From Nitrospirota bacterium (GTDB lineage Bacteria > Nitrospirota > Thermodesulfovibrionia > Thermodesulfovibrionales > Magnetobacteriaceae): a DNA stretch of 64,000 nt. This document shows, in pieces, positions 1 to 64,000 of this stretch; within the stretch, counting starts at the first letter, position 1; the number at the start of each line of letters is the position of its first letter. The stretch is from NCBI GenBank assembly GCA_015233015.1, contig JADFYO010000001.1:62001-126000 (forward strand), in the 5' to 3' direction. A model generated the notes under the pieces. It did not search any database. It had not been told where the DNA came from and saw only the letters and a list, made by a program, of their open reading frames with translations. A program made the position numbers and the translations under genes.

Positions 1-442
1 AAAACATAAACCCTACACCCATACCTATGCCGTCGAAAAAAGACGGTACTATCTTGTTTTTGCTTGCAAATATCTCAGCTCTCGTAAATATAGACGCAAA
101 CGCCACTATGAGCTGTATGTATAGGCCCATCTGCTTATACGCCTCGCGTGCAAAGGCCGCCATCGACAAGTCGGCAACGGTTACCCAGCCAGAGATTATC
201 AGCATAAAAATCGGCATTCTTATTCGGGGATGTATGAACACCCTTATGGCCGATACTGTTACATTTGACATCACGTTTACAAACACGACGGCAATACCCA
301 TCAACACGCCTGTCTTGAGGCCCGTCGTTACGGCTATAGCCGGACACAGGCTGATTGCAAGGCGGAATATGGCGTTTTCTTTAAAAATGCCGCTTAGGGT
401 TACTTTCCAGTAATCTATTTTTTGAGAATTAGTGGCTTCCAT
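1..442 (-). CDS. rnfE: Rnf electron transport complex subunit E (partial, 3' end outside window)
   Basis: This is an integral membrane subunit of the Rnf complex, which couples ferredoxin:NAD+ electron transfer to ion pumping. Translating the minus strand from the ATG at 442 gives about 147 residues that run off the left edge. The N-terminal part has the RnfE/RnfA-type pattern: a short cytoplasmic start, a hydrophobic helix with LCPAIAVTTGLKTGV, then VMSNVTVSAIR and RAEIFASKNK, the last two being typical RnfE loop segments. The start overlaps the 3' end of rnfG by 14 bp, so the genes are translationally linked. rnfA and rnfB are expected further left. The family call is firm; the C-terminal part cannot be judged. 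Confidence 0.9.
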   Translation of the reverse strand, partial: MEATNSQKIDYWKVTLSGIFKENAIFRLAISLCPAIAVTTGLKTGVLMGIAVVFVNVMSNVTVSAIRVFIHPRIRMPIFMLIISGWVTVADLSMAAFAREAYKQMGLYIQLIVAFASIFTRAEIFASKNKIVPSFFDGIGMGVGFMF

Positions 443-1049
443 GCGGGTTGTCTCCTTCATGCATTCCCCCCGTAGTTGAGGGGTCGCTGACCCCTTTAAG
501 GGCCTTCTCTAAGAATATATCGCCGTTTCTTATCCCATCCTCCGTAACTGCCCTCGAGGATATTGTAGCGCCGGTTATCGCCTGAACATACTCAGTTGTC
601 TCCTCTTTTTTTACCTTCAGGTGTTCAATATCCTTGCCTTTAAACTGCTCTATAAACGACGGAGTGGCAACCTCGTCCCCAAGTCCCGGGGTCTCAGCCT
701 GATGTAATATAGTCACCTTCTGTACTATTAAGTCCTTGTTTACAGCAAATAGTATGTTTATATAACTCGAATATCCTTTGGCAAAGGTCTGCACGATATA
801 GCCCATTATCTGACCGTCTTTCTTAGCCGCATAGTACTCGGCATGTTTTTCGTGGGGATGCCAGTCGCCGAGCTTTTCTATTTTATCGGCCTCGGGTATC
901 AATTTTTGCAGGGCGTCTTTCTTCTCCTCTTCGTTATGCTGAAATATTATCGGAGACGTATAGGCGTAAATTAACGCAAGGAGCACTCCGCCCACCACAT
1001 ATATTACGAGCAGGTTCAGGGTTATCTTTATAAGTTCTTTCGTGCTCAT
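429..1049 (-). CDS. rnfG: Rnf complex subunit G, covalent FMN-binding protein
   Basis: RnfG is a membrane-anchored subunit exposing a flavin domain outside the cytoplasm. The 206-residue product has one N-terminal transmembrane helix (about residues 8-30) followed by an FMN-binding domain. The sequence ITGATISSRAV near residue 160 is the family motif in which the second Thr carries phosphoester-linked FMN. The ATG overlaps the stop of rnfD in an ATGA arrangement. The C-terminal tail is His- and Gly-rich (GGMHEGDNPHGSH), an unremarkable lineage-specific extension. Length is normal for the family. Confidence 0.93.
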   Translation of the reverse strand: MSTKELIKITLNLLVIYVVGGVLLALIYAYTSPIIFQHNEEEKKDALQKLIPEADKIEKLGDWHPHEKHAEYYAAKKDGQIMGYIVQTFAKGYSSYINILFAVNKDLIVQKVTILHQAETPGLGDEVATPSFIEQFKGKDIEHLKVKKEETTEYVQAITGATISSRAVTEDGIRNGDIFLEKALKGVSDPSTTGGMHEGDNPHGSH

Positions 1050-2050
1050 TTCTTCGCTTTCTTAGCCCCAAAAACAGATGTCCGGAAGTTTCTGTCAATA
1101 AGCGGCGCAAAACAATTCATGATCAAAATAGCAAACATAACGCCTTCCGGGTAACCGGCCTTCAATCTTATTAATATCGTCAAAAACCCGCACCCTATCC
1201 CAAACAATATCTGGCCCCTCGACACGGTCGGACATGTTACATAATCCGTTGCCATGTAAAACGCCCCAAGCATCAAACCGCCGCTTAGGAGATGCACTAT
1301 CGGGTCCCCTGTGAACAGCCCCTCTTTGCCGCCGAAAATCCACACCCCCAGTGCCACCGTGGCAAGGAATGACAATGGAATCCTAAGGGAAATATACCGG
1401 CGATAAACCAAAAACGCCGCCCCTATCAGTATCGCTATCATAGAGGTCTCACCAAGCGACCCGGGCCTGTGTCCTACGAGAAGTTCTTTATATAAACTTA
1501 ACTTATCGCCAAATACCTCGATGAGTTTCCCCATGCCCTCTTCTTTGAGAATTCCAAGCGGCGTGGCGGTTGTCTTTGCGTTTACGGTCAAAAAAGCCGC
1601 ATCGGGAACCGACCATGTAGTCATAGCGCGCGTCCATGTTATCAGGGCAAAGGCGCGTCCTATCAGCGCCGGATTAAATATATTATACCCAAGTCCGCCA
1701 AAGAGCTGCTTAGTTATCCCTACGCTTACAAACGCGGCAACCAGCGGTATATAAAAAGGTACCGTAGAGGGCATATTTAGACCGAGCAGAAGTCCCGTCA
1801 AAAAGGCACTCCCATCGGCTAATGTTATCTCCTTCCCCGCCACTTTCTGGACAAACCACTCGCTTAACAGTGAGCCGATTATACACAGCGCTGTCACATA
1901 TAACGCCTTGGGGCCAAAATAATATATCCCCATCACAAGGGCCGGCAACAGACTGATACTCACCGTCCACATTATCCGCGGCACCGTCTCCTCACTGCTT
2001 ATGTGAGGGCTTACCGAGACTATCAGTCCTTGCTGCTTGTTTATTTCCAT
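1046..2050 (-). CDS. rnfD: Rnf complex subunit D, membrane flavoprotein
   Basis: This polytopic subunit (334 residues) is homologous to NqrB and carries a second covalent FMN. Hydrophobic helices alternate through the whole chain. The segment TTATPLGILKEE matches the flavinylation site, with Thr just before the conserved PL. Other family signatures are GGLGYNIFNPALIGRAF and the late ATDYVTCP. It lies between rnfC (13 bp upstream) and rnfG (4-bp overlap). The reaction belongs to the whole complex: electrons pass from ferredoxin through the flavins to the NAD-binding subunit with ion translocation. Whether the ion is Na+ or H+ cannot be read from this subunit. Confidence 0.93.
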   Translation of the reverse strand: MEINKQQGLIVSVSPHISSEETVPRIMWTVSISLLPALVMGIYYFGPKALYVTALCIIGSLLSEWFVQKVAGKEITLADGSAFLTGLLLGLNMPSTVPFYIPLVAAFVSVGITKQLFGGLGYNIFNPALIGRAFALITWTRAMTTWSVPDAAFLTVNAKTTATPLGILKEEGMGKLIEVFGDKLSLYKELLVGHRPGSLGETSMIAILIGAAFLVYRRYISLRIPLSFLATVALGVWIFGGKEGLFTGDPIVHLLSGGLMLGAFYMATDYVTCPTVSRGQILFGIGCGFLTILIRLKAGYPEGVMFAILIMNCFAPLIDRNFRTSVFGAKKAKK

Positions 2051-2063
2051 CTGTTATCCTCAA

Positions 2064-3371
2064 TCATCCTGGTTTTACCATCGTCTTTGCAAGCCTTATC
2101 TGTTGAACTATCGGCCTTTTTGACGGACATACGTATGTGCATGAGCCGCACTCAAAGCAATCGAACAGCTGATAGTCCTTTGCGTCCGCATATAAGCCCT
2201 TCTCAGAATAAACACTGAGCATCAGAGGCATCAGCCCCATCGGACAGGCCTCAACGCATCGTCCACACCTGATGCAGTGGTTGAACTTTGTGCGATGCAC
2301 AATATCTTTGTCTTCCATAGCAACGATTCCGGATGTCCCCTTCGTTACCGGCGTGTCGAGGTCATATATAGCAAAACCCATCATCGGACCGCCTGAGATT
2401 ACCTTAACCGCACCGCCTTTCAGACCTCCGCATGTCTCTATGAGCTGAGAGACGGGGGTGCCTATCCTTGCCCTTAGATTCTTCGGAGACACCACACCCG
2501 GGCCGGTTACGCTGACAACACGTTCCATCAGCGGCTTGCCAAGTCGGCACGCCTCGTATATGGCATACGCCGTGCCAACGTTTTGCACTACTACGCCGAC
2601 ATCCATGGGCAGCCCGCCCGCCGGTACTTCACGGTTCAGGATTGATTTAATGAGCATTTTCTCTGCGCCCTGCGGGTATTTTGTAACCAGTGTCCATACT
2701 TCGATATTCTTATAGTTTGATGCGGCTTCTTTTATTTTTGCAATGGCATCCTGCTTGTTCTCTTCGATGCCGATATAACCCCTGTCCAGCCCGAGAACCT
2801 TCATCAAGATTTTCAAGCCCTCGACTACCTCTTTAGGGCTTTCGAGCATGACCCTGTGGTCTGAGGTCAGATATGGCTCGCACTCCGCTCCGTTGATTAT
2901 AATGGCGTCAATCTTTTTTTCTTTCGGAGGGGATAATTTTACGACAGTTGGAAATGTCGCCCCGCCCATGCCTACGATACCTGCGGCCTTAATGCGGCCT
3001 TTCAGTACGTCGGCTTCGCGCTCCATATAACCTGGGTCGTCTTCAAGGGCAACCCACTCGTCAGATTTATCATTTTCTATAACGACACATGGCACCATCC
3101 TGCCGATAGGGGCGGGAAATGCCTCGATACTCGTCACCTTGCCGGCTATGGAGGAGTGCACAGGGGCTGAGACAAACCCTTCGGGGTTTCCGATTAACTG
3201 CCCTGCGACAACCCGCTGGCCAACTTCAACCAAAGATTTGCAAGGCGCCCCAATGTGCTGGCTTAACGGGATAACCGCCCTCTGCGGAGGTTTACATACC
3301 TCAATAGCCGCGCCACATGCCAAATCTTTATGCTCAGGCGGATGTATGCCGCCCAATGTAAACGTACTCAC
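2064..3371 (-). CDS. rnfC: Rnf complex subunit C, NADH/FMN and 2x[4Fe-4S] subunit
   Basis: RnfC is the peripheral subunit where NAD(H) is bound. The 435-residue protein starts with the biotinyl/lipoyl-like region (MSTFTLGGIHPPEHK), followed by a Nuo51-like FMN/NAD fold with GIVGMGGATFPTVVK and the SLBB region. Two ferredoxin-type clusters follow near the C terminus, CIRCGRCVEACP and CFECGSCTYVCP. It is the first rnf gene of the operon in this order (C-D-G-E). The start is the ATG at 3371; a response regulator gene is divergently oriented 200 bp away. The length is close to that of clostridial and deltaproteobacterial RnfC and lacks the long Ala-rich tail of the E. coli protein. Confidence 0.95.
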   Translation of the reverse strand: MSTFTLGGIHPPEHKDLACGAAIEVCKPPQRAVIPLSQHIGAPCKSLVEVGQRVVAGQLIGNPEGFVSAPVHSSIAGKVTSIEAFPAPIGRMVPCVVIENDKSDEWVALEDDPGYMEREADVLKGRIKAAGIVGMGGATFPTVVKLSPPKEKKIDAIIINGAECEPYLTSDHRVMLESPKEVVEGLKILMKVLGLDRGYIGIEENKQDAIAKIKEAASNYKNIEVWTLVTKYPQGAEKMLIKSILNREVPAGGLPMDVGVVVQNVGTAYAIYEACRLGKPLMERVVSVTGPGVVSPKNLRARIGTPVSQLIETCGGLKGGAVKVISGGPMMGFAIYDLDTPVTKGTSGIVAMEDKDIVHRTKFNHCIRCGRCVEACPMGLMPLMLSVYSEKGLYADAKDYQLFDCFECGSCTYVCPSKRPIVQQIRLAKTMVKPG

Positions 3372-3458
3372 TTATGTCCTCCAAAACGTTACCGTATGTG
3401 ATAACATTATATTTCACGTTATGTCAAGAGTGATTATTGCAAAATTTTTGCTGACCGG

Positions 3459-3488
3459 TTGCGTTGCAGTATTAAAAAGTTTTATAAT
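3459..3488 (+). promoter_or_regulatory. Sigma-70 type promoter for the response regulator gene
   Basis: TTGCGT (3459-3464) and a perfect TATAAT (3483-3488) are separated by 18 bp. A start site near 3495 would leave about 20 nt before the leader ORF at 3516, with its ribosome binding site GGGAGAGG at 3503-3510. The -10 box is exact and the -35 box matches 4 of 6. This is sequence-based inference. Confidence 0.45.
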
Positions 3489-3515
3489 TTCTATAAGGTG
3501 AAGGGAGAGGGTATC

Positions 3516-3572
3516 ATGACAATAGAACCGTCAATACGTACAATATTTTACAGAGAAGGAGTATATAGATGA
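3516..3572 (+). CDS. Candidate 18-residue leader peptide coupled to the response regulator
   Basis: An ATG at 3516 follows GGGAGAGG with a 5-nt spacer and opens an 18-codon frame (MTIEPSIRTIFYREGVYR). Its TGA stop overlaps the ATG of the next gene in an ATGA arrangement, the usual layout for translational coupling. The ribosome binding site of the response regulator (GAAGGAG) lies inside this frame. No similarity is recognised. It may be a true small protein, a device that couples translation, or chance. Confidence 0.4.
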   Translation: MTIEPSIRTIFYREGVYR

Positions 3573-3973
3573 GAATACTAATAGCCGATGATGATTCTAA
3601 CAATCGTACTGTATTACTGGGCATGCTGAGAAGTTATGGCGATTGCGATATCGTAGTAAATGGCAAGGAGGCGTTTGAGGCATTTGTCATGGCACATGAC
3701 GAGAAGAAACCCTATGAACTAATTTGCCTGGATATAATGATGCCCGTTATGGATGGCAATGAAGCGTTGACGAAAATGCGCGGATATGAAGAGGAGATGG
3801 GACTTGATATGCCTCAAAAGGAGGCGAAAATTGTTATGACTACTGCCCTTGACCATCCAGACGACATAGTAAAGGCATACCACAAAGGCGGATGCACAGC
3901 ATATCTGATAAAGCCCATAAATAAAAAGGCGGTCATGGAGACGTTATCAGACATAAATGTACTGAATCGATAA
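3569..3973 (+). CDS. Single-domain response regulator (CheY-like receiver)
   Basis: The 134-residue product is one receiver domain. The acidic pocket is IADDDSN at residues 5-11, the phosphoacceptor is Asp55 in CLDIMMPVMDG, a Thr lies in the VMTTALD strand, and the conserved Lys is in YLIKPIN near residue 116. There is no output domain, so it must act by protein contact or as a phosphate relay or sink. It is not part of the che operon: it is transcribed the other way behind its own promoter and leader ORF. Ribosome binding site GAAGGAG lies 8 nt before ATG. The partner kinase is unknown; the orphan kinases in this window are possible but unproven candidates. Confidence 0.88.
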   Translation: MRILIADDDSNNRTVLLGMLRSYGDCDIVVNGKEAFEAFVMAHDEKKPYELICLDIMMPVMDGNEALTKMRGYEEEMGLDMPQKEAKIVMTTALDHPDDIVKAYHKGGCTAYLIKPINKKAVMETLSDINVLNR

Positions 3974-4000
3974 TTTCTCAGGAAACCCAAAAACAGCTGA

Positions 4001-4399
4001 TTATAAATAATCGCCGAGCTTTTTATCTATTTTGCTGACGTGGGTTATGAGCCAATTGCATAAGTGTTCCTGGAGTTTTTGATTTAAATCCTTGCTTGAG
4101 CCTTTTTTCTGATATTCCGACTTTAATCTCTGGAAGTTCGTCCTTAGTGTCTTGTGCTGTTTAAGGTGTGCTTCCGCGTCCTCTTCGTCGTAGTCGTATT
4201 GCTTCATGTACGTCTCTTCAAGGGTCAGGTGGGTTTCAATATAACTTTCGAGATTTTTAATACGTTCCTCGACTATAACGCTTTCCTTGTTCTGTGCTAC
4301 CGCCTCGACAAAGGCATTCACCCTCTGAAACAGCTCTTTGTGCTGTTCGTCCATCAGCTCCACGCCGACGGCTAAATTCTCAGTCCACTGGAACGTCAT
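4001..4399 (-). CDS. Bacteriohemerythrin (non-heme diiron O2-binding protein)
   Basis: A four-helix-bundle O2 carrier or sensor of 132 residues. All seven diiron ligands of the family are visible with normal spacing: His20 (MDEQH), His57 and Glu61 (THLTLEE), His78 and His82 (HLKQH), His120 and Asp125 (HVSKID). The single-domain length is usual. Its ATG overlaps the end of the upstream nuoI-like gene by 4 bp, so the two are probably translated together, an unusual partner for hemerythrin. Possible roles are oxygen scavenging or delivery near an O2-sensitive iron-sulphur enzyme; this is inference from context. Confidence 0.93.
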   Translation of the reverse strand: MTFQWTENLAVGVELMDEQHKELFQRVNAFVEAVAQNKESVIVEERIKNLESYIETHLTLEETYMKQYDYDEEDAEAHLKQHKTLRTNFQRLKSEYQKKGSSKDLNQKLQEHLCNWLITHVSKIDKKLGDYL

Positions 4400-5073
4400 C
4401 GCTTGCCTTTAAAGACAGCCTGGCCGGCCGGGGTCTCAAAATGGTTTTTCCTTGGCGCCCAAAAATTCTTAAAATAGAATTTGCCTTTCTCATCGGTCAT
4501 ATATTTATCCCAGTTGTCCATGAGTTTTTCTTTGGTTAATAGAAATGAATCCTTCGCGGCGTTCGCGTATTCATAATGTCCTGTCAGCACGATAGCCTGA
4601 AATGGACACGCCTCGACACATAACCCGCAGAACAGGCACCTAAGGATTTCTATCTCATACCGGTCAACCACCTTCTCATGGGTCTTCCCCTCGGACGTAT
4701 ATATTGTAATACACTTCGAGGGACACATGGCGGCACACAGGCCGCAGCCCACGCATCGCGCCCTCCGCGTGAGGGGCTTTCTGACAAGGGCGTGCATACC
4801 CCTGAACCCGGGCATTGATTCCCTTTTTTCCTTTGGATATTGCCTCGTTACGGGTTTCTTAAACATATAGGACATCGTCAAAGACATCCCCTGCAGAATT
4901 TCAACGAAAAATATCTTCTTAAAGAATCCCTTCAACAAACCATCAGGCATTGCCCTCGTTACAGGCTTCAGATATGACCGCTTCTCAGCGGGTGAGGCGG
5001 CAGCCGGCACTGGAACTTCCGGCGCGGTTACGCTGGTTTCGTTCGCGGTTACGCTGGCTTCGTTGTCTTCCAT
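4396..5073 (-). CDS. nuoI: NuoI-like 2x[4Fe-4S] ferredoxin subunit, isolated from the nuo operon
   Basis: Family: the complex I subunit carrying clusters N6a and N6b. The 225-residue protein has CVGCGLCAAMCPSKC and CLFCGLCVEACPFQA (about residues 107-160), plus the NuoI features YPKEKRESMPGFRGMHALV and YEIEILRCLFCGLC. The N-terminal 35 residues are a low-complexity Ala/Val/Pro/Thr extension with an internal repeat (EASVTANETSVTAPE) not found in typical NuoI. The gene stands between the rnf and che operons, while nuoL-M-N lie 55 kb away, and it overlaps a hemerythrin gene by 4 bp. It may serve complex I, or be a duplicate feeding electrons elsewhere. A second nuoI outside this window would decide which. 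Confidence 0.85.
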   Translation of the reverse strand: MEDNEASVTANETSVTAPEVPVPAAASPAEKRSYLKPVTRAMPDGLLKGFFKKIFFVEILQGMSLTMSYMFKKPVTRQYPKEKRESMPGFRGMHALVRKPLTRRARCVGCGLCAAMCPSKCITIYTSEGKTHEKVVDRYEIEILRCLFCGLCVEACPFQAIVLTGHYEYANAAKDSFLLTKEKLMDNWDKYMTDEKGKFYFKNFWAPRKNHFETPAGQAVFKGKR

Positions 5074-5147
5074 AGTGGATTAAATTAGCACTCCGCCCTA
5101 CCCTCTGTCAAGATAAAAATTCACCGACGGACAGAGCGCTTCGCACC

Positions 5148-6239
<1,092 letters not shown>

Positions 6240-6291
6240 TTACCACCCGCCTTATGCAGCGGTTATTTTAAATATAATAGTAATTATGTCG

Positions 6292-6798
6292 TTATTGTAC
6301 ATATTCAACCGCTGTTTTCCTTAATTTTTTGAGTAAGACCTGGCCTGTTTGGGTGTTAAAAAAAATCTTTCGCCCTCTGTCGCCGCCGAGGTCAGACGTC
6401 AATGGCTTAAGGCCAAGAGATTCAAGGATTCTTAAGGCCGCGTCTATATTTTGCCTTCCCACTGAAGGCCTTGTTCCGCCATATGTGAGGACATCGCCTC
6501 CGCCAAAGACCTTTACCTCAAGGGTACTCGTGATTACTCCCTTATCCTGCATATTGTTGAGTATATGTATAATGGAGCACGTAACATATTGTAATTTCTC
6601 AGGGTAATCTTCGCAGTCATCCCCCCCACAGTCCGGCAACATGCCGTGGCAGATGGCCGCAACACGCCGTACAGGGTCAAACAGTGTTATAGAGACGCAC
6701 GACCCCAGCACAGTCTTAACCATTGCTGGCTTCTCAGTTATATAAACCTCTCCGGGCTTCAGGAAAATCAGCGGCATTGTCATCTCGCTGAATTTCAT
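6292..6798 (-). CDS. cheD: Chemoreceptor glutamine deamidase CheD
   Basis: CheD deamidates specific receptor glutamines and, in systems with CheC, takes part in adaptation. The 168-residue protein has the catalytic Cys34 (TVLGSCVSITLFD) and His51 (AICHGMLP), 17 residues apart as in the characterised Thermotoga enzyme. FGGGDVL and the GLKPLTSDLGGDRGRKIFFNT region are also family-typical. The ATG overlaps the cheR stop by 4 bp. No cheC is present in the window, so the adaptation scheme here relies on CheR, CheB and CheD as far as can be seen. Confidence 0.95.
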   Translation of the reverse strand: MKFSEMTMPLIFLKPGEVYITEKPAMVKTVLGSCVSITLFDPVRRVAAICHGMLPDCGGDDCEDYPEKLQYVTCSIIHILNNMQDKGVITSTLEVKVFGGGDVLTYGGTRPSVGRQNIDAALRILESLGLKPLTSDLGGDRGRKIFFNTQTGQVLLKKLRKTAVEYVQ

Positions 6799-7673
6799 TT
6801 ATTGACCCTGTATATGGTCGGCGCTACCTGAGTGAATGGGACGTTGAGGCCGCCTATCGTCTCCGAATGCCCCATGAACAGATAGCCGCCCGGATTTAAG
6901 TACTTTGCGAACTTTGTCAGAAGACGCTCCTGCGTAGGTTTATCGAAGTATATTACCACATTCCTGCAAAATACAATGTCCATCGTCTCTCTGAAGCCGA
7001 AGTCGTCATCCATAAAATTCAACCTGCGAAAAATTACGGCGCTCCTCAGCTCCGGCACTATGCGCACGAGCTGTTTTGACTTGTCTTTGCTTCTGAGGAG
7101 GTATTTTTTCCTCAACGGCATTGGTACAGGCTGTATCTTCTCCTCATCGTATATTGCCCCTTTTGCTATACCCAGCACCTTTGTGGAAATGTCCGTTGCG
7201 ATTATAGTGAAGCTGAACCGCCTGCCTGGCGCCCTCTCTGCAAATTCGCTTAGTACCATTGTGAGGGTATAAGGCTCCTCACCCGTTGAGCAGCCGGCGC
7301 TCCAGAGCACCAACTTCCGGCTTACCCCCGCCCCAGTGCTTTCAATAAGCGTCGGAAGGGCATGTTGGGTTAAATAATTAAAATGATTGGGTTCGCGAAA
7401 AAAATCTGTCTTGTTCGTCGTTACGGCGTCTATCATGTGAATCAATTCGCTTTCGGTACCCTGTGGACTAAATACGTAATCGCTGTACTTTTCAAACGAA
7501 CTGATGCCCAGCTTGCGAAGCCTCCTCTGCAGGCGTGCCTCCAGCATCGTTTTTTTCGCAGGGGGCATCTTAATACCCACTTCGTCCTGCACGAACTCGC
7601 TCAGACGACGAAACACCTTGTCCGAAAGAACTGCTGCTGTTTCGACTCTTATGTCATCGTATTCATCTGCCAT
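6795..7673 (-). CDS. cheR: Chemoreceptor methyltransferase CheR
   Basis: CheR transfers methyl groups from S-adenosylmethionine to receptor glutamates. The 292-residue product has an N-terminal helical domain (about 15-75) and the methyltransferase fold, with LWSAGCSTGEEPYTL as the SAM-binding motif, FTIIATDIS, DIVFCRNVVIYF and the terminal YLFMGHSETIGGL. There is no C-terminal pentapeptide-binding or TPR extension. It lies 11 bp after cheW and overlaps cheD by 4 bp, within the one-direction operon. Confidence 0.96.
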   Translation of the reverse strand: MADEYDDIRVETAAVLSDKVFRRLSEFVQDEVGIKMPPAKKTMLEARLQRRLRKLGISSFEKYSDYVFSPQGTESELIHMIDAVTTNKTDFFREPNHFNYLTQHALPTLIESTGAGVSRKLVLWSAGCSTGEEPYTLTMVLSEFAERAPGRRFSFTIIATDISTKVLGIAKGAIYDEEKIQPVPMPLRKKYLLRSKDKSKQLVRIVPELRSAVIFRRLNFMDDDFGFRETMDIVFCRNVVIYFDKPTQERLLTKFAKYLNPGGYLFMGHSETIGGLNVPFTQVAPTIYRVNK

Positions 7674-7684
7674 ATCGTTTTACG

Positions 7685-8179
7685 TTATGACGCCGACTGG
7701 CTTGCTTCCTGGGCAAAGGCCAATTCGTCAGCGGTAAATATCTTGTCGATATCCAGAATAATTATAAACTCCTCGTCCCGCTTGCCCATGCCCTTTATAA
7801 AATCCGTCCTTAATTGCATCCCTATGTTTGGAGCAGGTTCTATCTTCTCCGGTTCAAGCTCTATTACTTCCTGAACTGAATCTGCCAGCGCCCCAAGCAC
7901 CATCGACTCGTTCTCAAACGATACCTCCACTATTATTACACAGGTGTTTACGGTCTTTTCCGTGCGGGTCATTCCGAATTTCAACCTCAGGTCAACCACC
8001 GGGACAACGCTGCCTCTAAGGTTTATTACTCCGCGCATAAACTCCGGTGTGCGCGGTACCTTTGTTACGCTGCTGAACTCCAGCACCTCTCTGACCTTCG
8101 ATATATCGAGGGCAAACATCTCGTCCTCCAGTTTAAATGTCAAATATTGTGTCGCTTCGGCTTCTGCAACTGCTGACAT
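7685..8179 (-). CDS. cheW: Chemotaxis coupling protein CheW
   Basis: CheW is the scaffold linking receptors to the CheA kinase. The 164-residue chain is one CheW domain: YLTFKLEDEMFALDISKVREVLE, then VPRTPEFMRGVINLRGSVVPVVDLR in the middle, which carries the receptor/CheA contact region with the NLRG motif. It lies between cheA and cheR. An acidic stretch near 120 is ordinary. No extra domain is present. Confidence 0.96.
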   Translation of the reverse strand: MSAVAEAEATQYLTFKLEDEMFALDISKVREVLEFSSVTKVPRTPEFMRGVINLRGSVVPVVDLRLKFGMTRTEKTVNTCVIIVEVSFENESMVLGALADSVQEVIELEPEKIEPAPNIGMQLRTDFIKGMGKRDEEFIIILDIDKIFTADELAFAQEASQSAS

Positions 8180-8208
8180 TATCAGGTACCTCCAGATTTA
8201 AAATTTTG

Positions 8209-10359
8209 TTAAACACCAACGGTATCTGCCGCCACAGGCTCATGTCTCTCCACAGAGCGTACAAGGTTGGGGATGTCAACGATAAGGGCTACCGTGCCGT
8301 CGCCTAATATGGTCGCCCCCGATACCCCGCTTATATCTTTAAATACCCTTCCCAGTGTCTTTATTACCGTCTGATGTTCTCCTATAACATAATCTACGAC
8401 AAAGCCAACTTTCTTGTCTTCAACTTCCGTTATCACTATCTGCTCCATCTCCGGCTCTTCGGCATCTATAAGGAAATGCTCCCTCAACCTTATATAAGGT
8501 ATCAGATTGCCGCGGACGTTTGAAACATGTCTGCCGTGCGTCCTTTCGATATCTTTTTTGGTCAGCTCCACGCATTCCTCGACGACTGCCAGTGGAATAA
8601 CAAAAACCTCATCGGCTATCTTCACAAGCAGGCCGTCTATTATGGCAAGGGTAAGGGGAAGCCTCAGGGTGATAGTCGTCCCCGTGCCTTTTTTGCTTTT
8701 TACCTCGACTAAGCCGCGCAGTGCGTCTATGTTCTTCTTAACTACATCCATACCCACGCCGCGCCCCGAGACGTTTGTTATGGTCTGAGCGGTAGAAAAC
8801 CCCGGCGCAAATATCATACCGAATATCTCTTTCTCCGACAATTCGGCATCCGGCGCTATGAGGCCGTTATCTATTGCCTTCTTTAATATCCTGTCTTTAT
8901 CCAGCCCCGCACCGTCGTCTTCTATTTTTATCAGTACATTGGCCCCCGCGTGTCCCGCCGACAAATGCACGGTGCCCATTCTGGGTTTCCCCGCGGCCTC
9001 TCTTACATCGGGTTTCTCTATCCCGTGGTCTATGCTGTTTCTTATTATATGCACCAGAGGGTCGTTAAGTTTCTCTATAACAGTTTTATCTAATTCTGTC
9101 TCCGCCCCGTCTGTGGTCATCTGTATCTCTTTGCCCAAATCAATGGAAAGATCGCGCACCAATCTCTTAAATTTGCTGAAGGTCGTCCCTATGGGAAGCA
9201 TTCGAATGCTCATCATGCTGTCTCTTAACTCCCACGTAAGACGCTCTACTTCCTCGGCTATAGATGTAAGTACGGCCTGGGCGTCTATGGCTGCCGTCTG
9301 GCTCAGTCTTGCCTGCACCGTCACCAGCTCCCCGACAAGGTCAACGAGCTTGTCAAGCCTGTCTGACGGTACTCTTATGCTTGCCGCACTATCGGTTGAT
9401 TTCTGCCGCTGCTCGCGTACTTCCTTTACGTGCTGCTGCTCGGCAAGGGCTGATTTTATGTGGCCGCTGTCAACAATTCCGGCGTCAACCAGTATCTCTC
9501 CGACTTTTTTCTGCTTGCCTAACAGCTTTTTTAACTCGTCTATTTTGACGTCGCCGCGCGCCGCCAATATCTGGCCGAGTTTCATGTACCCTTCATCCTC
9601 GTCGTATTCCCCTTCCTCGTCAATAACCTCGACATGTATGTCACACATATCGTCAACGAAGATGAACACATCCTTTATGGCGTTGCTGCTATGAGTTGTC
9701 GTTAAGATGATGTCCCAGTACGTCGCGCATGACTCGGGATTGAATTCCTCGAGGTGCGGGATAGCGTCAGTTTGGGCGACCACCATGCAATTCCCCATCT
9801 GGCGCAGTTCGTTTATCAACAATATCGGATTCGTTCCCGTTATGAAAAGATCTGCGAAGGGTTTAAATCTTATTCTATATGTAACCGCGTGAGTTATATC
9901 TCCAGAGTCGGAGGGTTTTCGTGTCTCCGTTTCAGGTTCTTGTCCTGCCGCGCTGACAGAGCTACCTCTTGTCAATACTTGCAGGGAGTCGATTATCTCT
10001 TTGGAGACATTGTGGTCAACGGTTGTCTTGCCTTCTGACGCCTCTATCATCGTACGAATCTGGTCGCGCGCCCTAAGGGTCAGGTTTGTCAGTTCCTTAG
10101 ATACGGCAAGCTTTCCCATTCTGACCATATCGAAGGCCGTCTCCACCTCGTGAGTGAATTCGGCTATGTCGTCAAATCCGAACATCGCCCCGGAGCCTTT
10201 AACCGTGTGCATAGCACGAAACACGCGCCCTATCAGGTCCTCGTCCGTTGGGTTTTCCTCTAACTCCAGGAGGGACGTCTCAAGCTCTGCCAGAAGTTCG
10301 GCGGCCTCTTCCTTAAAGGCCTCTCTTCCAGCGGCTAATCCATCGTCTTCGCCGATCAT
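8209..10359 (-). CDS. cheA: Chemotaxis histidine kinase CheA with an inserted pair of MshEN-like repeats
   Basis: CheA autophosphorylates under receptor control and passes phosphate to CheY and CheB. Domains in the 716 residues: Hpt domain with His51 in FRAMHTVKGSGAMF; an alpha/beta region at about 150-250 in the position of P2; two short repeats at about 262-315 (LGQILAARGDVKIDEL and VGEILVDAGIVDSGHI) resembling the MshEN/GspE N-terminal repeat; dimerisation helices starting VPSDRLDKLVDLVGEL; the ATP-binding domain with HIIRNSIDHGIE, EDDGAGLD and GRGVGMDVV; and a C-terminal CheW-like domain. The ATG overlaps the cheY stop by 4 bp. The catalytic motifs look intact. The repeats occur in some deltaproteobacterial and Nitrospirota CheA proteins; their role is unknown. 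Confidence 0.96.
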   Translation of the reverse strand: MIGEDDGLAAGREAFKEEAAELLAELETSLLELEENPTDEDLIGRVFRAMHTVKGSGAMFGFDDIAEFTHEVETAFDMVRMGKLAVSKELTNLTLRARDQIRTMIEASEGKTTVDHNVSKEIIDSLQVLTRGSSVSAAGQEPETETRKPSDSGDITHAVTYRIRFKPFADLFITGTNPILLINELRQMGNCMVVAQTDAIPHLEEFNPESCATYWDIILTTTHSSNAIKDVFIFVDDMCDIHVEVIDEEGEYDEDEGYMKLGQILAARGDVKIDELKKLLGKQKKVGEILVDAGIVDSGHIKSALAEQQHVKEVREQRQKSTDSAASIRVPSDRLDKLVDLVGELVTVQARLSQTAAIDAQAVLTSIAEEVERLTWELRDSMMSIRMLPIGTTFSKFKRLVRDLSIDLGKEIQMTTDGAETELDKTVIEKLNDPLVHIIRNSIDHGIEKPDVREAAGKPRMGTVHLSAGHAGANVLIKIEDDGAGLDKDRILKKAIDNGLIAPDAELSEKEIFGMIFAPGFSTAQTITNVSGRGVGMDVVKKNIDALRGLVEVKSKKGTGTTITLRLPLTLAIIDGLLVKIADEVFVIPLAVVEECVELTKKDIERTHGRHVSNVRGNLIPYIRLREHFLIDAEEPEMEQIVITEVEDKKVGFVVDYVIGEHQTVIKTLGRVFKDISGVSGATILGDGTVALIVDIPNLVRSVERHEPVAADTVGV

Positions 10360-10721
10360 CCAAGCACCTTTTTTACCACTGCCAGCAGCTGGTCAGGTTT
10401 AAATGGTTTTACTATCCACCCTGTTGCCCCGGCAGACTTACCCTCTTGCTTTTTGCTGTCCTGAGATTCAGTCGTAAGCATCACTATTGGTATGAATTTA
10501 TAGGCCGGCATTGCACGGACCCCCTTTATCAGGCCTATTCCGTCGAGGTTGGGCATGTTTAAATCCGTTATCATCATATTTATCTGTGTCGAGCCGAGCT
10601 TTGCAAGGGCATCCTTGCCATCGACGGCCTCTACGACTGTATATCCGGCCCCTTTCAGTGTGAAGGTGACCATCTGCCTCACGCTTGCCGAATCATCTAC
10701 TGTCATGATTACCTTACCCAT
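10356..10721 (-). CDS. cheY: Chemotaxis response regulator CheY
   Basis: CheY is the diffusible receiver that, when phosphorylated, acts on the flagellar switch. From the ATG at 10721 it has 121 residues with Asp9-Asp10, phosphoacceptor Asp53 (MITDLNMPNLDG), Thr in MLTTESQ and Lys in WIVKPFKP. An in-frame ATG at 10760 would add 13 basic residues inside the upstream gene; the ribosome binding site GGAGG sits about 6 nt before the inner ATG, which gives the canonical N terminus MGKVIMTVDDS. The start overlaps the STAS gene by 8 bp. Confidence 0.93.
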   Translation of the reverse strand: MGKVIMTVDDSASVRQMVTFTLKGAGYTVVEAVDGKDALAKLGSTQINMMITDLNMPNLDGIGLIKGVRAMPAYKFIPIVMLTTESQDSKKQEGKSAGATGWIVKPFKPDQLLAVVKKVLG

Positions 10722-11028
10722 TGCCAGCCTCCGTTTTCGGGGAATTAAAATAATGGCCAAATCCGGCGTCTTCTATCAGATTGTTAAACTCTGCCGGAGG
10801 ATTTATCAGCGACAGCCCCTTTTTCGATGCCTCCGCCGAGTGCTTCGCCGCGAAGTATATCTGGAGAAAGGATAGGTCCACTCCATCGACGCCTTTGATG
10901 TCTATTGTAACATTTTTTGAATTTTTCAGGGCGTTTAACACCGCGTCTTTTACCGCCACGGCATTCATTATCGTCACGTTGCCCGAAATCTTCAGCTCTC
11001 CCGATTTACTTAAATGAAAATCACTCAT
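10714..11028 (-). CDS. STAS-domain protein of the chemotaxis operon
   Basis: A 104-residue single STAS (anti-sigma-factor antagonist-like) domain: beta strands LKISGNVTIMNA, the helix after it, then VTIDIKGVDGVDLSFLQIYFAAKHSAE, where the Ser in DLSFLQ occupies the position of the phosphorylatable serine in SpoIIAA-type proteins. Small STAS proteins are often encoded just before cheY-cheA-cheW in such operons, where their partner is not well defined. No anti-sigma kinase gene is nearby. Signalling by Ser phosphorylation is inferred from the family, not shown. Confidence 0.85.
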   Translation of the reverse strand: MSDFHLSKSGELKISGNVTIMNAVAVKDAVLNALKNSKNVTIDIKGVDGVDLSFLQIYFAAKHSAEASKKGLSLINPPAEFNNLIEDAGFGHYFNSPKTEAGNG

Positions 11029-11062
11029 TAATTCTCCTCCATATATATATCAAAATCATCCA

Positions 11063-12946
11063 TTAAAATAGCTCGAAATTGTCTCCCATTCCATCGCCTG
11101 GCTTATCGGGTGAAGGGCAGCTTTCGTCCCATAACAGCGCATCTCCGCCTTCCGGGGCCGCTGCACCTGTATGGATGTCTCTTTCTGAGCTCATTGTATA
11201 TCTGTTTAACATCTCCTGTAAATCAGGCGCAAAGTTTACGTCGTCGTGTATATGGCCTGGAATTGTCGCCATCACTTCGCCAAGTATTCTCTCTAGTTCG
11301 TTTATTACTTCGTTAACAGTACATTGTATTATGTTGCTGAAATTGATTTTTTTTATGACATTTTCTATATCTACCTTCAGATGCGCCGCGCTTGCCGATA
11401 TCTTATTCATTGACGCGATAACTTCTTTATCTTGCTGCATAACCGCCTCGATTGCATGGCCGGTTTGATCGGCAACCGTCTTTGAAGTCTCTAAACGAGC
11501 AGACAGCTCATCTGTCAGATATGCCTTAATATGGGAGGATCTATCGAGTATTGAGCTGATTAATCCGGCACAGTCCGTTATCTTGACGTTAGCATCTGCC
11601 GATAGATTGCTTATTTCATTTGCGAGAACTCCAAGGCCCCTTCCTGCATCCCCCACGCGCGATACCTTTATCATTGCGTTTAATGCCATGAGATTCATGT
11701 TTTCGCTTATCGACTCGATGTTTTCCAAATGACCTGCCATCCCCTGCAAGTTTGTGCCGGTCTTCTTAACCGATTCAAGCAGGTTTACCGTCATATCGTT
11801 GACCGCAACCAATACCCTTACAAGGGCGTCTAAGGCCGAGCCTACAAGTGCTATTTTATTATTGCCGGTTTCCTCCTCCGCCGTTATCGTTAAGGCATCT
11901 TCGGCCTGCGCCTCTGAAAGCTCCGACACCTTAGACAGGGAGCCGGAAATGGTTACGGCGGCTTTTTGCGTCTCATTAAGGACAAAATTAAGCTGGCCTA
12001 TCTGGATCTTTATGGCCTCGGTTACCCACCTTATCAGGATGAATTTACCGTTTTCGTCTTCGGAATCAAATGTCGCAATCCTTGCGTCTATGTCGTGAAA
12101 GGCCTCTGAGACATGTTCTATTTGCTGGCGCGTTATGTCATGGAACTGTATAGAGGCAACCACCTCTCCAACCTCCGGAGAAATAGAATATGCCCTGCTG
12201 CTTATCCTCTCACAGAGCCACTTGGCCTGTGTTGACATTGTATCCAGCTCTCCAAGTATTACATTAACATGTTCCTTAACGGAACCAAGTTCCTTACCAG
12301 CAGTCTCTATGAAGGGAGCCAGCCTGTCGTTTGCGTCTGCAACGAACGTTTCTGCCGTTTTAACCGACCCGATTATCTCATCTGTCCCTTTTAATATCTG
12401 CTTCGCAAGCGTATCCACCAGATCTGTCATTATATTAAACTCGGCGTTGCCAACGCGTGCCGTCTCGATACGTATCAACGTGCCTATTATGGATATGGTT
12501 TTTGACAGTTTCCTAAAAAACTCCTCCATACTTACAACCTTATGCAGGTCGTCTATGATAAAATTCATCTCTTTAGAACCTTCGAGTATCAGCCTGGAAG
12601 ATATTTCTATCTCTTCATAAACCTTCTCGAAAAGTTCCTTAAGGGAATGTACGTTAAAACCAGATCCGCTGTCTATCGCGTTTACGAGGTTGCCTGCCAT
12701 AGAGGAATTCTCTATACACGCGAAAGAAAAATCCTGCAAACTCGCCCCAAGCTCAAGGAACTCCGTCTCAGTCGCCTTAGATATGCCGATAAGTTCATCG
12801 GCCATTTTCAGAAGCGACTTGCTCCAAGACGCATCAATTACGATATGAGCACTGCCATGTGACGCGGCAGCACCTTCATCCGATAAGACCACACCTCCAT
12901 CCCGTGAACCGGCACCCCTGTGCTTCAAAACGGTGCCCTTGACCAC
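11063..12946 (-). CDS. Soluble methyl-accepting-chemotaxis-like protein (probably 5'-frameshifted)
   Basis: A 627-residue, mainly alpha-helical protein with no transmembrane segment. The late part (about residues 420-530) looks like a diverged receptor signalling hairpin: MALNAMIKVSRVGDAGRGLGVLANEIS corresponds to the conserved [21 protein letters not shown] tip. A second recognisable segment is IQFHDITRQQIEHV at about 275. The C terminus ends in DNFELF. The start available in this frame is a GTG at 12946 with no clear ribosome binding site; a well-initiated 50-codon frame overlaps it and would join it after a +1 change (see the next entry). Position at the head of the che operon suggests a cytoplasmic receptor or CheA-coupling partner. 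Confidence 0.75.
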   Translation of the reverse strand: MVKGTVLKHRGAGSRDGGVVLSDEGAAASHGSAHIVIDASWSKSLLKMADELIGISKATETEFLELGASLQDFSFACIENSSMAGNLVNAIDSGSGFNVHSLKELFEKVYEEIEISSRLILEGSKEMNFIIDDLHKVVSMEEFFRKLSKTISIIGTLIRIETARVGNAEFNIMTDLVDTLAKQILKGTDEIIGSVKTAETFVADANDRLAPFIETAGKELGSVKEHVNVILGELDTMSTQAKWLCERISSRAYSISPEVGEVVASIQFHDITRQQIEHVSEAFHDIDARIATFDSEDENGKFILIRWVTEAIKIQIGQLNFVLNETQKAAVTISGSLSKVSELSEAQAEDALTITAEEETGNNKIALVGSALDALVRVLVAVNDMTVNLLESVKKTGTNLQGMAGHLENIESISENMNLMALNAMIKVSRVGDAGRGLGVLANEISNLSADANVKITDCAGLISSILDRSSHIKAYLTDELSARLETSKTVADQTGHAIEAVMQQDKEVIASMNKISASAAHLKVDIENVIKKINFSNIIQCTVNEVINELERILGEVMATIPGHIHDDVNFAPDLQEMLNRYTMSSERDIHTGAAAPEGGDALLWDESCPSPDKPGDGMGDNFELF

Positions 12947-13077
12947 TTTGAGGACTGCCTGTTCCCCGCAGCGTAAGTCTGTATCGCCGATACCTTTAAT
13001 GTGTCATTCATTGCCAATAGCCTTATCAACTCTCCTAATGCAACTGGTCTGTCATCCTGAAGGGGCTTGTTTGCCAT
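12925..13077 (-). CDS. 50-residue ORF: separate small protein or true N terminus of the receptor-like gene
   Basis: The ATG at 13077 is preceded by AGGTG at a good distance and starts MANKPLQDDRPVALGELIRL, continuing to a TGA at 12925. It overlaps the receptor-like frame by 22 bp. Adding one base to the GGGG run (CCCC on the plus strand, 12964-12967) joins the two frames into one 671-residue protein reading YAAGEQAVLKVVKG across the junction. Either this is a frameshift (real or an assembly error), or it is a short protein translationally coupled to the next gene. The good initiation signal here, against the poor one at 12946, favours the joined reading. Confidence 0.5.
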   Translation of the reverse strand: MANKPLQDDRPVALGELIRLLAMNDTLKVSAIQTYAAGNRQSSKWSRAPF

Positions 13078-13128
13078 TTTGCACCTATGTTTTTTTTGCG
13101 GCAAAGATGCTTCATTTGCCGTTTAATG

Positions 13129-13452
13129 TTAGATCTCACCCTTTTTCACTTTCTGATAAAACTCACACTCTTTGCAACTCTTAAGCGATTGAGCAACTCC
13201 GCACTCAGGGTCAGTCCCGCTTAGGGTCCCCGCGACCAGCCAGCAGCGCCTGCCAGCTGATTTCGTGAATGCCGAGCACTGGCCCGACCTGTGTAATCCC
13301 ACCTTGTCTAATCCGCACTTAAAGAACTCCCAGCACTTGGTACGCTCGACTTTGGTCTGCTCAAACCCTTCAAATGCCTTCGCAAATGCCTCAAATGCCA
13401 TCGTCGCCGGACACGGCGGTTTCTTTTTCTGGCCAGGCCTCATATTAATCAT
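13129..13452 (-). CDS. Two-CW domain cysteine-rich protein
   Basis: A 107-residue basic protein with the CW pattern twice: TKCWEFFKCG and GRRCWLVAGT, plus further cysteines in QCSAF, PECG and KSCKECEFYQ. Such Cys-rich domains are found alone or attached to receptor proteins in anaerobes, and they may bind metal or a redox cofactor; none of this is established for this protein. It is the first gene of the chemotaxis block, 51 bp before the 50-codon ORF. Two starts are possible (ATG at 13452 or 9 nt downstream), and neither has a strong ribosome binding site. Confidence 0.75.
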   Translation of the reverse strand: MINMRPGQKKKPPCPATMAFEAFAKAFEGFEQTKVERTKCWEFFKCGLDKVGLHRSGQCSAFTKSAGRRCWLVAGTLSGTDPECGVAQSLKSCKECEFYQKVKKGEI

Positions 13453-13618
13453 TTTTTTTATCAGCCATCGTCATAGCTTTATTTTGCTGCAAATCTTCTA
13501 TCATATTATCATGGTCAGCCAATCAGGCCAACCTATGGTAAGTTTATACTTTATATAATTATTTTGTCAAGTTATCTTTCACACCGAGGCTCCAATATTC
13601 GTGAAATTATAATACAGG

Positions 13619-13915
13619 TCAGACAGGCCATGCAGGAGGGGTGCCCGGCGGTGCGTTTTTTTTACTCAACTTATAAATAAACGCAAGTATCTCTGCAACC
13701 GCCTTGTATAGTTCCTGTGGAATCTCCTGGTACAAATCAAGGGCTGAGAGGATGTCAACCAGCTGCCTGTCCTCTTTAATCGGGACGCCGTGTGCCTTTG
13801 CTATTTCTATTATCTTATCTGCCACAGTGCCGGAGCCTTTTGCAGTTATCCGTGGAACTGCATCCGCGCCGGTTTTATAGTTTAGCGCAGCTGCCTTTCT
13901 CTTCTTAGATTCCAT
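13619..13915 (-). CDS. Free-standing FlhB C-terminal-domain protein (FlhX-like)
   Basis: The 98 residues match the cytoplasmic C-terminal domain of FlhB/EscU-type export switch proteins: AAALNYKTGADAVPRITAKGSG, then ADKIIEIAKAHGVPIKEDRQLVDIL and the final QEIPQELYKAVAEILAFIY. The autocleavage motif NPTH of full-length FlhB is absent, as usual in these short homologues. The gene is 14 bp after fliK, whose C-terminal domain contacts FlhB in flagellar export-specificity switching, so a role in hook-length or export switching is likely. The Pro-rich tail is unremarkable. Confidence 0.85.
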   Translation of the reverse strand: MESKKRKAAALNYKTGADAVPRITAKGSGTVADKIIEIAKAHGVPIKEDRQLVDILSALDLYQEIPQELYKAVAEILAFIYKLSKKNAPPGTPPAWPV

Positions 13916-13929
13916 TGCCAGTACCCTGC

Positions 13930-15786
13930 CTAAATCCTTAAATCCAAACCACCGGTAGTGGTTTTAGCGGCGGCAAAATCGAGCTTGCCTTTTTGTCCGA
14001 CATTGATTATTTTAAGGAAAAGGCCGTTTGTTACAAACCCTTTTTCGAGTTCCCCCTTGTTTTCCAATATGAGTTGTTTGGTCTTCTCTTTTTCAGCGTT
14101 GAAGGAAACATAGAAGCCTCCGTCTGCCGCCGTTACCGAAACTGAGATCTTGCCAAGCCTGTCAAGGTCAAGATTTATATCGCAGGTGAATGATTTCTTT
14201 GCGTGATACTTGTTCTTCTTAAACAGCAGCTCACCGTCTTTGAGTTCATTCCACAAAAAAGGTAAATATGTATAGACCATATCGTTAGCCCGCGAGGTCA
14301 GCTGAAAATACTCTATGTTTTTTATAAACTTATCTACCACGCCCACTAAGTCATCGCGTTTCGCCGGAGAATATTTCAGTGCATCGGTCATCTTATCGTC
14401 TTGCAATATATCCCTGATTTTCAGCAGCAGGGCCTTACTGTCGATGTCTAATGCCGCCCTTACGTGCTCATCTTTCTGGGGAATATGGGTTGTAATAGCC
14501 GCGCTGTCTTTGGGAGAAGTCAAAGTTGAAACCGCCTCTTCGAATTTTTGTCTCACAGCGGTCAGCACTTCCCCGCCTTCCATAATACCGCGCTGCGGAC
14601 TGCCCTGTTGCGGCATTGCAGGTAAACCGTCTTTCGGAGAATTTTCTATGGCTGTTGCAGTGTCTTTGGGAGAACTCAAGGTTGCCGCCGCCTCTTCGAT
14701 TTTTTGTCTTACAGCGGTCAGCGCTTCCCCGCCTTCCATAATACCGCGCTGCGGCCTGCCCTGTTCCGGAATTGCAATTAAACCGTCTTTGGGAGGATTT
14801 TCTACGGCTGTTGCGGTGTCTTTGGGAGAACTTAAGGCTGCAATCGCTTCGTCGAGTTTTTGTCTTACCGATGTTAACACATCGTCACAGTTACAGCTCT
14901 GGTGCTGGGTTTTGTCCTGCTCTACTATTGTGAGACAATCTGCTATTGCCTGTTTGAGCAGATTGAGCGTATCACTGGCATTATTTGAGTTCAGAGCCTG
15001 GATTCCTTTATACATTACTGCAATCAAATCGCTCAAAAAAGAACGCGTATGCCCTTGGGATTGTGGATACTGAAAGGCGTCAACCGCCTTTTGGACAATA
15101 GAATTCAGCACCTGTTTCGCCATGACGACATCCGGTGCGTTATTAAGCGCCTGCAGGGCAGATTGTTTTATATTGGTCTCAAGCATTATGCCTGAACTTT
15201 CGACAGACGCCTGAAGGGTTTGTGCGTTGAGCTGTTCAATGTTGGGAACCAGAGACGAGAGCGTATTGAACTCAGGATATTGGTTTTTAACGCTGGCAGG
15301 TATGTTATCGAGAACCTTCTGTAAGTCCTGAAAATCTGAGGAAGTAAGCCGCGCGTCAACAAGTCCGGAAAGTAAGAGCTGGATTTTCTGCTGGATAATA
15401 TCGGCTGCCGCGGGGGCGGGGGGCTGTAAGGATACCGGTTCGGCGGCGGCAGTGGGAGCTTGCGATGGAGGCGGTTCGGGCATGGCAATTTTGCCAAGAT
15501 ATTTGAGACTGACTTCATTGTCACCACCCTGCACCTGAAGGGCAATCTGGTCACCTTCGCTCAATGGAACATTTGTCCTGGCCACAAGGACTGTGCCCTG
15601 CGCATCTTCGCCCTTACCTGCTGGCGGGCTTATGCGAAGCGCTACGAGGTCCGAGCCGATTACATCTATGACTTCGGCATTAACTGTGTCGCCTGAGACA
15701 AGGGAAATCGGCTTGCCGTCGGGCCTTGCCAACACTATTACATTATCGCCCTTGCCTGCGGCTGAATTATCTGAATTGATGTTCAA
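13930..15786 (-). CDS. fliK: Flagellar hook-length control protein FliK-like, with tandem repeats
   Basis: FliK-type proteins measure the hook and switch export from hook to filament substrates. The 618-residue product has an N-terminal beta-rich domain (VIVLARPDGKPISLVSGDTV...), a Pro/Ala linker, a helical middle with three copies of a 52-residue unit starting LTAVRQKIEEA, and a C-terminal domain at about 510-618 (CDINLDLDRLGKISVSVTA) that fits the FliK C-terminal globular domain. Position directly before the FlhB-like gene supports the call. The repeats lengthen the ruler-like middle and could differ between strains. Confidence 0.75.
   Translation of the reverse strand: MNINSDNSAAGKGDNVIVLARPDGKPISLVSGDTVNAEVIDVIGSDLVALRISPPAGKGEDAQGTVLVARTNVPLSEGDQIALQVQGGDNEVSLKYLGKIAMPEPPPSQAPTAAAEPVSLQPPAPAAADIIQQKIQLLLSGLVDARLTSSDFQDLQKVLDNIPASVKNQYPEFNTLSSLVPNIEQLNAQTLQASVESSGIMLETNIKQSALQALNNAPDVVMAKQVLNSIVQKAVDAFQYPQSQGHTRSFLSDLIAVMYKGIQALNSNNASDTLNLLKQAIADCLTIVEQDKTQHQSCNCDDVLTSVRQKLDEAIAALSSPKDTATAVENPPKDGLIAIPEQGRPQRGIMEGGEALTAVRQKIEEAAATLSSPKDTATAIENSPKDGLPAMPQQGSPQRGIMEGGEVLTAVRQKFEEAVSTLTSPKDSAAITTHIPQKDEHVRAALDIDSKALLLKIRDILQDDKMTDALKYSPAKRDDLVGVVDKFIKNIEYFQLTSRANDMVYTYLPFLWNELKDGELLFKKNKYHAKKSFTCDINLDLDRLGKISVSVTAADGGFYVSFNAEKEKTKQLILENKGELEKGFVTNGLFLKIINVGQKGKLDFAAAKTTTGGLDLRI
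14500..14880 (-). repeat. 156-bp tandem repeat inside the FliK-like gene
   Basis: Two nearly identical copies and a partial third have a period of 156 bp (52 codons), as seen from the block beginning CCATAATACCGCGCTGCGG at 14580 and again at 14736. Each unit encodes LTAVRQK, SPKDTATA, PKDGL and PQRGIMEGGE. The period is a multiple of three, so copy-number changes keep the frame. Confidence 0.85.
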
Positions 15787-15840
15787 CCGATGTTCCCCGC
15801 TTTAATCGAGAGCCGCAGCTCCTTATAATAAATCGAAGAC

Positions 15841-16245
15841 TTATATCTTATCCAGCACGACTTGAACACCTAACTTGAGCGAGGCATTAAACAGAAGCGG
15901 ACCATGAAAATTCGCGATAACCTGTTCATTTTCTACCCTTATGATTACTAACGTCACAAGGTCTTCCTCCTGTTCTATCCTGAGGAATTTCTTTGTAACA
16001 GGGTCAGTCGTCATGGTGAAATCAGGAAGCAGTACCACCGGCTCAACGACGATAAAGGCCACATCCGGGTCATCAACCGCGTGAAGCCACTTCAGCACTG
16101 TATCCTTGTGGTCAAGCAGCACGTACCTTTTAAGAGATGGAAAGCCCAGGATGCCGTCAGGAAAAGAGATCACCTTGTCGGCATCTACCTCTACAGTACC
16201 GAACCTTGACGTCTCAAACAGTATCTTATTATTGTCGCAGCACAT
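15841..16245 (-). CDS. fliW: Flagellar assembly factor FliW
   Basis: FliW binds CsrA and flagellin; when flagellin is exported, FliW is freed to sequester CsrA. The 134-residue protein has the family start FETSRFGTVEVDADKVISFPDGILGFP..., the VEPVVLLPDF segment and the NFHGPLLFNA motif. It overlaps the csrA 3' end by 17 bp, the usual coupled csrA-fliW pair, just downstream of flgK-flgL. That fixes the function within a CsrA-FliW-flagellin feedback loop. Confidence 0.95.
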   Translation of the reverse strand: MCCDNNKILFETSRFGTVEVDADKVISFPDGILGFPSLKRYVLLDHKDTVLKWLHAVDDPDVAFIVVEPVVLLPDFTMTTDPVTKKFLRIEQEEDLVTLVIIRVENEQVIANFHGPLLFNASLKLGVQVVLDKI

Positions 16246-16456
16246 CTTTTATTTTCTCAAACTCGCCACTTGTCAGCCCCATCGATAACATATTTTCTGT
16301 CCTGATTTTCTCATACAGCTCGTTCCTGTAAATCCTGACACCGTGTGGTGCCTCTATACCGAGCCTTACCTTGTTGCCCTTAATCTCTACAACTGTAATT
16401 GTGATTGAATCACCTAATTTTATTGCCTCTTCTGACTTCCTTGTCAATACGAGCAT
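16229..16456 (-). CDS. csrA: Carbon storage regulator CsrA (translational repressor)
   Basis: CsrA is a dimeric RNA-binding protein that blocks ribosome binding at GGA-containing sites, flagellin mRNA being the classical target in FliW-containing bacteria. The 75-residue chain starts MLVLTRKSEEAIKLGD and contains GIEAPHGVRIYRNELYEKI, with the conserved Arg needed for RNA contact. The C-terminal extension of about 20 residues is of the FliW-interacting type. A GGGGG ribosome binding site lies 5 nt before the ATG. A possible self-binding site is noted in the findings. Confidence 0.97.
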   Translation of the reverse strand: MLVLTRKSEEAIKLGDSITITVVEIKGNKVRLGIEAPHGVRIYRNELYEKIRTENMLSMGLTSGEFEKIKDVLRQ

Positions 16457-16557
16457 CTTGCCCCCTATCTGATTTTCATGCCCAGGTCATCCTGATTCTC
16501 ACCAGGCACATGGTCTGTTCTGCCATACTATAGCATACCTATTTAATAAATCTCCTG

Positions 16558-17613
16558 TTATTTTATAGTTATGAAGTCGAACAATGTCTGGGACATTACC
16601 TGTCCCGATGACTGCCTTAGTGCCTGCAAGGCCATCTCCGACTTGGATATGTCAGTCGATGTCTTTGTAATATCGGAGTCTTCCACGCTGGACAAATACT
16701 CCTGCGTGTTAACCGAGTTGTTATCGTTATTACTCTGTGTTTGCTGCAATAAGTTGAGACGTGCCCCAATGGTTGCCCTTACGGAGACAACCTTGTCCAT
16801 AGACTTTTGCAGAGGGTCCATCATAGCGTTTATCATATCGACGTCATTGCTGTTAAACGCCTTTTCGACTATACCTGCCATCTCCATGTAATTTGAAAAA
16901 GAGGCCTGTTCAAAACTCTGCGCCGTTGGCGCGCTGGATGTGCTTAGACTTACATTTATCATGCTTGACCCGCCACCGGGAGATGGCGAGAAACGTGCCC
17001 AGTTGCCCGTAGTTAACCGTATTGAAAACGTATTAGTGATAGAATATGCGAAGGCGTCCGACCCGGTAACATTCTGAATAACCTGAGCCGTGCTGTTTAT
17101 GTTGACACTTATCTGGCCGGTGTCTCCCATATAGGGATAGAAACCGCTGGATGAGGCTATCGACTGCGGTGATGAGGCAAAGCTGGCCGCGTTGGTCAGA
17201 TTGCCGGAAAACAAATATTTGTTTCCCGTACGGGACAAAGACAGGGCATAGAGGCTCTCTTTTATCGTGCCGATTTCAGCAGCGATATCCTGTCTGCCTG
17301 CCGTGTCGGTCGAGCCGTTTACACCGCTCACCATCAGCTCCTGCATACGCTGAAGGTTATCTGTGACGCTCGTCATCGCCGTATCAGACGATTGAAGGAA
17401 TGACTGGGCAGAGACTATGTTTTTCTGGAACTGGTCGGAATTTGCTATATCCACCTTATAACCCAGGATTTTACCCATGCCGGAGATGTCATCAGACGGC
17501 TTATTAATCTTAAGCCCTGACGACAGCTGTTGCTGCGAGTTAAAGAGTTGCGAAGTATTGTCCTGAAAACTCTTCTTCATCATGTCTATGTACATGAAAC
17601 TTGATATTCTCAT
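16558..17613 (-). CDS. flgL: Flagellar hook-filament junction protein FlgL (HAP3)
   Basis: FlgL joins hook and filament outside the cell and is exported by the flagellar type III system. The 351-residue product has flagellin-like N- and C-terminal helices: MRISSFMYIDMMKKSFQDN and SGLKINKPSDDISGMGKILGYK at the front, and LQALRQSSGQVMSQTLFDFITIK at the end. A variable, Ser/Thr/Asn-rich middle lies between. No signal peptide, as expected. It follows flgK by 13 bp. Confidence 0.93.
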   Translation of the reverse strand: MRISSFMYIDMMKKSFQDNTSQLFNSQQQLSSGLKINKPSDDISGMGKILGYKVDIANSDQFQKNIVSAQSFLQSSDTAMTSVTDNLQRMQELMVSGVNGSTDTAGRQDIAAEIGTIKESLYALSLSRTGNKYLFSGNLTNAASFASSPQSIASSSGFYPYMGDTGQISVNINSTAQVIQNVTGSDAFAYSITNTFSIRLTTGNWARFSPSPGGGSSMINVSLSTSSAPTAQSFEQASFSNYMEMAGIVEKAFNSNDVDMINAMMDPLQKSMDKVVSVRATIGARLNLLQQTQSNNDNNSVNTQEYLSSVEDSDITKTSTDISKSEMALQALRQSSGQVMSQTLFDFITIK

Positions 17614-17626
17614 AATCTCATCCTCG

Positions 17627-19261
17627 TCATTTTACCAAATTAACCAGTGTATCCAGCAGCGTGGTGGTTACGTTTATAATTTGGGCCGCGGCCTCGTATG
17701 ATTTCTGATATTCGACCAGGTTCATCGCCTGTTCATCTAAAGATACCCCTGAAGTCGAGGCATTCTGCTGCTTAAGCTGAGCCAATACATTATTCGAAAA
17801 TGTCAGGTTATCATTTGCCGTACCGGCGTAGTTGCCAACTGAGGCAACGACTGACGCGTAATATTCGCTTATCGTACTCTGGGACAACACCGTGTTTACC
17901 TGGCTGCCGAGGGCTACCATGGCAAGTGCATTGCCGTTACCGCCCGGGATAGCGTTGGGTGAACTTGCCGCCGCCAGTTGTGTCGGGTCTGTGAGCAGTA
18001 CTTTGCCATTGTCAACGGCATTCTGTATGGGCGAGATTTTAAACACATCGCCTGCCGCTGTCTTACCCGCAAAAGTTACCTGCATCCCATCGACGGTAAG
18101 CGAGTTGCCGGAGAGTGTGCCATTTGTAGAAGTATTATTTTTTATATCATGCAGCTGATAGTTGTCATTGCCGGTAAAACGCACCTCATATTCCTTGTAG
18201 GTAATGGCCGAGTTATCTGTTATAATCGCCGAAGCTACGGATGCAGTTGAGCTGTTTTCATCAAGGGTATATACGGAAATAGGATTGAAGAAATTGCTTC
18301 CCGCCTTGCCATTGAGGTCGTAGCCTTTGGTCTGGACAGAATTGACCATGTTTGTAATTGCCGCAACGGTACTTCTCAAACCCGCTAAAGCTGCAGGCAG
18401 CCCGCTCTGGGCGCTGTTTTTTACTTCAAGGTCTGCACCCAGCTTCCCGCCAGTTATCTTTGAGGTTAAATCTATTCCACCCATGTTTATCTGCACTTTA
18501 TTGTCAGTCTGTTTCTGCATCTCTAAGGGGTTAACAATGCCGCCGACACCAACAAGATTCCTATCGCCGACAATGACGGTGACGGCACCGGTTTTATCGT
18601 CTAATGTGTTGAAGTTGACCAGCCCTGCAAGTTGATTTAACGCATTCTGCCTCTTGTCAAGCAAGTCGTTTGGCTGCTGGTTAGTTCCACTTTGTGCCTG
18701 CGCTATGCTTACGTTATAACTTGAAATCTGAGTGGCAAGCTGATTTATTTGTTTCAGGGTATCAGGTATGGATTTATCTATGGATTGGCCGACATTGGTA
18801 AACTGGCTCTCAATTTGCTGAGCCTGAGTGATAATATTTTTGCCGTCTGCCATGACGACAGTCCTCTGTTCCGGGGTTTGAGGATTTGTCGAGAGGTCCT
18901 GCCACGCGTTAAAAAAAGTGGTTATCGACGCCGAAAGCCCTGTGCCTGTCTGGTCATTCATCGCGTTCTCTATTTGTGAATATGTGCTTTGAAGTTCAGC
19001 CTGCCTTCCATTGTTTTGCTGTTCAAGCAGCATCTGCCCCTGAGTATAACTATCATACTGTCTCTGTACCGACGCTAAATTTACACCCGTGCCCGAGGCG
19101 CCGTTAATTGCGTAAGTGGGAGAGTTAACTTGCAGTATTGCATTTTGCTGGTTATACCCAGGGGTATTAACATTAGATATGTTATTACCCGTAACGTCAA
19201 GCGCCTGGGTCATTGCCGTTAAAGCCGAATTAGCTATGCTCATCAATGCTGTCAGTCCCAT
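17627..19261 (-). CDS. flgK: Flagellar hook-associated protein FlgK (HAP1)
   Basis: FlgK is the first junction protein on the hook. The 544-residue protein has the rod/hook N-terminal signature DVTGNNISNVNTPGYNQQNA and the C-terminal helix DEQAMNLVEYQKSYEAAAQIINVTTTLLDTLVNLV typical of the family. The middle is long and poorly conserved. The start is 2 bp after the flgN stop, with flgL directly behind, the standard N-K-L order. Confidence 0.95.
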   Translation of the reverse strand: MGLTALMSIANSALTAMTQALDVTGNNISNVNTPGYNQQNAILQVNSPTYAINGASGTGVNLASVQRQYDSYTQGQMLLEQQNNGRQAELQSTYSQIENAMNDQTGTGLSASITTFFNAWQDLSTNPQTPEQRTVVMADGKNIITQAQQIESQFTNVGQSIDKSIPDTLKQINQLATQISSYNVSIAQAQSGTNQQPNDLLDKRQNALNQLAGLVNFNTLDDKTGAVTVIVGDRNLVGVGGIVNPLEMQKQTDNKVQINMGGIDLTSKITGGKLGADLEVKNSAQSGLPAALAGLRSTVAAITNMVNSVQTKGYDLNGKAGSNFFNPISVYTLDENSSTASVASAIITDNSAITYKEYEVRFTGNDNYQLHDIKNNTSTNGTLSGNSLTVDGMQVTFAGKTAAGDVFKISPIQNAVDNGKVLLTDPTQLAAASSPNAIPGGNGNALAMVALGSQVNTVLSQSTISEYYASVVASVGNYAGTANDNLTFSNNVLAQLKQQNASTSGVSLDEQAMNLVEYQKSYEAAAQIINVTTTLLDTLVNLVK

Positions 19262-19263
19262 AT

Positions 19264-19746
19264 TTAAGCCTCCCTCGCAAGAAAAACCCCGGTTTTGCCA
19301 ACTGTGGGATTTACTCCATGCAGATTCAAAAAGTTAATGTTATTCCTTACGTATTTCAGAGATCTATCTATCAATACTTTGTTAAACTCATTCAGCTCGT
19401 CTATGCTTTGCAGCAGAGATTTTAACATTGTCCGTATCCCGTTAAATTCCGTATCGCCCGTTATCTCCGCCAATGTGTTTATATTCATGTCAACGGCCAC
19501 TTTAATTCCATCCTTAGACGGGACACCCTTTATCTCTGTCACAAACTTCCTCATGAGCCTTAACCTTTCCTCCTCAAGCAGCCTTAGTTTAAGCGTCTGA
19601 GTATATTTCTCCTTGGCAAGGCTCTCCACTCCCTGTTCATTGAAATCAATGAGATTCTCACGCTCTCTTTTCAAGAGTTCAAAGAGCGCCTTATATCCCT
19701 CGATTTGAAGGGTGAGCACTTTCTTTATATCGTTTGCAGTTTTCAA
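19264..19746 (-). CDS. flgN: FlgN-type export chaperone for FlgK/FlgL
   Basis: FlgN keeps the junction proteins FlgK and FlgL soluble before export. The 160-residue product is all-helical with long amphipathic heptads, an N-terminal FlgN pattern (LTLQIEGYKALFELLKRERENLIDF) and LRLLEEERLRLM in the middle. Sequence conservation in this family is low, so the call rests as much on position: flgM lies upstream with a 4-bp overlap and flgK is 2 bp downstream. Confidence 0.85.
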   Translation of the reverse strand: MKTANDIKKVLTLQIEGYKALFELLKRERENLIDFNEQGVESLAKEKYTQTLKLRLLEEERLRLMRKFVTEIKGVPSKDGIKVAVDMNINTLAEITGDTEFNGIRTMLKSLLQSIDELNEFNKVLIDRSLKYVRNNINFLNLHGVNPTVGKTGVFLAREA

Positions 19747-20015
19747 GCTATCTCATTTATCATTTTTCCGGCTATTTCACCGGGGTTTATAGTATAAGTG
19801 CCATCGCTAATAGATTTCTTTACATCGTTAATCTTATCGTTCCTCACATCGGGCAGCTGGGCAATCGCCCTTGTCATCTCCTCGATGGAGCGCGCGTTAG
19901 AAGAGAGATTTACGCTGTCAGTACTATTTGCCGTGCTAGTGTCAACTGTTTTGTCAACCTTTTTTACAGTACCGTATAGCTGCTTTGCCGGTGGTACACT
20001 GCCGTTAATCTTCAT
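19743..20015 (-). CDS. flgM: Anti-sigma-28 factor FlgM
   Basis: FlgM holds sigma-28 (FliA) inactive until it is exported through the completed hook. The 90-residue protein starts MKINGSVPPAKQLYG, has SDSVNLSS-like residues (DSVNLSSNAR) and ends VKKSISDGTYTINPGEIAGKMINEIA, the classical C-terminal sigma-binding segment. It lies between flgJ and flgN, so it would be made from the sigma-54 type promoter at 20483-20498. Confidence 0.95.
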   Translation of the reverse strand: MKINGSVPPAKQLYGTVKKVDKTVDTSTANSTDSVNLSSNARSIEEMTRAIAQLPDVRNDKINDVKKSISDGTYTINPGEIAGKMINEIA

Positions 20016-20067
20016 CTGTTACCTCCTGAACACAGTTAGTTAACCAGTAAATTAACCCACACTTGGT

Positions 20068-20415
20068 TTATCTATTACTATCGGTACTTTCTGCTGACTT
20101 CTTTAAGTCTGACGGGTTGTTTGCGTCATTTTTTTCAGATAATCTCGTTAATTCCTTCACAAATATCTTCCTGATTCCAATGCCTCGCTGGGCCAGTGTC
20201 CTGGATAACTCCGTATCGAACATACTCATATACACATCGCCGCCAAGCCCCTTGCCAAAAGTCGTGCCTAAACCCTTTCTCATCGTCTTTATCAGCTCAA
20301 GCAAAAACACTGATTCCACTTCTTTTGAAACGGTATCTATCGTGCCGCTGTCTTTTTTACCCTTTAAGGTCTCTATGCCTTTGAGTGAATCTAATGAGCC
20401 TTGTACCGCTTCCAT
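20068..20415 (-). CDS. flgJ: Rod-binding protein, FlgJ N-terminal domain only
   Basis: FlgJ caps the growing rod. This 115-residue product keeps only the rod-binding part: VSKEVESVFLLELIKTMRKGL and GGDVYMSMFDTELSRTLAQRGIGI match the family core. The C-terminal muramidase domain of enterobacterial FlgJ is missing, as in many non-enteric bacteria where a separate hydrolase acts. It is the first gene after the promoter at 20483-20498. Confidence 0.9.
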   Translation of the reverse strand: MEAVQGSLDSLKGIETLKGKKDSGTIDTVSKEVESVFLLELIKTMRKGLGTTFGKGLGGDVYMSMFDTELSRTLAQRGIGIRKIFVKELTRLSEKNDANNPSDLKKSAESTDSNR

Positions 20416-20482
20416 GTCCCATCCTTACGCCTTGTCTTTGCCTTAGGGGGTCGATGACCCAACCGTTGTGCTATTATATACT

Positions 20483-20498
20483 TGCAATTACCATGCCA
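20483..20498 (-). promoter_or_regulatory. Sigma-54 type promoter for flgJ-M-N-K-L
   Basis: Read on the minus strand, TGGCATGGTAATTGCA has the -24 GG and -12 GC spaced by 10 nt, with TGGCA and TTGCA matching consensus. The predicted start site is near 20472, about 57 nt before the flgJ ATG at 20415. The 16-base core is identical to the site upstream of flgF at 24656-24671. Confidence 0.85.
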
Positions 20499-20543
20499 TA
20501 TCAGCAATATCCTTCATTCCGGTCAATCTTACTCTTATAACAT

Positions 20544-20577
20544 GGAAAAATATTCCCACTGCCGTGTAATATTTTCC
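20544..20577. terminator. A/T-rich inverted repeat after flgI
   Basis: GGAAAAATATT (20544-20554) pairs with AATATTTTCC (20568-20577) with one bulged base. It lies 37 bp after the flgI stop and before the next promoter on the same strand, a suitable position for a weak terminator of the flgF-I operon. There is no clear U-tract, so function is uncertain. Confidence 0.35.
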
Positions 20578-20613
20578 TATACAGCAACGGCATCTGTGCC
20601 AGATTGAAACAGC

Positions 20614-21696
20614 TCACTGGATTTCCAGCTGTGCGGTGAGCGCCCCGGCAGACTTAAGCGACTGAAGTATGGCTATTAAATCGCGCGGCGCCACGCCGAG
20701 TTTATTTAACGACGTGATTATCTCGCCTAACGTAGCCCCTGAAACCTTTGAAAGGGCTACCTTATCGGTTTGCACATTGATGTCTGTCTGAGCGCCTATG
20801 TTCCCCTGAGGACCTGAGATTTGCGGGGTTTGGGTTATCTCGATAGTCAAATCCCCGTGTGCTATAGCCACAGGAGACAGCTTTACACTTTCCCCGATAA
20901 CTACCGTCCCCGTGCGCTCGTTTACGATTATCTTTGCCGGTATATCGACTTTAACATCGAGTGCCTCGAGTTTATTTATCAATCCTACGACATTCCCCTG
21001 ATAAATGGCCGGTACAACGACCTTAACGGACGAGGGGTCAGGTGCAGTGGCATAGCTGCCATCGAGGTTACTGTTTATAACCTCTTTGATATGTGTTGCC
21101 GTGGTGAAGTCTGAATCCCGCAGCACCAGCGTTATGTCCTCTGAATTTGCGATGTCATAACCATACTCTTTCTCAACGGAAGCGCCATTTGGCACCCTGC
21201 CGACGGTGGCAAAATTCTGCTGCGCCGTAGTGCCGGACTTAGAGACAAATATGCCGCCTATGGAAACAGCCCCCTGAGCGGTTGCGTAAACCTTCCCGTC
21301 TGCCCCCTGTAGTGGAGTAAGGAGCAGCATTCCGCCCATCAGGCTTTTGGCATTTCCCATAGCCGAGACATTGGCGTCAATCTTTTTCCCTATCTTTGGA
21401 AAAGGCGGCAAATCAGCCGTTACCATAACGGCCGCCACGTTTTTCGATATTATATCTTTCGTGCTTACAGAAATTCCCATCTTCATCAGCATATTGATGA
21501 TACTCTGTACCATAGACCCTTTGGCGTCACCAGTGCCTCCAAGCCCGACGACCAGTCCATAGCCTACCAGCTGATTATCCTTTACGCCCTTGATTGATAC
21601 GATGTCCTTTAGCCGCTCACAATGCCCGGTCGTAACGCCTGACGCCAAAAACAGGGCGGCTATTATAATTGTACCTATGGTTTTTCTCATTTTCAT
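20614..21696 (-). CDS. flgI: Flagellar P-ring protein FlgI
   Basis: FlgI assembles the periplasmic P-ring around the rod in diderm bacteria. The 360-residue precursor has a Sec signal peptide (about residues 1-26, ending near TTGHC), then the family start ERLKDIVSIKGVKDNQLVGYGLVVGLGGTGD. Further signatures are AVMVTADLPPFPKIGKKIDANVSAMG and IVNERTGTVVIG. AGGTGA sits 7 nt before the ATG. It follows flgH by 25 bp. Confidence 0.96.
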   Translation of the reverse strand: MKMRKTIGTIIIAALFLASGVTTGHCERLKDIVSIKGVKDNQLVGYGLVVGLGGTGDAKGSMVQSIINMLMKMGISVSTKDIISKNVAAVMVTADLPPFPKIGKKIDANVSAMGNAKSLMGGMLLLTPLQGADGKVYATAQGAVSIGGIFVSKSGTTAQQNFATVGRVPNGASVEKEYGYDIANSEDITLVLRDSDFTTATHIKEVINSNLDGSYATAPDPSSVKVVVPAIYQGNVVGLINKLEALDVKVDIPAKIIVNERTGTVVIGESVKLSPVAIAHGDLTIEITQTPQISGPQGNIGAQTDINVQTDKVALSKVSGATLGEIITSLNKLGVAPRDLIAILQSLKSAGALTAQLEIQ

Positions 21697-21721
21697 TAAA
21701 GTATCACCTTAACTTTCATTG

Positions 21722-22390
21722 TCAAAATGGCTTTATAGAACCCCAAATCCTGCCAAGCCAGCCCGGGGATTGAAGTTCCTGTAAAAAGCCTTCGCCTACA
21801 AGAAAAAGCCTGACATCGGCTACCTTTTGGCTCGATATGGTGTTGGTTTGGTCAACATCGTCCGGCCTTATAATTCCCTGAACTACAATATACTGTGTCT
21901 CGTAATTGACGGTTATCTCCTTCCTTGAATCTATGACCAAATTGCCGTTAGGAAGCACTTCAACTACTTTAGCGCTAACTGTCCCCGTGAGTGTGCCCTC
22001 GTTTTTGGTCTCTCCCTTGCCTGTAAATTGATCGTTGTTAGTCGTTTTAAGCATAGGATTTTTAGACGTCAGCTTGTTATTGCTGAAAAAGTTGCTTAAC
22101 TGTGAATTATAATTAGACTGTTTATTGCCTGTGGTCTCTTCCTTGGTATCAGCCTTTGTATTTTCTACAATATTTATCATAACAATATCGTTCAGACGGT
22201 GGGCGCGTCTGTCTTCATACAGGCTTGCCGAATCATTCCATAGAGAACCGTTTTCCGGTCTCTGCGCCGACGCCCCCCCATATATGTAAGGGGACGGGGC
22301 GGCCGGCAGCTTGTTCGAAGGGGTGGAACAACCAATACAAAGTACCGCCAACGCCGCTGCCGCCGATATTGCCTTTATCGTTTTAACCAT
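21722..22390 (-). CDS. flgH: Flagellar L-ring lipoprotein FlgH
   Basis: FlgH forms the outer-membrane L-ring. From the ATG at 22390 (222 residues) the start is a lipoprotein signal with lipobox LCIGC, Cys21 being the predicted lipidated residue. Later motifs ASLYEDRRAHRLNDIVMINIVE and GNLVIDSRKEITVNYETQYIVVQGIIRPDDV are typical. A TTG at 22417 and an ATG nine nt downstream of it also lie in frame, but GAGG lies just before the ATG at 22390, which gives a normal lipoprotein signal length. The gene follows flgA closely. Confidence 0.94.
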   Translation of the reverse strand: MVKTIKAISAAAALAVLCIGCSTPSNKLPAAPSPYIYGGASAQRPENGSLWNDSASLYEDRRAHRLNDIVMINIVENTKADTKEETTGNKQSNYNSQLSNFFSNNKLTSKNPMLKTTNNDQFTGKGETKNEGTLTGTVSAKVVEVLPNGNLVIDSRKEITVNYETQYIVVQGIIRPDDVDQTNTISSQKVADVRLFLVGEGFLQELQSPGWLGRIWGSIKPF

Positions 22391-22413
22391 TTTTTCCTCT
22401 GACCTCATCTTAT

Positions 22414-23046
22414 TCAATTTGCCACCGTTACAAGATGGCTTCCGGTTATTTTGCCGGTTATCAGTTTGTTTGTCGAGGGGCAGAGTACCTTAATATACTT
22501 ACCGTCGGCGCCCTCTTCCTTTGCAATCCCTCTGGCTGTAATCTTAAACTTATCATTCTCTATTAAGATACGCACCTCGTCCCCTTTTCTTACAAGTGCC
22601 GCGTCAGCAAGGATGCTCTCCGTTATAGGACGGTTCACCGCTATTGAATAAGAAAGCACCTTGCCCAGGCAAGTGGTTTCTGAAGATATAGCCCCTTTTG
22701 GTATATTCTTTATATTTATCATGTTCTTATATATATCATCCATAGTAATTGCTTCACCTTTTAACATCGCCCTGCGGTTACTTATCACCCAGTCAAAGGC
22801 CTCGACTGCGGCCTCGACATAAGTACTCTCGCCTGAGGACGACCTCAACAGAAATGTTACCCTGCCGGGAATGCTTCCGCTTGCTATCTGTACACTCTCG
22901 GGATATGGCGAATCTTTTCCTTTGTTATCCCCGATAATCTGGAGCTGGACCTCCGGCCATGGATAATTGTTCTGGATATACTCCCTGACAACCATCTCAG
23001 GCGACCATACCGCTACAAGCGCTGTTAGTAATAATGCCGCCATCAT
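22414..23046 (-). CDS. flgA: P-ring assembly chaperone FlgA
   Basis: FlgA is a periplasmic chaperone for P-ring formation. The 210-residue precursor has a short hydrophobic N-terminal signal (about 1-18), a diverged SAF-like region, and the family C terminus VRKGDEVRILIENDKFKITARGIAKEEGADGKYIKV. The ATG overlaps the flgG stop by one base (TAATG), showing coupling. The order flgF-G-A-H-I is the standard one. Confidence 0.9.
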   Translation of the reverse strand: MMAALLLTALVAVWSPEMVVREYIQNNYPWPEVQLQIIGDNKGKDSPYPESVQIASGSIPGRVTFLLRSSSGESTYVEAAVEAFDWVISNRRAMLKGEAITMDDIYKNMINIKNIPKGAISSETTCLGKVLSYSIAVNRPITESILADAALVRKGDEVRILIENDKFKITARGIAKEEGADGKYIKVLCPSTNKLITGKITGSHLVTVAN

Positions 23047-23834
23047 TATCTCTTCAGATTATTTGCAGTCTGGAGCATTTCGTCCGTTGTCTGCACCGAT
23101 TTAGAGTTAAACTCATATGAGCGCTGGCTTACTATCATGTTCACCATTTCGTCAATCACGTTTACGTTGCTGGTCTCGAGAAATCCCTGGTCAATTGTGC
23201 CAAATCCAGACTGTCCGGGGATTGCAAGATTTACCGCGCCCGAGGCATCCGTCTCTGTAAAGAGATTCTTGCCGATGGCCTTTAGGCCGGCTGGATTTGC
23301 AAAGTTCGCAAGCTCTATTTGCCCGATTTGATTCTCTGTAGTCTGTGTGTTTTGAAGAACTGACACAATGCCGTCGCTGCTTACCGAAATTGAAACTGTA
23401 TCAGTTGGGGCGGTCATCTCGGGCTGCAGGACAAGGCCCTGGTCGTTAACAATCCTGCCCGTGCTGTCAAGTTTGAAATTTCCTGCCCTCGTATAAGCGA
23501 TACTGCCGTCTGTCTGGGCAATTTGAAAAAAACCTTTCCCCTCTATTGCAAGGTCAAGCTCGTTGCCGGAGTTAACCATATCACCCTGCTTAAAAATCTT
23601 TCCCGCAGAACTCGGCATAACTCCAAGTCCGATTTGTATGCCCGTAGGAGATGGATAACTTACCGCCGTAGGGGCGCCGGGGGCTTGCACCATCTGATAC
23701 ATCAAATCCTGGAATTCTGCCCTGTTTGCCTTAAAACCATATGTACTCGTGTTTGCTATGTTATTGGAGATAACATCGAGATTGGTCTTTTGTGCGTTCA
23801 TTCCCGATGCCCCAATAAATAAAGATCTTATCAT
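23046..23834 (-). CDS. flgG: Distal rod protein FlgG
   Basis: FlgG builds the distal rod. The 262-residue product has SGMNAQKTNLDVISNNIANTSTYGFKANRAEFQDL at the N terminus, the FlgG-type LDLAIEGKGFFQI segment, and the C-terminal rod helix EMVNMIVSQRSYEFNSKSVQTTDEMLQTANNL. Length is exactly that of usual FlgG. No signal peptide; exported by the flagellar type III system. Confidence 0.97.
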   Translation of the reverse strand: MIRSLFIGASGMNAQKTNLDVISNNIANTSTYGFKANRAEFQDLMYQMVQAPGAPTAVSYPSPTGIQIGLGVMPSSAGKIFKQGDMVNSGNELDLAIEGKGFFQIAQTDGSIAYTRAGNFKLDSTGRIVNDQGLVLQPEMTAPTDTVSISVSSDGIVSVLQNTQTTENQIGQIELANFANPAGLKAIGKNLFTETDASGAVNLAIPGQSGFGTIDQGFLETSNVNVIDEMVNMIVSQRSYEFNSKSVQTTDEMLQTANNLKR

Positions 23835-23889
23835 TAAAAATACCCTCCTTCCTTCGGCTCTTCAGATAAAATAGTTACCGGCCTTTTCA

Positions 23890-24609
23890 TTATAATGCCC
23901 CCATACCGTTAGTAACCTTGGCTGTGGCGTCATCAAACGACTGTACGACTTTTTGCTGTGCCTCGTATTCCCTTAACATCTCTATCATTGTGACCATTTC
24001 CTGAATGGCGTTTACGTTTGAAGATTCTACAAATCCTTGATTGACCTGTACCGTTGATTCTACTGGAGCGTCGTTTGATATAAAAAAATTATTACCTTGC
24101 TTGACAACAGCCTTTTCATCCTGAAAATCCACAATAGCAAGCCTGTCTATTGTTTGACCATTGACAGATATGGTGCCGTCCGACCCTATTTGTATATCCT
24201 GAATATTTCCGGTCTGTATTTGTATAGGGCCGCTTGAGCCTAAGACCTTATCGCCGGTTTTTGTAACGATATATCCCTCTGTGTCCAGTGAGAAATTGCC
24301 GGCCCTGGTGTATTTATTGCCTTCGATGCTGAAGTACCCCCTCCCCCCGATTGCTACGTCAAGTGGATTGCCCGTGCTCTGAAACGCCCCTTCCGAATGG
24401 TCTGTGTAATAGACGTCCGTGTATGTCATGTCTCTGCCGTCCCCTTGCTGCGGGACGCCGTTTATCTCCGAAATATAGACATCCCTGAAGGAAACCCTGT
24501 CCTGCTTATATCCAAAAGTGGCTGAGTTTGCAAGGTTGTTCGACACAAGCTCCATCTGTCTTTGTTTGACAACCATGCCCGATGCCGCTATATAACTTCC
24601 CTTATACAT
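23890..24609 (-). CDS. flgF: Proximal rod protein FlgF
   Basis: A rod protein related to FlgG, 239 residues. It has AASGMVVKQRQMELVSNNLANSATFGYKQDRV at the front, NPLDVAIGGRGYFSIEG in the middle, and EMVTMIEMLREYEAQQKVVQSFDDATAKV at the end. It is shorter than FlgG and precedes it, which supports FlgF. The first gene of the flgF-G-A-H-I operon, 47 nt after a sigma-54 type promoter. Confidence 0.92.
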   Translation of the reverse strand: MYKGSYIAASGMVVKQRQMELVSNNLANSATFGYKQDRVSFRDVYISEINGVPQQGDGRDMTYTDVYYTDHSEGAFQSTGNPLDVAIGGRGYFSIEGNKYTRAGNFSLDTEGYIVTKTGDKVLGSSGPIQIQTGNIQDIQIGSDGTISVNGQTIDRLAIVDFQDEKAVVKQGNNFFISNDAPVESTVQVNQGFVESSNVNAIQEMVTMIEMLREYEAQQKVVQSFDDATAKVTNGMGAL

Positions 24610-24655
24610 TAATCCATCTCCTTACAATGCCTTTACAACTCATGACCAGCTTCTT

Positions 24656-24671
24656 TGCAATTACCATGCCA
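24656..24671 (-). promoter_or_regulatory. Sigma-54 type promoter for flgF-G-A-H-I
   Basis: On the minus strand TGGCATGGTAATTGCA has the full -24/-12 pattern (GG-N10-GC). The predicted start site is near 24644, giving a leader of about 35 nt before the flgF ATG at 24609. The match to the site at 20483-20498 is exact over 16 bases, pointing to one sigma-54 activator for both flagellar operons. No such flagellar activator gene (FlrC/FleQ type) lies in the window. Confidence 0.85.
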
Positions 24672-24726
24672 ACCCCAAAATCCCGCTTGACCCATATACA
24701 TAGTATTCACTTCCGCCCTTCCAAAA

Positions 24727-24762
24727 GGGAAAATTGTTATTGTTCGGGCGGAAAATTTTTCC
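24727..24762. terminator. Inverted repeat behind the 133-residue helical protein gene
   Basis: GGGAAAATT (24727-24735) pairs with AATTTTTCC (24754-24762) with one mismatch, just after the stop of the upstream minus-strand gene at 24768. It could end that transcript before the flgF promoter. There is no strong U-tract. Confidence 0.3.
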
Positions 24763-24767
24763 ATTCC

Positions 24768-25169
24768 TCATCTGTTTAGATTCAGGATTAACTCAACTTC
24801 GCCATGCGCAACGCCAAGGACATTGCTGATTTCGTCAATACCAAGACCCTTCCCCGTAAGGGCAAGCACCTCATAGCGCCGGTTTTGTCCGCAGTCGGTG
24901 TAATTTAACGCGTCGGCCATCTGAAGAAGCCTCTCGAAATGAGCTACTTTCTCATCGACTGACGCCTCGATTGCCTCCAGGATTTTAATACTCTTCTCAA
25001 GCCTCCGGAACATCATACCTGCGAGTTTCTCAAACCGGACGCGCTCGGCGTTTAACGTATCCTCATATTGAGGCTCCTTAACATATTGAGGCTCCTTAAC
25101 AACGCTGACAGCGCCCTCCTCCTCCACAACCTCTTTCACAAGTTCTTTGATGCCAAACAATTTCTTCAT
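24768..25169 (-). CDS. Uncharacterised helical protein with C-terminal HTH-like segment
   Basis: 133 residues, not assigned to a named family with certainty. The N-terminal third is acidic and contains a doubled KEPQY motif, produced by an exact 18-bp tandem repeat at 25065-25100. Residues 40-90 form amphipathic helices with coiled-coil character (LEKSIKILEAIEASVDEK). The last 35 residues, YEVLALTGKGLGIDEISNVLGVAHGEVELILNL, resemble the small helix-turn-helix end of SwrB/DUF6115-type proteins found beside flagellar genes. It is upstream of flgF and separated from it by a terminator-like repeat and a promoter, so it belongs to a separate transcript. Confidence 0.6.
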   Translation of the reverse strand: MKKLFGIKELVKEVVEEEGAVSVVKEPQYVKEPQYEDTLNAERVRFEKLAGMMFRRLEKSIKILEAIEASVDEKVAHFERLLQMADALNYTDCGQNRRYEVLALTGKGLGIDEISNVLGVAHGEVELILNLNR

Positions 25170-25565
25170 ATCTCAATCCCCTCATATAGTGCTGCAACTT
25201 TAAAGTATTATAAAAACTATTACTTACTGCTCACTGTCATTAGCAAAATCCTTGCCAGAGACAATTAATAATTTATCATCAAGTTGGCACTGGATTACGT
25301 CATTGTAAATAACATATAATAAACAACTTGTTATACGTATATAGTTAGAGCGACTGTTAATATATTGTTCAAATATAAATCTCGAATTGGCTTGAATAAT
25401 TCTACCCCGCGTCAAGACTCCAACACCCATGCCTACAGTTTATATCATTCTACCATTGCAGGGAAATCGTCCTGAGCCTGTCCTGAGCCTGTCCTGAGCC
25501 TGTCCTGAGCCTGTCGAAGGAAGGAACCGGTTACTTTTTTATACGTAATTTAATATAATAAGGAT
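25170..25565. other. Intergenic region between divergent genes, A/T-rich, no gene seen
   Basis: About 396 bp between the divergent minus-strand helical-protein gene and the plus-strand DUF3786-like gene. It is A/T-rich and contains TATAAT-like hexamers without a properly spaced -35 partner. An open frame on the minus strand (25224-25430) lacks a ribosome binding site and was not accepted. The only structured element is the 11-bp repeat at 25470-25521. No tRNA or known riboswitch was recognised. Confidence 0.6.
25470..25521. repeat. Four tandem 11-bp units ending in a dispersed TCGAAGGA element
   Basis: TCCTGAGCCTG is repeated four times without change (25470-25513) and runs into TCGAAGGA, so the last unit forms TCCTGAGCCTGTCGAAGGA, a partly self-complementary 19-mer. 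A relative, TCCTGAACCTGTCGAAGGA, occurs at 45602-45620. Short dispersed elements of this kind are common in intergenic DNA of several phyla; here one end has been amplified in tandem. Confidence 0.85.
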
Positions 25566-26180
25566 ATGGCAGGCGGTGAAGACAAGGGCTGGGAGCAGTT
25601 ATCAGGCCACATCCCGGAAGATGTATGTAAGAGGGGGCTGGTTTCTTTTGACCTGTCATCGGGTGTATATATTATTAAATCCTTTAACATGGACTTTAAG
25701 TTTTGTGCCAAAGACAGGACTATATCATTTGCCTCACCGGAAGGCGAGACATTCCTGAGGCAATTTGGGGATTTTTACCGGCTTTCGTCCCTTTGGTATC
25801 TTAACGCCACAAAGGATATTCCCCTGACCGGACGGCTTGTTTTACCGCAGAACCTCAACGGAGGGGAGATTTTTTTTCGCGGCTCGCATGTGCTGCCACT
25901 CGCACGCCTCGCCGCCAGATACGAAGCCGGCAGAGAGGAGTTCCTATCAAATGGGATTAACGTGCTTGGTGGTTCTGCCGCCGCATATGGGGACGCGGCC
26001 GTTGTCTTATACCCCTACCCTAAGGTTCCCGTTACGCTTATCCTGTGGCTTAAGGACGATGAGTTTCCGGCAAGGGTGGAGTGTCTGCTGGATACATCGA
26101 GCGAATTTCACCTGCCCATAGATATAATCTGGATGGTCGCTATGATGAGCATTCTTTTGATGCAGCGGGCACCAGTTTAA
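25566..26180 (+). CDS. DUF3786-like protein of unknown function
   Basis: A 204-residue soluble protein. The pattern (WEQLSGHIPEDVCKRG, then GVYIIKSFNMDFKFCAKDRTISF, a middle LSSLWYLNATKDIPLTGRLVLPQNLNGGEIFFRGSHVLPL, and late YPYPKVPVTLILWLKDDEFPARVECLLD) fits the DUF3786 family, known mainly in anaerobic bacteria and without an assigned role. AAGGAT lies just before the ATG. It precedes pseB by 88 bp on the same strand but may not belong to the sugar operon. Confidence 0.65.
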   Translation: MAGGEDKGWEQLSGHIPEDVCKRGLVSFDLSSGVYIIKSFNMDFKFCAKDRTISFASPEGETFLRQFGDFYRLSSLWYLNATKDIPLTGRLVLPQNLNGGEIFFRGSHVLPLARLAARYEAGREEFLSNGINVLGGSAAAYGDAAVVLYPYPKVPVTLILWLKDDEFPARVECLLDTSSEFHLPIDIIWMVAMMSILLMQRAPV

Positions 26181-26268
26181 ATAACTGGAAATAAATAACT
26201 GAAAATAGTGTAAAATTATATATCGTGATGCTTTTTTGTAAATTATTCTGGCAGAAGGAATATAACTC

Positions 26269-27270
26269 ATGTTCAATGACAAGGTAGTACTGATAACGGG
26301 TGGAACGGGGTCGTTTGGCAGAAAGTTTGCGAGTTATATGCTCAGTAAATACAACCTGAGGAAATTAATTATATTCAGCCGGGACGAATTTAAGCAGCAT
26401 GAGATGTCCATAGAGTTACCCACGTCCAGATATCCCATAAGATACTTCCTCGGCGACGTAAGAGACCGGGAGCGTCTCTACAGGGCATTTAACGGCGTTG
26501 ACTATGTCGTACACGCCGCGGCGCTTAAGCATGTCCTCGCGGCCGAATATAATCCCTTTGAAGTCGTAAAGACAAACATCATCGGGGCGCAGAATATAGT
26601 GGAGGCGGCCATCGATAACGGCGTAAAGAAGGTCATAGCGCTATCGACCGACAAGGCGGTCAGTCCGGTTAATCTCTATGGGGCAACTAAACTGGCAATG
26701 GAGAAAATCTTCATTGCGGCAAGCTCCTACGTAGGAACGAAAGAGACGAGGTTTTCGGTAGTCCGGTATGGAAATGTCATTGGCAGCCGCGGCAGCGTCG
26801 TCCCAATTTTCATCGATATGTATCGCAGGGGAATAAGGGAACTTACGGTAACAGACGCCCGGATGACAAGGTTTTGGATGACCCTCGACGAATCGGTGGA
26901 GCTTGTGAATAACTCTTTTTATTTATCGGCGGGCGGTGAGGTCTTTGTCCCCAAAATCCCAAGCATAAAGATAGTTGACCTCGTAAAGGCGATTTCCGAT
27001 GACTGCACGTACAGGGTTATTGGAGCAAGGCCGGGTGAGAAAATCCATGAGACCCTGATCTCCGGCGACGAATCCAGGACTGCCTTCGAGTACAATTACA
27101 ATGGCAGGGAATTATTCGTCTTATTCTCTCAGTTGAATTTCGAGCCGAGGATAACCTCAAAATGCAAGAAATGTAAGAGACTCCCCGAGGAATTCACATA
27201 CAGAAGCAACAAAAACACCAGCTGGCTTAATATAGACGAGATGAGGGACACACTAAGGGAATTCATGTAA
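26269..27270 (+). CDS. pseB: UDP-GlcNAc 4,6-dehydratase (inverting), PseB type
   Basis: PseB catalyses the first step towards pseudaminic acid and related sugars: dehydration with C5 inversion of UDP-N-acetylglucosamine. The 333-residue protein has the short-chain dehydrogenase NAD(P) motif ITGGTGSFGRKF, and the catalytic Asp-Lys and Tyr in STDKAVSPVNLYGATK with the 8-9 residue spacing of the characterised enzyme. GARPGEKIHETLIS near the end is also typical. Ends with a Cys-containing segment KCKKCKRLPEEF and is 5 bp from pseC. Flagellar genes nearby suggest flagellin glycosylation. Confidence 0.93.
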   Translation: MFNDKVVLITGGTGSFGRKFASYMLSKYNLRKLIIFSRDEFKQHEMSIELPTSRYPIRYFLGDVRDRERLYRAFNGVDYVVHAAALKHVLAAEYNPFEVVKTNIIGAQNIVEAAIDNGVKKVIALSTDKAVSPVNLYGATKLAMEKIFIAASSYVGTKETRFSVVRYGNVIGSRGSVVPIFIDMYRRGIRELTVTDARMTRFWMTLDESVELVNNSFYLSAGGEVFVPKIPSIKIVDLVKAISDDCTYRVIGARPGEKIHETLISGDESRTAFEYNYNGRELFVLFSQLNFEPRITSKCKKCKRLPEEFTYRSNKNTSWLNIDEMRDTLREFM

Positions 27271-27275
27271 CAAAT

Positions 27276-28469
27276 ATGATACCATACGGCAGACACTTTA
27301 TCGATGAAGGCGACATTGCTGAGGTAGTAAAAACACTCCATAGCGGCTGGATAACTCAGGGGCCAAAACCAGAGGAATTTGAACAGGCACTGGCCTCTTA
27401 TTGCGGCGCTTCATACGCCGTAGTGTTTAGTTCCGGCACAGCCGCCCTGCATGGGGCATACTTCGCTGCAGGGCTTCAGAGAGGGGATGAGTTCATAACC
27501 CCTGCTATGACGTTTATAGCTACGGCCAATGCAGGCGTGTATTTAGGGGCAGACCCGGTCTTTGCCGACATAGAATCCGATACAGGGAATATCGACGCGG
27601 CCTCAGCGGCAAGTCTGATTACTAAGAAAACCAGGCTCATAGCCGCCGTTGACTATGCCGGACATCCTTTTAACGGCAAACCTCTCTACGAGACCGCCGT
27701 CAAAAACGGCCTCGTTCTTGTCGAAGACGCCTGCCATGCCCTCGGCGCCTCACACATGGCAGACGACGGCTCATGGAAACGAACCGGCTCATGTCAATAT
27801 TCGCACATGACCGTATTCAGCTTTCATCCCGTCAAATCAATAACCACAGGCGAAGGCGGCGCCGTTGTGACAAACGATAAGGACTTTTACGACAGGCTCA
27901 GGCTGTTCGGCAGCCACGGCATCGCCAAGCACGCCGCCAATTTTCAATATCCCCCTGACGGACCATGGTATTATGAAATGCAGGAACTGGGATATAACTA
28001 CAGGATGACGGACTTTCAGGCAGCCCTCGGCCTATCTCAGCTCAAAAAACTCCCACTGTTCCTCGAACGAAGACGTGACATCGCCGCATATTATGACAAC
28101 GCCTTCAGAGGCAATCGCTTCTTCGACATCCCAGTTGAGAGGGATTACGCAAAAAGCGCCTGGCACCTGTATCCTATCAGGCTGAAAGAACAGTATAAAG
28201 ACAGTAAGAGAAATATCTTCCTGCAGCTCAGAGAAAAAGGCATCGGCGTCCAATGCCACTATATCCCCGTAACACACCATCCTTTTTATCGCCGGCGTGG
28301 TGAAGTCCACCTCCCTCAGACCGAAGATTTTTACCAAAGGCAAATAAGCATTCCCATCTTCCCGGCTTTGACATACATGGATATGGAATACGTACGCCAA
28401 AAGATATATGATGTGTTTGAAAACATGCCGGACATAGATGACTATGACGATGAATATGACTATGAATAA
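27276..28469 (+). CDS. pseC: UDP-4-keto-sugar C4 aminotransferase, PseC type
   Basis: PLP-dependent aminotransferase acting on the PseB product. The 397 residues show MIPYGRHFIDEGDIAEVV..., SSGTAALHGAYFAAGL, VEDACHALGAS and the PLP lysine in FSFHPVKSITTGEGGAV. The family match is to PseC rather than to generic DegT proteins by its start and by the YNYRMTDFQAALGLSQL block. The C terminus is an unusual acidic tail, DDYDDEYDYE. The DNA of this tail overlaps a Met/Thr-rich start of the next gene. Confidence 0.92.
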   Translation: MIPYGRHFIDEGDIAEVVKTLHSGWITQGPKPEEFEQALASYCGASYAVVFSSGTAALHGAYFAAGLQRGDEFITPAMTFIATANAGVYLGADPVFADIESDTGNIDAASAASLITKKTRLIAAVDYAGHPFNGKPLYETAVKNGLVLVEDACHALGASHMADDGSWKRTGSCQYSHMTVFSFHPVKSITTGEGGAVVTNDKDFYDRLRLFGSHGIAKHAANFQYPPDGPWYYEMQELGYNYRMTDFQAALGLSQLKKLPLFLERRRDIAAYYDNAFRGNRFFDIPVERDYAKSAWHLYPIRLKEQYKDSKRNIFLQLREKGIGVQCHYIPVTHHPFYRRRGEVHLPQTEDFYQRQISIPIFPALTYMDMEYVRQKIYDVFENMPDIDDYDDEYDYE

Positions 28470-29598
28470 CGATAGGACTGTCGCCCTTATACCAGTACGA
28501 CTTACCTCTACACGGCTGCCGGAGAAACATTTAAAGATTATTGGCCCGAAATCGATAATCTCGTGGGTCATTCACCGGCTGAAGCTCGCAAGTGAAATCG
28601 ATGAGATTGTTATATGCGCGCCAAACGAACCGGAAACAGAAAAACTTCGCCCCGTTGCCGAGGCTGAAGACGTTAAACTGTTTATATACGACGGCAGCGC
28701 AGACGATGTCGTTGGAAGGCTTACGAAGGCCGCCCAAGCGCTTAATGCCGGTATATGCGTCCTTGCAAGCGGGGACTGTCCGCTCTTGTGCCCCGAGACG
28801 ATAGACTCTATGGTTAAGATGCTCAAGGCAGACCCCACCGCCGGCCATGTCTCATTTACGCCGGTTGACGAGAAACTGCCCATTCACGAAGGCATAGTAA
28901 TCTCGCGCCGGTGGCTTTGGCAGCGGGCAGAACAATACTCTGACACACCGGCGCTGCGTGAACACCATTTTCCTGTTTTTCTCAGAGGGGTTTATCCTGA
29001 AAAATTTTCTGACGTGAAGACGCTTTCATTCAGGGACGACGCGCGTTTTTACAGCCTTAGACACAGGATTTCGGTGGATACCCCTGCCGACGTGACGTTT
29101 ATGAATACCGTATATGAAGAGCTTAAAAGGGCATCTCAGGATTTTACACTCTTAAACTCGATAACCCTGCTCAACGGCAATAAGGCCATCGCGGCAATAA
29201 ATGACCGTGTATATCAGAAGGCATTCGATGAAACCTCCTATCGTGTGTTATTTATCACCGATCCAGACGCTGTAAGCGGCAGCGTCATCAAGTCTCTTGA
29301 AATAGCCGGTTTCTTAGTGCATCACCACGGCATAGGGGCAGAATTTCTGGTTGCCGATAACGCGGTATCGTCTGTTATCAGTGAGCACGGTTATAAGGCG
29401 ATTATTGGAACTCCCCGCAACAACTTAAAGCATTACATGAGATTTGCAGCGTTAATACTTAATAACAATAAATATTACAGAATTAATACACAGCCTGACG
29501 ATATGACTGAAACAGATAATTTAAACTGGCAGGCAATAGACAGCGCCGTCTCTGCCGAGACAATTGCCGGCGAGATAGCAAAAGACATAAAGACATGA
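28438..29598 (+). CDS. SpsF-like cytidylyltransferase with C-terminal extension
   Basis: A 386-residue protein with an N-terminal nucleotidyltransferase domain (about 12-225): VALIPVRLTSTRLPEKHLKIIG is the CMP-sugar synthetase/SpsF signature, with LASGDCPLLCPETID further on. The last 150 residues, from about 230 (VYQKAFDETSYRVLFITD...), form a second alpha/beta part that I do not recognise. Position after pseB-pseC suggests CMP activation of a nonulosonate, but the sequence is of the SpsF rather than the PseF branch. The listed start overlaps pseC by 32 bp; several ATGs follow (MTMTMNMTMNN), and the one at 28462 is the most likely real start. Confidence 0.8.
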   Translation: MTMTMNMTMNNDRTVALIPVRLTSTRLPEKHLKIIGPKSIISWVIHRLKLASEIDEIVICAPNEPETEKLRPVAEAEDVKLFIYDGSADDVVGRLTKAAQALNAGICVLASGDCPLLCPETIDSMVKMLKADPTAGHVSFTPVDEKLPIHEGIVISRRWLWQRAEQYSDTPALREHHFPVFLRGVYPEKFSDVKTLSFRDDARFYSLRHRISVDTPADVTFMNTVYEELKRASQDFTLLNSITLLNGNKAIAAINDRVYQKAFDETSYRVLFITDPDAVSGSVIKSLEIAGFLVHHHGIGAEFLVADNAVSSVISEHGYKAIIGTPRNNLKHYMRFAALILNNNKYYRINTQPDDMTETDNLNWQAIDSAVSAETIAGEIAKDIKT

Positions 29599-30710
29599 CC
29601 TACTGCCCAAAAATCTCCGTAATAACCCCGTCCTTAAACAAGGCTAAGTACCTTGGGCAGGCAATAGAAAGCGTACTGAGGCAGGACTATCCACACTTCG
29701 AACATATCGTCGCCGATGGTGGCTCTACCGATGGAACCATTGAAATATTGAAAAAATATCCACACTTAAAATGGCAATCCGCTCCAGATAAAGGGCAGTC
29801 AGACGCCATGAATAAGGGTTTTATTATGTCTGACGGCGAGATTATTACCTATTTGAACGCGGATGATTACTTTGAGCCGGGGGCATTTAATACCGTAATA
29901 AGGTATTTTCAGGAAGGGGAAAAATTTGTCATGGGCTGTGTGAAAGTCATAAACGACGACGGCACTACATGGATAAACGACCCTTCTGTAAGATTTTCAG
30001 ATATGATACAGTGGTGGAGGCCGGCCATTTTCTGCTTTAATCCAACGGGATATTTTTATCTCAGAGAGGTGCAGGAAACAGCAGGGCCTTTCGACGTTGA
30101 AAACCACTACACAATGGATTACGATTTCCTTCTGAAGAGCTCTTTGACATACCGGCTCAAAAAAATAGACGCCGTTCTTGGCGCCTACCGTCACATCAGA
30201 GACACAAAATCCAGGGACTACCCTCTGAGTGAAGACTGGAAAAATCCCTTTATCTTTTCAAAAAAATACTGGAAATTCCTGCCGCTGCGGGAAATTCCAT
30301 ACGTTTCCGCCATGTATTATTATATTATATATGTGAAAGAAAACCGGAGATTGCGCACGTTAGGGAAATCGATAGACGGCGCAAAGAACAGTCTCCTAAG
30401 AAAATCTCAGGAAGCCCTGATGCTGCTTAAGTTAAGGCGCGCAGGAGGCGTTATCATATTTGGCGCCTCCAAGACAGGTGAAGAGTATCTTAATAAGTGT
30501 AAGCGAATGGGTGTGAAGATAGAATATTTTATAGATAACAACCCCTTGCTGCATGGTAAGCAGTTCATGGGAGTGCCGGTGTTCGCTCCCTCTCAGGTGC
30601 TTGAGGGAGGCAGCCATCGTGGCGTCCCCGTATTATTAGCATCCCGGGGCAGAAGGGCTGAGATGCGCCGTGGTCTTGAGGAGATGGGTTATAATGGAGA
30701 AATCATATGA
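29595..30710 (+). CDS. Family 2 glycosyltransferase fused to a Rossmann-like domain
   Basis: The 371-residue protein has a GT2 (GT-A fold) domain at about 1-215: KISVITPSLNKAKYLGQAIESVLRQ, HIVADGGSTDGTIEIL, and NADDYF as the metal-binding DxD-like motif. After a basic linker (265-280), residues 282-371 form a separate nucleotide-binding-like fold beginning VIIFGASKTGEEYL, followed by IDNNPLLHGKQFMGVPV. The same kind of domain ends the next protein. It overlaps the previous gene by 4 bp, and the next one overlaps it by 4 bp. Donor and acceptor sugars are unknown. Confidence 0.85.
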   Translation: MTYCPKISVITPSLNKAKYLGQAIESVLRQDYPHFEHIVADGGSTDGTIEILKKYPHLKWQSAPDKGQSDAMNKGFIMSDGEIITYLNADDYFEPGAFNTVIRYFQEGEKFVMGCVKVINDDGTTWINDPSVRFSDMIQWWRPAIFCFNPTGYFYLREVQETAGPFDVENHYTMDYDFLLKSSLTYRLKKIDAVLGAYRHIRDTKSRDYPLSEDWKNPFIFSKKYWKFLPLREIPYVSAMYYYIIYVKENRRLRTLGKSIDGAKNSLLRKSQEALMLLKLRRAGGVIIFGASKTGEEYLNKCKRMGVKIEYFIDNNPLLHGKQFMGVPVFAPSQVLEGGSHRGVPVLLASRGRRAEMRRGLEEMGYNGEII

Positions 30711-33115
30711 CAGATAATCTCATGGCAATTCAGCCCGAACTCTGGAAAAAAGACAGATACCTGTCTGAACTAAGAGACAACCACGGCTGGGTCGAACTCC
30801 TCTCCATAGACATCTTCGATACCCTTATACTCAGGACATGCCTCAATCCCGGAGACGTTTATCTTGAAACAGGAAAGCGGGCAATAAAAATGGGCATCCT
30901 CAGGGCAGGCATGAACCCAAGGGAATTTCAATATGTGAGGCAGCAGTCAGGCCACAGGATATTTCAGGAAAAAAGAGCTGAAATCCCTCCATCGGAAGAG
31001 ACCTTAAACGATATATACATGACTATGCCGCATAGCTTTGGCCGCATAGACGAACTCCCCGGCCTCGAAGCAGAGGTGGAAGGAGATTTTGCATTCGTCA
31101 ATCCAACAATAATGTCCCTGATTAAATATTTCAGGGCAATGGGCAAACCCATAGCCCTCCTCACGGACATGTACCTGAGCGCGGCACACATAGAGGGAAT
31201 CTTAAACCGCGCCGGATTTCCCTTAGAATGGACAGACCTCTTGCTGGTATCTAATGAAGCAGGGGCAAATAAGGGTTCCGGGGCATTGTTTGATAAGATG
31301 ATTGCCCATTTCCCTCACATTGGAAGGAACTCGGTTATTCATATCGGAGATAATCCCCGGTCCGACGGCGCGGGGGCAGAGCGCGCGGGAATAAGACACA
31401 TCCTCTATGGATATGACAAACACCTGGACATGGTTTTCAACTGGGAAGGCGTGCGGTATGAAGAGGTGCTGCCTGAAATCTCTCAGCTTAGAAAACTTGC
31501 CGCAAGACTAAACGCTGAGGATAAGGCCGGTTACACGCCGTGGTTTACCATAGGGGCGGCGGTGTTAGGCCCGTTTTTCAGCGCCTTTGCAGACTGGGCT
31601 GTCGATATCTGCATAAAAGAGGACCGGCACAGGGTATTTCCGATAATGCGCGGTGGCACATTGCTTGCGGAAATGATTGAAAACGCTGCCCGCCAAAGGA
31701 ACTTCACGTTAACCGCCACGCCGCTCTATGTCTCGAGACAGACGACCGCCTTTGCCGCCATCGAAGACTTCAATGAATGGGAGGCAGAGTTTCTCTTTAT
31801 CAGGAGAAATTTAACGATACGAAAACTATTTGAGATGCTCGAACTTCCCGAAGGGTTAGAGAAATTTTCAGGTTTCGGCGACACGCTTATTCAGGATACC
31901 GGGAGCACTGCCTCGTGCTGGTCTCTGAAACGGCAGCTGTTAGACTATCTGACGCGCCATGATATAAAAGATAAACTTAATGCTCTGGTAAAAAGACACA
32001 GGGAGCTCCTCATAGATTACCTGAGACAAACCTGCGGCGCACTTGACGGGATTGTAACCGTGGATTTCGGGTTTCAGGGCACGATACAAAATAACATCCA
32101 CTGTGCCCTGAAACATTCAGATATTGACGTGGCGATGACCCACCTTGTTGCCCTGGGTGAAGAGAATCTGAGGCAGTTAATACTCAACGGCATAGACATA
32201 AGAGGATTTGCGGGAAGCGGCGGGGAAAATCTCGATATGATCAGAAGAATAAACAGGTCTCCCGCCGTCCTTGAGGACCTTATCATAGAAGGAATCGGTA
32301 CTACTACCGGTTATATGCGGCAGGAAAACGGTTTCCTTGCCCCCGTGCTCGAGAAAGACCTTATCCCTGTGGATGAGATAGAAAAAAAGCGCTCCTGCGT
32401 AAAGGGTATCTTAAAGTTTCAGAAGATGTGGTTTCATTTCAAACGAATTAAACCAGCCCTGGCTGCAAATACAATAATGGGCAGAACGAGACAGTTCATT
32501 GCCCTTGTCCACAGGGTTGTCGATATGCCATTACCGCAGGAGGCACAGATGTTGAGCACACTTCACCACGAGGACAACTACGGCTCCGACACTATAGCCA
32601 AAATATGTAAGGAGGCAGACAACCGGCTCCTCGATGAACTTGGGCCGGAGAAATTCTTAAATAATACCCACTATGGATTTAAATACGGTCAGGTGCTATG
32701 GCCGCAGGGTGTGGTATCGCTTAAATATCCAACCTATATATTCAGGAAATATTCGGCTATGAATAATTCCCTGAACTATTTTACTATGATGAATGACATG
32801 GTTGCTCTCATGCTCGATGAAGGCGTAGGGCAGTGTGTGGTTTACGGTGCCGGTGAGATTGGGCTTATTGTCCTTCAGGCGGCCGGGATTAACGGCTTAG
32901 AGGTGATAACAATTGTAGATGCAAATAAGAATTTATGGGGGGAGCGCATCAACGGCATCGAGGTCGTGTCTCTTTCAGAGGCCATGAAAGGACAAGTACA
33001 CAACTACGCTGTGGCCTCCCATGTATTTGCCATCGAGATAGTCAAAACAATTGAGGCAGCCTATGACAATGCGGAGGTTAAGCCGCGCATTTACTCAGCG
33101 CCGTGGTATTTTTAA
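30707..33115 (+). CDS. Large HAD-superfamily protein (COG5610-like) of the glycosylation cluster
   Basis: 802 residues. The N-terminal domain has HAD motifs: the nucleophile Asp35 in SIDIFDTL, LLTDMY as motif II, and HIGDNPRSDGAGAERAGI as the acidic motif IV. The central 450 residues contain FPIMRGGTLLAEM and SRQTTAFAA, also seen in the large HAD proteins encoded in surface-polysaccharide loci. The last 110 residues form a Rossmann-like unit (VVYGAGEIGLIVLQAAGI, TIVDANKNLWGERINGIEVV) shared with the preceding glycosyltransferase. The substrate is unknown; a sugar phosphatase or transferase-associated role is a guess from context. Confidence 0.75.
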   Translation: MTDNLMAIQPELWKKDRYLSELRDNHGWVELLSIDIFDTLILRTCLNPGDVYLETGKRAIKMGILRAGMNPREFQYVRQQSGHRIFQEKRAEIPPSEETLNDIYMTMPHSFGRIDELPGLEAEVEGDFAFVNPTIMSLIKYFRAMGKPIALLTDMYLSAAHIEGILNRAGFPLEWTDLLLVSNEAGANKGSGALFDKMIAHFPHIGRNSVIHIGDNPRSDGAGAERAGIRHILYGYDKHLDMVFNWEGVRYEEVLPEISQLRKLAARLNAEDKAGYTPWFTIGAAVLGPFFSAFADWAVDICIKEDRHRVFPIMRGGTLLAEMIENAARQRNFTLTATPLYVSRQTTAFAAIEDFNEWEAEFLFIRRNLTIRKLFEMLELPEGLEKFSGFGDTLIQDTGSTASCWSLKRQLLDYLTRHDIKDKLNALVKRHRELLIDYLRQTCGALDGIVTVDFGFQGTIQNNIHCALKHSDIDVAMTHLVALGEENLRQLILNGIDIRGFAGSGGENLDMIRRINRSPAVLEDLIIEGIGTTTGYMRQENGFLAPVLEKDLIPVDEIEKKRSCVKGILKFQKMWFHFKRIKPALAANTIMGRTRQFIALVHRVVDMPLPQEAQMLSTLHHEDNYGSDTIAKICKEADNRLLDELGPEKFLNNTHYGFKYGQVLWPQGVVSLKYPTYIFRKYSAMNNSLNYFTMMNDMVALMLDEGVGQCVVYGAGEIGLIVLQAAGINGLEVITIVDANKNLWGERINGIEVVSLSEAMKGQVHNYAVASHVFAIEIVKTIEAAYDNAEVKPRIYSAPWYF

Positions 33116-33178
33116 TGTTTTTCATAAGACAGACACACTGGCGATAGAATATACTTATAGAGAGGAGGTTCTTATACA

Positions 33179-34336
33179 ATGGCTGAAAACGAATTTGACA
33201 TAGTTTGCTCTTCACATCTTTCGTGGGATTTACACCTGTTTCAACGGCCTCAGCAGATAATGTCGCGGCTTTCCAAAGACCATAAGGTGTTATACATTAT
33301 ACCCATTTCCCTGCAGGGTTTGTGGCGGTTTAAACACATGAGAAAGAGGAAATTCCGCTATTTAAAGATAAATAAAAACCTCACATACTACCGCCCCATC
33401 GTTCTGCCGTTCGGTGAGCAATTTCAATTTATCAAGCGTATAAATGAGCGGCTGGTAATTAATCGGATTAAGAGTTTTATAAGGAGGAAACGGTTTAGTA
33501 AGAACCTCCTTTTATGGTTATATACCCCGATGGCCTATTACCTGCCGGGGCAGCTTGGCGAGAAGGCCATAGTCTATGACTGTATGGATGATTTCTCGTC
33601 ATTTTTATACGCCCCTAAAGAGGTCATCGAAAAGGAAAAGAAAATCACAGAGGCCGCCGATGTGTTTTTTGCCGGTGGAGATACGCTTCTGAAAAATAAG
33701 GGCACAGGGCATCCCAACGCAACGGCATTCTCTTGCGGGGTTGACGCTGAGCACTTCGGTAAGGCTGCAAGCCGTAAAAAAAATCCCCCGCCTGCAGATA
33801 TATCCGGCATCGAGGGTAAGATTCTTGGATATTTTGGGGCAGTGGATGAGCGCATAGATTATGATTTGCTTAAGTTTGTTGCCAATTACGACAAGACATG
33901 GCAGATTGTCGTCATCGGGCCGATAGTGAAAATCAAACGGCCAGAGATTTTCGACAACATCGAAAACATCCACTATCTTGATTTCAAGTTATACAATGAA
34001 CTGCCGGTCTATGCCTCATTCTTCGATTGCTGCCTCATACCCTTTAAAATGAACGACCCTGTTACGCAGCACCTCAATCCTACGAAGACCCTCGAGTATC
34101 TCGCCATGGGAAAACCCATTGTCAGCACGGCGCTGCCGGATATAGTCGCGAATTTTACCGGCATGGTCTCTATCGCTGACACATACGAGGGATTCGCTGA
34201 ATGTGTAAAAGAACGTCTCGATGACAACAACAACGAGATGATTAATCAGGGGCTTTCCATTGTCAGGACAAAATCGTGGGACGCGATGGTTGGAGGGATG
34301 CTCGATATTATCAGAAAAGGGAATTTCTTTTCATAG
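33179..34336 (+). CDS. TuaH-like glycosyltransferase (GT-B fold)
   Basis: A 385-residue GT-B type protein. FDIVCSSHLSWDLHLFQRPQQIMSRLSKDHKVLYI is the characteristic start of TuaH-like transferases, YDCMDDFSSF follows in the middle, and HLNPTKTLEYLAMGKPIVST near 305 is the nucleotide-sugar contact region with a Glu. GAGGAGG lies about 8 nt before the ATG. A 63-bp gap from the previous gene, with a TATACT box at 33150, allows a separate transcript. The sugar is unknown. Confidence 0.85.
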   Translation: MAENEFDIVCSSHLSWDLHLFQRPQQIMSRLSKDHKVLYIIPISLQGLWRFKHMRKRKFRYLKINKNLTYYRPIVLPFGEQFQFIKRINERLVINRIKSFIRRKRFSKNLLLWLYTPMAYYLPGQLGEKAIVYDCMDDFSSFLYAPKEVIEKEKKITEAADVFFAGGDTLLKNKGTGHPNATAFSCGVDAEHFGKAASRKKNPPPADISGIEGKILGYFGAVDERIDYDLLKFVANYDKTWQIVVIGPIVKIKRPEIFDNIENIHYLDFKLYNELPVYASFFDCCLIPFKMNDPVTQHLNPTKTLEYLAMGKPIVSTALPDIVANFTGMVSIADTYEGFAECVKERLDDNNNEMINQGLSIVRTKSWDAMVGGMLDIIRKGNFFS

Positions 34337-34414
34337 CCGGCTGACTTGCCTTTACAAAAGCCGGGAGCGAAAGGCCGGGAGCGAACTCCGACCTTTTTAT
34401 CGGCAGACTAACCT

Positions 34415-35794
34415 CTAAAACATAAGTCTGGAGTACAGATAGATCGTGTTATTATGAGAGGCATTCGTACCCAAGCCGTCATAGTCCTTACGGCTGCCGT
34501 TGAATCTATCGTAAGCAATATACTGAGCGCCAATCTTTATGTACTTTATTGGCAGATAGTTTACCTCGAATATGAACCCATCGCTGTTGGGGCTGCCTGT
34601 TTGACTGCCGGTGTACTGGTTGCCGGTGTTATACATAGTGTCGTCGCTGGTGCCGGTTGTATTGAAATAAGCCACGGTTGCCCCAAGCGCGCCAATGGGG
34701 CTTCTATAGACATAATTCACGCTCGCCCTGAATGTGCTCAGTTTGTTAGCCGCGTTTGTAGAACCACCTTCGTCATAAGTAGCGAACAGTCCCTGCCTTT
34801 CGTGAATCCATGTGACCTGAGCGGTAACGATATGAAGCGGGCCGATGTATTGGTACTGCGCATCCAGCCCTATATCGGTAAACCTGTCGGCAGGCCCGTC
34901 AGTAGCACCGGAAAGGTAAATATCAGACACCATTCCATAAGTACCCAGCATAAGAGAGTGCTCCTGTCCGCATTGCTTCTCTATAGCAACGCGCCAGTAC
35001 GGTACCGCGCCTTTCACGACAGTGTTCGTGGCAGCACCGGCGCCAAAAGGTCTTGTAACACCATTGTTGGTAGTGCGGTAGAGACTAAACTCAGCATATA
35101 CCAAATCATTCCATTTGGCATACACACCGGCGCCGCCTACCTGCGTATCCAGGCCGCCATCTATTTTAGTATGCACAGATGGTGTCAGTGCGTTCGTTGA
35201 TTGTTCATAAGGATATTTCCATACTGGAGTAGTCATATAGATATCTGCAATCGACGGCAGGTTATTAACAGTAATTCCCCAAACAAGAGGTGTGCCTGCT
35301 ATCGAGGCTGTGCTGTCGGCATAACGGAGGTCCAGCATATCGAGGGAAACTGACTTTTCTACGCCGTCAAAGGTTCCAACGACAAAAGCCCCGACATTGC
35401 CATAAATCCTGCCTCCATAAAACAGATTAAATTCCTGAGGAATGCTCGCTTTATCGGTACTCTTATGGCCGGCATTGTCAAAAGGAGTTATGCCGTTGGT
35501 CAAATCCGCTCCATCGCCGTTTTGTTTAGCACTGGTATAGGATATTACGGCACCCACCGAGATAGGCGGCAGGGTTTCGTAAGGCGTGCCGGCGGTACTT
35601 TGCGTGAAACCGCCAAGTTTAAAGGCGCGGCCCATAGGGGTTAATTCCGGCCAGATTGTGTGGCAGTTAGTGCAGTTTAATCCTGTCTGGCGTGCAAAAC
35701 TCGGCACGGCATAAGATTTATCGGGGAATAACACAGCCATAACAAACAAGGCCAACAAGGGAAGGAACAATCTATTATATCTTAACAAATTCAT
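34415..35794 (-). CDS. Cyc2-like fused monoheme cytochrome-porin, outer membrane
   Basis: The 459-residue precursor has a signal peptide (1-29), then VPSFARQTGLNCTNCHTIWP with one heme c site (Cys41-His45), and ELTPMGRAFKLGGF. The remaining 380 residues are a beta-rich porin-like part with many Tyr/Gly/Asn alternations, ending in LYSRLMF, where the terminal Phe fits a barrel-assembly signal. This layout is that of Cyc2-type proteins, in which a heme plug inside a barrel moves electrons across the outer membrane, best known for Fe(II) oxidation. Related cytochrome-porins have no proven substrate, so Fe(II) is an inference. A diheme cytochrome gene lies 15 bp upstream. Confidence 0.72.
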   Translation of the reverse strand: MNLLRYNRLFLPLLALFVMAVLFPDKSYAVPSFARQTGLNCTNCHTIWPELTPMGRAFKLGGFTQSTAGTPYETLPPISVGAVISYTSAKQNGDGADLTNGITPFDNAGHKSTDKASIPQEFNLFYGGRIYGNVGAFVVGTFDGVEKSVSLDMLDLRYADSTASIAGTPLVWGITVNNLPSIADIYMTTPVWKYPYEQSTNALTPSVHTKIDGGLDTQVGGAGVYAKWNDLVYAEFSLYRTTNNGVTRPFGAGAATNTVVKGAVPYWRVAIEKQCGQEHSLMLGTYGMVSDIYLSGATDGPADRFTDIGLDAQYQYIGPLHIVTAQVTWIHERQGLFATYDEGGSTNAANKLSTFRASVNYVYRSPIGALGATVAYFNTTGTSDDTMYNTGNQYTGSQTGSPNSDGFIFEVNYLPIKYIKIGAQYIAYDRFNGSRKDYDGLGTNASHNNTIYLYSRLMF

Positions 35795-35809
35795 CTACTC
35801 TCCATAATG

Positions 35810-36586
35810 TTAAAGTTTGCCCATAAGCCTTAGGGTATAGGACACCAGATTCCACCTTTCTTCCTCGGTCAGAGAATCCGCGTATGACGGCATACCAGAA
35901 CCGTTGAGGCCGGTTGTATAGGCAAGATAGGCCTTCTCCGGTTTAAATGTCGCTTTGATGGCGCACGAGGTAAAGTCTAAGACCATGGCCGCATCGCCCC
36001 AGTCGTCCTTTAGCTGATCGCTCTTAGGCCCATCGCCTTTGCCTTCCTTGCCGTGGCACTCCCAACACTTCATCTTTTCCCATAACAGCTGCCCCTTGGC
36101 CGCAGATTCGGGGGTGAGCGTATAGGCCGGCATACTTACCGCGATTGACGCACAGGAACTGTCATTGGGATTTTCTTTCCAAACAGACGAAAATGTCTTG
36201 ATATAATTTATGAGATCCATGATTTCAGCACTGGAGAGGTCCGCGTTAGAAGGCATATAAGCCTTAGGAATACCCTTTGAGATAATCTCGATAAGGTCAT
36301 CGTCGGTTGGCAGACAGCCGGTTGGTGTGGTGCGAAACTTAAATGTAGCGGTTGTCAGGTCTCTTGGTTTGACAGTCCTCAGCTTACTGAACATTAAGCA
36401 ACGTGGAAGCGTGCTTACGTGGCCTTCCCCATCACCTTTGACGCCGTGGCATATCAAACAACGTTCCTCGTAGATTTTTTTACCGCTGTCATCCGTATAA
36501 GCCTTCGACGATATGCCGACAGCAATGAACACCAACAAAATAAAACAACTAACAAATACTGCTTTCCGATGTTTATACGTAACCAT
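35810..36586 (-). CDS. Diheme class-I-type cytochrome c, periplasmic
   Basis: The 258-residue precursor has an N-terminal membrane signal (about 9-27), then two cytochrome c domains. Heme sites are CLICHGVKGDGEG (Cys43-His47) and CWECHGKEGKGDG (about residue 172). Likely distal Met ligands are in KAYMPSNADLSS and GSGMPSYADSLT. Two successive cytochrome folds of about 100 residues suit a periplasmic shuttle. It precedes the Cyc2-like gene by 15 bp, so the pair probably forms one electron path from the cell surface to the inner membrane or the reverse. Confidence 0.9.
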   Translation of the reverse strand: MVTYKHRKAVFVSCFILLVFIAVGISSKAYTDDSGKKIYEERCLICHGVKGDGEGHVSTLPRCLMFSKLRTVKPRDLTTATFKFRTTPTGCLPTDDDLIEIISKGIPKAYMPSNADLSSAEIMDLINYIKTFSSVWKENPNDSSCASIAVSMPAYTLTPESAAKGQLLWEKMKCWECHGKEGKGDGPKSDQLKDDWGDAAMVLDFTSCAIKATFKPEKAYLAYTTGLNGSGMPSYADSLTEEERWNLVSYTLRLMGKL

Positions 36587-36610
36587 ACCTAAATCTTTCT
36601 CCTTTCATAT

Positions 36611-36634
36611 TCAATAATTATATATTATTATTGA
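36611..36634. repeat. A/T-rich inverted repeat between kinase and cytochrome genes
   Basis: TCAATAAT (36611-36618) and ATTATTGA (36627-36634) form perfect 8-bp arms around an A/T loop. It lies in the 56 bp between the kinase stop (36643) and the diheme cytochrome start (36586), on the upstream side of the cytochromes. It could be an operator or a weak terminator; sequence alone does not decide. Confidence 0.4.
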
Positions 36635-36642
36635 AGAACACG

Positions 36643-38619
36643 CTATATTTCTATCATGAACTCTGCCCCGCCGGTTATGTTTCGCACCGAAAGCCTTCCG
36701 CCCATGTTGTTTTCTATTATCGTCTTAGACATGTAAAGACCAATGCCCGTGCCCTTGTCATCGGGCTTGGTCGTAAAGTAAGAATCGAAGATCCTGCCTA
36801 TGACATCGTCAGCAATACCTCCTCCGTTGTCTCTGACATATATGATTACCTTATCATCGCCGTCCTCTGCCGCAGTACCAGCCTTATTTTCGAGACTGAT
36901 TTTTATTTCGCCCTTAGTATTTTTTTCAATCTGTCCCTTTTTGCGGCAGGAGACAATGGCGTCTCTGGCGTTATTGATAATATTTAAAATTACCTGCTTG
37001 AACTCGTTTGGGTAGCCAGTCCTCCGAAATGTCCCTTCTGCGTTTTCTAAGGATATTACAATGGCGTCTTTTTTTAATATCCCCTCAAACATGGACATTA
37101 TCTCCGCTATTGCCGCCTTGATGTCAAAGCGCAGTTTTGCTTTTGATGGTTTAAGGAAATTCCTGAAATCATCGATCGTCTGGGACATAAAATTGATGTT
37201 TTGCATTATTGTCATGATTGCAGTCTTTACGTACTCCTTGTCCATTTCCCCGAATTCGAAGGCGTCTTCAAAATCCTGCACTAACAGGCCGATGGCGTTT
37301 ATTGGCTGCCTCCACTGGTGGGCGATAGCGCCTATCATTTCTCCCATTGCCGCCATGCGAGACTGCTGAACAAGCATCTGCTCCTTAGTTCTGTGTTCGG
37401 AGACCTCTTTTTGCACAAGTTCAAGGAGGTGTTCGTTGATGTCTTCTAACTCGACAGTCTTTAGTTTCAGGGCATTTTCAAGCCGTTTGCGCTCTACCAA
37501 TTCAACGAGCAGCTTCCCGTTTATCTCGTTCATGGCATGGGTTCGCTCATCCACCTTCAACTCAAGTTCCTGTTGGCGCCTGATTAGATTTTTCTTTACC
37601 TTCTTTACTATCAGGATAGTCAGCAGTAAACCTATAACAGACATCACAACTACAATAGAAGCGGCAATCTCCATATTTACAAATACTTTTTTATCTAATC
37701 CCACAATTTCAGAAAGCAGATACACGTTCCAGCCGTTTTCCCGTGCGGAAACCATCTCCGAAACATACCTGACCTCTCGCTGTTCAGTAAGAACGGACGG
37801 GCTCAGGGTGATTATTATAGCGCCGTTGCGAACGGCCTTGCTTTTAACGGGAAGCGGCGTCAGGTCAACATCTACATATTGTTTTTCTTTTTTGATTTCT
37901 GACAAAACACCTTCAGGCAACATTCGCATAGTATAATAGTTAAAGAGATCGTCATTAGATGCAAAAATAACATCGTTTTCATCCGCAAGGAGCAGAGTAC
38001 CCTGTATTTCCTCTGTCCCAAGCTTTAAGCTGTCAAGTTTATTTTTAACTACTGCAACCCCGATTACCGCGCCGTCCTTTCTAATCGGATATGACGCGAA
38101 ATAGCCTGGTTCTTTGTCAACAAGCCCCATTGCAACATATCCCGCCGGTACTCCATTTATTGCCTTTTTATAATAAGGCCTGAAGGCTAAGTTATTACCT
38201 ATAAACGGATTATTGGAGTCCCAGTTGCTTGAAGCAATAACAATGCCCTCCTTATTGAGTATGTACGAGACATTTGCCCCAATTGAGGCATTGAATTGAG
38301 AGAGGTAACTATTAACAACCCTTGCGTCCGTTGAATTGGCACAGAAATTGACTATTAAAGAGTTCTCTGCCAGGATTAAGGGATAACCCGAAAAGTGAGC
38401 AATCTTTTCGGTGAGGTAAACACTGTAGAGTTCGAGGTTTTGTTTGGCTGTTTTTTGAATATCTTCAACGGTCTTATCCTTCGTCCACTCAGCCGTAAAC
38501 CATAACCCAAAAGAACCTACTACTACTATGGTTACAACAAGGATAGTCAGTCCGAATTTGAACCTTGTCTCACCGGCATCGGCAATCCCGTTATCGCTCA
38601 TGATAGTAAAGGCTATCAA
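36643..38619 (-). CDS. Membrane sensor histidine kinase with double-Cache sensor (DctB-like)
   Basis: 658 residues: a transmembrane helix at about 22-45, a periplasmic region to about 310, a second helix at about 315-340, a coiled coil, then the kinase core. The sensor has the double-Cache hallmark of DctB-type sensors: IVIASSNWDSNNPFIGNNLAFRPYYKKAINGV and EPGYFASYPIRKDGAVIGVAVVK, suggesting a small organic acid ligand. The phosphorylated His434 lies in AHQWRQPINAI; ATP-binding motifs are NIINNARDAI, VRDNGGGI and DKGTGIGLYMSK. No response regulator gene is adjacent. The start used is a TTG; an ATG 18 nt downstream is also possible. The two cytochrome genes follow on the same strand. Confidence 0.85.
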   Translation of the reverse strand: MIAFTIMSDNGIADAGETRFKFGLTILVVTIVVVGSFGLWFTAEWTKDKTVEDIQKTAKQNLELYSVYLTEKIAHFSGYPLILAENSLIVNFCANSTDARVVNSYLSQFNASIGANVSYILNKEGIVIASSNWDSNNPFIGNNLAFRPYYKKAINGVPAGYVAMGLVDKEPGYFASYPIRKDGAVIGVAVVKNKLDSLKLGTEEIQGTLLLADENDVIFASNDDLFNYYTMRMLPEGVLSEIKKEKQYVDVDLTPLPVKSKAVRNGAIIITLSPSVLTEQREVRYVSEMVSARENGWNVYLLSEIVGLDKKVFVNMEIAASIVVVMSVIGLLLTILIVKKVKKNLIRRQQELELKVDERTHAMNEINGKLLVELVERKRLENALKLKTVELEDINEHLLELVQKEVSEHRTKEQMLVQQSRMAAMGEMIGAIAHQWRQPINAIGLLVQDFEDAFEFGEMDKEYVKTAIMTIMQNINFMSQTIDDFRNFLKPSKAKLRFDIKAAIAEIMSMFEGILKKDAIVISLENAEGTFRRTGYPNEFKQVILNIINNARDAIVSCRKKGQIEKNTKGEIKISLENKAGTAAEDGDDKVIIYVRDNGGGIADDVIGRIFDSYFTTKPDDKGTGIGLYMSKTIIENNMGGRLSVRNITGGAEFMIEI

Positions 38620-38751
38620 AAATTACGTGTAATAGTCAACCTTATAGACCATAAATGATTGATATTTGCGCCATCTTCCGATTTGAAATCTATGGCAGGA
38701 AGTGTTACCGCCGACGCATGAGCGCGAATTACCATTTTAACGCCACCAATA

Positions 38752-38760
38752 TGATATACT
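38752..38760 (+). promoter_or_regulatory. Possible extended -10 promoter of the metallopeptidase-HD-GYP-kinase operon
   Basis: TGATATACT (38752-38760) has the TGn extension and a good -10 hexamer (TATACT). No convincing -35 is seen at 16-18 bp. A start near 38767 would give a 46-nt leader before the GTG at 38813. The rest of the 193-bp gap shows nothing else. Confidence 0.3.
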
Positions 38761-38812
38761 ACGTGTGAAACTGCATTACGATTGAAAATACATCTGATAA
38801 AAGGAGTATAGC

Positions 38813-39307
38813 GTGATATTTATAAGATACGAAGACGCGCCCACTGAGACGGTTGCCGTTGTGGATGAGGTCAGGGGGGAATTTTTCCCTGAGCTGGTAA
38901 ACGTGAATATTAAAATCATATATGACCTGAAGGCGAGAAAAAGCAGGGGAAACCTTGTCCTCGGGAGGATTCAAAAGACAAATGAACTCAACAGGCTGTT
39001 AACCAGAAACGAGACTATAAACGAAGAGGGATACGATTTTTTCCTGTATCTCGACAAGATGGTCTTCACTCACGTAGAAAAAAAAGACAAGGTGAGGATA
39101 GTCAGACATCAGCTTCGCCACATCTACATAGACCCTGAAAGCGTAAAAAACCCTTACAAACTAACAGTCCCCGACATAAGGGATTTCTCGATAGAAATGA
39201 AACTGAACAAAGACGACGAAAGATGGGCAGAGCGCGTAATGGAAGTAGCCATGTCCCTCTATGAAACTGAAAAAGAAAGCAATAAGCCTGCGTTTTCAAT
39301 GAGTTAG
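38813..39307 (+). CDS. Metallopeptidase-like protein with altered active-site motif
   Basis: A 164-residue protein similar in layout to the putative phage-type metallopeptidase family (PF18894-like), in which HELxHI is followed by a HDxxxF segment. Here the corresponding residues are RHQLRHIYIDPES (Gln in place of the catalytic Glu) and TVPDIRDF (Pro in place of His), so zinc may not be bound or catalysis may be lost. The start is a GTG with AAGGAG 6 nt before it. It is the first gene before an HD-GYP regulator and a hybrid kinase. A signalling or binding role of the dead enzyme is possible; the family call is moderate. Confidence 0.6.
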   Translation: MIFIRYEDAPTETVAVVDEVRGEFFPELVNVNIKIIYDLKARKSRGNLVLGRIQKTNELNRLLTRNETINEEGYDFFLYLDKMVFTHVEKKDKVRIVRHQLRHIYIDPESVKNPYKLTVPDIRDFSIEMKLNKDDERWAERVMEVAMSLYETEKESNKPAFSMS

Positions 39308-39352
39308 TCAGTTAATAATAATGTGATAGTTAAGGATATCCGGAGGTGCAGA

Positions 39353-40879
39353 TTGAGTGACAGAAGGCCGGTTATTTTATGTGTCGATGACGAACCCTTA
39401 AACCTGAAACTACTTAACGCCATACTTATCCATAAGGGTTATGAGGTGAAGGTGGTTACAGACGGCCTTCAGGCCCTTAAGGTAATCGACGACCATAAGA
39501 TTGACCTTGTGCTTTTGGATGTTATGATGCCCGGCATGGACGGCTTTATGGTATGCGCTGAGATAAAGGAAGACGAGCGGTATAAGAACATACCAGTCAT
39601 TATGATAACGGCGCTCAACGATGCCGGGAGCCGGATTAAGGGCATCGAGGCGGGGGCTGAGGACTTTATCTCCAAACCTTTCGACGCGGCTGAGGTATTG
39701 GCGCGGATTAAGATGCTCCTGAAGATGAAGGAATTAAATAACGACCTCCTTTTCGCGTATAACTGTATAGGGGATTTAACCTCGTATGGCGAGCAGGCGA
39801 TGCAGGATTTCGATCCGGTTAAATTTAGTTACATGTCAAATATCGACAGAATCGTAGGTAGGCTTATAAGGCAACATGCGCGTGAACTGGATAAACCCAA
39901 CATGGTTATTATACATACGGCAGATGAACTCGATAACTGGCACTGGCTTAAGTATGATTTAATAGACGGCAAGGTGGTGAAATCATCCATAGCCATAGAT
40001 CTCGAATGCGATAATTGCCCTCATCTAAAGTCAAAAGAACAGATATTCTCCTGCGCGAATAAAAAAGATATGAGCGAGGCGGGCATAGATAGCTTTGTCT
40101 ATTTGCTTGAGCAGATGGGCATTAAGGTTTCGAATATTATCTGGTATTATGGCGGTAAGTTCTGCGTATTTGCGCTTAACTATGGCAGACCTATCAAAAA
40201 ATATGACACCTCTGTTCTGAAGAACCTTGTGATGCAAGGCCTTTTTCTACGCTCTTTGTCGATGCAGCTGACAGAAACGGAAAACGCATTTGAGTATGCA
40301 ATTTATGCCCTGGCGAGGGCATCAGAGGCAAATGACGAGGACACGGGAAATCATATAATCAGGGTCGGTGAGTATAGCGCCCTGATGGCAAAGATATTGG
40401 GTATGGATGAGGTTTTCATAAACGCGATGCGCATTCAGGCGCCGCTTCACGACGTAGGTAAAATCCACGTACACCCCGATATTCTCAAGAAAAAGGGTAA
40501 ACTGACAGATGAAGAATTCAACCACATGAAACAACATGCTTATTACGGTACAATGATAATCGGCGACCATAGCAGGCTTGAAATAGCAAAGAACATCGCC
40601 ATCACACACCATGAAAGATGGGACGGCACCGGTTATCCCGCAGGATTAAAGGGGCTGGAAATCCCCATAGAAGGCAGGATAATCAGCATAGCCGACCAGT
40701 ATGACGCCCTAAGAAGCGCCAGACCGTATAAACCTGCCTTTGATCATAAAACAACATACCACATTATCACTGAAGGCGATGGAAGGACGCTGCCTTGCCA
40801 TTTCGACCCCGCCGTTCTCGAGGCGTTCATAGAGGCCGCTTCACGGTTTGAAGAGGTATATGAGAGGCTCAAGGGCTGA
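39353..40879 (+). CDS. Response regulator with C-terminal HD-GYP domain (c-di-GMP phosphodiesterase)
   Basis: 508 residues from a TTG at 39353. That start has the strong site GGAGGT 5 nt before it; a GTG 30 nt upstream reads in frame but without a site. Receiver domain: Asp12-Asp13 and phosphoacceptor Asp56 ([12 protein letters not shown]), Lys in FISKPFD. Residues about 135-300 form an unassigned region with three cysteines ([17 protein letters not shown]-like order). The HD-GYP domain follows: [27 protein letters not shown] (His366-Asp367), [14 protein letters not shown], so c-di-GMP hydrolysis is expected. It lies between the metallopeptidase-like gene and the hybrid kinase (32 bp). Confidence 0.92.
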
Positions 40880-40911
40880 CACGCCTTTAAGAGGCACTCG
40901 CAGGAGGAATT

Positions 40912-43900
40912 ATGAATGAGATAAGGCAGACGCCTGTACGCAGATTTATATCGATGCGCAAATCTTTTCTTTTGATGGTTGCCTCCACAGCTCTTATATT
41001 TATAACCTTTGTAGGCAGCGGTATGTGGTTTTCATCCAGCCTCAGAGGTTTCAGCAGGGCGATAAACCTTGCTGGTTCGGAGAGGATGAGGGCGTTTCAG
41101 ATAGCATTTTTAGCTACACGCGCATTAGGTGAACAATCTCCGCAAAAAGAAGAAACCCTCGGACATGTAAAGATGGAAATGGCCAGATTCGAAGAAATCC
41201 TTAACGCCCTTAAAGACGGCAGCGTTAAATACGATATTGTTAAAGTTACAGACAAGGAATTAGATAAGAAGCTGATACTTCTTATCAGGCGATGGGAAGA
41301 GGAGTTTAAGCCTCAGCTTGATTCCATATTTATGGCCCCGGCCGGGGACAGGAACAACATCATGCTGGAATGTGGAAGTAAAATTCATGATTTCGTCGAG
41401 GTGGACATCGATGGGTTCGTAACGCTGCTTGCAAACAGAATGGACAGAATAGAGCAGGTTTTTGTCAGAGGAAGGTATCTCCTTACGGCAATAGGGATAC
41501 TTTTAATGTTGCTTAATTTATTTTATCTGCGGCGCAGGGTGCTGAAGCCGATAGGAGTACTGGTTCAGGACACAGAGAAAATAACAAGCGGCAATTATTC
41601 GTTTTTGGTCGATATTGAGGCGGCAGGCGAGCTGATGGTGCTTGCAGAGCGTTTTAACATCATGACAGGCGCTATCTCGCGGTCTTTCAAAGAAATGGAT
41701 GCACAGGTTCAGCAGAGAACTCAGGAACTCTCTACCGCCAATGCGACAATGCAGTCTTTTTTTGACAGTGCCGCAGACGCTATTATCTCGATAAACCACA
41801 AGGACAAGACGATAATCCTTTTCAGTAAGTCTGCTGAGACCATATTTGGCTATTCGTCCGATGAGGTCATTGGTATGAATGTCAATATCCTTATGCCGGA
41901 GCCGTTTCATTCGGCTCACGATCAGTATGTAAATAACTATCTCGAGACGGGCGTAAAAAAGATATTGGGACATACGGTAAGGGTAAAGGGAAAAAGGAAA
42001 AGCGGCGAAGTCTTTGACGTTGACCTGTCTGTAAGTGAAAGCATAACTCCGATGGGCCGTGTGTTTAACGCCATAATACGCGATATGTCAGAAAGGGTAC
42101 AGGCGGAGATGCAGATGCAGAAACTCTCCAATGCAATAGAGCAGTCCTCGGAATCAATAGTGATAACAGACTATAACGGGATAATTGAATATGTCAATCC
42201 AGCCTTCGAGCGGACAACCGGTTACAGCCGCTCCGAGGCCATAGGGCAAAACCCGCGAATACTTAAATCCGGCAGACAGCCGAGGTCATACTATAAAGAA
42301 CTATGGGATACCATCATAGGCGGGAGCATCTGGCATGGTGAGTTCAGCAACATAAAGAAAAACGGCGAGATTTATTATGAAGACGCGACTATTACCCCTA
42401 TAAAAGACAAAAACGGTAATATAACTCATTTTGTGGCGATAAAAAATGACGTAACGGCCAGAAAACTAGCCGAAGCGGAGGCCGCTAAAAAGAACGCCGA
42501 ACTTGAGATAAGGTCTAATTACGACACGGTATATGCCAGAGCAATCTCGATATTCAGTGCGACCTTTGATCAGAAGCAAGCCATATCGGATATGCTGGAG
42601 CTTCTTTCAAGCTCCCTGCCCTACCCCAGCACGGCATTTTATACATATGACGAGTGGAGCGGGATGCTCGTATGCGAATCCGCATACGGGGTCTCAGGTC
42701 TGAAGAACGAATTCAGGCTTTCCGAAGGAATAATCGGACAGTCCGTAGTCAGCGGCCACGCCATAGAGATAGAAGGCAGCGAACAGTTTCCCCTTACTAT
42801 TGAAACAGGACTTCTGTCGATAACGCCGCAGGCCGTAATCGTCCAGCCAGTGTTCTATCAGGGAAAGGTAATGGGCGTCCTTGTGGCCGCGTCGGTTGTG
42901 CCGCTTAGTGATTTTGACAGGGGATTTATTGAGCGGCTTACGATAAACATTGGCATCTCTCTGCAGAACCTGAGGCAGTATAACGATATGAAAGAGCTGT
43001 CGGAGCAGATAAAACTAAGGGGCAGCGAGATAGCTCAGAAGAACATTCAGCTTGAGGCGTCAAACAGGCTGAAGTCAGAGTTTCTGGCTAACATGTCCCA
43101 TGAGCTTAGAACTCCGCTTAACGCGATTATCGGGTTTTCGGAGATACTCAAAGACGGAGTGTTGGGTGAGCTTGGGGATGGTCAGAAGGAATATGTAGAA
43201 GATATATTTACCAGTGGGCAGCATCTGCTGTCTCTTATCAACGATATTCTCGACCTGTCAAAGATAGAGGCAGGGAAGATGACCCTCGACCTCGAAAGGC
43301 TTAACGTCCCCTACATGCTTGGCAACAGCCTGTCAATTATAAAGGAAAAGGCGCAGGCCAACAATATCACGCTTAAACTCGACATCGATGAATCTGTCGG
43401 GGATATGTACGCTGACAGCAGAAAATTTAAACAGATTGTCTATAATCTGCTTTCTAACGCCGTCAAATTCACCCCTTTAAGTGGGACGGTAACTTTGAAT
43501 GCCAACGTAATTACTGCCGATGGCGGTAAATTCCTTGAAGTCTTCGTCTCCGACACGGGAATCGGTATGTCTGAAGAGGGGATGAAGAAACTCTTCAGGC
43601 CATTTGAGCAGATAGACGGTTCACTTTCGAGAAAGTATGAGGGCACGGGGCTGGGCCTTGCCATGGTAAAACGGCTGGTCGAGCTGCACGGGGGCACGAT
43701 AGGCGTTGAGAGCGAGGAAGGCAGGGGCAGCAGGTTTACCTTTAGAATCCCGTACAGGGAAGACGGCATCCAGCCATTGCCGGCGGAGGCGCCGCCCGGT
43801 CACTCAATCGGGCAGCCGGCCGGGCAGTCCGAAGAGCCGCTTGTGCTTATCGTAGAGGACGACCCTAAGTCGGCTGAACTTATAGCTGCCCAGCTTGCGT

Positions 43901-45393
43901 CTGAGGGTTACCGGACAATTTGGGCAGAAACCGCAGGGAAAGGGCTTGCCCTTGCAGTAGAGGAAACCCCCGACCTCATCACCCTTGACATCATGCTTCC
44001 TGACATGCACGGATGGGATTTTCTTAAAAATATGAAGGAAAACGAAGAGATAAGACACATACCTGTGGTGATAATATCACTGGTGGCCGACAAATCTAAG
44101 GGTTTTATACTTGGTGCGGCCAACGTACTGCAAAAACCCGTCTCAAGGGATGAGCTTATCGAGGCTGTCAGGCATCTGGGAATATTGCCTGCCGCAGGGC
44201 AATTAAAGATACTCGTAGTGGACGACGACCCTAACGCGGTTGAAATAGTTTCAAGATATCTTCAGAATGAAGGTTGTCTGGTATTCAGCGCCTATAGCGG
44301 ACAGGAGGCTCTCGATACGGCAAAAAGAGAACTGCCGGATTTGATAGTGCTTGATTTAATGATGCCTGAGATGACAGGTTTCGAAGTCGTGCGCGCCCTG
44401 AAAGATGTGCCTGATACCGCATCGATACATATCATCATTCTCACCGCAAAGATAATAACGGATGATGACCGTAAGGCACTGAACAGCAATGTCTGTGAGA
44501 TAGTCCAAAAGGGGAGTTTTGACAAGACAGAATTTATTACCGAGGCAAGGCGGGCTATGCGGGGCAGACGCCTGCCGGAACCGGTTATCATCGGACTGCC
44601 TCTTGCGAAAGATGTCAAAGATATTGAGCGTAAGCCGCTTCAACCCGGAGATACCCTTATCCTGGTGGTTGAGGATGACCAGGCACAGTCAGACATAATG
44701 AAACTCTTCCTTGAAAGACAAGGATATAAGGTAATGCAGGTGGCAAACGGACATATAGCGCTTGAGCTGATGAACAGCCGCACACCTGACATTATAGTCC
44801 TTGACCTGATGATGCCTAAGATGAATGGGTTCGACTTTATAGAGAAAATGTCTGAAAATCCCGGATTTAAGGACATTCCTGTTGTTATAGTCTCCTCAAT
44901 CGTGGGGGAAACCAAAGGAAATACGTTGAGCGCCAACGCATTTCTGAGAAAACCTGTCAGGCACAAGGAAATGCTCGCAGTGGTGGAATCGCTGCTTGGC
45001 ACGGATTATAAAGACAGCAGGCTGAAGATATTACTCATAGACGACGACCCAAAGGCAATTAAAATTATTTCTTCCTACTTTATTGATGACAGATACGAAG
45101 TGCTGAAAGAATATAGTGGCAGAGAGGGTATCGAAACTGCCACGTCAAGGAAGCCGGATATTATAGTACTTGATTTGATAATGCCGGAGATGAACGGTTT
45201 TGAAGTCATTAAAGAACTCAAGAGTAGCGACGCCACAAAAGACATCCCCGTAATTATTCTCACGGCCCAGATATTGACAAACGACGAGCGCGAGGAGCTG
45301 CTCTCATACGCTGAGATGATATTCGGAAAAGAACCATCCTCTGATAAGTCCATTCTCAGAAAAATAGAAACGTTATTGAAAACAAAAAGTTGA
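40912..45393 (+). CDS. Hybrid sensor kinase: P-box sensor, HAMP, 2 PAS, GAF, HisKA, four receivers
   Basis: 1493 residues. A transmembrane helix (about 20-42), a periplasmic segment with AINLAGSERMRAF, resembling the P-box of NarX/PilJ-type sensors, a second helix (about 190-210), HAMP, PAS domains (about 275-395 and 400-520), GAF (about 540-690), a coiled coil, HisKA with His730 in ANMSHELRTPLNAI, and an ATPase domain (NLLSNAVKFTP, DTGIGMS, GTGLGLAMVKR). Four receivers start at about 975, 1097, 1246 and 1370. Receivers 1 and 3 keep the Lys-Pro pair (LQKPVS, LRKPVR), while 2 and 4 have VQKGSF and FGKEPS, so the array looks like a duplicated pair. No output domain; the HD-GYP protein upstream is a possible target. 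Confidence 0.9.
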   Translation: MNEIRQTPVRRFISMRKSFLLMVASTALIFITFVGSGMWFSSSLRGFSRAINLAGSERMRAFQIAFLATRALGEQSPQKEETLGHVKMEMARFEEILNALKDGSVKYDIVKVTDKELDKKLILLIRRWEEEFKPQLDSIFMAPAGDRNNIMLECGSKIHDFVEVDIDGFVTLLANRMDRIEQVFVRGRYLLTAIGILLMLLNLFYLRRRVLKPIGVLVQDTEKITSGNYSFLVDIEAAGELMVLAERFNIMTGAISRSFKEMDAQVQQRTQELSTANATMQSFFDSAADAIISINHKDKTIILFSKSAETIFGYSSDEVIGMNVNILMPEPFHSAHDQYVNNYLETGVKKILGHTVRVKGKRKSGEVFDVDLSVSESITPMGRVFNAIIRDMSERVQAEMQMQKLSNAIEQSSESIVITDYNGIIEYVNPAFERTTGYSRSEAIGQNPRILKSGRQPRSYYKELWDTIIGGSIWHGEFSNIKKNGEIYYEDATITPIKDKNGNITHFVAIKNDVTARKLAEAEAAKKNAELEIRSNYDTVYARAISIFSATFDQKQAISDMLELLSSSLPYPSTAFYTYDEWSGMLVCESAYGVSGLKNEFRLSEGIIGQSVVSGHAIEIEGSEQFPLTIETGLLSITPQAVIVQPVFYQGKVMGVLVAASVVPLSDFDRGFIERLTINIGISLQNLRQYNDMKELSEQIKLRGSEIAQKNIQLEASNRLKSEFLANMSHELRTPLNAIIGFSEILKDGVLGELGDGQKEYVEDIFTSGQHLLSLINDILDLSKIEAGKMTLDLERLNVPYMLGNSLSIIKEKAQANNITLKLDIDESVGDMYADSRKFKQIVYNLLSNAVKFTPLSGTVTLNANVITADGGKFLEVFVSDTGIGMSEEGMKKLFRPFEQIDGSLSRKYEGTGLGLAMVKRLVELHGGTIGVESEEGRGSRFTFRIPYREDGIQPLPAEAPPGHSIGQPAGQSEEPLVLIVEDDPKSAELIAAQLASEGYRTIWAETAGKGLALAVEETPDLITLDIMLPDMHGWDFLKNMKENEEIRHIPVVIISLVADKSKGFILGAANVLQKPVSRDELIEAVRHLGILPAAGQLKILVVDDDPNAVEIVSRYLQNEGCLVFSAYSGQEALDTAKRELPDLIVLDLMMPEMTGFEVVRALKDVPDTASIHIIILTAKIITDDDRKALNSNVCEIVQKGSFDKTEFITEARRAMRGRRLPEPVIIGLPLAKDVKDIERKPLQPGDTLILVVEDDQAQSDIMKLFLERQGYKVMQVANGHIALELMNSRTPDIIVLDLMMPKMNGFDFIEKMSENPGFKDIPVVIVSSIVGETKGNTLSANAFLRKPVRHKEMLAVVESLLGTDYKDSRLKILLIDDDPKAIKIISSYFIDDRYEVLKEYSGREGIETATSRKPDIIVLDLIMPEMNGFEVIKELKSSDATKDIPVIILTAQILTNDEREELLSYAEMIFGKEPSSDKSILRKIETLLKTKS

Positions 45394-45405
45394 GCAAACC
45401 GAAAT

Positions 45406-45600
45406 AAGAAGATACGAATCATTAAGATATGAATCATTAAGATATGAATCGTTAAGATACGAATCATTAAAATATGAATCGTTAAAATATGAATCGTTAA
45501 GATATGAATCATTAAGATATGAATCGTTAAGATATGAATCATTAAGATATGAATCGTTAAGATATGAATCGTTAAGATATGAATCATTAAGATACGAATC
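45406..45600. repeat. 15-bp minisatellite, 13 units
   Basis: Thirteen head-to-tail units of 15 bp with consensus RTTAAGATATGAATC (gATAC and AATAT variants) lie 13 bp after the stop of the hybrid kinase gene. Because the period is five codons, all frames stay open and minus-strand reading gives a DSYLN repeat, but no coding signal supports it. Unit length and lack of spacers exclude a CRISPR. The array ends at a dispersed element at 45602-45620. Confidence 0.95.
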
Positions 45601-45601
45601 A

Positions 45602-45620
45602 TCCTGAACCTGTCGAAGGA
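45602..45620. repeat. Dispersed TCCTGAACCTGTCGAAGGA element
   Basis: A one-base variant of the element at 25503-25521, placed directly at the end of the 15-bp minisatellite. Its ends TCCT/AGGA are complementary. Both copies in this window sit beside a tandem array, suggesting the element and tandem amplification are connected. Confidence 0.7.
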
Positions 45621-45644
45621 TGCCCATCCTATAACCACGCATCA

Positions 45645-45747
45645 TACATAATTGTAGGTTAATACATTTTTGTAGCATGAATGTATCCTGCTCCGCCATA
45701 CATTATCCTTATATATCTATGCCTTATATACTGGCATGAATTATGAT
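45645..45747 (+). promoter_or_regulatory. Twin-palindrome operator and -24/-12-like promoter of amt
   Basis: TACATAATTGTA (45645-45656) and TACATTTTTGTA (45663-45674) are two TACAT-N2-(A/T)TGTA-type palindromes 18 bp apart. CATTATCCTTA follows (45701-45711). Exactly 31 bp after its first base is TGGCATGAATTATGAT (45732-45747), with GG and GA 10 bp apart, a sigma-54 type element in which the -12 GC reads GA. The same four elements occur before glnB. Together they look like an activator site and promoter for ammonium transport. Confidence 0.6.
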
Positions 45748-45840
45748 AATATTTTAATAGATTATGAGGTAATTTTAACAGAATTTTAATACGGACTTAA
45801 ATTTCTAAATCGCTGTGACGGCAGCATTGGGAGGGTATGT

Positions 45841-45912
45841 GTGATTAACAAAGAGAGAACCGCTATGACATGGCATCTGCCGGATGGCAAGGCCGCAAGG
45901 TTACAAAAATAA
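45841..45912 (+). CDS. Candidate 23-residue leader peptide before amt
   Basis: A GTG at 45841 stands 5 nt after a very strong ribosome binding site, GGGAGGG (45829-45835), and opens a 23-codon frame, MINKERTAMTWHLPDGKAAR then LQK, ending with TAA 24 bp before the amt ATG. No similarity is recognised. The strong initiation signal has no other gene to serve, which is the main argument that it is translated. Confidence 0.4.
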   Translation: MINKERTAMTWHLPDGKAARLQK

Positions 45913-45936
45913 TTCCACAAGTGAAGGAGAACAGTC

Positions 45937-47607
45937 ATGAAACATTCTAAAGTCAGGCAACGATATGCGGGAATTCTAATTTTGTTGTTAGGGTATTTCC
46001 TTTTATCCACGGTTGTGCCTGCCCTTGTGTCCGCCGAGGACCAGGGTGCGCCGGCGCCGGCGGCATCTCAGGCGCCAGCAGCGGCGGTGTCGCCAGCGCC
46101 AACTCCCCCCCCGAAGGCCGACCCTTCGGGGGCCAATATTGGCGGGGCAGCCGACGTAGTAGGTGCATCGCCTGGTGCTCCAACGGCCGACGATTTGAAA
46201 AACATGGCCGCAACTGAACCTTTGGCAATAAAACTTGCCGACGTAAGCGGCCACAACAGGATAGCCATAAATTTTATGTGGACGTTGATTTGCGGATTTC
46301 TCGTGTTCTTTATGCAGGCCGGTTTTGCCCTCGTTGAAACGGGGTTTTGCAGGGCAAAAAACGCCTCGCATACGATGGCCATGAACCTGATGGTGTTCGC
46401 GTTAGGCGCTATAGGCTACTGGGTGGCGGGTTATGCACTGCAGATGGGCGGCGTAGGGGCAGTTGCCTCCCTCGCCGGCGGCACAGGGTTAATGGACGGG
46501 GAGTTCACCATAAAACTGTTTGGCAAGGAGTTTGGACTATTCGGGACGAAGGGTTTCTTCTTGTCGGGAGATGCGTATGATGCATCGGTATATACGCTAT
46601 TCCTATTCCAGCTGGTTTTTATGGATACTACTGCGACGATACCAACTGGTGCAATGGCGGAGAGATGGACGTTTAAGTCATTCGTTGTCTATTCGTTTTT
46701 TATTTCCATGGTAGTATATCCGCTTTACGCGAACTGGGTATGGGGCGGCGGCTGGCTTTCGCAGCTCGGAAAGAATTTCGGATTGGGACATGGCACAGTT
46801 GACTTTGCGGGATCGAGCGTTGTTCACATGTGCGGTGGAGTTGCCGCCCTTGCCGGGGCGATTGTCTTAGGCCCGAGGATTGGGAAGTATAAGGCAGACG
46901 GGACGCCAAACGCCATACCCGGCCATCATATTCCCATGGCGGTACTTGGCAGTCTAATCCTTGCGTTTGGGTGGTTTGGTTTTAATCCGGGAAGCACACT
47001 CGCAGGCGGTGATTTGAGAATATCCGTTATAGCGGTAAATACCCTGCTTGCCATGGCGGCAGGTGCATTATCGGCCATGGTGTATATGTGGATATTCTAC
47101 AAGAAACCGGACATCTCAATGTCGGCCAACGGCCTTTTGGCAGGACTTGTAGCGATTACCGCACCGTGTGCCTTTGTAAACTCCACCAGCGCTGTGATTA
47201 TAGGGCTTGTCGCAGGAGTGCTTTGCAGTATGAGTGTTTTCATTGTCGAAAGAACGCTTAAGGTAGATGACCCTGTAGGGGCGGTATCAGTACATGGCGT
47301 TAACGGGGCATGGGGACTTATAGCCCTGGGGCTGTTTGCAGACGGAACCTATGGCGATGGATTAAATAACGTCACGGGTACGGTTAAGGGCCTGTTCTAC
47401 GGCGACGCCTCACAGCTGGGAGCGGAGATAATCGGTATTTGTACAAACGTTGTCTTTGTATTCGTTGTAATGTACGTGTTTTTTAAAGTGCTTGATAAGA
47501 TAGTACCGCTGCGGGTCTCCAAAGAGGTTGAATTAGAGGGGCTTGACCAGAACGAAGTCGCTGTAACAGCATACCCGGATTTCGAGGTCAACAGCATGCG
47601 CAGATAA
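45937..47607 (+). CDS. amt: Ammonium transporter Amt with signal peptide and long Pro/Ala-rich N-terminal extension
   Basis: The 556-residue protein has a signal-type helix (about 12-33), a low-complexity Ala/Pro stretch (residues 37-65), a hydrophilic linker to about 105, and then the 11-helix Amt/Rh core. Core features: FMQAGFALVETGFCRAKNA, ANWVWGGGWLS, SSVVHMCGGVAAL and SVHGVNGAWGL carrying the twin-His pore residues. The usual N-terminal extension is much shorter. GAAGGAG is 8 nt before ATG. Ammonium or methylammonium conduction is expected; a sensor role, as for some extended Amt proteins, cannot be excluded. A terminator-like hairpin follows. Confidence 0.93.
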   Translation: MKHSKVRQRYAGILILLLGYFLLSTVVPALVSAEDQGAPAPAASQAPAAAVSPAPTPPPKADPSGANIGGAADVVGASPGAPTADDLKNMAATEPLAIKLADVSGHNRIAINFMWTLICGFLVFFMQAGFALVETGFCRAKNASHTMAMNLMVFALGAIGYWVAGYALQMGGVGAVASLAGGTGLMDGEFTIKLFGKEFGLFGTKGFFLSGDAYDASVYTLFLFQLVFMDTTATIPTGAMAERWTFKSFVVYSFFISMVVYPLYANWVWGGGWLSQLGKNFGLGHGTVDFAGSSVVHMCGGVAALAGAIVLGPRIGKYKADGTPNAIPGHHIPMAVLGSLILAFGWFGFNPGSTLAGGDLRISVIAVNTLLAMAAGALSAMVYMWIFYKKPDISMSANGLLAGLVAITAPCAFVNSTSAVIIGLVAGVLCSMSVFIVERTLKVDDPVGAVSVHGVNGAWGLIALGLFADGTYGDGLNNVTGTVKGLFYGDASQLGAEIIGICTNVVFVFVVMYVFFKVLDKIVPLRVSKEVELEGLDQNEVAVTAYPDFEVNSMRR

Positions 47608-47618
47608 TAAGTGGCGGG

Positions 47619-47645
47619 CAGCCCCGCTTTATGAGAGCGGGGCTG
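47619..47645. terminator. Hairpin after the first amt gene
   Basis: CAGCCCCGCT (47619-47628) and AGCGGGGCTG (47636-47645) form a perfect 10-bp stem with a 7-nt loop, 12 bp after the amt stop. No U-tract follows. Position and strength suggest a terminator or a stabilising 3' end, separating amt from glnB-amt2. Confidence 0.65.
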
Positions 47646-47684
47646 TTCACATGTTGAGCTTTGGGAAGGAAGGCGTCACAGACA

Positions 47685-47776
47685 TACATAATTGTATGAC
47701 GCTACATTTATGTAGCATCTCCTGTAAGGCATTATCCTTACATATCAACACTTTAGGTTCTGGCACAGTTATTGAT
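47685..47776 (+). promoter_or_regulatory. Twin-palindrome operator and -24/-12-like promoter of glnB-amt2
   Basis: TACATAATTGTA (47685-47696) and TACATTTATGTA (47703-47714) are spaced by 18 bp start to start, as before amt. CATTATCCTTA is at 47730-47740, and 31 bp from its start lies TGGCACAGTTATTGAT (47761-47776), GG-N10-GA. The distance between the palindromes and CATTATCC is 11 bp shorter than before amt, one helical turn, so the binding face is preserved. Confidence 0.6.
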
Positions 47777-47778
47777 AA

Positions 47779-48168
<390 letters not shown>

Positions 48169-48199
48169 TAAATAAAATATTTTTCAAAAGGAGATGGAA

Positions 48200-49516
48200 G
48201 TGAAGAAGTTTTTACTGCTGGCTTTGACAACACTGACTATGTTATTAGCAACGGCGGCCTTTGGGGCCGACACCCCACCGCCCAAGGTCGTAAACAGCGG
48301 AGATACGGCGTGGATGCTTGTTTCAACGGCGCTGGTAATGTTGATGACACCCGGGCTTGGGTTGTTTTATGGTGGAATGGTAAGAAGGAAAAACGTACTG
48401 GGCACGATAATGCATAGTTTCGCAATACTCTGCATGGTAAGCATCATTTGGGTCTTATGGGGATATACGCTTTCATTCGGTCCTGACAAAGGCGGGCTGA
48501 TAGGTGGTTTTGAATGGTTTGGCCTCAACAGCGTGGGGCAGGAACCGTCGGACTATGCACCGACGATACCTCACCTGGTTTTTATGATGTATCAGGGGAT
48601 GTTCGCAATTATAACACCGGCCTTGATAACCGGGGCGTTTGCCGAGAGGATGAAGTTTTCAGCCCTGTTGTTGTTTTCGGCCTTGTGGCTCACCTTTGTA
48701 TATTCCCCGGTGTGCCATTGGGTATGGGGCGGCGGCTGGATAGGGGGAAAACTTGGGGCGTTGGACTTTGCCGGAGGCACGGTAGTGCATATTAACTCGG
48801 CAGTTGCCGCCATTGCGGCTATAATGCTGATAGGCAAACGCAAGGGCTACGGCAAGGTGCCAATGGCTCCGCATAATCTGACGATGACGATAACAGGGGC
48901 TGCGCTTCTGTGGTTTGGATGGTTTGGGTTTAACGCGGGCAGCGCCCTGACTGCCGGGGGGCTAGCCTCGGTAGCATTTGTAACAACAAATACCGCCACA
49001 GGCATGGCAGCTCTGACATGGATGATTTTCGAGTGGATGCACAGGGGAAAACCGACCGCACTGGGTATTGCCAGCGGCGCCGTTGCGGGACTAGTAGCAA
49101 TAACGCCTGCGGCAGGCTTTGTCACACCCATGTCATCCATAATTATTGGCGCGGGTGCGGGAGTTATTTGTTACACTGCCGTAAGTCTGATAAGGCCCAA
49201 GTTTGGCTACGACGACTCACTTGACGTAATCGGCGTCCACGGCGCCGGAGGTACATGGGGAGCGCTTGCTACGGGGTTGTTTGCAACTATTTCGGTAAAT
49301 TCGGCAGGCAAAGACGGATTGTTTTATGGAAACCCCGGGCTGCTATTGACACAGCTTATAGCAATTGTGTCAACATATGTGTATGTGTTTATAGCATCGT
49401 TAATACTTTTAAAGATAGTTGATGTAATTGTCGGCCTTAGGGTTGACGAAGAGGATGAGGCAAATGGCCTCGACCTTGCGGTTCACGGCGAAAACGGCTA
49501 TGACTTCGAGACATAG
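48200..49516 (+). CDS. amt: Ammonium transporter Amt (second copy)
   Basis: 438 residues from a GTG at 48200. AAGGAG ends 6 nt before that GTG; the in-frame ATG at 48194 touches the ribosome binding site and is unlikely. A cleavable signal peptide (about 1-23, FGADTPPP) leads into the Amt core: MVRRKNVLGTIMHS, SPVCHWVWGGGWIGG, TVVHINSAVAA and GVHGAGGTWGAL with the twin-His sites. The C-terminal tail that contacts P-II is acidic (VDEEDEANGLDL). It follows glnB by 31 bp in the standard glnK-amt order. Confidence 0.95.
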   Translation: MKKFLLLALTTLTMLLATAAFGADTPPPKVVNSGDTAWMLVSTALVMLMTPGLGLFYGGMVRRKNVLGTIMHSFAILCMVSIIWVLWGYTLSFGPDKGGLIGGFEWFGLNSVGQEPSDYAPTIPHLVFMMYQGMFAIITPALITGAFAERMKFSALLLFSALWLTFVYSPVCHWVWGGGWIGGKLGALDFAGGTVVHINSAVAAIAAIMLIGKRKGYGKVPMAPHNLTMTITGAALLWFGWFGFNAGSALTAGGLASVAFVTTNTATGMAALTWMIFEWMHRGKPTALGIASGAVAGLVAITPAAGFVTPMSSIIIGAGAGVICYTAVSLIRPKFGYDDSLDVIGVHGAGGTWGALATGLFATISVNSAGKDGLFYGNPGLLLTQLIAIVSTYVYVFIASLILLKIVDVIVGLRVDEEDEANGLDLAVHGENGYDFET

Positions 49517-49558
49517 TTAATAGCCAACAACAGCTCTAATAAAATGGAGGAATATGAA

Positions 49559-50503
49559 ATGAAAAAAAGTCGGTTACGGGCATCCGGTAGTATCTTGTTA
49601 TCTATCATGGCACTGTTTATCACGATGGGCGTAGTAATCGTCGTACCCGCCTATGCCGATGAGGAAAAGTCCGCGCATCATGAGGAGGCAGCCGCGGCAC
49701 CTGCCAAAGAGGAATCCACGGCAATCCCTCCCGAAGGCACGGCAGGGCCTGATAACGCAACTTTCAGTCTGGTGCTCAGCGCCTTTAACAGGTACATGTA
49801 CCGGGGATATGAGCTGAGTTATGGCAGTGCGGTTTTTCAGCCTTCTCTGACGTTTTCCTGGATGGGATTTTCGGCAAACGTTTGGGGCAACATTGACACG
49901 TATGAGAAGCCAACCCAGAGTTTCGTCCCTAATACCCCCGAATCTGGCAGCTTTAACGAAGTGGATCTAAAATTCAGCTATACGCGTTCATGGGGAGTAT
50001 TCAGCCTGACAGGCGGTTTTATCTATTATGGGTTGCAGTACGCGAAACAGACTGAGGAGATATTTGTAGCCGCTGGGTTGGATATTCCTACAAAGCCCGT
50101 CCTTACGGTTTACAGGGATATTGACAGCTATCAGGGGACATACTTCAATCTGGCATTCAGCCACTCGATACCGGTTCCAGAAGTGAAGGATATGACGATT
50201 GACCTCGGCGCGTGCCTTGGCTATCAGGCCGGTAGTTCCAACTACTGGCGCACGTATGAGACATATGGTTATTTTGGAGCGGGCGGCTACACGGGAAGAA
50301 AATACAGCGCCTTTCACGACGGCATGGTATCGCTTGGCGTAACCATTCCGATAGTAAATAACTTAACTATACAGCCGATAGCTATGTACACGTTTCCCAT
50401 TTCGACCGACGCAAGCAGGATGGTTAACGGCGTGTCATATAATCCAAACGGCGCGCTTGACCCAACCTTTGTCTATGGCGTTAATCTGACATATAACTTC
50501 TAG
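49559..50503 (+). CDS. TorF-family-like outer-membrane beta-barrel protein
   Basis: 314 residues from the ATG at 49559, after GGAGG with an 8-nt spacer; an ATG 15 nt upstream would place that site inside the gene. A signal peptide (about 5-34) ends near PAYA, a His/Glu/Ala/Pro linker follows, and then a barrel region with FSLVLSAFNRYMYRGYELSYG and VDLKFSYTRSWGVFSLTGGF, ending in FVYGVNLTYNF with terminal Phe. It is 42 bp after amt2, so it is likely co-expressed in the ammonium operon and may pass small solutes; substrate unknown. Confidence 0.8.
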   Translation: MKKSRLRASGSILLSIMALFITMGVVIVVPAYADEEKSAHHEEAAAAPAKEESTAIPPEGTAGPDNATFSLVLSAFNRYMYRGYELSYGSAVFQPSLTFSWMGFSANVWGNIDTYEKPTQSFVPNTPESGSFNEVDLKFSYTRSWGVFSLTGGFIYYGLQYAKQTEEIFVAAGLDIPTKPVLTVYRDIDSYQGTYFNLAFSHSIPVPEVKDMTIDLGACLGYQAGSSNYWRTYETYGYFGAGGYTGRKYSAFHDGMVSLGVTIPIVNNLTIQPIAMYTFPISTDASRMVNGVSYNPNGALDPTFVYGVNLTYNF

Positions 50504-50515
50504 AATAAACAACAT

Positions 50516-50549
50516 CCCCGCCGCCTTCTCAACTGGCACGGCGGCGGGG
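50516..50549. terminator. Strong hairpin between convergent porin and activator genes
   Basis: CCCCGCCGCC (50516-50525) and GGCGGCGGGG (50540-50549) pair perfectly over 10 bp with a 14-nt loop. The plus-strand porin gene stops at 50503 and the minus-strand activator at 50566, so the hairpin can serve both transcripts. No U-tract on either side. Confidence 0.7.
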
Positions 50550-50565
50550 CATAATATAAGTCTGG

Positions 50566-51954
50566 CTACAGTCCGTACTTTTTTATTTTGTAGTGCAACA
50601 CCCTTACCGACATACCCAGGAGCCTTGCCGCCTCGGTCTTGTTTCCACGGGAGTCGGCAAGCGCTTTTTTTAAGTACAGGGTTTCCAGATGCGCAATTGC
50701 CTCCTCACACGACGTCTTGTTGGCGGGGTCACAGCCGTACACAGCCTCCGCGTCTTTTTGTTCAGCGTCTACCATAACATCGTCCTCATTAATTGTTTCA
50801 GACAAGGACACGGCAACGGCCTTGAAAATACACCATTTCAGCTCCCTGATATTTCCATGCCATTGACGCCCTGTAAGAGTTTTCATAGCACCCGGGGTTA
50901 CACCTTTTATTGCCCTGCCATATTTTTCGCCGGCCTCTCTGATGAACGCAGACACAAGTAACGGGATATCATGCCGCCGCTCTCTCAGTGGGGGCAGATT
51001 GAAGGTTATGCCATTTATTCTGTAATAAAGATCAGGGCGGAAATTCGTATCCGGACCAGCCAGGTTCATGTTAGTCGCTGTGATGAGCCTGAATCTTATT
51101 GTCCGTTCTCTTGGGTCGCCTACCTTATAGTACACACCGGATTCAAGCAGGCGCAGGAGCTTAACCTGCATGTTTTCGGAAAGCTCGCCTATTTCATCGA
51201 GAAAGAGAGTACCACCACTGGCACGCTCAACCAGACCATCCTTATTAGCCAGGGCGCCTGAGAATGCCCCTTTGGTATATCCAAAAAGCTCAGTTTCGAA
51301 AATATCCTTTGGTATGGCGGAGCAGTTTATGGCCACCATCTCCCCTCTCACACCGGATAGTCCATGTATCCATTGGGCCAGTTTTTCTTTTCCAGTACCG
51401 GTCTCGCCGGTTAACATAACAGGAATGTCGATGGCAGCGACCATAGGAGCCTTATCGACTATCTCCTTCATAGCCCCGGTGCCTGTTGTGATAAAAGGCG
51501 GTGCCAGCCTGTTTATCTCCTTGCTCAATGTCGTCAACTTTTTCCTGAGACTCCTGTTCTCTATCAGTACATTTAGTTCGAGCTTTAACTTTTCTATTTC
51601 CAAAGGCTTGGTAAAGTAATTGGCAGCACCCTCTTTTAAAGCCTTCACGGCGTCTCCGACAGTTGCATATGCCGTTATGACAATGACAGGCGGCATGAGT
51701 TCCAGAAGTTTAAGCTCCCTGATAAAGGTTATGCCATCCCCATCAGGCAGCCTCACGTCAAGAAGCACGGCGTCAGGGATACAGTCTTCAAGTAACGTCT
51801 TTGCCTCTTTCAAAGACGCGGCTATACTGATAGTAAAACTGTCTTCCAGTGCCATCTTCAGAGACTCGCTGAAGTTAATCTCGTCGTCAACGATAATCAA
51901 ATATGGCAAATTCTTTTCAACTACGGTATCTTCGACAAAATATTCTTTAGCCAA
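50566..51954 (-). CDS. NtrC-family sigma-54 activator response regulator
   Basis: 462 residues: a receiver (Asp23-Asp24, phosphoacceptor Asp66 in LLDVRLPDGDG, Lys in YFTKPLE), an AAA+ domain, and a Fis-type helix-turn-helix (NKTEAARLLGMSVRVLHYKIKKYGL). The AAA+ part has Walker A GETGTGKEK, the sigma-54 contact loop GAFSGA (Ser for the common Thr, an allowed variant), Walker B GGTLFLDEIGEL and the sensor RLITATNMN. It overlaps its kinase gene by 8 bp. Convergent to the amt-glnB-amt2 cluster, whose promoters carry -24/-12-like elements and twin palindromes, so it is the best candidate regulator there. Confidence 0.93.
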   Translation of the reverse strand: MAKEYFVEDTVVEKNLPYLIIVDDEINFSESLKMALEDSFTISIAASLKEAKTLLEDCIPDAVLLDVRLPDGDGITFIRELKLLELMPPVIVITAYATVGDAVKALKEGAANYFTKPLEIEKLKLELNVLIENRSLRKKLTTLSKEINRLAPPFITTGTGAMKEIVDKAPMVAAIDIPVMLTGETGTGKEKLAQWIHGLSGVRGEMVAINCSAIPKDIFETELFGYTKGAFSGALANKDGLVERASGGTLFLDEIGELSENMQVKLLRLLESGVYYKVGDPRERTIRFRLITATNMNLAGPDTNFRPDLYYRINGITFNLPPLRERRHDIPLLVSAFIREAGEKYGRAIKGVTPGAMKTLTGRQWHGNIRELKWCIFKAVAVSLSETINEDDVMVDAEQKDAEAVYGCDPANKTSCEEAIAHLETLYLKKALADSRGNKTEAARLLGMSVRVLHYKIKKYGL

Positions 51955-53122
51955 CGAATTTCAACCTCGTCTTAGGTAATACCAGTTTAACGCCTGCGCC
52001 TTTTACATGACTGTATAATGAAATATCGCCTTCATAAGCCTTAATTATCTTTTCGACAAGGAAAAGACCCAGCCCGGCTCCTTTGGCCCTGCCAGTGACG
52101 AAAGGGCTTGTCAACTCCTGCAGCGCTGCCAGTTGGGGAAAACCACCTCCGTTGTCCTCAACAAAAATATTAACGAAAGAACCGTGCTCATCAGCCACAG
52201 TTCTTATGGTGATTTCAGTTGCCCCTGCCTGTTTGCTGTTCATCAGGAGATTGTTGAACATCAACCCCGCATAAAACTTGTCGAACAGGAGAGAAAACTC
52301 CGGGCACGAAAAAACTCTTACCATACTCTTAACCGCCAGCTTCGCTATAAAGGGTTTAAACTCTATCCATTCGTCGTTTTTGACGGTAATGTCCTTGCCA
52401 TAAATCAACAGGTTATCTATCAGCCGCTGAGTTCTGTGCAGTTCGTCTGTGGCAAGCGCCGTAAATCTATCGACGAACTGCATATCCGCCTGCCTTGTGG
52501 GAAGGGATTGAATAAGGTTTGAGAGCGTGGCTATTGGCGTTTGCAGTTCGTGGGCTAATGTGGCCGTCATTTGACCAAGCAGCGCCAGTGCCTCGTTTTT
52601 TTTAAGCGCCTGGCTCAGCTCTCTATGGGTATGCTCATAATGAGTACGCATCTCCTTTAGCCTTCTCCTGTTTTCTGTATAACCCACTATCGCCGTAAAG
52701 ACTATTATGGTGGTTATAATACCTGCAACCAGCTCCGAGGTTTCGAGTGCCGCCAGTTCCGTGTCCAGAAATACGCGTCTTACGTAGATGTCTATGTTTT
52801 GCCCTTCCATCGGGATATGAAAGAAAAACTTGTTCTTTTGTGTATTGGCAGTTTCGTTCATATTATTGTCCACTGCCTGCACCTTATCCTTCATAACGGT
52901 AGAAGCAAACCTCTTTATAAATCCCGTTATGTCGCTGATTTCGTGATTATCAGCCGTACCCTCAAACGCGGCCGCAGCGCCGAGAATCTCTCCCTTCAGA
53001 GATTCTCTCAATTGCTTTTCCACGGCAATGTTGTCTATCCTGTCCAACACAAGGGTCACAGCTATCCCTATCATTATAGAACACATAAGATATAACACCA
53101 TCTTCAGGATATACCTGACCAT
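51947..53122 (-). CDS. Membrane sensor histidine kinase, partner of the NtrC-family regulator
   Basis: 391 residues with two transmembrane helices (about 7-27 and 128-148) enclosing a periplasmic segment of about 100 residues, a coiled coil, and the kinase core. The H-box is TLAHELQTPIATLSNL (Gln where Arg is common); ATP-site motifs are FNNLLMNSKQAGA, VEDNGGGFP and KGAGLGLFLVEK. The periplasmic part has no recognised ligand pocket. The gene precedes the activator with an 8-bp overlap, so the two are made together. Confidence 0.88.
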   Translation of the reverse strand: MVRYILKMVLYLMCSIMIGIAVTLVLDRIDNIAVEKQLRESLKGEILGAAAAFEGTADNHEISDITGFIKRFASTVMKDKVQAVDNNMNETANTQKNKFFFHIPMEGQNIDIYVRRVFLDTELAALETSELVAGIITTIIVFTAIVGYTENRRRLKEMRTHYEHTHRELSQALKKNEALALLGQMTATLAHELQTPIATLSNLIQSLPTRQADMQFVDRFTALATDELHRTQRLIDNLLIYGKDITVKNDEWIEFKPFIAKLAVKSMVRVFSCPEFSLLFDKFYAGLMFNNLLMNSKQAGATEITIRTVADEHGSFVNIFVEDNGGGFPQLAALQELTSPFVTGRAKGAGLGLFLVEKIIKAYEGDISLYSHVKGAGVKLVLPKTRLKFVG

Positions 53123-53179
53123 ACTTCTATCAATACATCTTTATAATTGCTTTTGTCAATATCCTCAGACGATACACTT

Positions 53180-53259
53180 ATTGTATACAATTTTTGCGCA
53201 CATCAAGCTCCTTTACCGCTCCAGTTACCGCTATACAAGATTTTAATGTCTGGTATAAC
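53180..53259. promoter_or_regulatory. Palindrome and extended -10 upstream of the RND operon
   Basis: ATTGTATACAAT (53180-53191) is a perfect 12-bp palindrome in the 186-bp gap between the divergent kinase and RND adaptor genes. TGGTATAAC (53251-53259) is an extended -10 for the RND side, about 50 nt before the adaptor start; no -35 is obvious. A metal-responsive repressor binding the palindrome is possible, but no such gene is present here. Confidence 0.35.
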
Positions 53260-53308
53260 TATTGCAATGTAACTTATAGGGTTATTTTGATACTTACGGA
53301 GAGTGCCT

Positions 53309-54478
53309 ATGAATAAGCAGCCACACCGGTCTTTATTACGGCATATTACGCAGATTCTATGTCTGTGCTGGATTTCTTTATTTGTTATTTCCGGCACTGG
53401 ATGCAACTTTGCAAATTCAAAGACGCCTGACAATTCAACCAAAGATACAATCATATCACACGATCCTAATGTCGTGGAGATAGCTCACCCTGAGCGGTTC
53501 TCTTTGGTGACGGTAGAAAGCAGACAAGCCGCCGATGAAATTCACCTCACAGGGGTTATAACCCCCGACATCAATCGCTCGGTTGCCGTATTGTCTCTAA
53601 GCGGTGGAAGAGTTGTAGATATCAAGGCCAAACTGGGGGACGACGTGAAGAAGGGGCAGCTGCTCCTTCGAATACATAGCACTGACCTTGCCGCCGCTTT
53701 CTCCGATTACCAAAAGGCTAAGGCAGACGAGCTGCTGGCGCGCAAACAGTTGGAACGCTCCGAGGCGCTCTATAATCAGGGAAGGACAATTGCCCAAAAG
53801 GATTTGGAGGCCGCCCAGGACGCAGCGGACAAGGCACTGGTTGACTTGAAGACATCGCGTGATCACATAATCGTTCTCGGCGGCGACCCCGGTACTGTCT
53901 CCCCAATTATCGATATTCGTTCTCCAATCTCTGGAACAATCGTTGAGCAAAACATAACAGACAACGGCGGAGTTCGTTCTCTGGATAATTCTCCAAATCT
54001 TTTTACCGTTGCCGACCTGTCCCGCGTATGGGTCATCTGCGACCTCTATGAGGATACAATTTCCAAAGTGAGTATAGACGATGCCGCAGAGGTGCGCCTA
54101 AACGCATATCCTGACAGGCTGTTACATGGGCATGTGAGCAATATCAGCCGGGTACTGGAACCCGCTACGCGCTCAGCAAAGGTACGTATCGAACTTGGAA
54201 ATCCAGACCGCCTCATAAGGGCGGGAATGTTTGTTACTGCAACGTTACGCTCTGCTAAACTAACCGAACGACCGGTGCTGACAGCGTCGGCCATCGTCCG
54301 CCTGCACGACAAAGACTGGGTATTTATGTCTCTTGGCGGCAGCCGGTTTCAAAAAACAGAGGTTCAGACTGGTCCAATAGTGGAGGACAACCTCCAGCAG
54401 GTTCTTTCAGGGGTAAAGATTGGCGACAAGGTAGTTGCCAACGGACTGCAATTGTTCAGTGCCTCGGAGACAAAATAG
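53309..54478 (+). CDS. RND efflux periplasmic adaptor (CusB/CzcB type)
   Basis: 389 residues from the ATG at 53309 (GGAGAG 5 nt before; a GTG two codons upstream overlaps that site). The N terminus has a hydrophobic segment ending SGTGC, perhaps a lipoprotein signal with a poor lipobox. The rest is the adaptor fold: beta-barrel and lipoyl halves (LSGGRVVDIKAKLGDDVKKGQLLLRI and IRSPISGTIVEQNI) around a helical hairpin (ELLARKQLERSEALYNQGRTIAQKDLEAAQ), ending in a membrane-proximal domain. No Met-rich Cu-binding N terminus is seen. Three bp before the pump gene. Confidence 0.92.
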   Translation: MNKQPHRSLLRHITQILCLCWISLFVISGTGCNFANSKTPDNSTKDTIISHDPNVVEIAHPERFSLVTVESRQAADEIHLTGVITPDINRSVAVLSLSGGRVVDIKAKLGDDVKKGQLLLRIHSTDLAAAFSDYQKAKADELLARKQLERSEALYNQGRTIAQKDLEAAQDAADKALVDLKTSRDHIIVLGGDPGTVSPIIDIRSPISGTIVEQNITDNGGVRSLDNSPNLFTVADLSRVWVICDLYEDTISKVSIDDAAEVRLNAYPDRLLHGHVSNISRVLEPATRSAKVRIELGNPDRLIRAGMFVTATLRSAKLTERPVLTASAIVRLHDKDWVFMSLGGSRFQKTEVQTGPIVEDNLQQVLSGVKIGDKVVANGLQLFSASETK

Positions 54479-54481
54479 ACC

Positions 54482-57400
54482 ATGATTCAGTATCTCGTCG
54501 AACTGGCGCTGCGCAAAAGGCTGCTGGTTCTCAGCATCGGCTTACTACTTCTCATCTGGGGTATAAATTCGTTTCATCGCCTCCCAGTTGAGGCTTATCC
54601 AGATGTGGCAGATAAATACGTCTGGGTTATAACACAGTGGCCAGGACGCGCCGCGGAGGAGATAGAACAACAAATCACTATCCCCATCGAGACACAGCTC
54701 AACGGCGTTGGACATATGAGGCACCTTCGTTCGATTTCAATTTCAGGTCTCTCCTTTATAACCGTAATCTTCAGCGATGACTCAGACAACCTGCAAAACA
54801 GGCAGCAGGTACTGGAAAAGCTGACACTGGTCACTCTCCCCTCCAATATCAATCCTCAAATAGGCCCGGACTTCAGCCCCGTCGGTCAAATCTACTTCTA
54901 TACTCTGAAGAGCGATAATCCCCAATATGACGTAATGGAATTGAAGCGGCTTCAGGATTGGGTTGTGGTAAAGCAGCTCATGTCGGTCCCGGATATCGCG
55001 GCCGTCTCCATTTTCGGCGGGGAAACGCGCGAATATCAGGTACGGGTCGATCCAAACAAGCTGGTTTCATATGGATTATCAATTGGTCAGGTAGAGCAGG
55101 CCATTGCGGCGAACAACGTCAATGCCGGCGGAAGTTTTATCGAAAAGGGCCAACAGGCTTACAACGTCAGGGTTGTCGGCCTGATGCAAAACCCGGCAGA
55201 TATCGGCGCAACCGTTGTGAAAGTGCAAAACGGGACACCAGTCAGAGTTCGGGATATAGCAATTATCACACAGGGACCTAAGATAAGGCTTGGGCGCCTG
55301 GGTAAAACCATTCGCAAAGAGGACGGGCTGATTATCGACAATGACGATGTTGTCGAGGGCATAGTGCAGATGCGAAAGGGGGCAAAGGCTGAGCCTGTCC
55401 TTGCCGCCATCGATACAAAGGTGGCATATCTGAATGAGCATGTGCTGCCTCCGGGTGTGAAAATAGTGCCTCATATCGATAGGGACGACCTTGTCAAATA
55501 TACCACACATACGGTTTTGCGTAATATCACCGAGGGAATTATTCTGGTTGTTATCGTACTGTTCCTTTTTCTGGGCAATGTCCGTTCCGCATTAATCGTT
55601 GCTGTTACCATGCCGTTTGCATTCTTTTTTGCCTCCATACTTCTTGATCTCCGTCAAATTCCAGCCAACCTTTTGTCTCTTGGCGCTCTGGACTTCGGCA
55701 TGTTGGTGGACGGTACGGTCGTAATGGTGGAAAACATCCTGCGCCGCCTCGAAGAGTCGGAGAACTCTACAGGCAAGATAACCGAGACCATTCGGTTGGC
55801 TGCCCACGAAGTGCAGCGGCCTGTTTTCTTTGGGCGTGCAATCATCATAACGTCATACATTCCCATCTTTACATTGCAGCGCGTTGAGGGGCGGCTGTTC
55901 CAGCCTATGGCCTGGACGGTTTCTTTTGCATTAACTGGCGCCCTGTTTTTCTCAATCCTTCTTGCTCCGGTACTGGCAAGCTATTTCTTTGGCAGACGCA
56001 CCAGAGAGTGGAGAAATCCGGTGCTGGCATGGCTGATGCGTCACTACCCTAACTCTCTGAACGCGGCAATCAGACATCGTTGGCTCACCATCGCAATAGG
56101 GTCGTTGAGCTTTATTATTGCGGCTTTCCTTGGGTTTAGTGGAATCATTGGCTCGGAATTCCTGCCGCACCTTGACGAGGGTGCCATATGGGCACGCGGT
56201 ACCCTTGATCCAAGCACAGGGCCGTCCGAGGGTACACGGATTATGGACAAGGCCCGGCTTGTATTTGCAGGCTTCCCGGAGGTAACACAGGTAGTGTCTC
56301 AGGTTGGACGGTCAGACGACGGCACAGACGCAACCGGTTTTTTCAACACCGAATATTTCATTGACCTCAAGCCGCGTGATAAATGGCGTGAAAAATTCCA
56401 CGGCAACAAGGAGGAACTCATTGAAGCCCTGAGCAAAGAGGTGGAAAATATACCCGGCGTTGTGTGGGGATTTTCCCAACCGATTGCCGACAATATGGAA
56501 GAGGCGGTCAGCGGCGTCAAGGGTGAACTGGCGGTAAAAATATTTGGCAGCGAACTGAAGGATTTAGAGCAAAAAAGTGAAGAGATTGTCGATGTCATTA
56601 AGCATGTGCACGGGATTGAAGACATTGGGATATTCCGTGTGCTTGGGCAGCCAAACGTTAACCTGACCGTTGACCGTTCAAAGGCTGACCGGTTTGGCAT
56701 CAATGTGGCCGATGTCCAGGATGCCATTGAAACGGCGGTGGGCGGTAAGGCAGTAAGCCAGATATTACTGGGAGAAGAACGTTTTGACCTCGTAGTGCGT
56801 TATCAGGAGCCGTACCGCAAGACAATCGAGGATATTGCAAACATCAGGATTGTTGCCCCATCGGGAGAGAGGGTCTCTCTTGGGGCGCTAAGCGACATCA
56901 AGGTCAGAGACGGTGCATCGATGATCTATCGCGAGGCAAACTCCAGGTACATCGCCATAAAATACAGTGTTCGCGGACGTGATCTTGGAAGTACGGTCGA
57001 AGAGGCTATGCGAAGGGTCAATGAAAAAATAAAACTGCCCCAGGGCTACTATCTTGACTGGGCAGGAGAGTACGAAAGCCAGAAACGTGCAAATAAGCGG
57101 CTGACTGTTATTGTACCAATCACAGTTCTTCTAATACTCATTCTTCTCTATATGATGTTCAACTCATTCAAGTGGTCATTCCTTGTGCTTCTCACTGTCG
57201 GGATAGCAAGTTTTGGAGGGTTGCTATCACTGTTTGTCACAGGTACCAATTTCAGCGTTTCATCCGGCATCGGATTATTAGCCTTGTTTGGCGTTTCTGT
57301 CCAGACAGGAGTTATAATGGTGCAATATATAAATCAGTTGCGCGCACGAGGCCTGTCAATCGATGAGGCAGCGGTTAAAGGCGCCACATTGCGTCTTCGC

Positions 57401-57619
57401 CCTATTATGATGACAATGCTTGTTGCCACGCTTGGGTTGCTGCCCGCCGCCATGTCACACGATATAGGTTCGGACTCCCAGCGCCCATTTGCCATTGTCA
57501 TTGTGGGCGGACTTATTACCACTCTTATATTGAGCGTCGTTCTTCTGCCTGCGATTTACGTATGGATAGCTAAGCCGGGCGACATATTGCCTAAAGTGGG
57601 TGAGGACAATGGGGAATAA
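54482..57619 (+). CDS. Heavy-metal efflux RND pump (CzcA/CusA family)
   Basis: An inner-membrane proton-driven pump of 1045 residues with two halves of one plus five helices and large periplasmic loops. LPVEAYPDVADKYVWV near the start is an HME-type motif. The proton-relay residues of helix IV are present as Asp404, Asp410 and Glu417 in ALDFGMLVDGTVVMVEN, the same 6- and 7-residue spacing as CzcA. This suggests divalent cation export, although Cu/Ag cannot be excluded without the Met triad. No outer-membrane channel gene follows. Arg codons CGC/CGT are frequent compared with the AGG-rich neighbours, which hints at acquisition. Confidence 0.93.
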   Translation: MIQYLVELALRKRLLVLSIGLLLLIWGINSFHRLPVEAYPDVADKYVWVITQWPGRAAEEIEQQITIPIETQLNGVGHMRHLRSISISGLSFITVIFSDDSDNLQNRQQVLEKLTLVTLPSNINPQIGPDFSPVGQIYFYTLKSDNPQYDVMELKRLQDWVVVKQLMSVPDIAAVSIFGGETREYQVRVDPNKLVSYGLSIGQVEQAIAANNVNAGGSFIEKGQQAYNVRVVGLMQNPADIGATVVKVQNGTPVRVRDIAIITQGPKIRLGRLGKTIRKEDGLIIDNDDVVEGIVQMRKGAKAEPVLAAIDTKVAYLNEHVLPPGVKIVPHIDRDDLVKYTTHTVLRNITEGIILVVIVLFLFLGNVRSALIVAVTMPFAFFFASILLDLRQIPANLLSLGALDFGMLVDGTVVMVENILRRLEESENSTGKITETIRLAAHEVQRPVFFGRAIIITSYIPIFTLQRVEGRLFQPMAWTVSFALTGALFFSILLAPVLASYFFGRRTREWRNPVLAWLMRHYPNSLNAAIRHRWLTIAIGSLSFIIAAFLGFSGIIGSEFLPHLDEGAIWARGTLDPSTGPSEGTRIMDKARLVFAGFPEVTQVVSQVGRSDDGTDATGFFNTEYFIDLKPRDKWREKFHGNKEELIEALSKEVENIPGVVWGFSQPIADNMEEAVSGVKGELAVKIFGSELKDLEQKSEEIVDVIKHVHGIEDIGIFRVLGQPNVNLTVDRSKADRFGINVADVQDAIETAVGGKAVSQILLGEERFDLVVRYQEPYRKTIEDIANIRIVAPSGERVSLGALSDIKVRDGASMIYREANSRYIAIKYSVRGRDLGSTVEEAMRRVNEKIKLPQGYYLDWAGEYESQKRANKRLTVIVPITVLLILILLYMMFNSFKWSFLVLLTVGIASFGGLLSLFVTGTNFSVSSGIGLLALFGVSVQTGVIMVQYINQLRARGLSIDEAAVKGATLRLRPIMMTMLVATLGLLPAAMSHDIGSDSQRPFAIVIVGGLITTLILSVVLLPAIYVWIAKPGDILPKVGEDNGE

Positions 57620-57687
57620 AGCCGCCGACAGAAAAGCAACCTCGTATCTGAAACGAGCAAACCATGTACCCTACTGGCGCTGTACGT

Positions 57688-59310
57688 TTAATAAAGCCCT
57701 TTTGAGTTAAAAAACTTCATATATTTTTTGTCCATGTTAACTATATGCTCAGCGAGCCATTTCTTGAGAAAACTCATTATATCAAGCGTTAATCCGCCCT
57801 GGCCTGCCATGAATTTCCGTTGAACTTCTCCGGCCTGTTTGACAAACTTCTGGTGTTGATCGATGTGCGCGTCAAATTCTTGTTTTGGATAGCCAAGCCT
57901 CTTCATCTCATGCTCTTCGTCTTTAAAATGAGTTACTGTGTAGTTTACAAGTTCGTTCAATATATCGCCTACCACCTGACTGCCAAGACCCAGCTTCATG
58001 CCAGCGTGAAGTTTATTAATAAGATCTATTAAGTCTTTGTGAGCGTTGTCATATTTTTTTACGCCGACGCTGTAGCTGTTATGCCACTGTATCAGGGGTG
58101 GCACGGAGTTAAGTTTAGCTTCAAGATTTTCAAAGGCAATAGCCTTCCCGGAAAAGCTGTGCTGGTTTAAGGCCAACTGCATCTTTTTTACGATTGTTTC
58201 TGATAATTCCTCAGCCGCGGAGGTAGTCTTTTGTGCGTTTGAGGTAACTTCATTCGATAACTTTGAAATACGTTCCATCGTTTCTAATATATCGTTGGTC
58301 GTAGCTGACTGCTCTTCAGTTGCCGCGGCTATACGCGTTATTTTATCTGTTACGTCTTCATTAGTCTGAACAATTTCTTCAAGTGAGGCACCGGCCTGAT
58401 TGATGAAATCCACACCATTGGACACCTCCAACGACGCCTCGGACATAGATTCGACAGCGCTGACCGTGCTCGTCTGGATAGTCAATATCATCTCGGAAAT
58501 CTCTTTTGTGGCAAAAGAGGTTTTCTCCGCCAGTTTTCTCACCTCATCTGCCACAACGGCAAACCCGCGTCCCTGTTCCCCTGCCCTCGCCGCTTCAATT
58601 GCCGCGTTCAGGGCCAGGAGATTCGTCTGCTCTGCTATGTCGTTTATGGTCTGAATTATCTCGCCTATGCGGCTGGACTTCTCTCTGAGTGTATGCACTA
58701 CGCTCTCGGAGTCCTCCGTTCTGCTTTTGATGCCATCCATGCTTTTGATGGTTTTATTGACCACATCTTTACCGTGCGTAGCAAAATCAGCGGCCTTGCG
58801 GGCAGAATCAGAGGCTACCATCGCGTTTTGCGTTAATTCTCCTATCGTCACCTTCATGTGAATCATCGAGTGAACTATCTGCTCTATTTGTTCGGCCTGA
58901 GTGCCGGCGCTTTGAGTGGTCTTGTCTGATAACACGCAAAGCTCGTCTGAGGAAGACGCCGCCTGATCGTTAAGCGCCGATATATCATTTACCATCTTGT
59001 TCATTTTAGAAGCCAATTTGTTAAATATTTTTGCAGCTTCACCAAGTTCTCCGGCAGCGCTTTCGTCTAATTTAACAGAAATGTCGCTTCCCGATACTGT
59101 AAACAATTCAAAACTCCTGAGCGTCTTCAGAAGATTGTTGAAATCATTTTTTACAAAAAACAACACACCGCCGCCGGCTAAAAGAATAATTACCGCAGAG
59201 ATAAGATATCCCGTCCCTTTACTCTCGTTAATAAAACCCCATAAACCAAGTCCAACCGCCATTAATAATACCAGCAAAAAACCAACGGTAATCTTCATAC
59301 CTATCGTCAT
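57688..59310 (-). CDS. Chemoreceptor with C-terminal hemerythrin domain (oxygen taxis)
   Basis: 540 residues: two close transmembrane helices (about 7-26 and 33-53) with almost no periplasmic loop, HAMP-like and signalling regions, and a hemerythrin domain at about 408-535. The receptor tip is [40 protein letters not shown]-type, given here only by its order. The hemerythrin ligands are in [19 protein letters not shown] and EHIVNMD. This arrangement resembles DcrH of Desulfovibrio, so an O2 or redox sensor for taxis is expected. AGGAGG precedes the ATG. The gene is not in the che operon. Confidence 0.93.
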
Positions 59311-59429
59311 CAGGCCCCTCCTGAGATTTATCGCCGCCCAAAGAGCGATATATTATAATATGTCTTTATTTCACAATACGATTCATTATAACATATTACA
59401 GTAAAAGAATTTATATCTGTCCCGAGAGT

Positions 59430-59458
59430 TTGATGTTTTCAGAAAATTATGGTAATAT
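59430..59458 (+). promoter_or_regulatory. Promoter of the free hemerythrin gene
   Basis: TTGATG (59430-59435) and TAATAT (59453-59458) are 17 bp apart, and TGG before the -10 makes an extended -10. A start near 59465 gives an 80-nt leader. The leader holds a short frame (59486-59554) that ends in TAATG over the fourth codon of the hemerythrin gene; it has only a distant GAGG and is not accepted as a gene. Confidence 0.4.
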
Positions 59459-59544
59459 ATAGCAGAAAACGAGGAATCTGCGAAGATGGGTCTAAGCATG
59501 TGCCGCCCAAATAAGTCTGAGCCGGTTGAATTGGAGGAGAGAAC

Positions 59545-59961
59545 GTGGAAATAATGTGGCATGAAAGCCTGGAAACTGGAGTCGAGAAGATCGACAGTCA
59601 GCATAAAGAAATATTCGCGAGAATCAGCACGCTTATCAGCGCGGACATAGAAAACATGAAAGCGGAAGACAGGGAAGTTGCGCTGCACAAGCTCCTGAGA
59701 TTTCTGGGAGGTTACGTCATCGACCATTTTAAAACCGAAGAGGAGTTTATGACCAAGGCCCACTATCCAGAATACGACGAGCATAAAAAAGAGCATATGG
59801 AATTCCTCAAAAGTTACTCATCATTGGTACGCATGTTCGAAAAAGAAGGTGCTACCGATCTCATCGTAACGGCAACTCAAAATCAGGCGGTTGACTGGCT
59901 GATTAAACACATCAAAGGCACTGACCAGAAGGTGACCGCGTTTCTGAAATCAAAAAAATAG
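59545..59961 (+). CDS. Bacteriohemerythrin (second free-standing copy)
   Basis: 138 residues from a GTG at 59545, 7 nt after GGAGG; an ATG at 59554 is an alternative. The seven diiron ligands are His20 (DSQH), His61 and Glu65 (DHFKTEEEF), His80 and His84 (EHKKEH), His122 and Asp127 (KHIKGTD). It is divergent from the hemerythrin-containing receptor and convergent with nuoN. An oxygen-binding or storage function is expected from the family; which partner it serves is unknown. Confidence 0.93.
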   Translation: MEIMWHESLETGVEKIDSQHKEIFARISTLISADIENMKAEDREVALHKLLRFLGGYVIDHFKTEEEFMTKAHYPEYDEHKKEHMEFLKSYSSLVRMFEKEGATDLIVTATQNQAVDWLIKHIKGTDQKVTAFLKSKK

Positions 59962-59977
59962 GCTGTTCTATTCTATT

Positions 59978-61447
59978 CTATTGCGATAAGATCTTTACGG
60001 CAGCCACAGCGGCCTTTGCGAACTCTATAAAGCGCCCAGGCATAATCCCAATCATGAGGACAAACGTGGCGGTCACTGCAATTGACACAATCAGGGCGTT
60101 TGAGTTAGCCGGCTCAACGCCTTCATCTGGAACACCCCCTGCATCCGGCTTCTCAGGTTCTTTCATGTACATATACATCACTACTCTCAGGTAGAAAAAT
60201 GCCGAAATTACGCTGAATATGACGGCCAACACTGCAAGCCACAGATAACCGCTCCTGACGGCAGACATAAACACATAGAACTTCCCTATAAATCCCGCCA
60301 TTGGTGGTATCCCCGTAAGAGAGAACATAAATACCAGCATCGCCACACCCAATAGGGGATGTGTCCTGCCAAGCCCCGCATAGTCGCTAATCTGCAGCCC
60401 CCTGGTACCCTTTGTGTTTAACATCAGCACAACCGAAAATGCCCCTATATTCATAAACATATATATCAATAAATAATTCATTGCCGCAGATATACCCTCA
60501 GGGGTTGCCGCAATTATGCCTATCAAAGCGTATCCCGCATGGGCTATCGAGGAGTAGGCCAGCATTCTCTTTATATTCGTCTGAACGAGTGCCATTACGT
60601 TACCTACACACATTGTAAGTATTGACAGCGCTGTCAATATAACAGACCATTCCACTGTAAGGTGACCAAAGGTATAATAAAACACCCTTCCCAATACGGC
60701 AAAGCCCGCCGCCTTCGGTCCTATAGACATGAAGGCCGTCACAGGCGTAGGCGCGCCCTCGTAAACATCCGGCGCCCACATGTGAAAAGGCACGGCGGCT
60801 ATTTTAAACGCAAACGCCGAGGCCATCAGCCCTAAGGCTAAGGAGGCCATCGGGTTTCCACTCAGGTCGTGCACGGCGCAATACCCGGCTATTGTCCCTA
60901 AATCCATAGAGCCTGTAACGCCATAAACAAGCGATATTCCATAGAGAAGCAACGCGGTAGAAAACCCGCCCGTAAGGAAATACTTTACCGCCGCTTCGGT
61001 TGATTTACCGTCATGCCTTATAAATCCGGCAAGGACATATGTGCTTAATGCCATCAACTCAAGCCCCAGATACAGGGTTATCAGGTTGCCTGCCGAGGCC
61101 ATAACCATCATTCCGCAGGTAGAAAATACCAACAGACAGTAGTACTCGCCATGAAATGAATCCTCGGCCTTCAGGTACCTTACAGAAATCAGAATCGATA
61201 AGATCAGGTTAACGGAAAAGATGAGTTTAAAAAAGATACTATAACCGTCCGAGATAAACATCCCGCCAAATACGTCACCAAAGGCAACAAATTTCAAAGA
61301 AAAAAGGGCCGCAAAGGCACCCAGAAGCGCCAGCCCCGCCACTATCTCTTTTCTCGTCTTTGTAAATGCCTCCACTATCAGCAGGACAAGCCCCAGCGAG
61401 GCAAGCGCCAGTTCCGGCAGCAGCGGCGTCAGTTCGGAAATATGCAT
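59978..61447 (-). CDS. nuoN: NADH-quinone oxidoreductase subunit N
   Basis: An antiporter-like proton-channel subunit in the membrane arm of complex I. The 489-residue protein is about 14 hydrophobic helices; typical segments are LITLYLGLELMALSTYVLAGF with the conserved Glu, STEAAVKYFLTGGFSTAL with the Lys region, and AVPFHMWAPDVYEGAPTPVTAF. A short Glu/Pro-rich cytoplasmic loop (EPEKPDAGGVPDEGVEP) lies near the C terminus. Last gene of the nuo operon here, 29 bp after nuoM. Confidence 0.96.
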   Translation of the reverse strand: MHISELTPLLPELALASLGLVLLIVEAFTKTRKEIVAGLALLGAFAALFSLKFVAFGDVFGGMFISDGYSIFFKLIFSVNLILSILISVRYLKAEDSFHGEYYCLLVFSTCGMMVMASAGNLITLYLGLELMALSTYVLAGFIRHDGKSTEAAVKYFLTGGFSTALLLYGISLVYGVTGSMDLGTIAGYCAVHDLSGNPMASLALGLMASAFAFKIAAVPFHMWAPDVYEGAPTPVTAFMSIGPKAAGFAVLGRVFYYTFGHLTVEWSVILTALSILTMCVGNVMALVQTNIKRMLAYSSIAHAGYALIGIIAATPEGISAAMNYLLIYMFMNIGAFSVVLMLNTKGTRGLQISDYAGLGRTHPLLGVAMLVFMFSLTGIPPMAGFIGKFYVFMSAVRSGYLWLAVLAVIFSVISAFFYLRVVMYMYMKEPEKPDAGGVPDEGVEPANSNALIVSIAVTATFVLMIGIMPGRFIEFAKAAVAAVKILSQ

Positions 61448-61476
61448 TTATCCTCCGTCTCTTGCCCCATGTTATC

Positions 61477-63012
61477 CTATTTTACCACGCCATGTATAAG
61501 CGTATTTAACGCGTTCATATCCCCGCCCTTTAATCTGCCCAGTAAACTTGCAACTGTGGCGTCCATAAAACCCGTAAACGCGTTCGGATAGACGCCAATC
61601 CAAAACACGAGTATTAAAAGCGGGACAATGGTTATCACTTCCCTCAGCGAAATATCGCCCAGCCCCGCAATCTTTTCGTTTACTTCCGTGTAGAAGACCT
61701 TTTGATAAAGCCACAGCATATATACCGCCCCTATAATAACCCCCGTTGCGGCCAGTATGCCGGCCATCTTATTCGCCGTAAAACCGCCAAGTATTATCAG
61801 GAACTCACCAACAAAACCATTTGTGCCGGGTAGCCCGACAGAGGCAAACGTAAACACCATAAAGAAGGCCGAAAACACGGGCATAACGTTTGCGAGGCCG
61901 CCGTAGTCGGCGATTTGCCTCGTATGGCTCCTTTCATATACCATACCGACTAACAAAAACAACGCCCCGGTTATCACGCCATGATTTATCATCTGAAGGA
62001 TACCGCCTTCCATACCCTGTGTATTGAGGCTGAATATCCCCAGTGTAACAAAGCCCATGTGGCTTACCGAGCTATACGCGATTAACCTCTTTAAATCTTT
62101 CTGTGAGAGACATATTATGCCGCCATATATTATGGCTATTACGGAGAGAACTATCATCACCGGGGCCACCGTCTGAGAGGCATCGGGAAACATGGGCAGC
62201 GAAAATCTTAGAAACCCGTAAGCCCCCATTTTAATGAGTATGGCCGCAAGTATAACACTGCCAGCGGTAGGAGCCTCAGTGTGAGCATCCGGAAGCCATG
62301 TGTGTACCGGAAACATGGGAACCTTCACGGCAAAGGCGGCGAAAAATGCCCAAAACAACAACATCTGCAGATTCGCGGGAAGCTGCGTGTTCATAAGCCT
62401 GACCATGTCAAACGTCCCTGTAACCAGGTAAATAACAATCACACCCAAAAGCATCAGGACGCTGCCCACCAGGGTATAAAGGAAAAACTTCACCGCCGCA
62501 TAAATCCTGTTCGGCCCGCCCCACATGCCGATAAGCAGGTACATCGGTATCAGCATGGCCTCCCAAAACATGTAAAACAAAAACATATCCAAAGCAGAAA
62601 ACACCCCTATCATCGCCCCTTCTATCAGCAAAATAGCGATATAATACTCCTTCACCTTGTCCTTGACCGAAGTCCAGGACACCAGTACACAAAGTATCGC
62701 AACAAGGGCGGAGAGTAAAACGAATAAGACGCTTATGCCGTCAACTCCAACGCAATAATTTATATGCCATGCCTCTATCCACTGATACTCTGCAACAAAC
62801 TGCATCCTTGCGCTGGTCTTGTCAAAATTCGTAAACAGCGGTATCACAGCGATAAAATTGGCTATTGTAGCAGCAAGGGCAAACCATTTTATAAGCGAAG
62901 CCCGTTCCCTGTTTATCAGGAGCATTGCAAGTGCCGCTAACACGGGCAGAACAATCGCCGTCGTTAACACATATGACTGCTCAAAAAAAGCAGGGCATAC
63001 CGTACTGTTCAT
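61477..63012 (-). CDS. nuoM: NADH-quinone oxidoreductase subunit M
   Basis: A 511-residue antiporter-like membrane subunit with about 14 helices. The key charged positions are visible: Glu in FYMFWEAMLIPMYLLIG, Lys and His in VKVPMFPVHTWLPDAHTEAPTAGS, and the HMGFVTLGIFSLN segment. The order nuoL-nuoM-nuoN matches the end of the standard nuo operon. The start is the ATG at 63012, 22 bp after nuoL. There is nothing unusual in length. Confidence 0.96.
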   Translation of the reverse strand: MNSTVCPAFFEQSYVLTTAIVLPVLAALAMLLINRERASLIKWFALAATIANFIAVIPLFTNFDKTSARMQFVAEYQWIEAWHINYCVGVDGISVLFVLLSALVAILCVLVSWTSVKDKVKEYYIAILLIEGAMIGVFSALDMFLFYMFWEAMLIPMYLLIGMWGGPNRIYAAVKFFLYTLVGSVLMLLGVIVIYLVTGTFDMVRLMNTQLPANLQMLLFWAFFAAFAVKVPMFPVHTWLPDAHTEAPTAGSVILAAILIKMGAYGFLRFSLPMFPDASQTVAPVMIVLSVIAIIYGGIICLSQKDLKRLIAYSSVSHMGFVTLGIFSLNTQGMEGGILQMINHGVITGALFLLVGMVYERSHTRQIADYGGLANVMPVFSAFFMVFTFASVGLPGTNGFVGEFLIILGGFTANKMAGILAATGVIIGAVYMLWLYQKVFYTEVNEKIAGLGDISLREVITIVPLLILVFWIGVYPNAFTGFMDATVASLLGRLKGGDMNALNTLIHGVVK

Positions 63013-63034
63013 GCGCTTATTTTCCTTAGTCCGA

Positions 63035-64000
63035 TCATTTGCCTGTACCTAAAACTGCTAAAACTGCGAGCAGAAAAAACACCCCGACCGCCATTATCAA
63101 TGTATAGTGCTGCACCACGCCGGTCTGAATTCTTCGCAGCCTCTGCCCTGACCATTCCACAAACGCGGGAACGCCGTTGACTATACCTTCAATAAACAGC
63201 TTGTCCGTAATCTTATCGAGGATGTTTTCTGACACCCAATAGCACGGTTTTACGATTATAATGGCGTAAAACTCATCCACATAGTATTTGTTAAATAAGA
63301 GTTTATGGATAGGAGCAAACGCACTGGCAATCTTAGCTGGAAGTTCCGGGCGTTTCAGATAAAAAAACGCCGCCGCAGAAATTCCCGCAACGGCAACTGC
63401 AACCGAGACGGCCATCGCAGTCCACTCAAGCGCCAACGCACCTTCCTCATGTATGTGTGTCGTCCCTTCTCCATGGTCAGGCACAAGACCCGCCACTTTA
63501 CCCAAAAATCCGGCAATCCAGTCGTGCCCGCCAAGTAAATGCGGCACCCCCGCATATCCGGCCACTACCGCCCCTACGCTTAACACTATCAACGGTATCG
63601 TCATCGAAGACGGAGACTCATGCAGGTGGTGTTTTTGCTCCTCCGTGCCCCTGAACGTGCCGTGAAACGCGAGGAATAAGACCCTAAAGCTATAAAATGC
63701 CGTCAACAGGGCAGTTATCACGCCAATTGCCCATATAAACTTCCCCACCGGGCTGCCGGAAGACAGCGCCTTCCAGAGGATTTCGTCCTTGCTGAAAAAT
63801 CCCGCAAGCCCCGGAACTCCGGCTATGCTTAGCGAGGCAATTAACATTGTCCAATATGTTACGGGCATGTATTTTTTCAGGCCGCCCATTTTTTGAACAT
63901 CGAGTTCCCCTCCCATCGCGTGCATTACCGAACCGGCACATAAAAACAGACATGCCTTGAAAAACGCATGCGTGTAAAGGTGGAAAACCCCTGCGGAGAA
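63035..64000 (-). CDS. nuoL: NADH-quinone oxidoreductase subunit L (partial, 5' end outside window)
   Basis: The C-terminal 321 residues of NuoL. The frame is open to the right edge, starting FSAGVFHLYTHAFFKACLFL, which holds the conserved His-containing THAFFKA motif. GGLKKYMPVTYWTMLIASLSIAGVPGLAGFFSKDEIL, then RVLFLAFHGTFRG, and the C-terminal lateral helix region are as in the family. A periplasmic/cytoplasmic loop is His-rich (DHGEGTTHIHEE), an ordinary variation. An internal ATG at 63925 is not the start. Confidence 0.95.
   Translation of the reverse strand, partial: FSAGVFHLYTHAFFKACLFLCAGSVMHAMGGELDVQKMGGLKKYMPVTYWTMLIASLSIAGVPGLAGFFSKDEILWKALSSGSPVGKFIWAIGVITALLTAFYSFRVLFLAFHGTFRGTEEQKHHLHESPSSMTIPLIVLSVGAVVAGYAGVPHLLGGHDWIAGFLGKVAGLVPDHGEGTTHIHEEGALALEWTAMAVSVAVAVAGISAAAFFYLKRPELPAKIASAFAPIHKLLFNKYYVDEFYAIIIVKPCYWVSENILDKITDKLFIEGIVNGVPAFVEWSGQRLRRIQTGVVQHYTLIMAVGVFFLLAVLAVLGTGK

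Follow-up and report, generated by a model that had tools for sequence, protein, structure and literature searches.

Cyc2 proteins are cytochrome-porins of at least 365 residues in which a 16-stranded porin is combined with a heme site that is preceded by an A-x-P-x-FAR[Q/K][T/Y] motif and followed by PxL (Keffer et al. 2021, PMC8406198); the structures named for Cyc2 in that paper are OprO and OprP. In the rus operon, cyc2 is accompanied by cyc1, which provides an electron-carrier partner (PMC10654088), and in iron-oxidizing acidithiobacilli the genes of the redox-responsive RegB/RegA system are clustered with the rus (cyc2) operon in a conserved arrangement (PMC5506826). Two further systems are relevant to the locus described here. 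In Kuenenia, the diheme protein kustc0457 is the partner of the HAO-like kustc0458 (PMC6423088). In P. aeruginosa, relatives of the sensor kinase DctB have been tied to different ligands, MifS to 2-oxoglutarate and AauS to acidic amino acids (PMC8694187).

We analyzed a 64,000-nucleotide stretch of DNA (the window; positions 62,001 to 126,000 of contig JADFYO010000001.1) from a draft Magnetobacteriaceae (Nitrospirota) genome of 3.78 Mb that is 99% complete. Three genes on the minus strand are transcribed in the order sensor kinase, 56 bp, diheme cytochrome, 15 bp, cytochrome-porin, and the open reading frames lie at the positions, on one strand and with the 56-bp spacing, as given by the original prediction. 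The features, in window coordinates, are:

34415–35794, minus strand: probable Cyc2-type fused cytochrome-porin, 459 aa, one CxxCH, predicted 16-stranded barrel, C-terminal Phe
35810–36586, minus strand: diheme class-I cytochrome c, 258 aa, two CxxCH, probably periplasmic, similar to the diheme chain of 6h5l
36610–36635, no strand assigned: AT-only inverted repeat TTCAATAATAATATATAATTATTGAA, 26 bp, near-perfect, in the kinase–diheme gap, overlapping a TATAAT
36643–38601, minus strand: sensor histidine kinase with a DctB-like dCache domain, HisKA and HATPase_c

All three frames have full-length homologues, at identities from 74% down to 31%, and are therefore certainly genes. The kinase frame was listed as 36643–38619 with a TTG start; the ATG at 38601 is the likelier start, and it agrees with the MSDN start of an orthologue. 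The gap between the kinase and diheme genes spans 36587–36642, and the porin gene is preceded by GGAGAG. A glycosyltransferase gene is convergent to the locus and also adjoins the pair in Candidatus Magnetominusculus LBB02, which together with other Magnetobacteriaceae represents the nearest relatives with the same locus. The neighbors of the kinase encode a PhageMetallopep-like protein, an HD-domain regulator, a hybrid kinase and cytochromes. Further along the window, a 15-bp unit forms a tandem array of 12.9 copies (45409–45602, 92% match); it immediately follows the gene of a 1493-aa hybrid kinase, which contains four receiver domains, and precedes an ammonium-transporter-like gene.

The porin starts with a hydrophobic signal peptide, comprising approximately residues 1–29 as read by eye, followed by VPSFARQTGLNCTNCH, and the heme segment, AVPSFARQTGLNCTNCHTIWPEL, comes directly after the signal peptide. 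AVPSFARQT precedes the single, N-terminal heme site CTNCH and PEL follows it, corresponding to the two flanking motifs of Cyc2 proteins, and the length of 459 residues compares with the minimum of 365. In an AlphaFold2 model (pLDDT 78.8), calculated from an alignment of 22 rows, lacking heme and with some loops of low confidence, 16 long strands follow the heme segment. A structure search with this model retrieved OmpF/OmpC-type porins as well as OprO/OprP (VIA Z 21–22 over about 300 residues). Pfam and NCBIfam searches assigned no family to the porin, and a PDB search with its sequence returned chance matches only. Based on the motifs, the length, the 16-strand model and the porin structure matches, we propose that the 459-residue protein is probably a Cyc2-type cytochrome-porin, which would carry its heme covalently at CTNCH and reside in the outer membrane. 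The original prediction had joined one heme c motif to a Cyc2-like barrel and had named structure prediction as a check; the motif is present, and the heme-free model supplies the barrel.

In a tree of 63 rows, the clade of the window porin is set apart from a clade of CHFQHFP-type proteins (support 100/100, branch 2.05). The former has the signature CHTxFPELTPxGRxFKL and the latter CHFQHFPxLNxFGRAFK, which we take to be that of the A. ferrooxidans Cyc2. A profile match between the window porin and the CHFQHFP-type clade extends over 361 columns, across the barrel (E 1.7e-23, probability 99.6). As judged by the tree and the profile match, the clade of the window porin is large and sister to the CHFQHFP-type Cyc2 proteins. 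The original prediction had hung on the barrel not being placed outside Cyc2-type families, and it lies inside the Cyc2 superfamily.

Members of the window clade have a patchy distribution in Proteobacteria and Nitrospirota, and include proteins from Methylocella, Methylocapsa and Roseateles as well as plasmid copies in Methylocystis and Caballeronia. The clade, together with related clades, has matches in 72 of the 300 Burkholderiales genomes sampled. We know of no functional test for the window clade and, in particular, of no member with established Fe(II) oxidation; the organisms that contribute most of its members are not known as iron oxidizers. In the 63-row tree, the Magnetobacteriaceae copies form a single clade with a copy from a different family within the order, the nearest rows to which are one deltaproteobacterial and one gammaproteobacterial sequence. 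The patchy distribution and the presence of a full-length copy in 5 of 19 family genomes suggest a history of transfer or loss of the porin gene. At one locus (L050:7603-10788), a single diheme gene is followed by the Cyc2-type gene in tandem copies, the second being a divergent paralogue (46% to the window porin).

The gene directly upstream of the porin encodes a protein with two CxxCH motifs, in agreement with the diheme periplasmic cytochrome that the original prediction had placed there. By sequence, this protein matches the diheme chain of PDB 6h5l, which we take to be the Kuenenia HAO-like complex, with an E value of 1e-44 over 224 residues. The diheme gene stands directly before cyc2, in the same order, at all six Magnetobacteriaceae loci that contain the pair (window, L048, L049, L050, L051, L052), and its orthologues at these loci are 57–74% identical. 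Many proteobacterial porin homologues likewise adjoin a two-CxxCH cytochrome or a HiPIP, including the homologue on the Caballeronia plasmid. These neighbors indicate that an electron-carrier partner is a constant feature, as in the cyc2-cyc1 arrangement of the rus operon.

We propose with good confidence that the diheme and porin genes form a two-gene Cyc2-type electron-uptake unit of which the kinase is not a dedicated part. We infer the donor, direction and partners of electron flow as follows: (i) 35810–36586 and 34415–35794 would constitute one transcription unit for an outer-membrane electron inlet; (ii) the porin-embedded heme c would accept single electrons from a soluble extracellular donor, with Fe(II) as the leading candidate given the protein family; and (iii) the diheme cytochrome would carry the electrons across the periplasm to a terminal oxidase or another acceptor.

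The nearest Cyc2-type homologues outside Nitrospirota (L035:3595-11272 and L036:4105-11281) end an apparent outer-membrane efflux/heavy-metal RND pump cluster, a possible link to metals. This gene context, the separation from the CHFQHFP-type clade, and the distance of the homologues from the tested Cyc2 proteins, many with a function that has been called unverified (PMC8406198), would all be compatible with a Cyc2-like heme porin that has another substrate or a non-respiratory role, for instance in detoxification of Fe(II) or another metal. Such a role appears unlikely, since the conserved heme segment and the constant periplasmic cytochrome partner point to electron transfer.

For the electron-uptake unit, the direction of flow is illuminated by the gene context of one relative. 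In G009 (L052:780-14004), a kinase and a sigma-54 regulator come first, then the diheme and cyc2, and after these a small protein (its L051 homologue contains a carboxypeptidase-regulatory-like domain), a CydA-like bd oxidase and, finally, c-type cytochromes. A different cytochrome-porin replaces cyc2 ahead of the same type of oxidase and cytochromes in L057:7764-14020, and L056:6724-10755 is similar, such that in these Nitrospirota loci the position ahead of the CydA-like bd oxidase and the several c-type cytochromes is taken by cytochrome-porins of two types; the slot is apparently interchangeable between the two. The position of the pair before a bd-like oxidase in G009 favors inward flow, towards O2. 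The bd-like oxidase of the G009 type is absent from the genome of the window, which has one strong match to a heme-copper oxidase. The reverse arrangement, in which the pair exports electrons and reduces extracellular acceptors, would be in keeping with a lineage that includes anaerobes, and the sequence of a single-heme porin does not reveal which way electrons pass. We nevertheless regard export as improbable: the three Cyc2 proteins tested so far oxidize Fe(II) (PMC8406198), and inward flow is also indicated by the partners (two-heme cytochromes or HiPIPs) and by the nearby bd-like oxidase.

Next to the electron-uptake pair, the sensor domain of the kinase matches PDB 3by9 (4.9e-27) and S. 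meliloti DctB, 3e4o (1e-21), and Pfam dCache_1 scores 44.9 bits at a cut-off of 45. In the alignment, the kinase keeps the S-N-W, FxGxxxAFRxY (as FRPYY) and GVxVxK (as GVAVVK) motifs of DctBs. From these matches, the DctB-like nature of the sensor is beyond doubt, and the original prediction was accurate in placing a kinase of this kind 56 bp from the cytochromes on the same strand. The loop that reads GTVS or GSTS in the two DctBs is GLVD in the window kinase. The Ser that becomes Asp is kept in three orthologues of the kinase and in a paralogue (G000:C72), and further homologues carry S or T there or at a neighboring position. A dicarboxylate ligand is consequently uncertain, and the ligands of MifS and AauS illustrate that a DctB-like sensor need not be a dicarboxylate sensor. 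No response regulator is encoded in the direction of kinase transcription, making the kinase an orphan, and neither a DctD-like sigma-54 regulator beside it nor a dicarboxylate transporter was seen in the neighborhood read. In the paralogue (L087:7185-9242), a DctB-like dCache sensor is fused to PAS-GGDEF, with 65% identity over the N-terminal half, and a homologue at L091:6534-8582 shares only the N-terminal half with the window kinase sensor; these half-matches indicate that the sensor has been shuffled between outputs in the genus. We conclude that the sensor of the kinase is DctB-like and carboxylate-type, and that this class of sensor is both abundant in the genus and freely rearranged there.

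The original prediction went further, treating kinase and cytochromes as a functional unit in which the DctB-like kinase senses a dicarboxylate, controls the diheme–Cyc2 pair and ties organic-acid supply to extracellular electron transfer. The shared strand, the 56-bp spacing, the clear DctB-like character of the sensor and the lack of any detected terminator-like site between the kinase and diheme genes on that strand are in its favor. Moreover, at four of the five loci that could be examined, a kinase or response regulator gene lies immediately upstream of the pair (binomial p ~2e-4, a post hoc value that assumes an 8% background and includes two loci from one genome). The comparison with relatives speaks against it, as the pairing is absent wherever it could be tested. 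In G006, rated 100% complete, a kinase orthologue is present with zero matches to the Cyc2 protein; there (65%) and in G003 (70%), the orthologue adjoins a heavy-metal P-type ATPase. Conversely, G014, G010 and G009 contain the pair, and their best kinase matches cover the catalytic half only or have a different sensor. In LBB02 (G004), the closest relative with the pair, a contig end cuts off the kinase orthologue (64%), and the contig of the pair has no kinase sequence in its 344 nt upstream, which would allow for a wider spacing. The kinase is thus separable from cyc2 in both directions, and the functional unit is not upheld. The regulators beside the pair elsewhere differ in architecture, the conserved DctB loop Ser is Asp in the window kinase, no response regulator accompanies it, and the same sensor type is joined to a GGDEF output elsewhere in the genome. 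Taken together, control of the pair by a dicarboxylate-sensing kinase is very unlikely.

With 129 HATPase_c matches in 3.78 Mb, a kinase is expected next to about one gene in 25–30, and adjacency alone therefore means little. Owing to this density and the lack of conservation in relatives, the kinase–cytochrome adjacency is most likely genome-specific. The kinase may or may not be co-transcribed with the pair, and is probably not part of the conserved cytochrome unit. A variant in which a DctB-like sensor with an altered loop was recruited here, so that a carboxylate-type, possibly not dicarboxylate, signal sets extracellular electron uptake as part of a lineage-wide two-component habit, strikes us as improbable; if true, it would be one instance of Magnetobacteriaceae repeatedly placing different two-component systems beside cytochrome-porins.

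The only conserved linkage that we found lies in the window's genome (G000), G014 and G008, where a kinase and a sigma-54 regulator precede another type of cytochrome-porin, of 500 residues; the regulator ahead of the Cyc2 pair in G009 shares 79% identity with this one. If the window pair has a dedicated regulator, the DctB-like kinase is a weaker candidate for it than this kinase and sigma-54 system, which would act in trans. This second porin type, of about 500 aa with AVPSYSRRYGxDCTVCH, occurs at L061:7848-13670 (G000:C82), L060:3298-10049, L062:3725-8982 and L172:5322-9921, preceded in the three Magnetobacteriaceae by a histidine kinase and an NtrC-type sigma-54 regulator; at L060, the kinase gene appears to be interrupted by an IS-like ORF. 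A Burkholderiales porin of this type (53% identical) has a kinase before it and a sigma-54 regulator at a greater distance. Fold prediction for the L061 porin gave a pLDDT of 41.

A search for sigma-54 promoters upstream of the pair gave a good match in L052 only, 383 nt upstream. The inverted repeat in the kinase–diheme gap had no counterpart ahead of the pair in relatives, and as RNA it folded no better than shuffled sequences; we do not claim it as an operator or terminator.

Finally, we compared the locus with the known systems. The window porin resembles Cyc2 of Acidithiobacillus ferrooxidans and Mariprofundus ferrooxydans PV-1 and Cyt572 of Leptospirillum in its signal peptide, A-x-P-x-FARQT, single CxxCH and PxL, as well as in the predicted 16-strand barrel and the periplasmic c-cytochrome neighbor, and differs from the CHFQHFPxLNxFGRAFK-type Cyc2 by its separate clade and signature. 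The diheme cytochrome is by sequence of the same two-domain class-I type as the 6h5l chain, and is paired with a Cyc2-type porin rather than an octaheme HAO-like enzyme. The kinase shares its dCache sensor and the three motifs with DctB of Sinorhizobium meliloti (3e4o) and Vibrio cholerae (3by9), and departs from both in the GLVD loop and in the lack of an adjacent DctD-like regulator. As with RegB/RegA, a two-component gene is physically clustered with cyc2, but the window kinase is DctB-like and its pairing is not conserved. A sensor kinase beside a cyc2 operon has already been described (PMC5506826), and among the papers listed in our literature search none connected DctB to outer-membrane cytochromes. 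Little is known about the electron donors of magnetotactic Nitrospirota, and the locus provides the family to which they belong with a probable Cyc2-type electron inlet whose diheme partner, resembling 6h5l, is unusual. It also cautions against inferring regulation from gene adjacency where a genome encodes more than 100 histidine kinases. We conclude that the locus represents a Cyc2-type electron-transfer pair; the kind is known, whereas the lineage has been little studied and the diheme partner is unusual, and the adjoining orphan kinase is probably not part of the unit.
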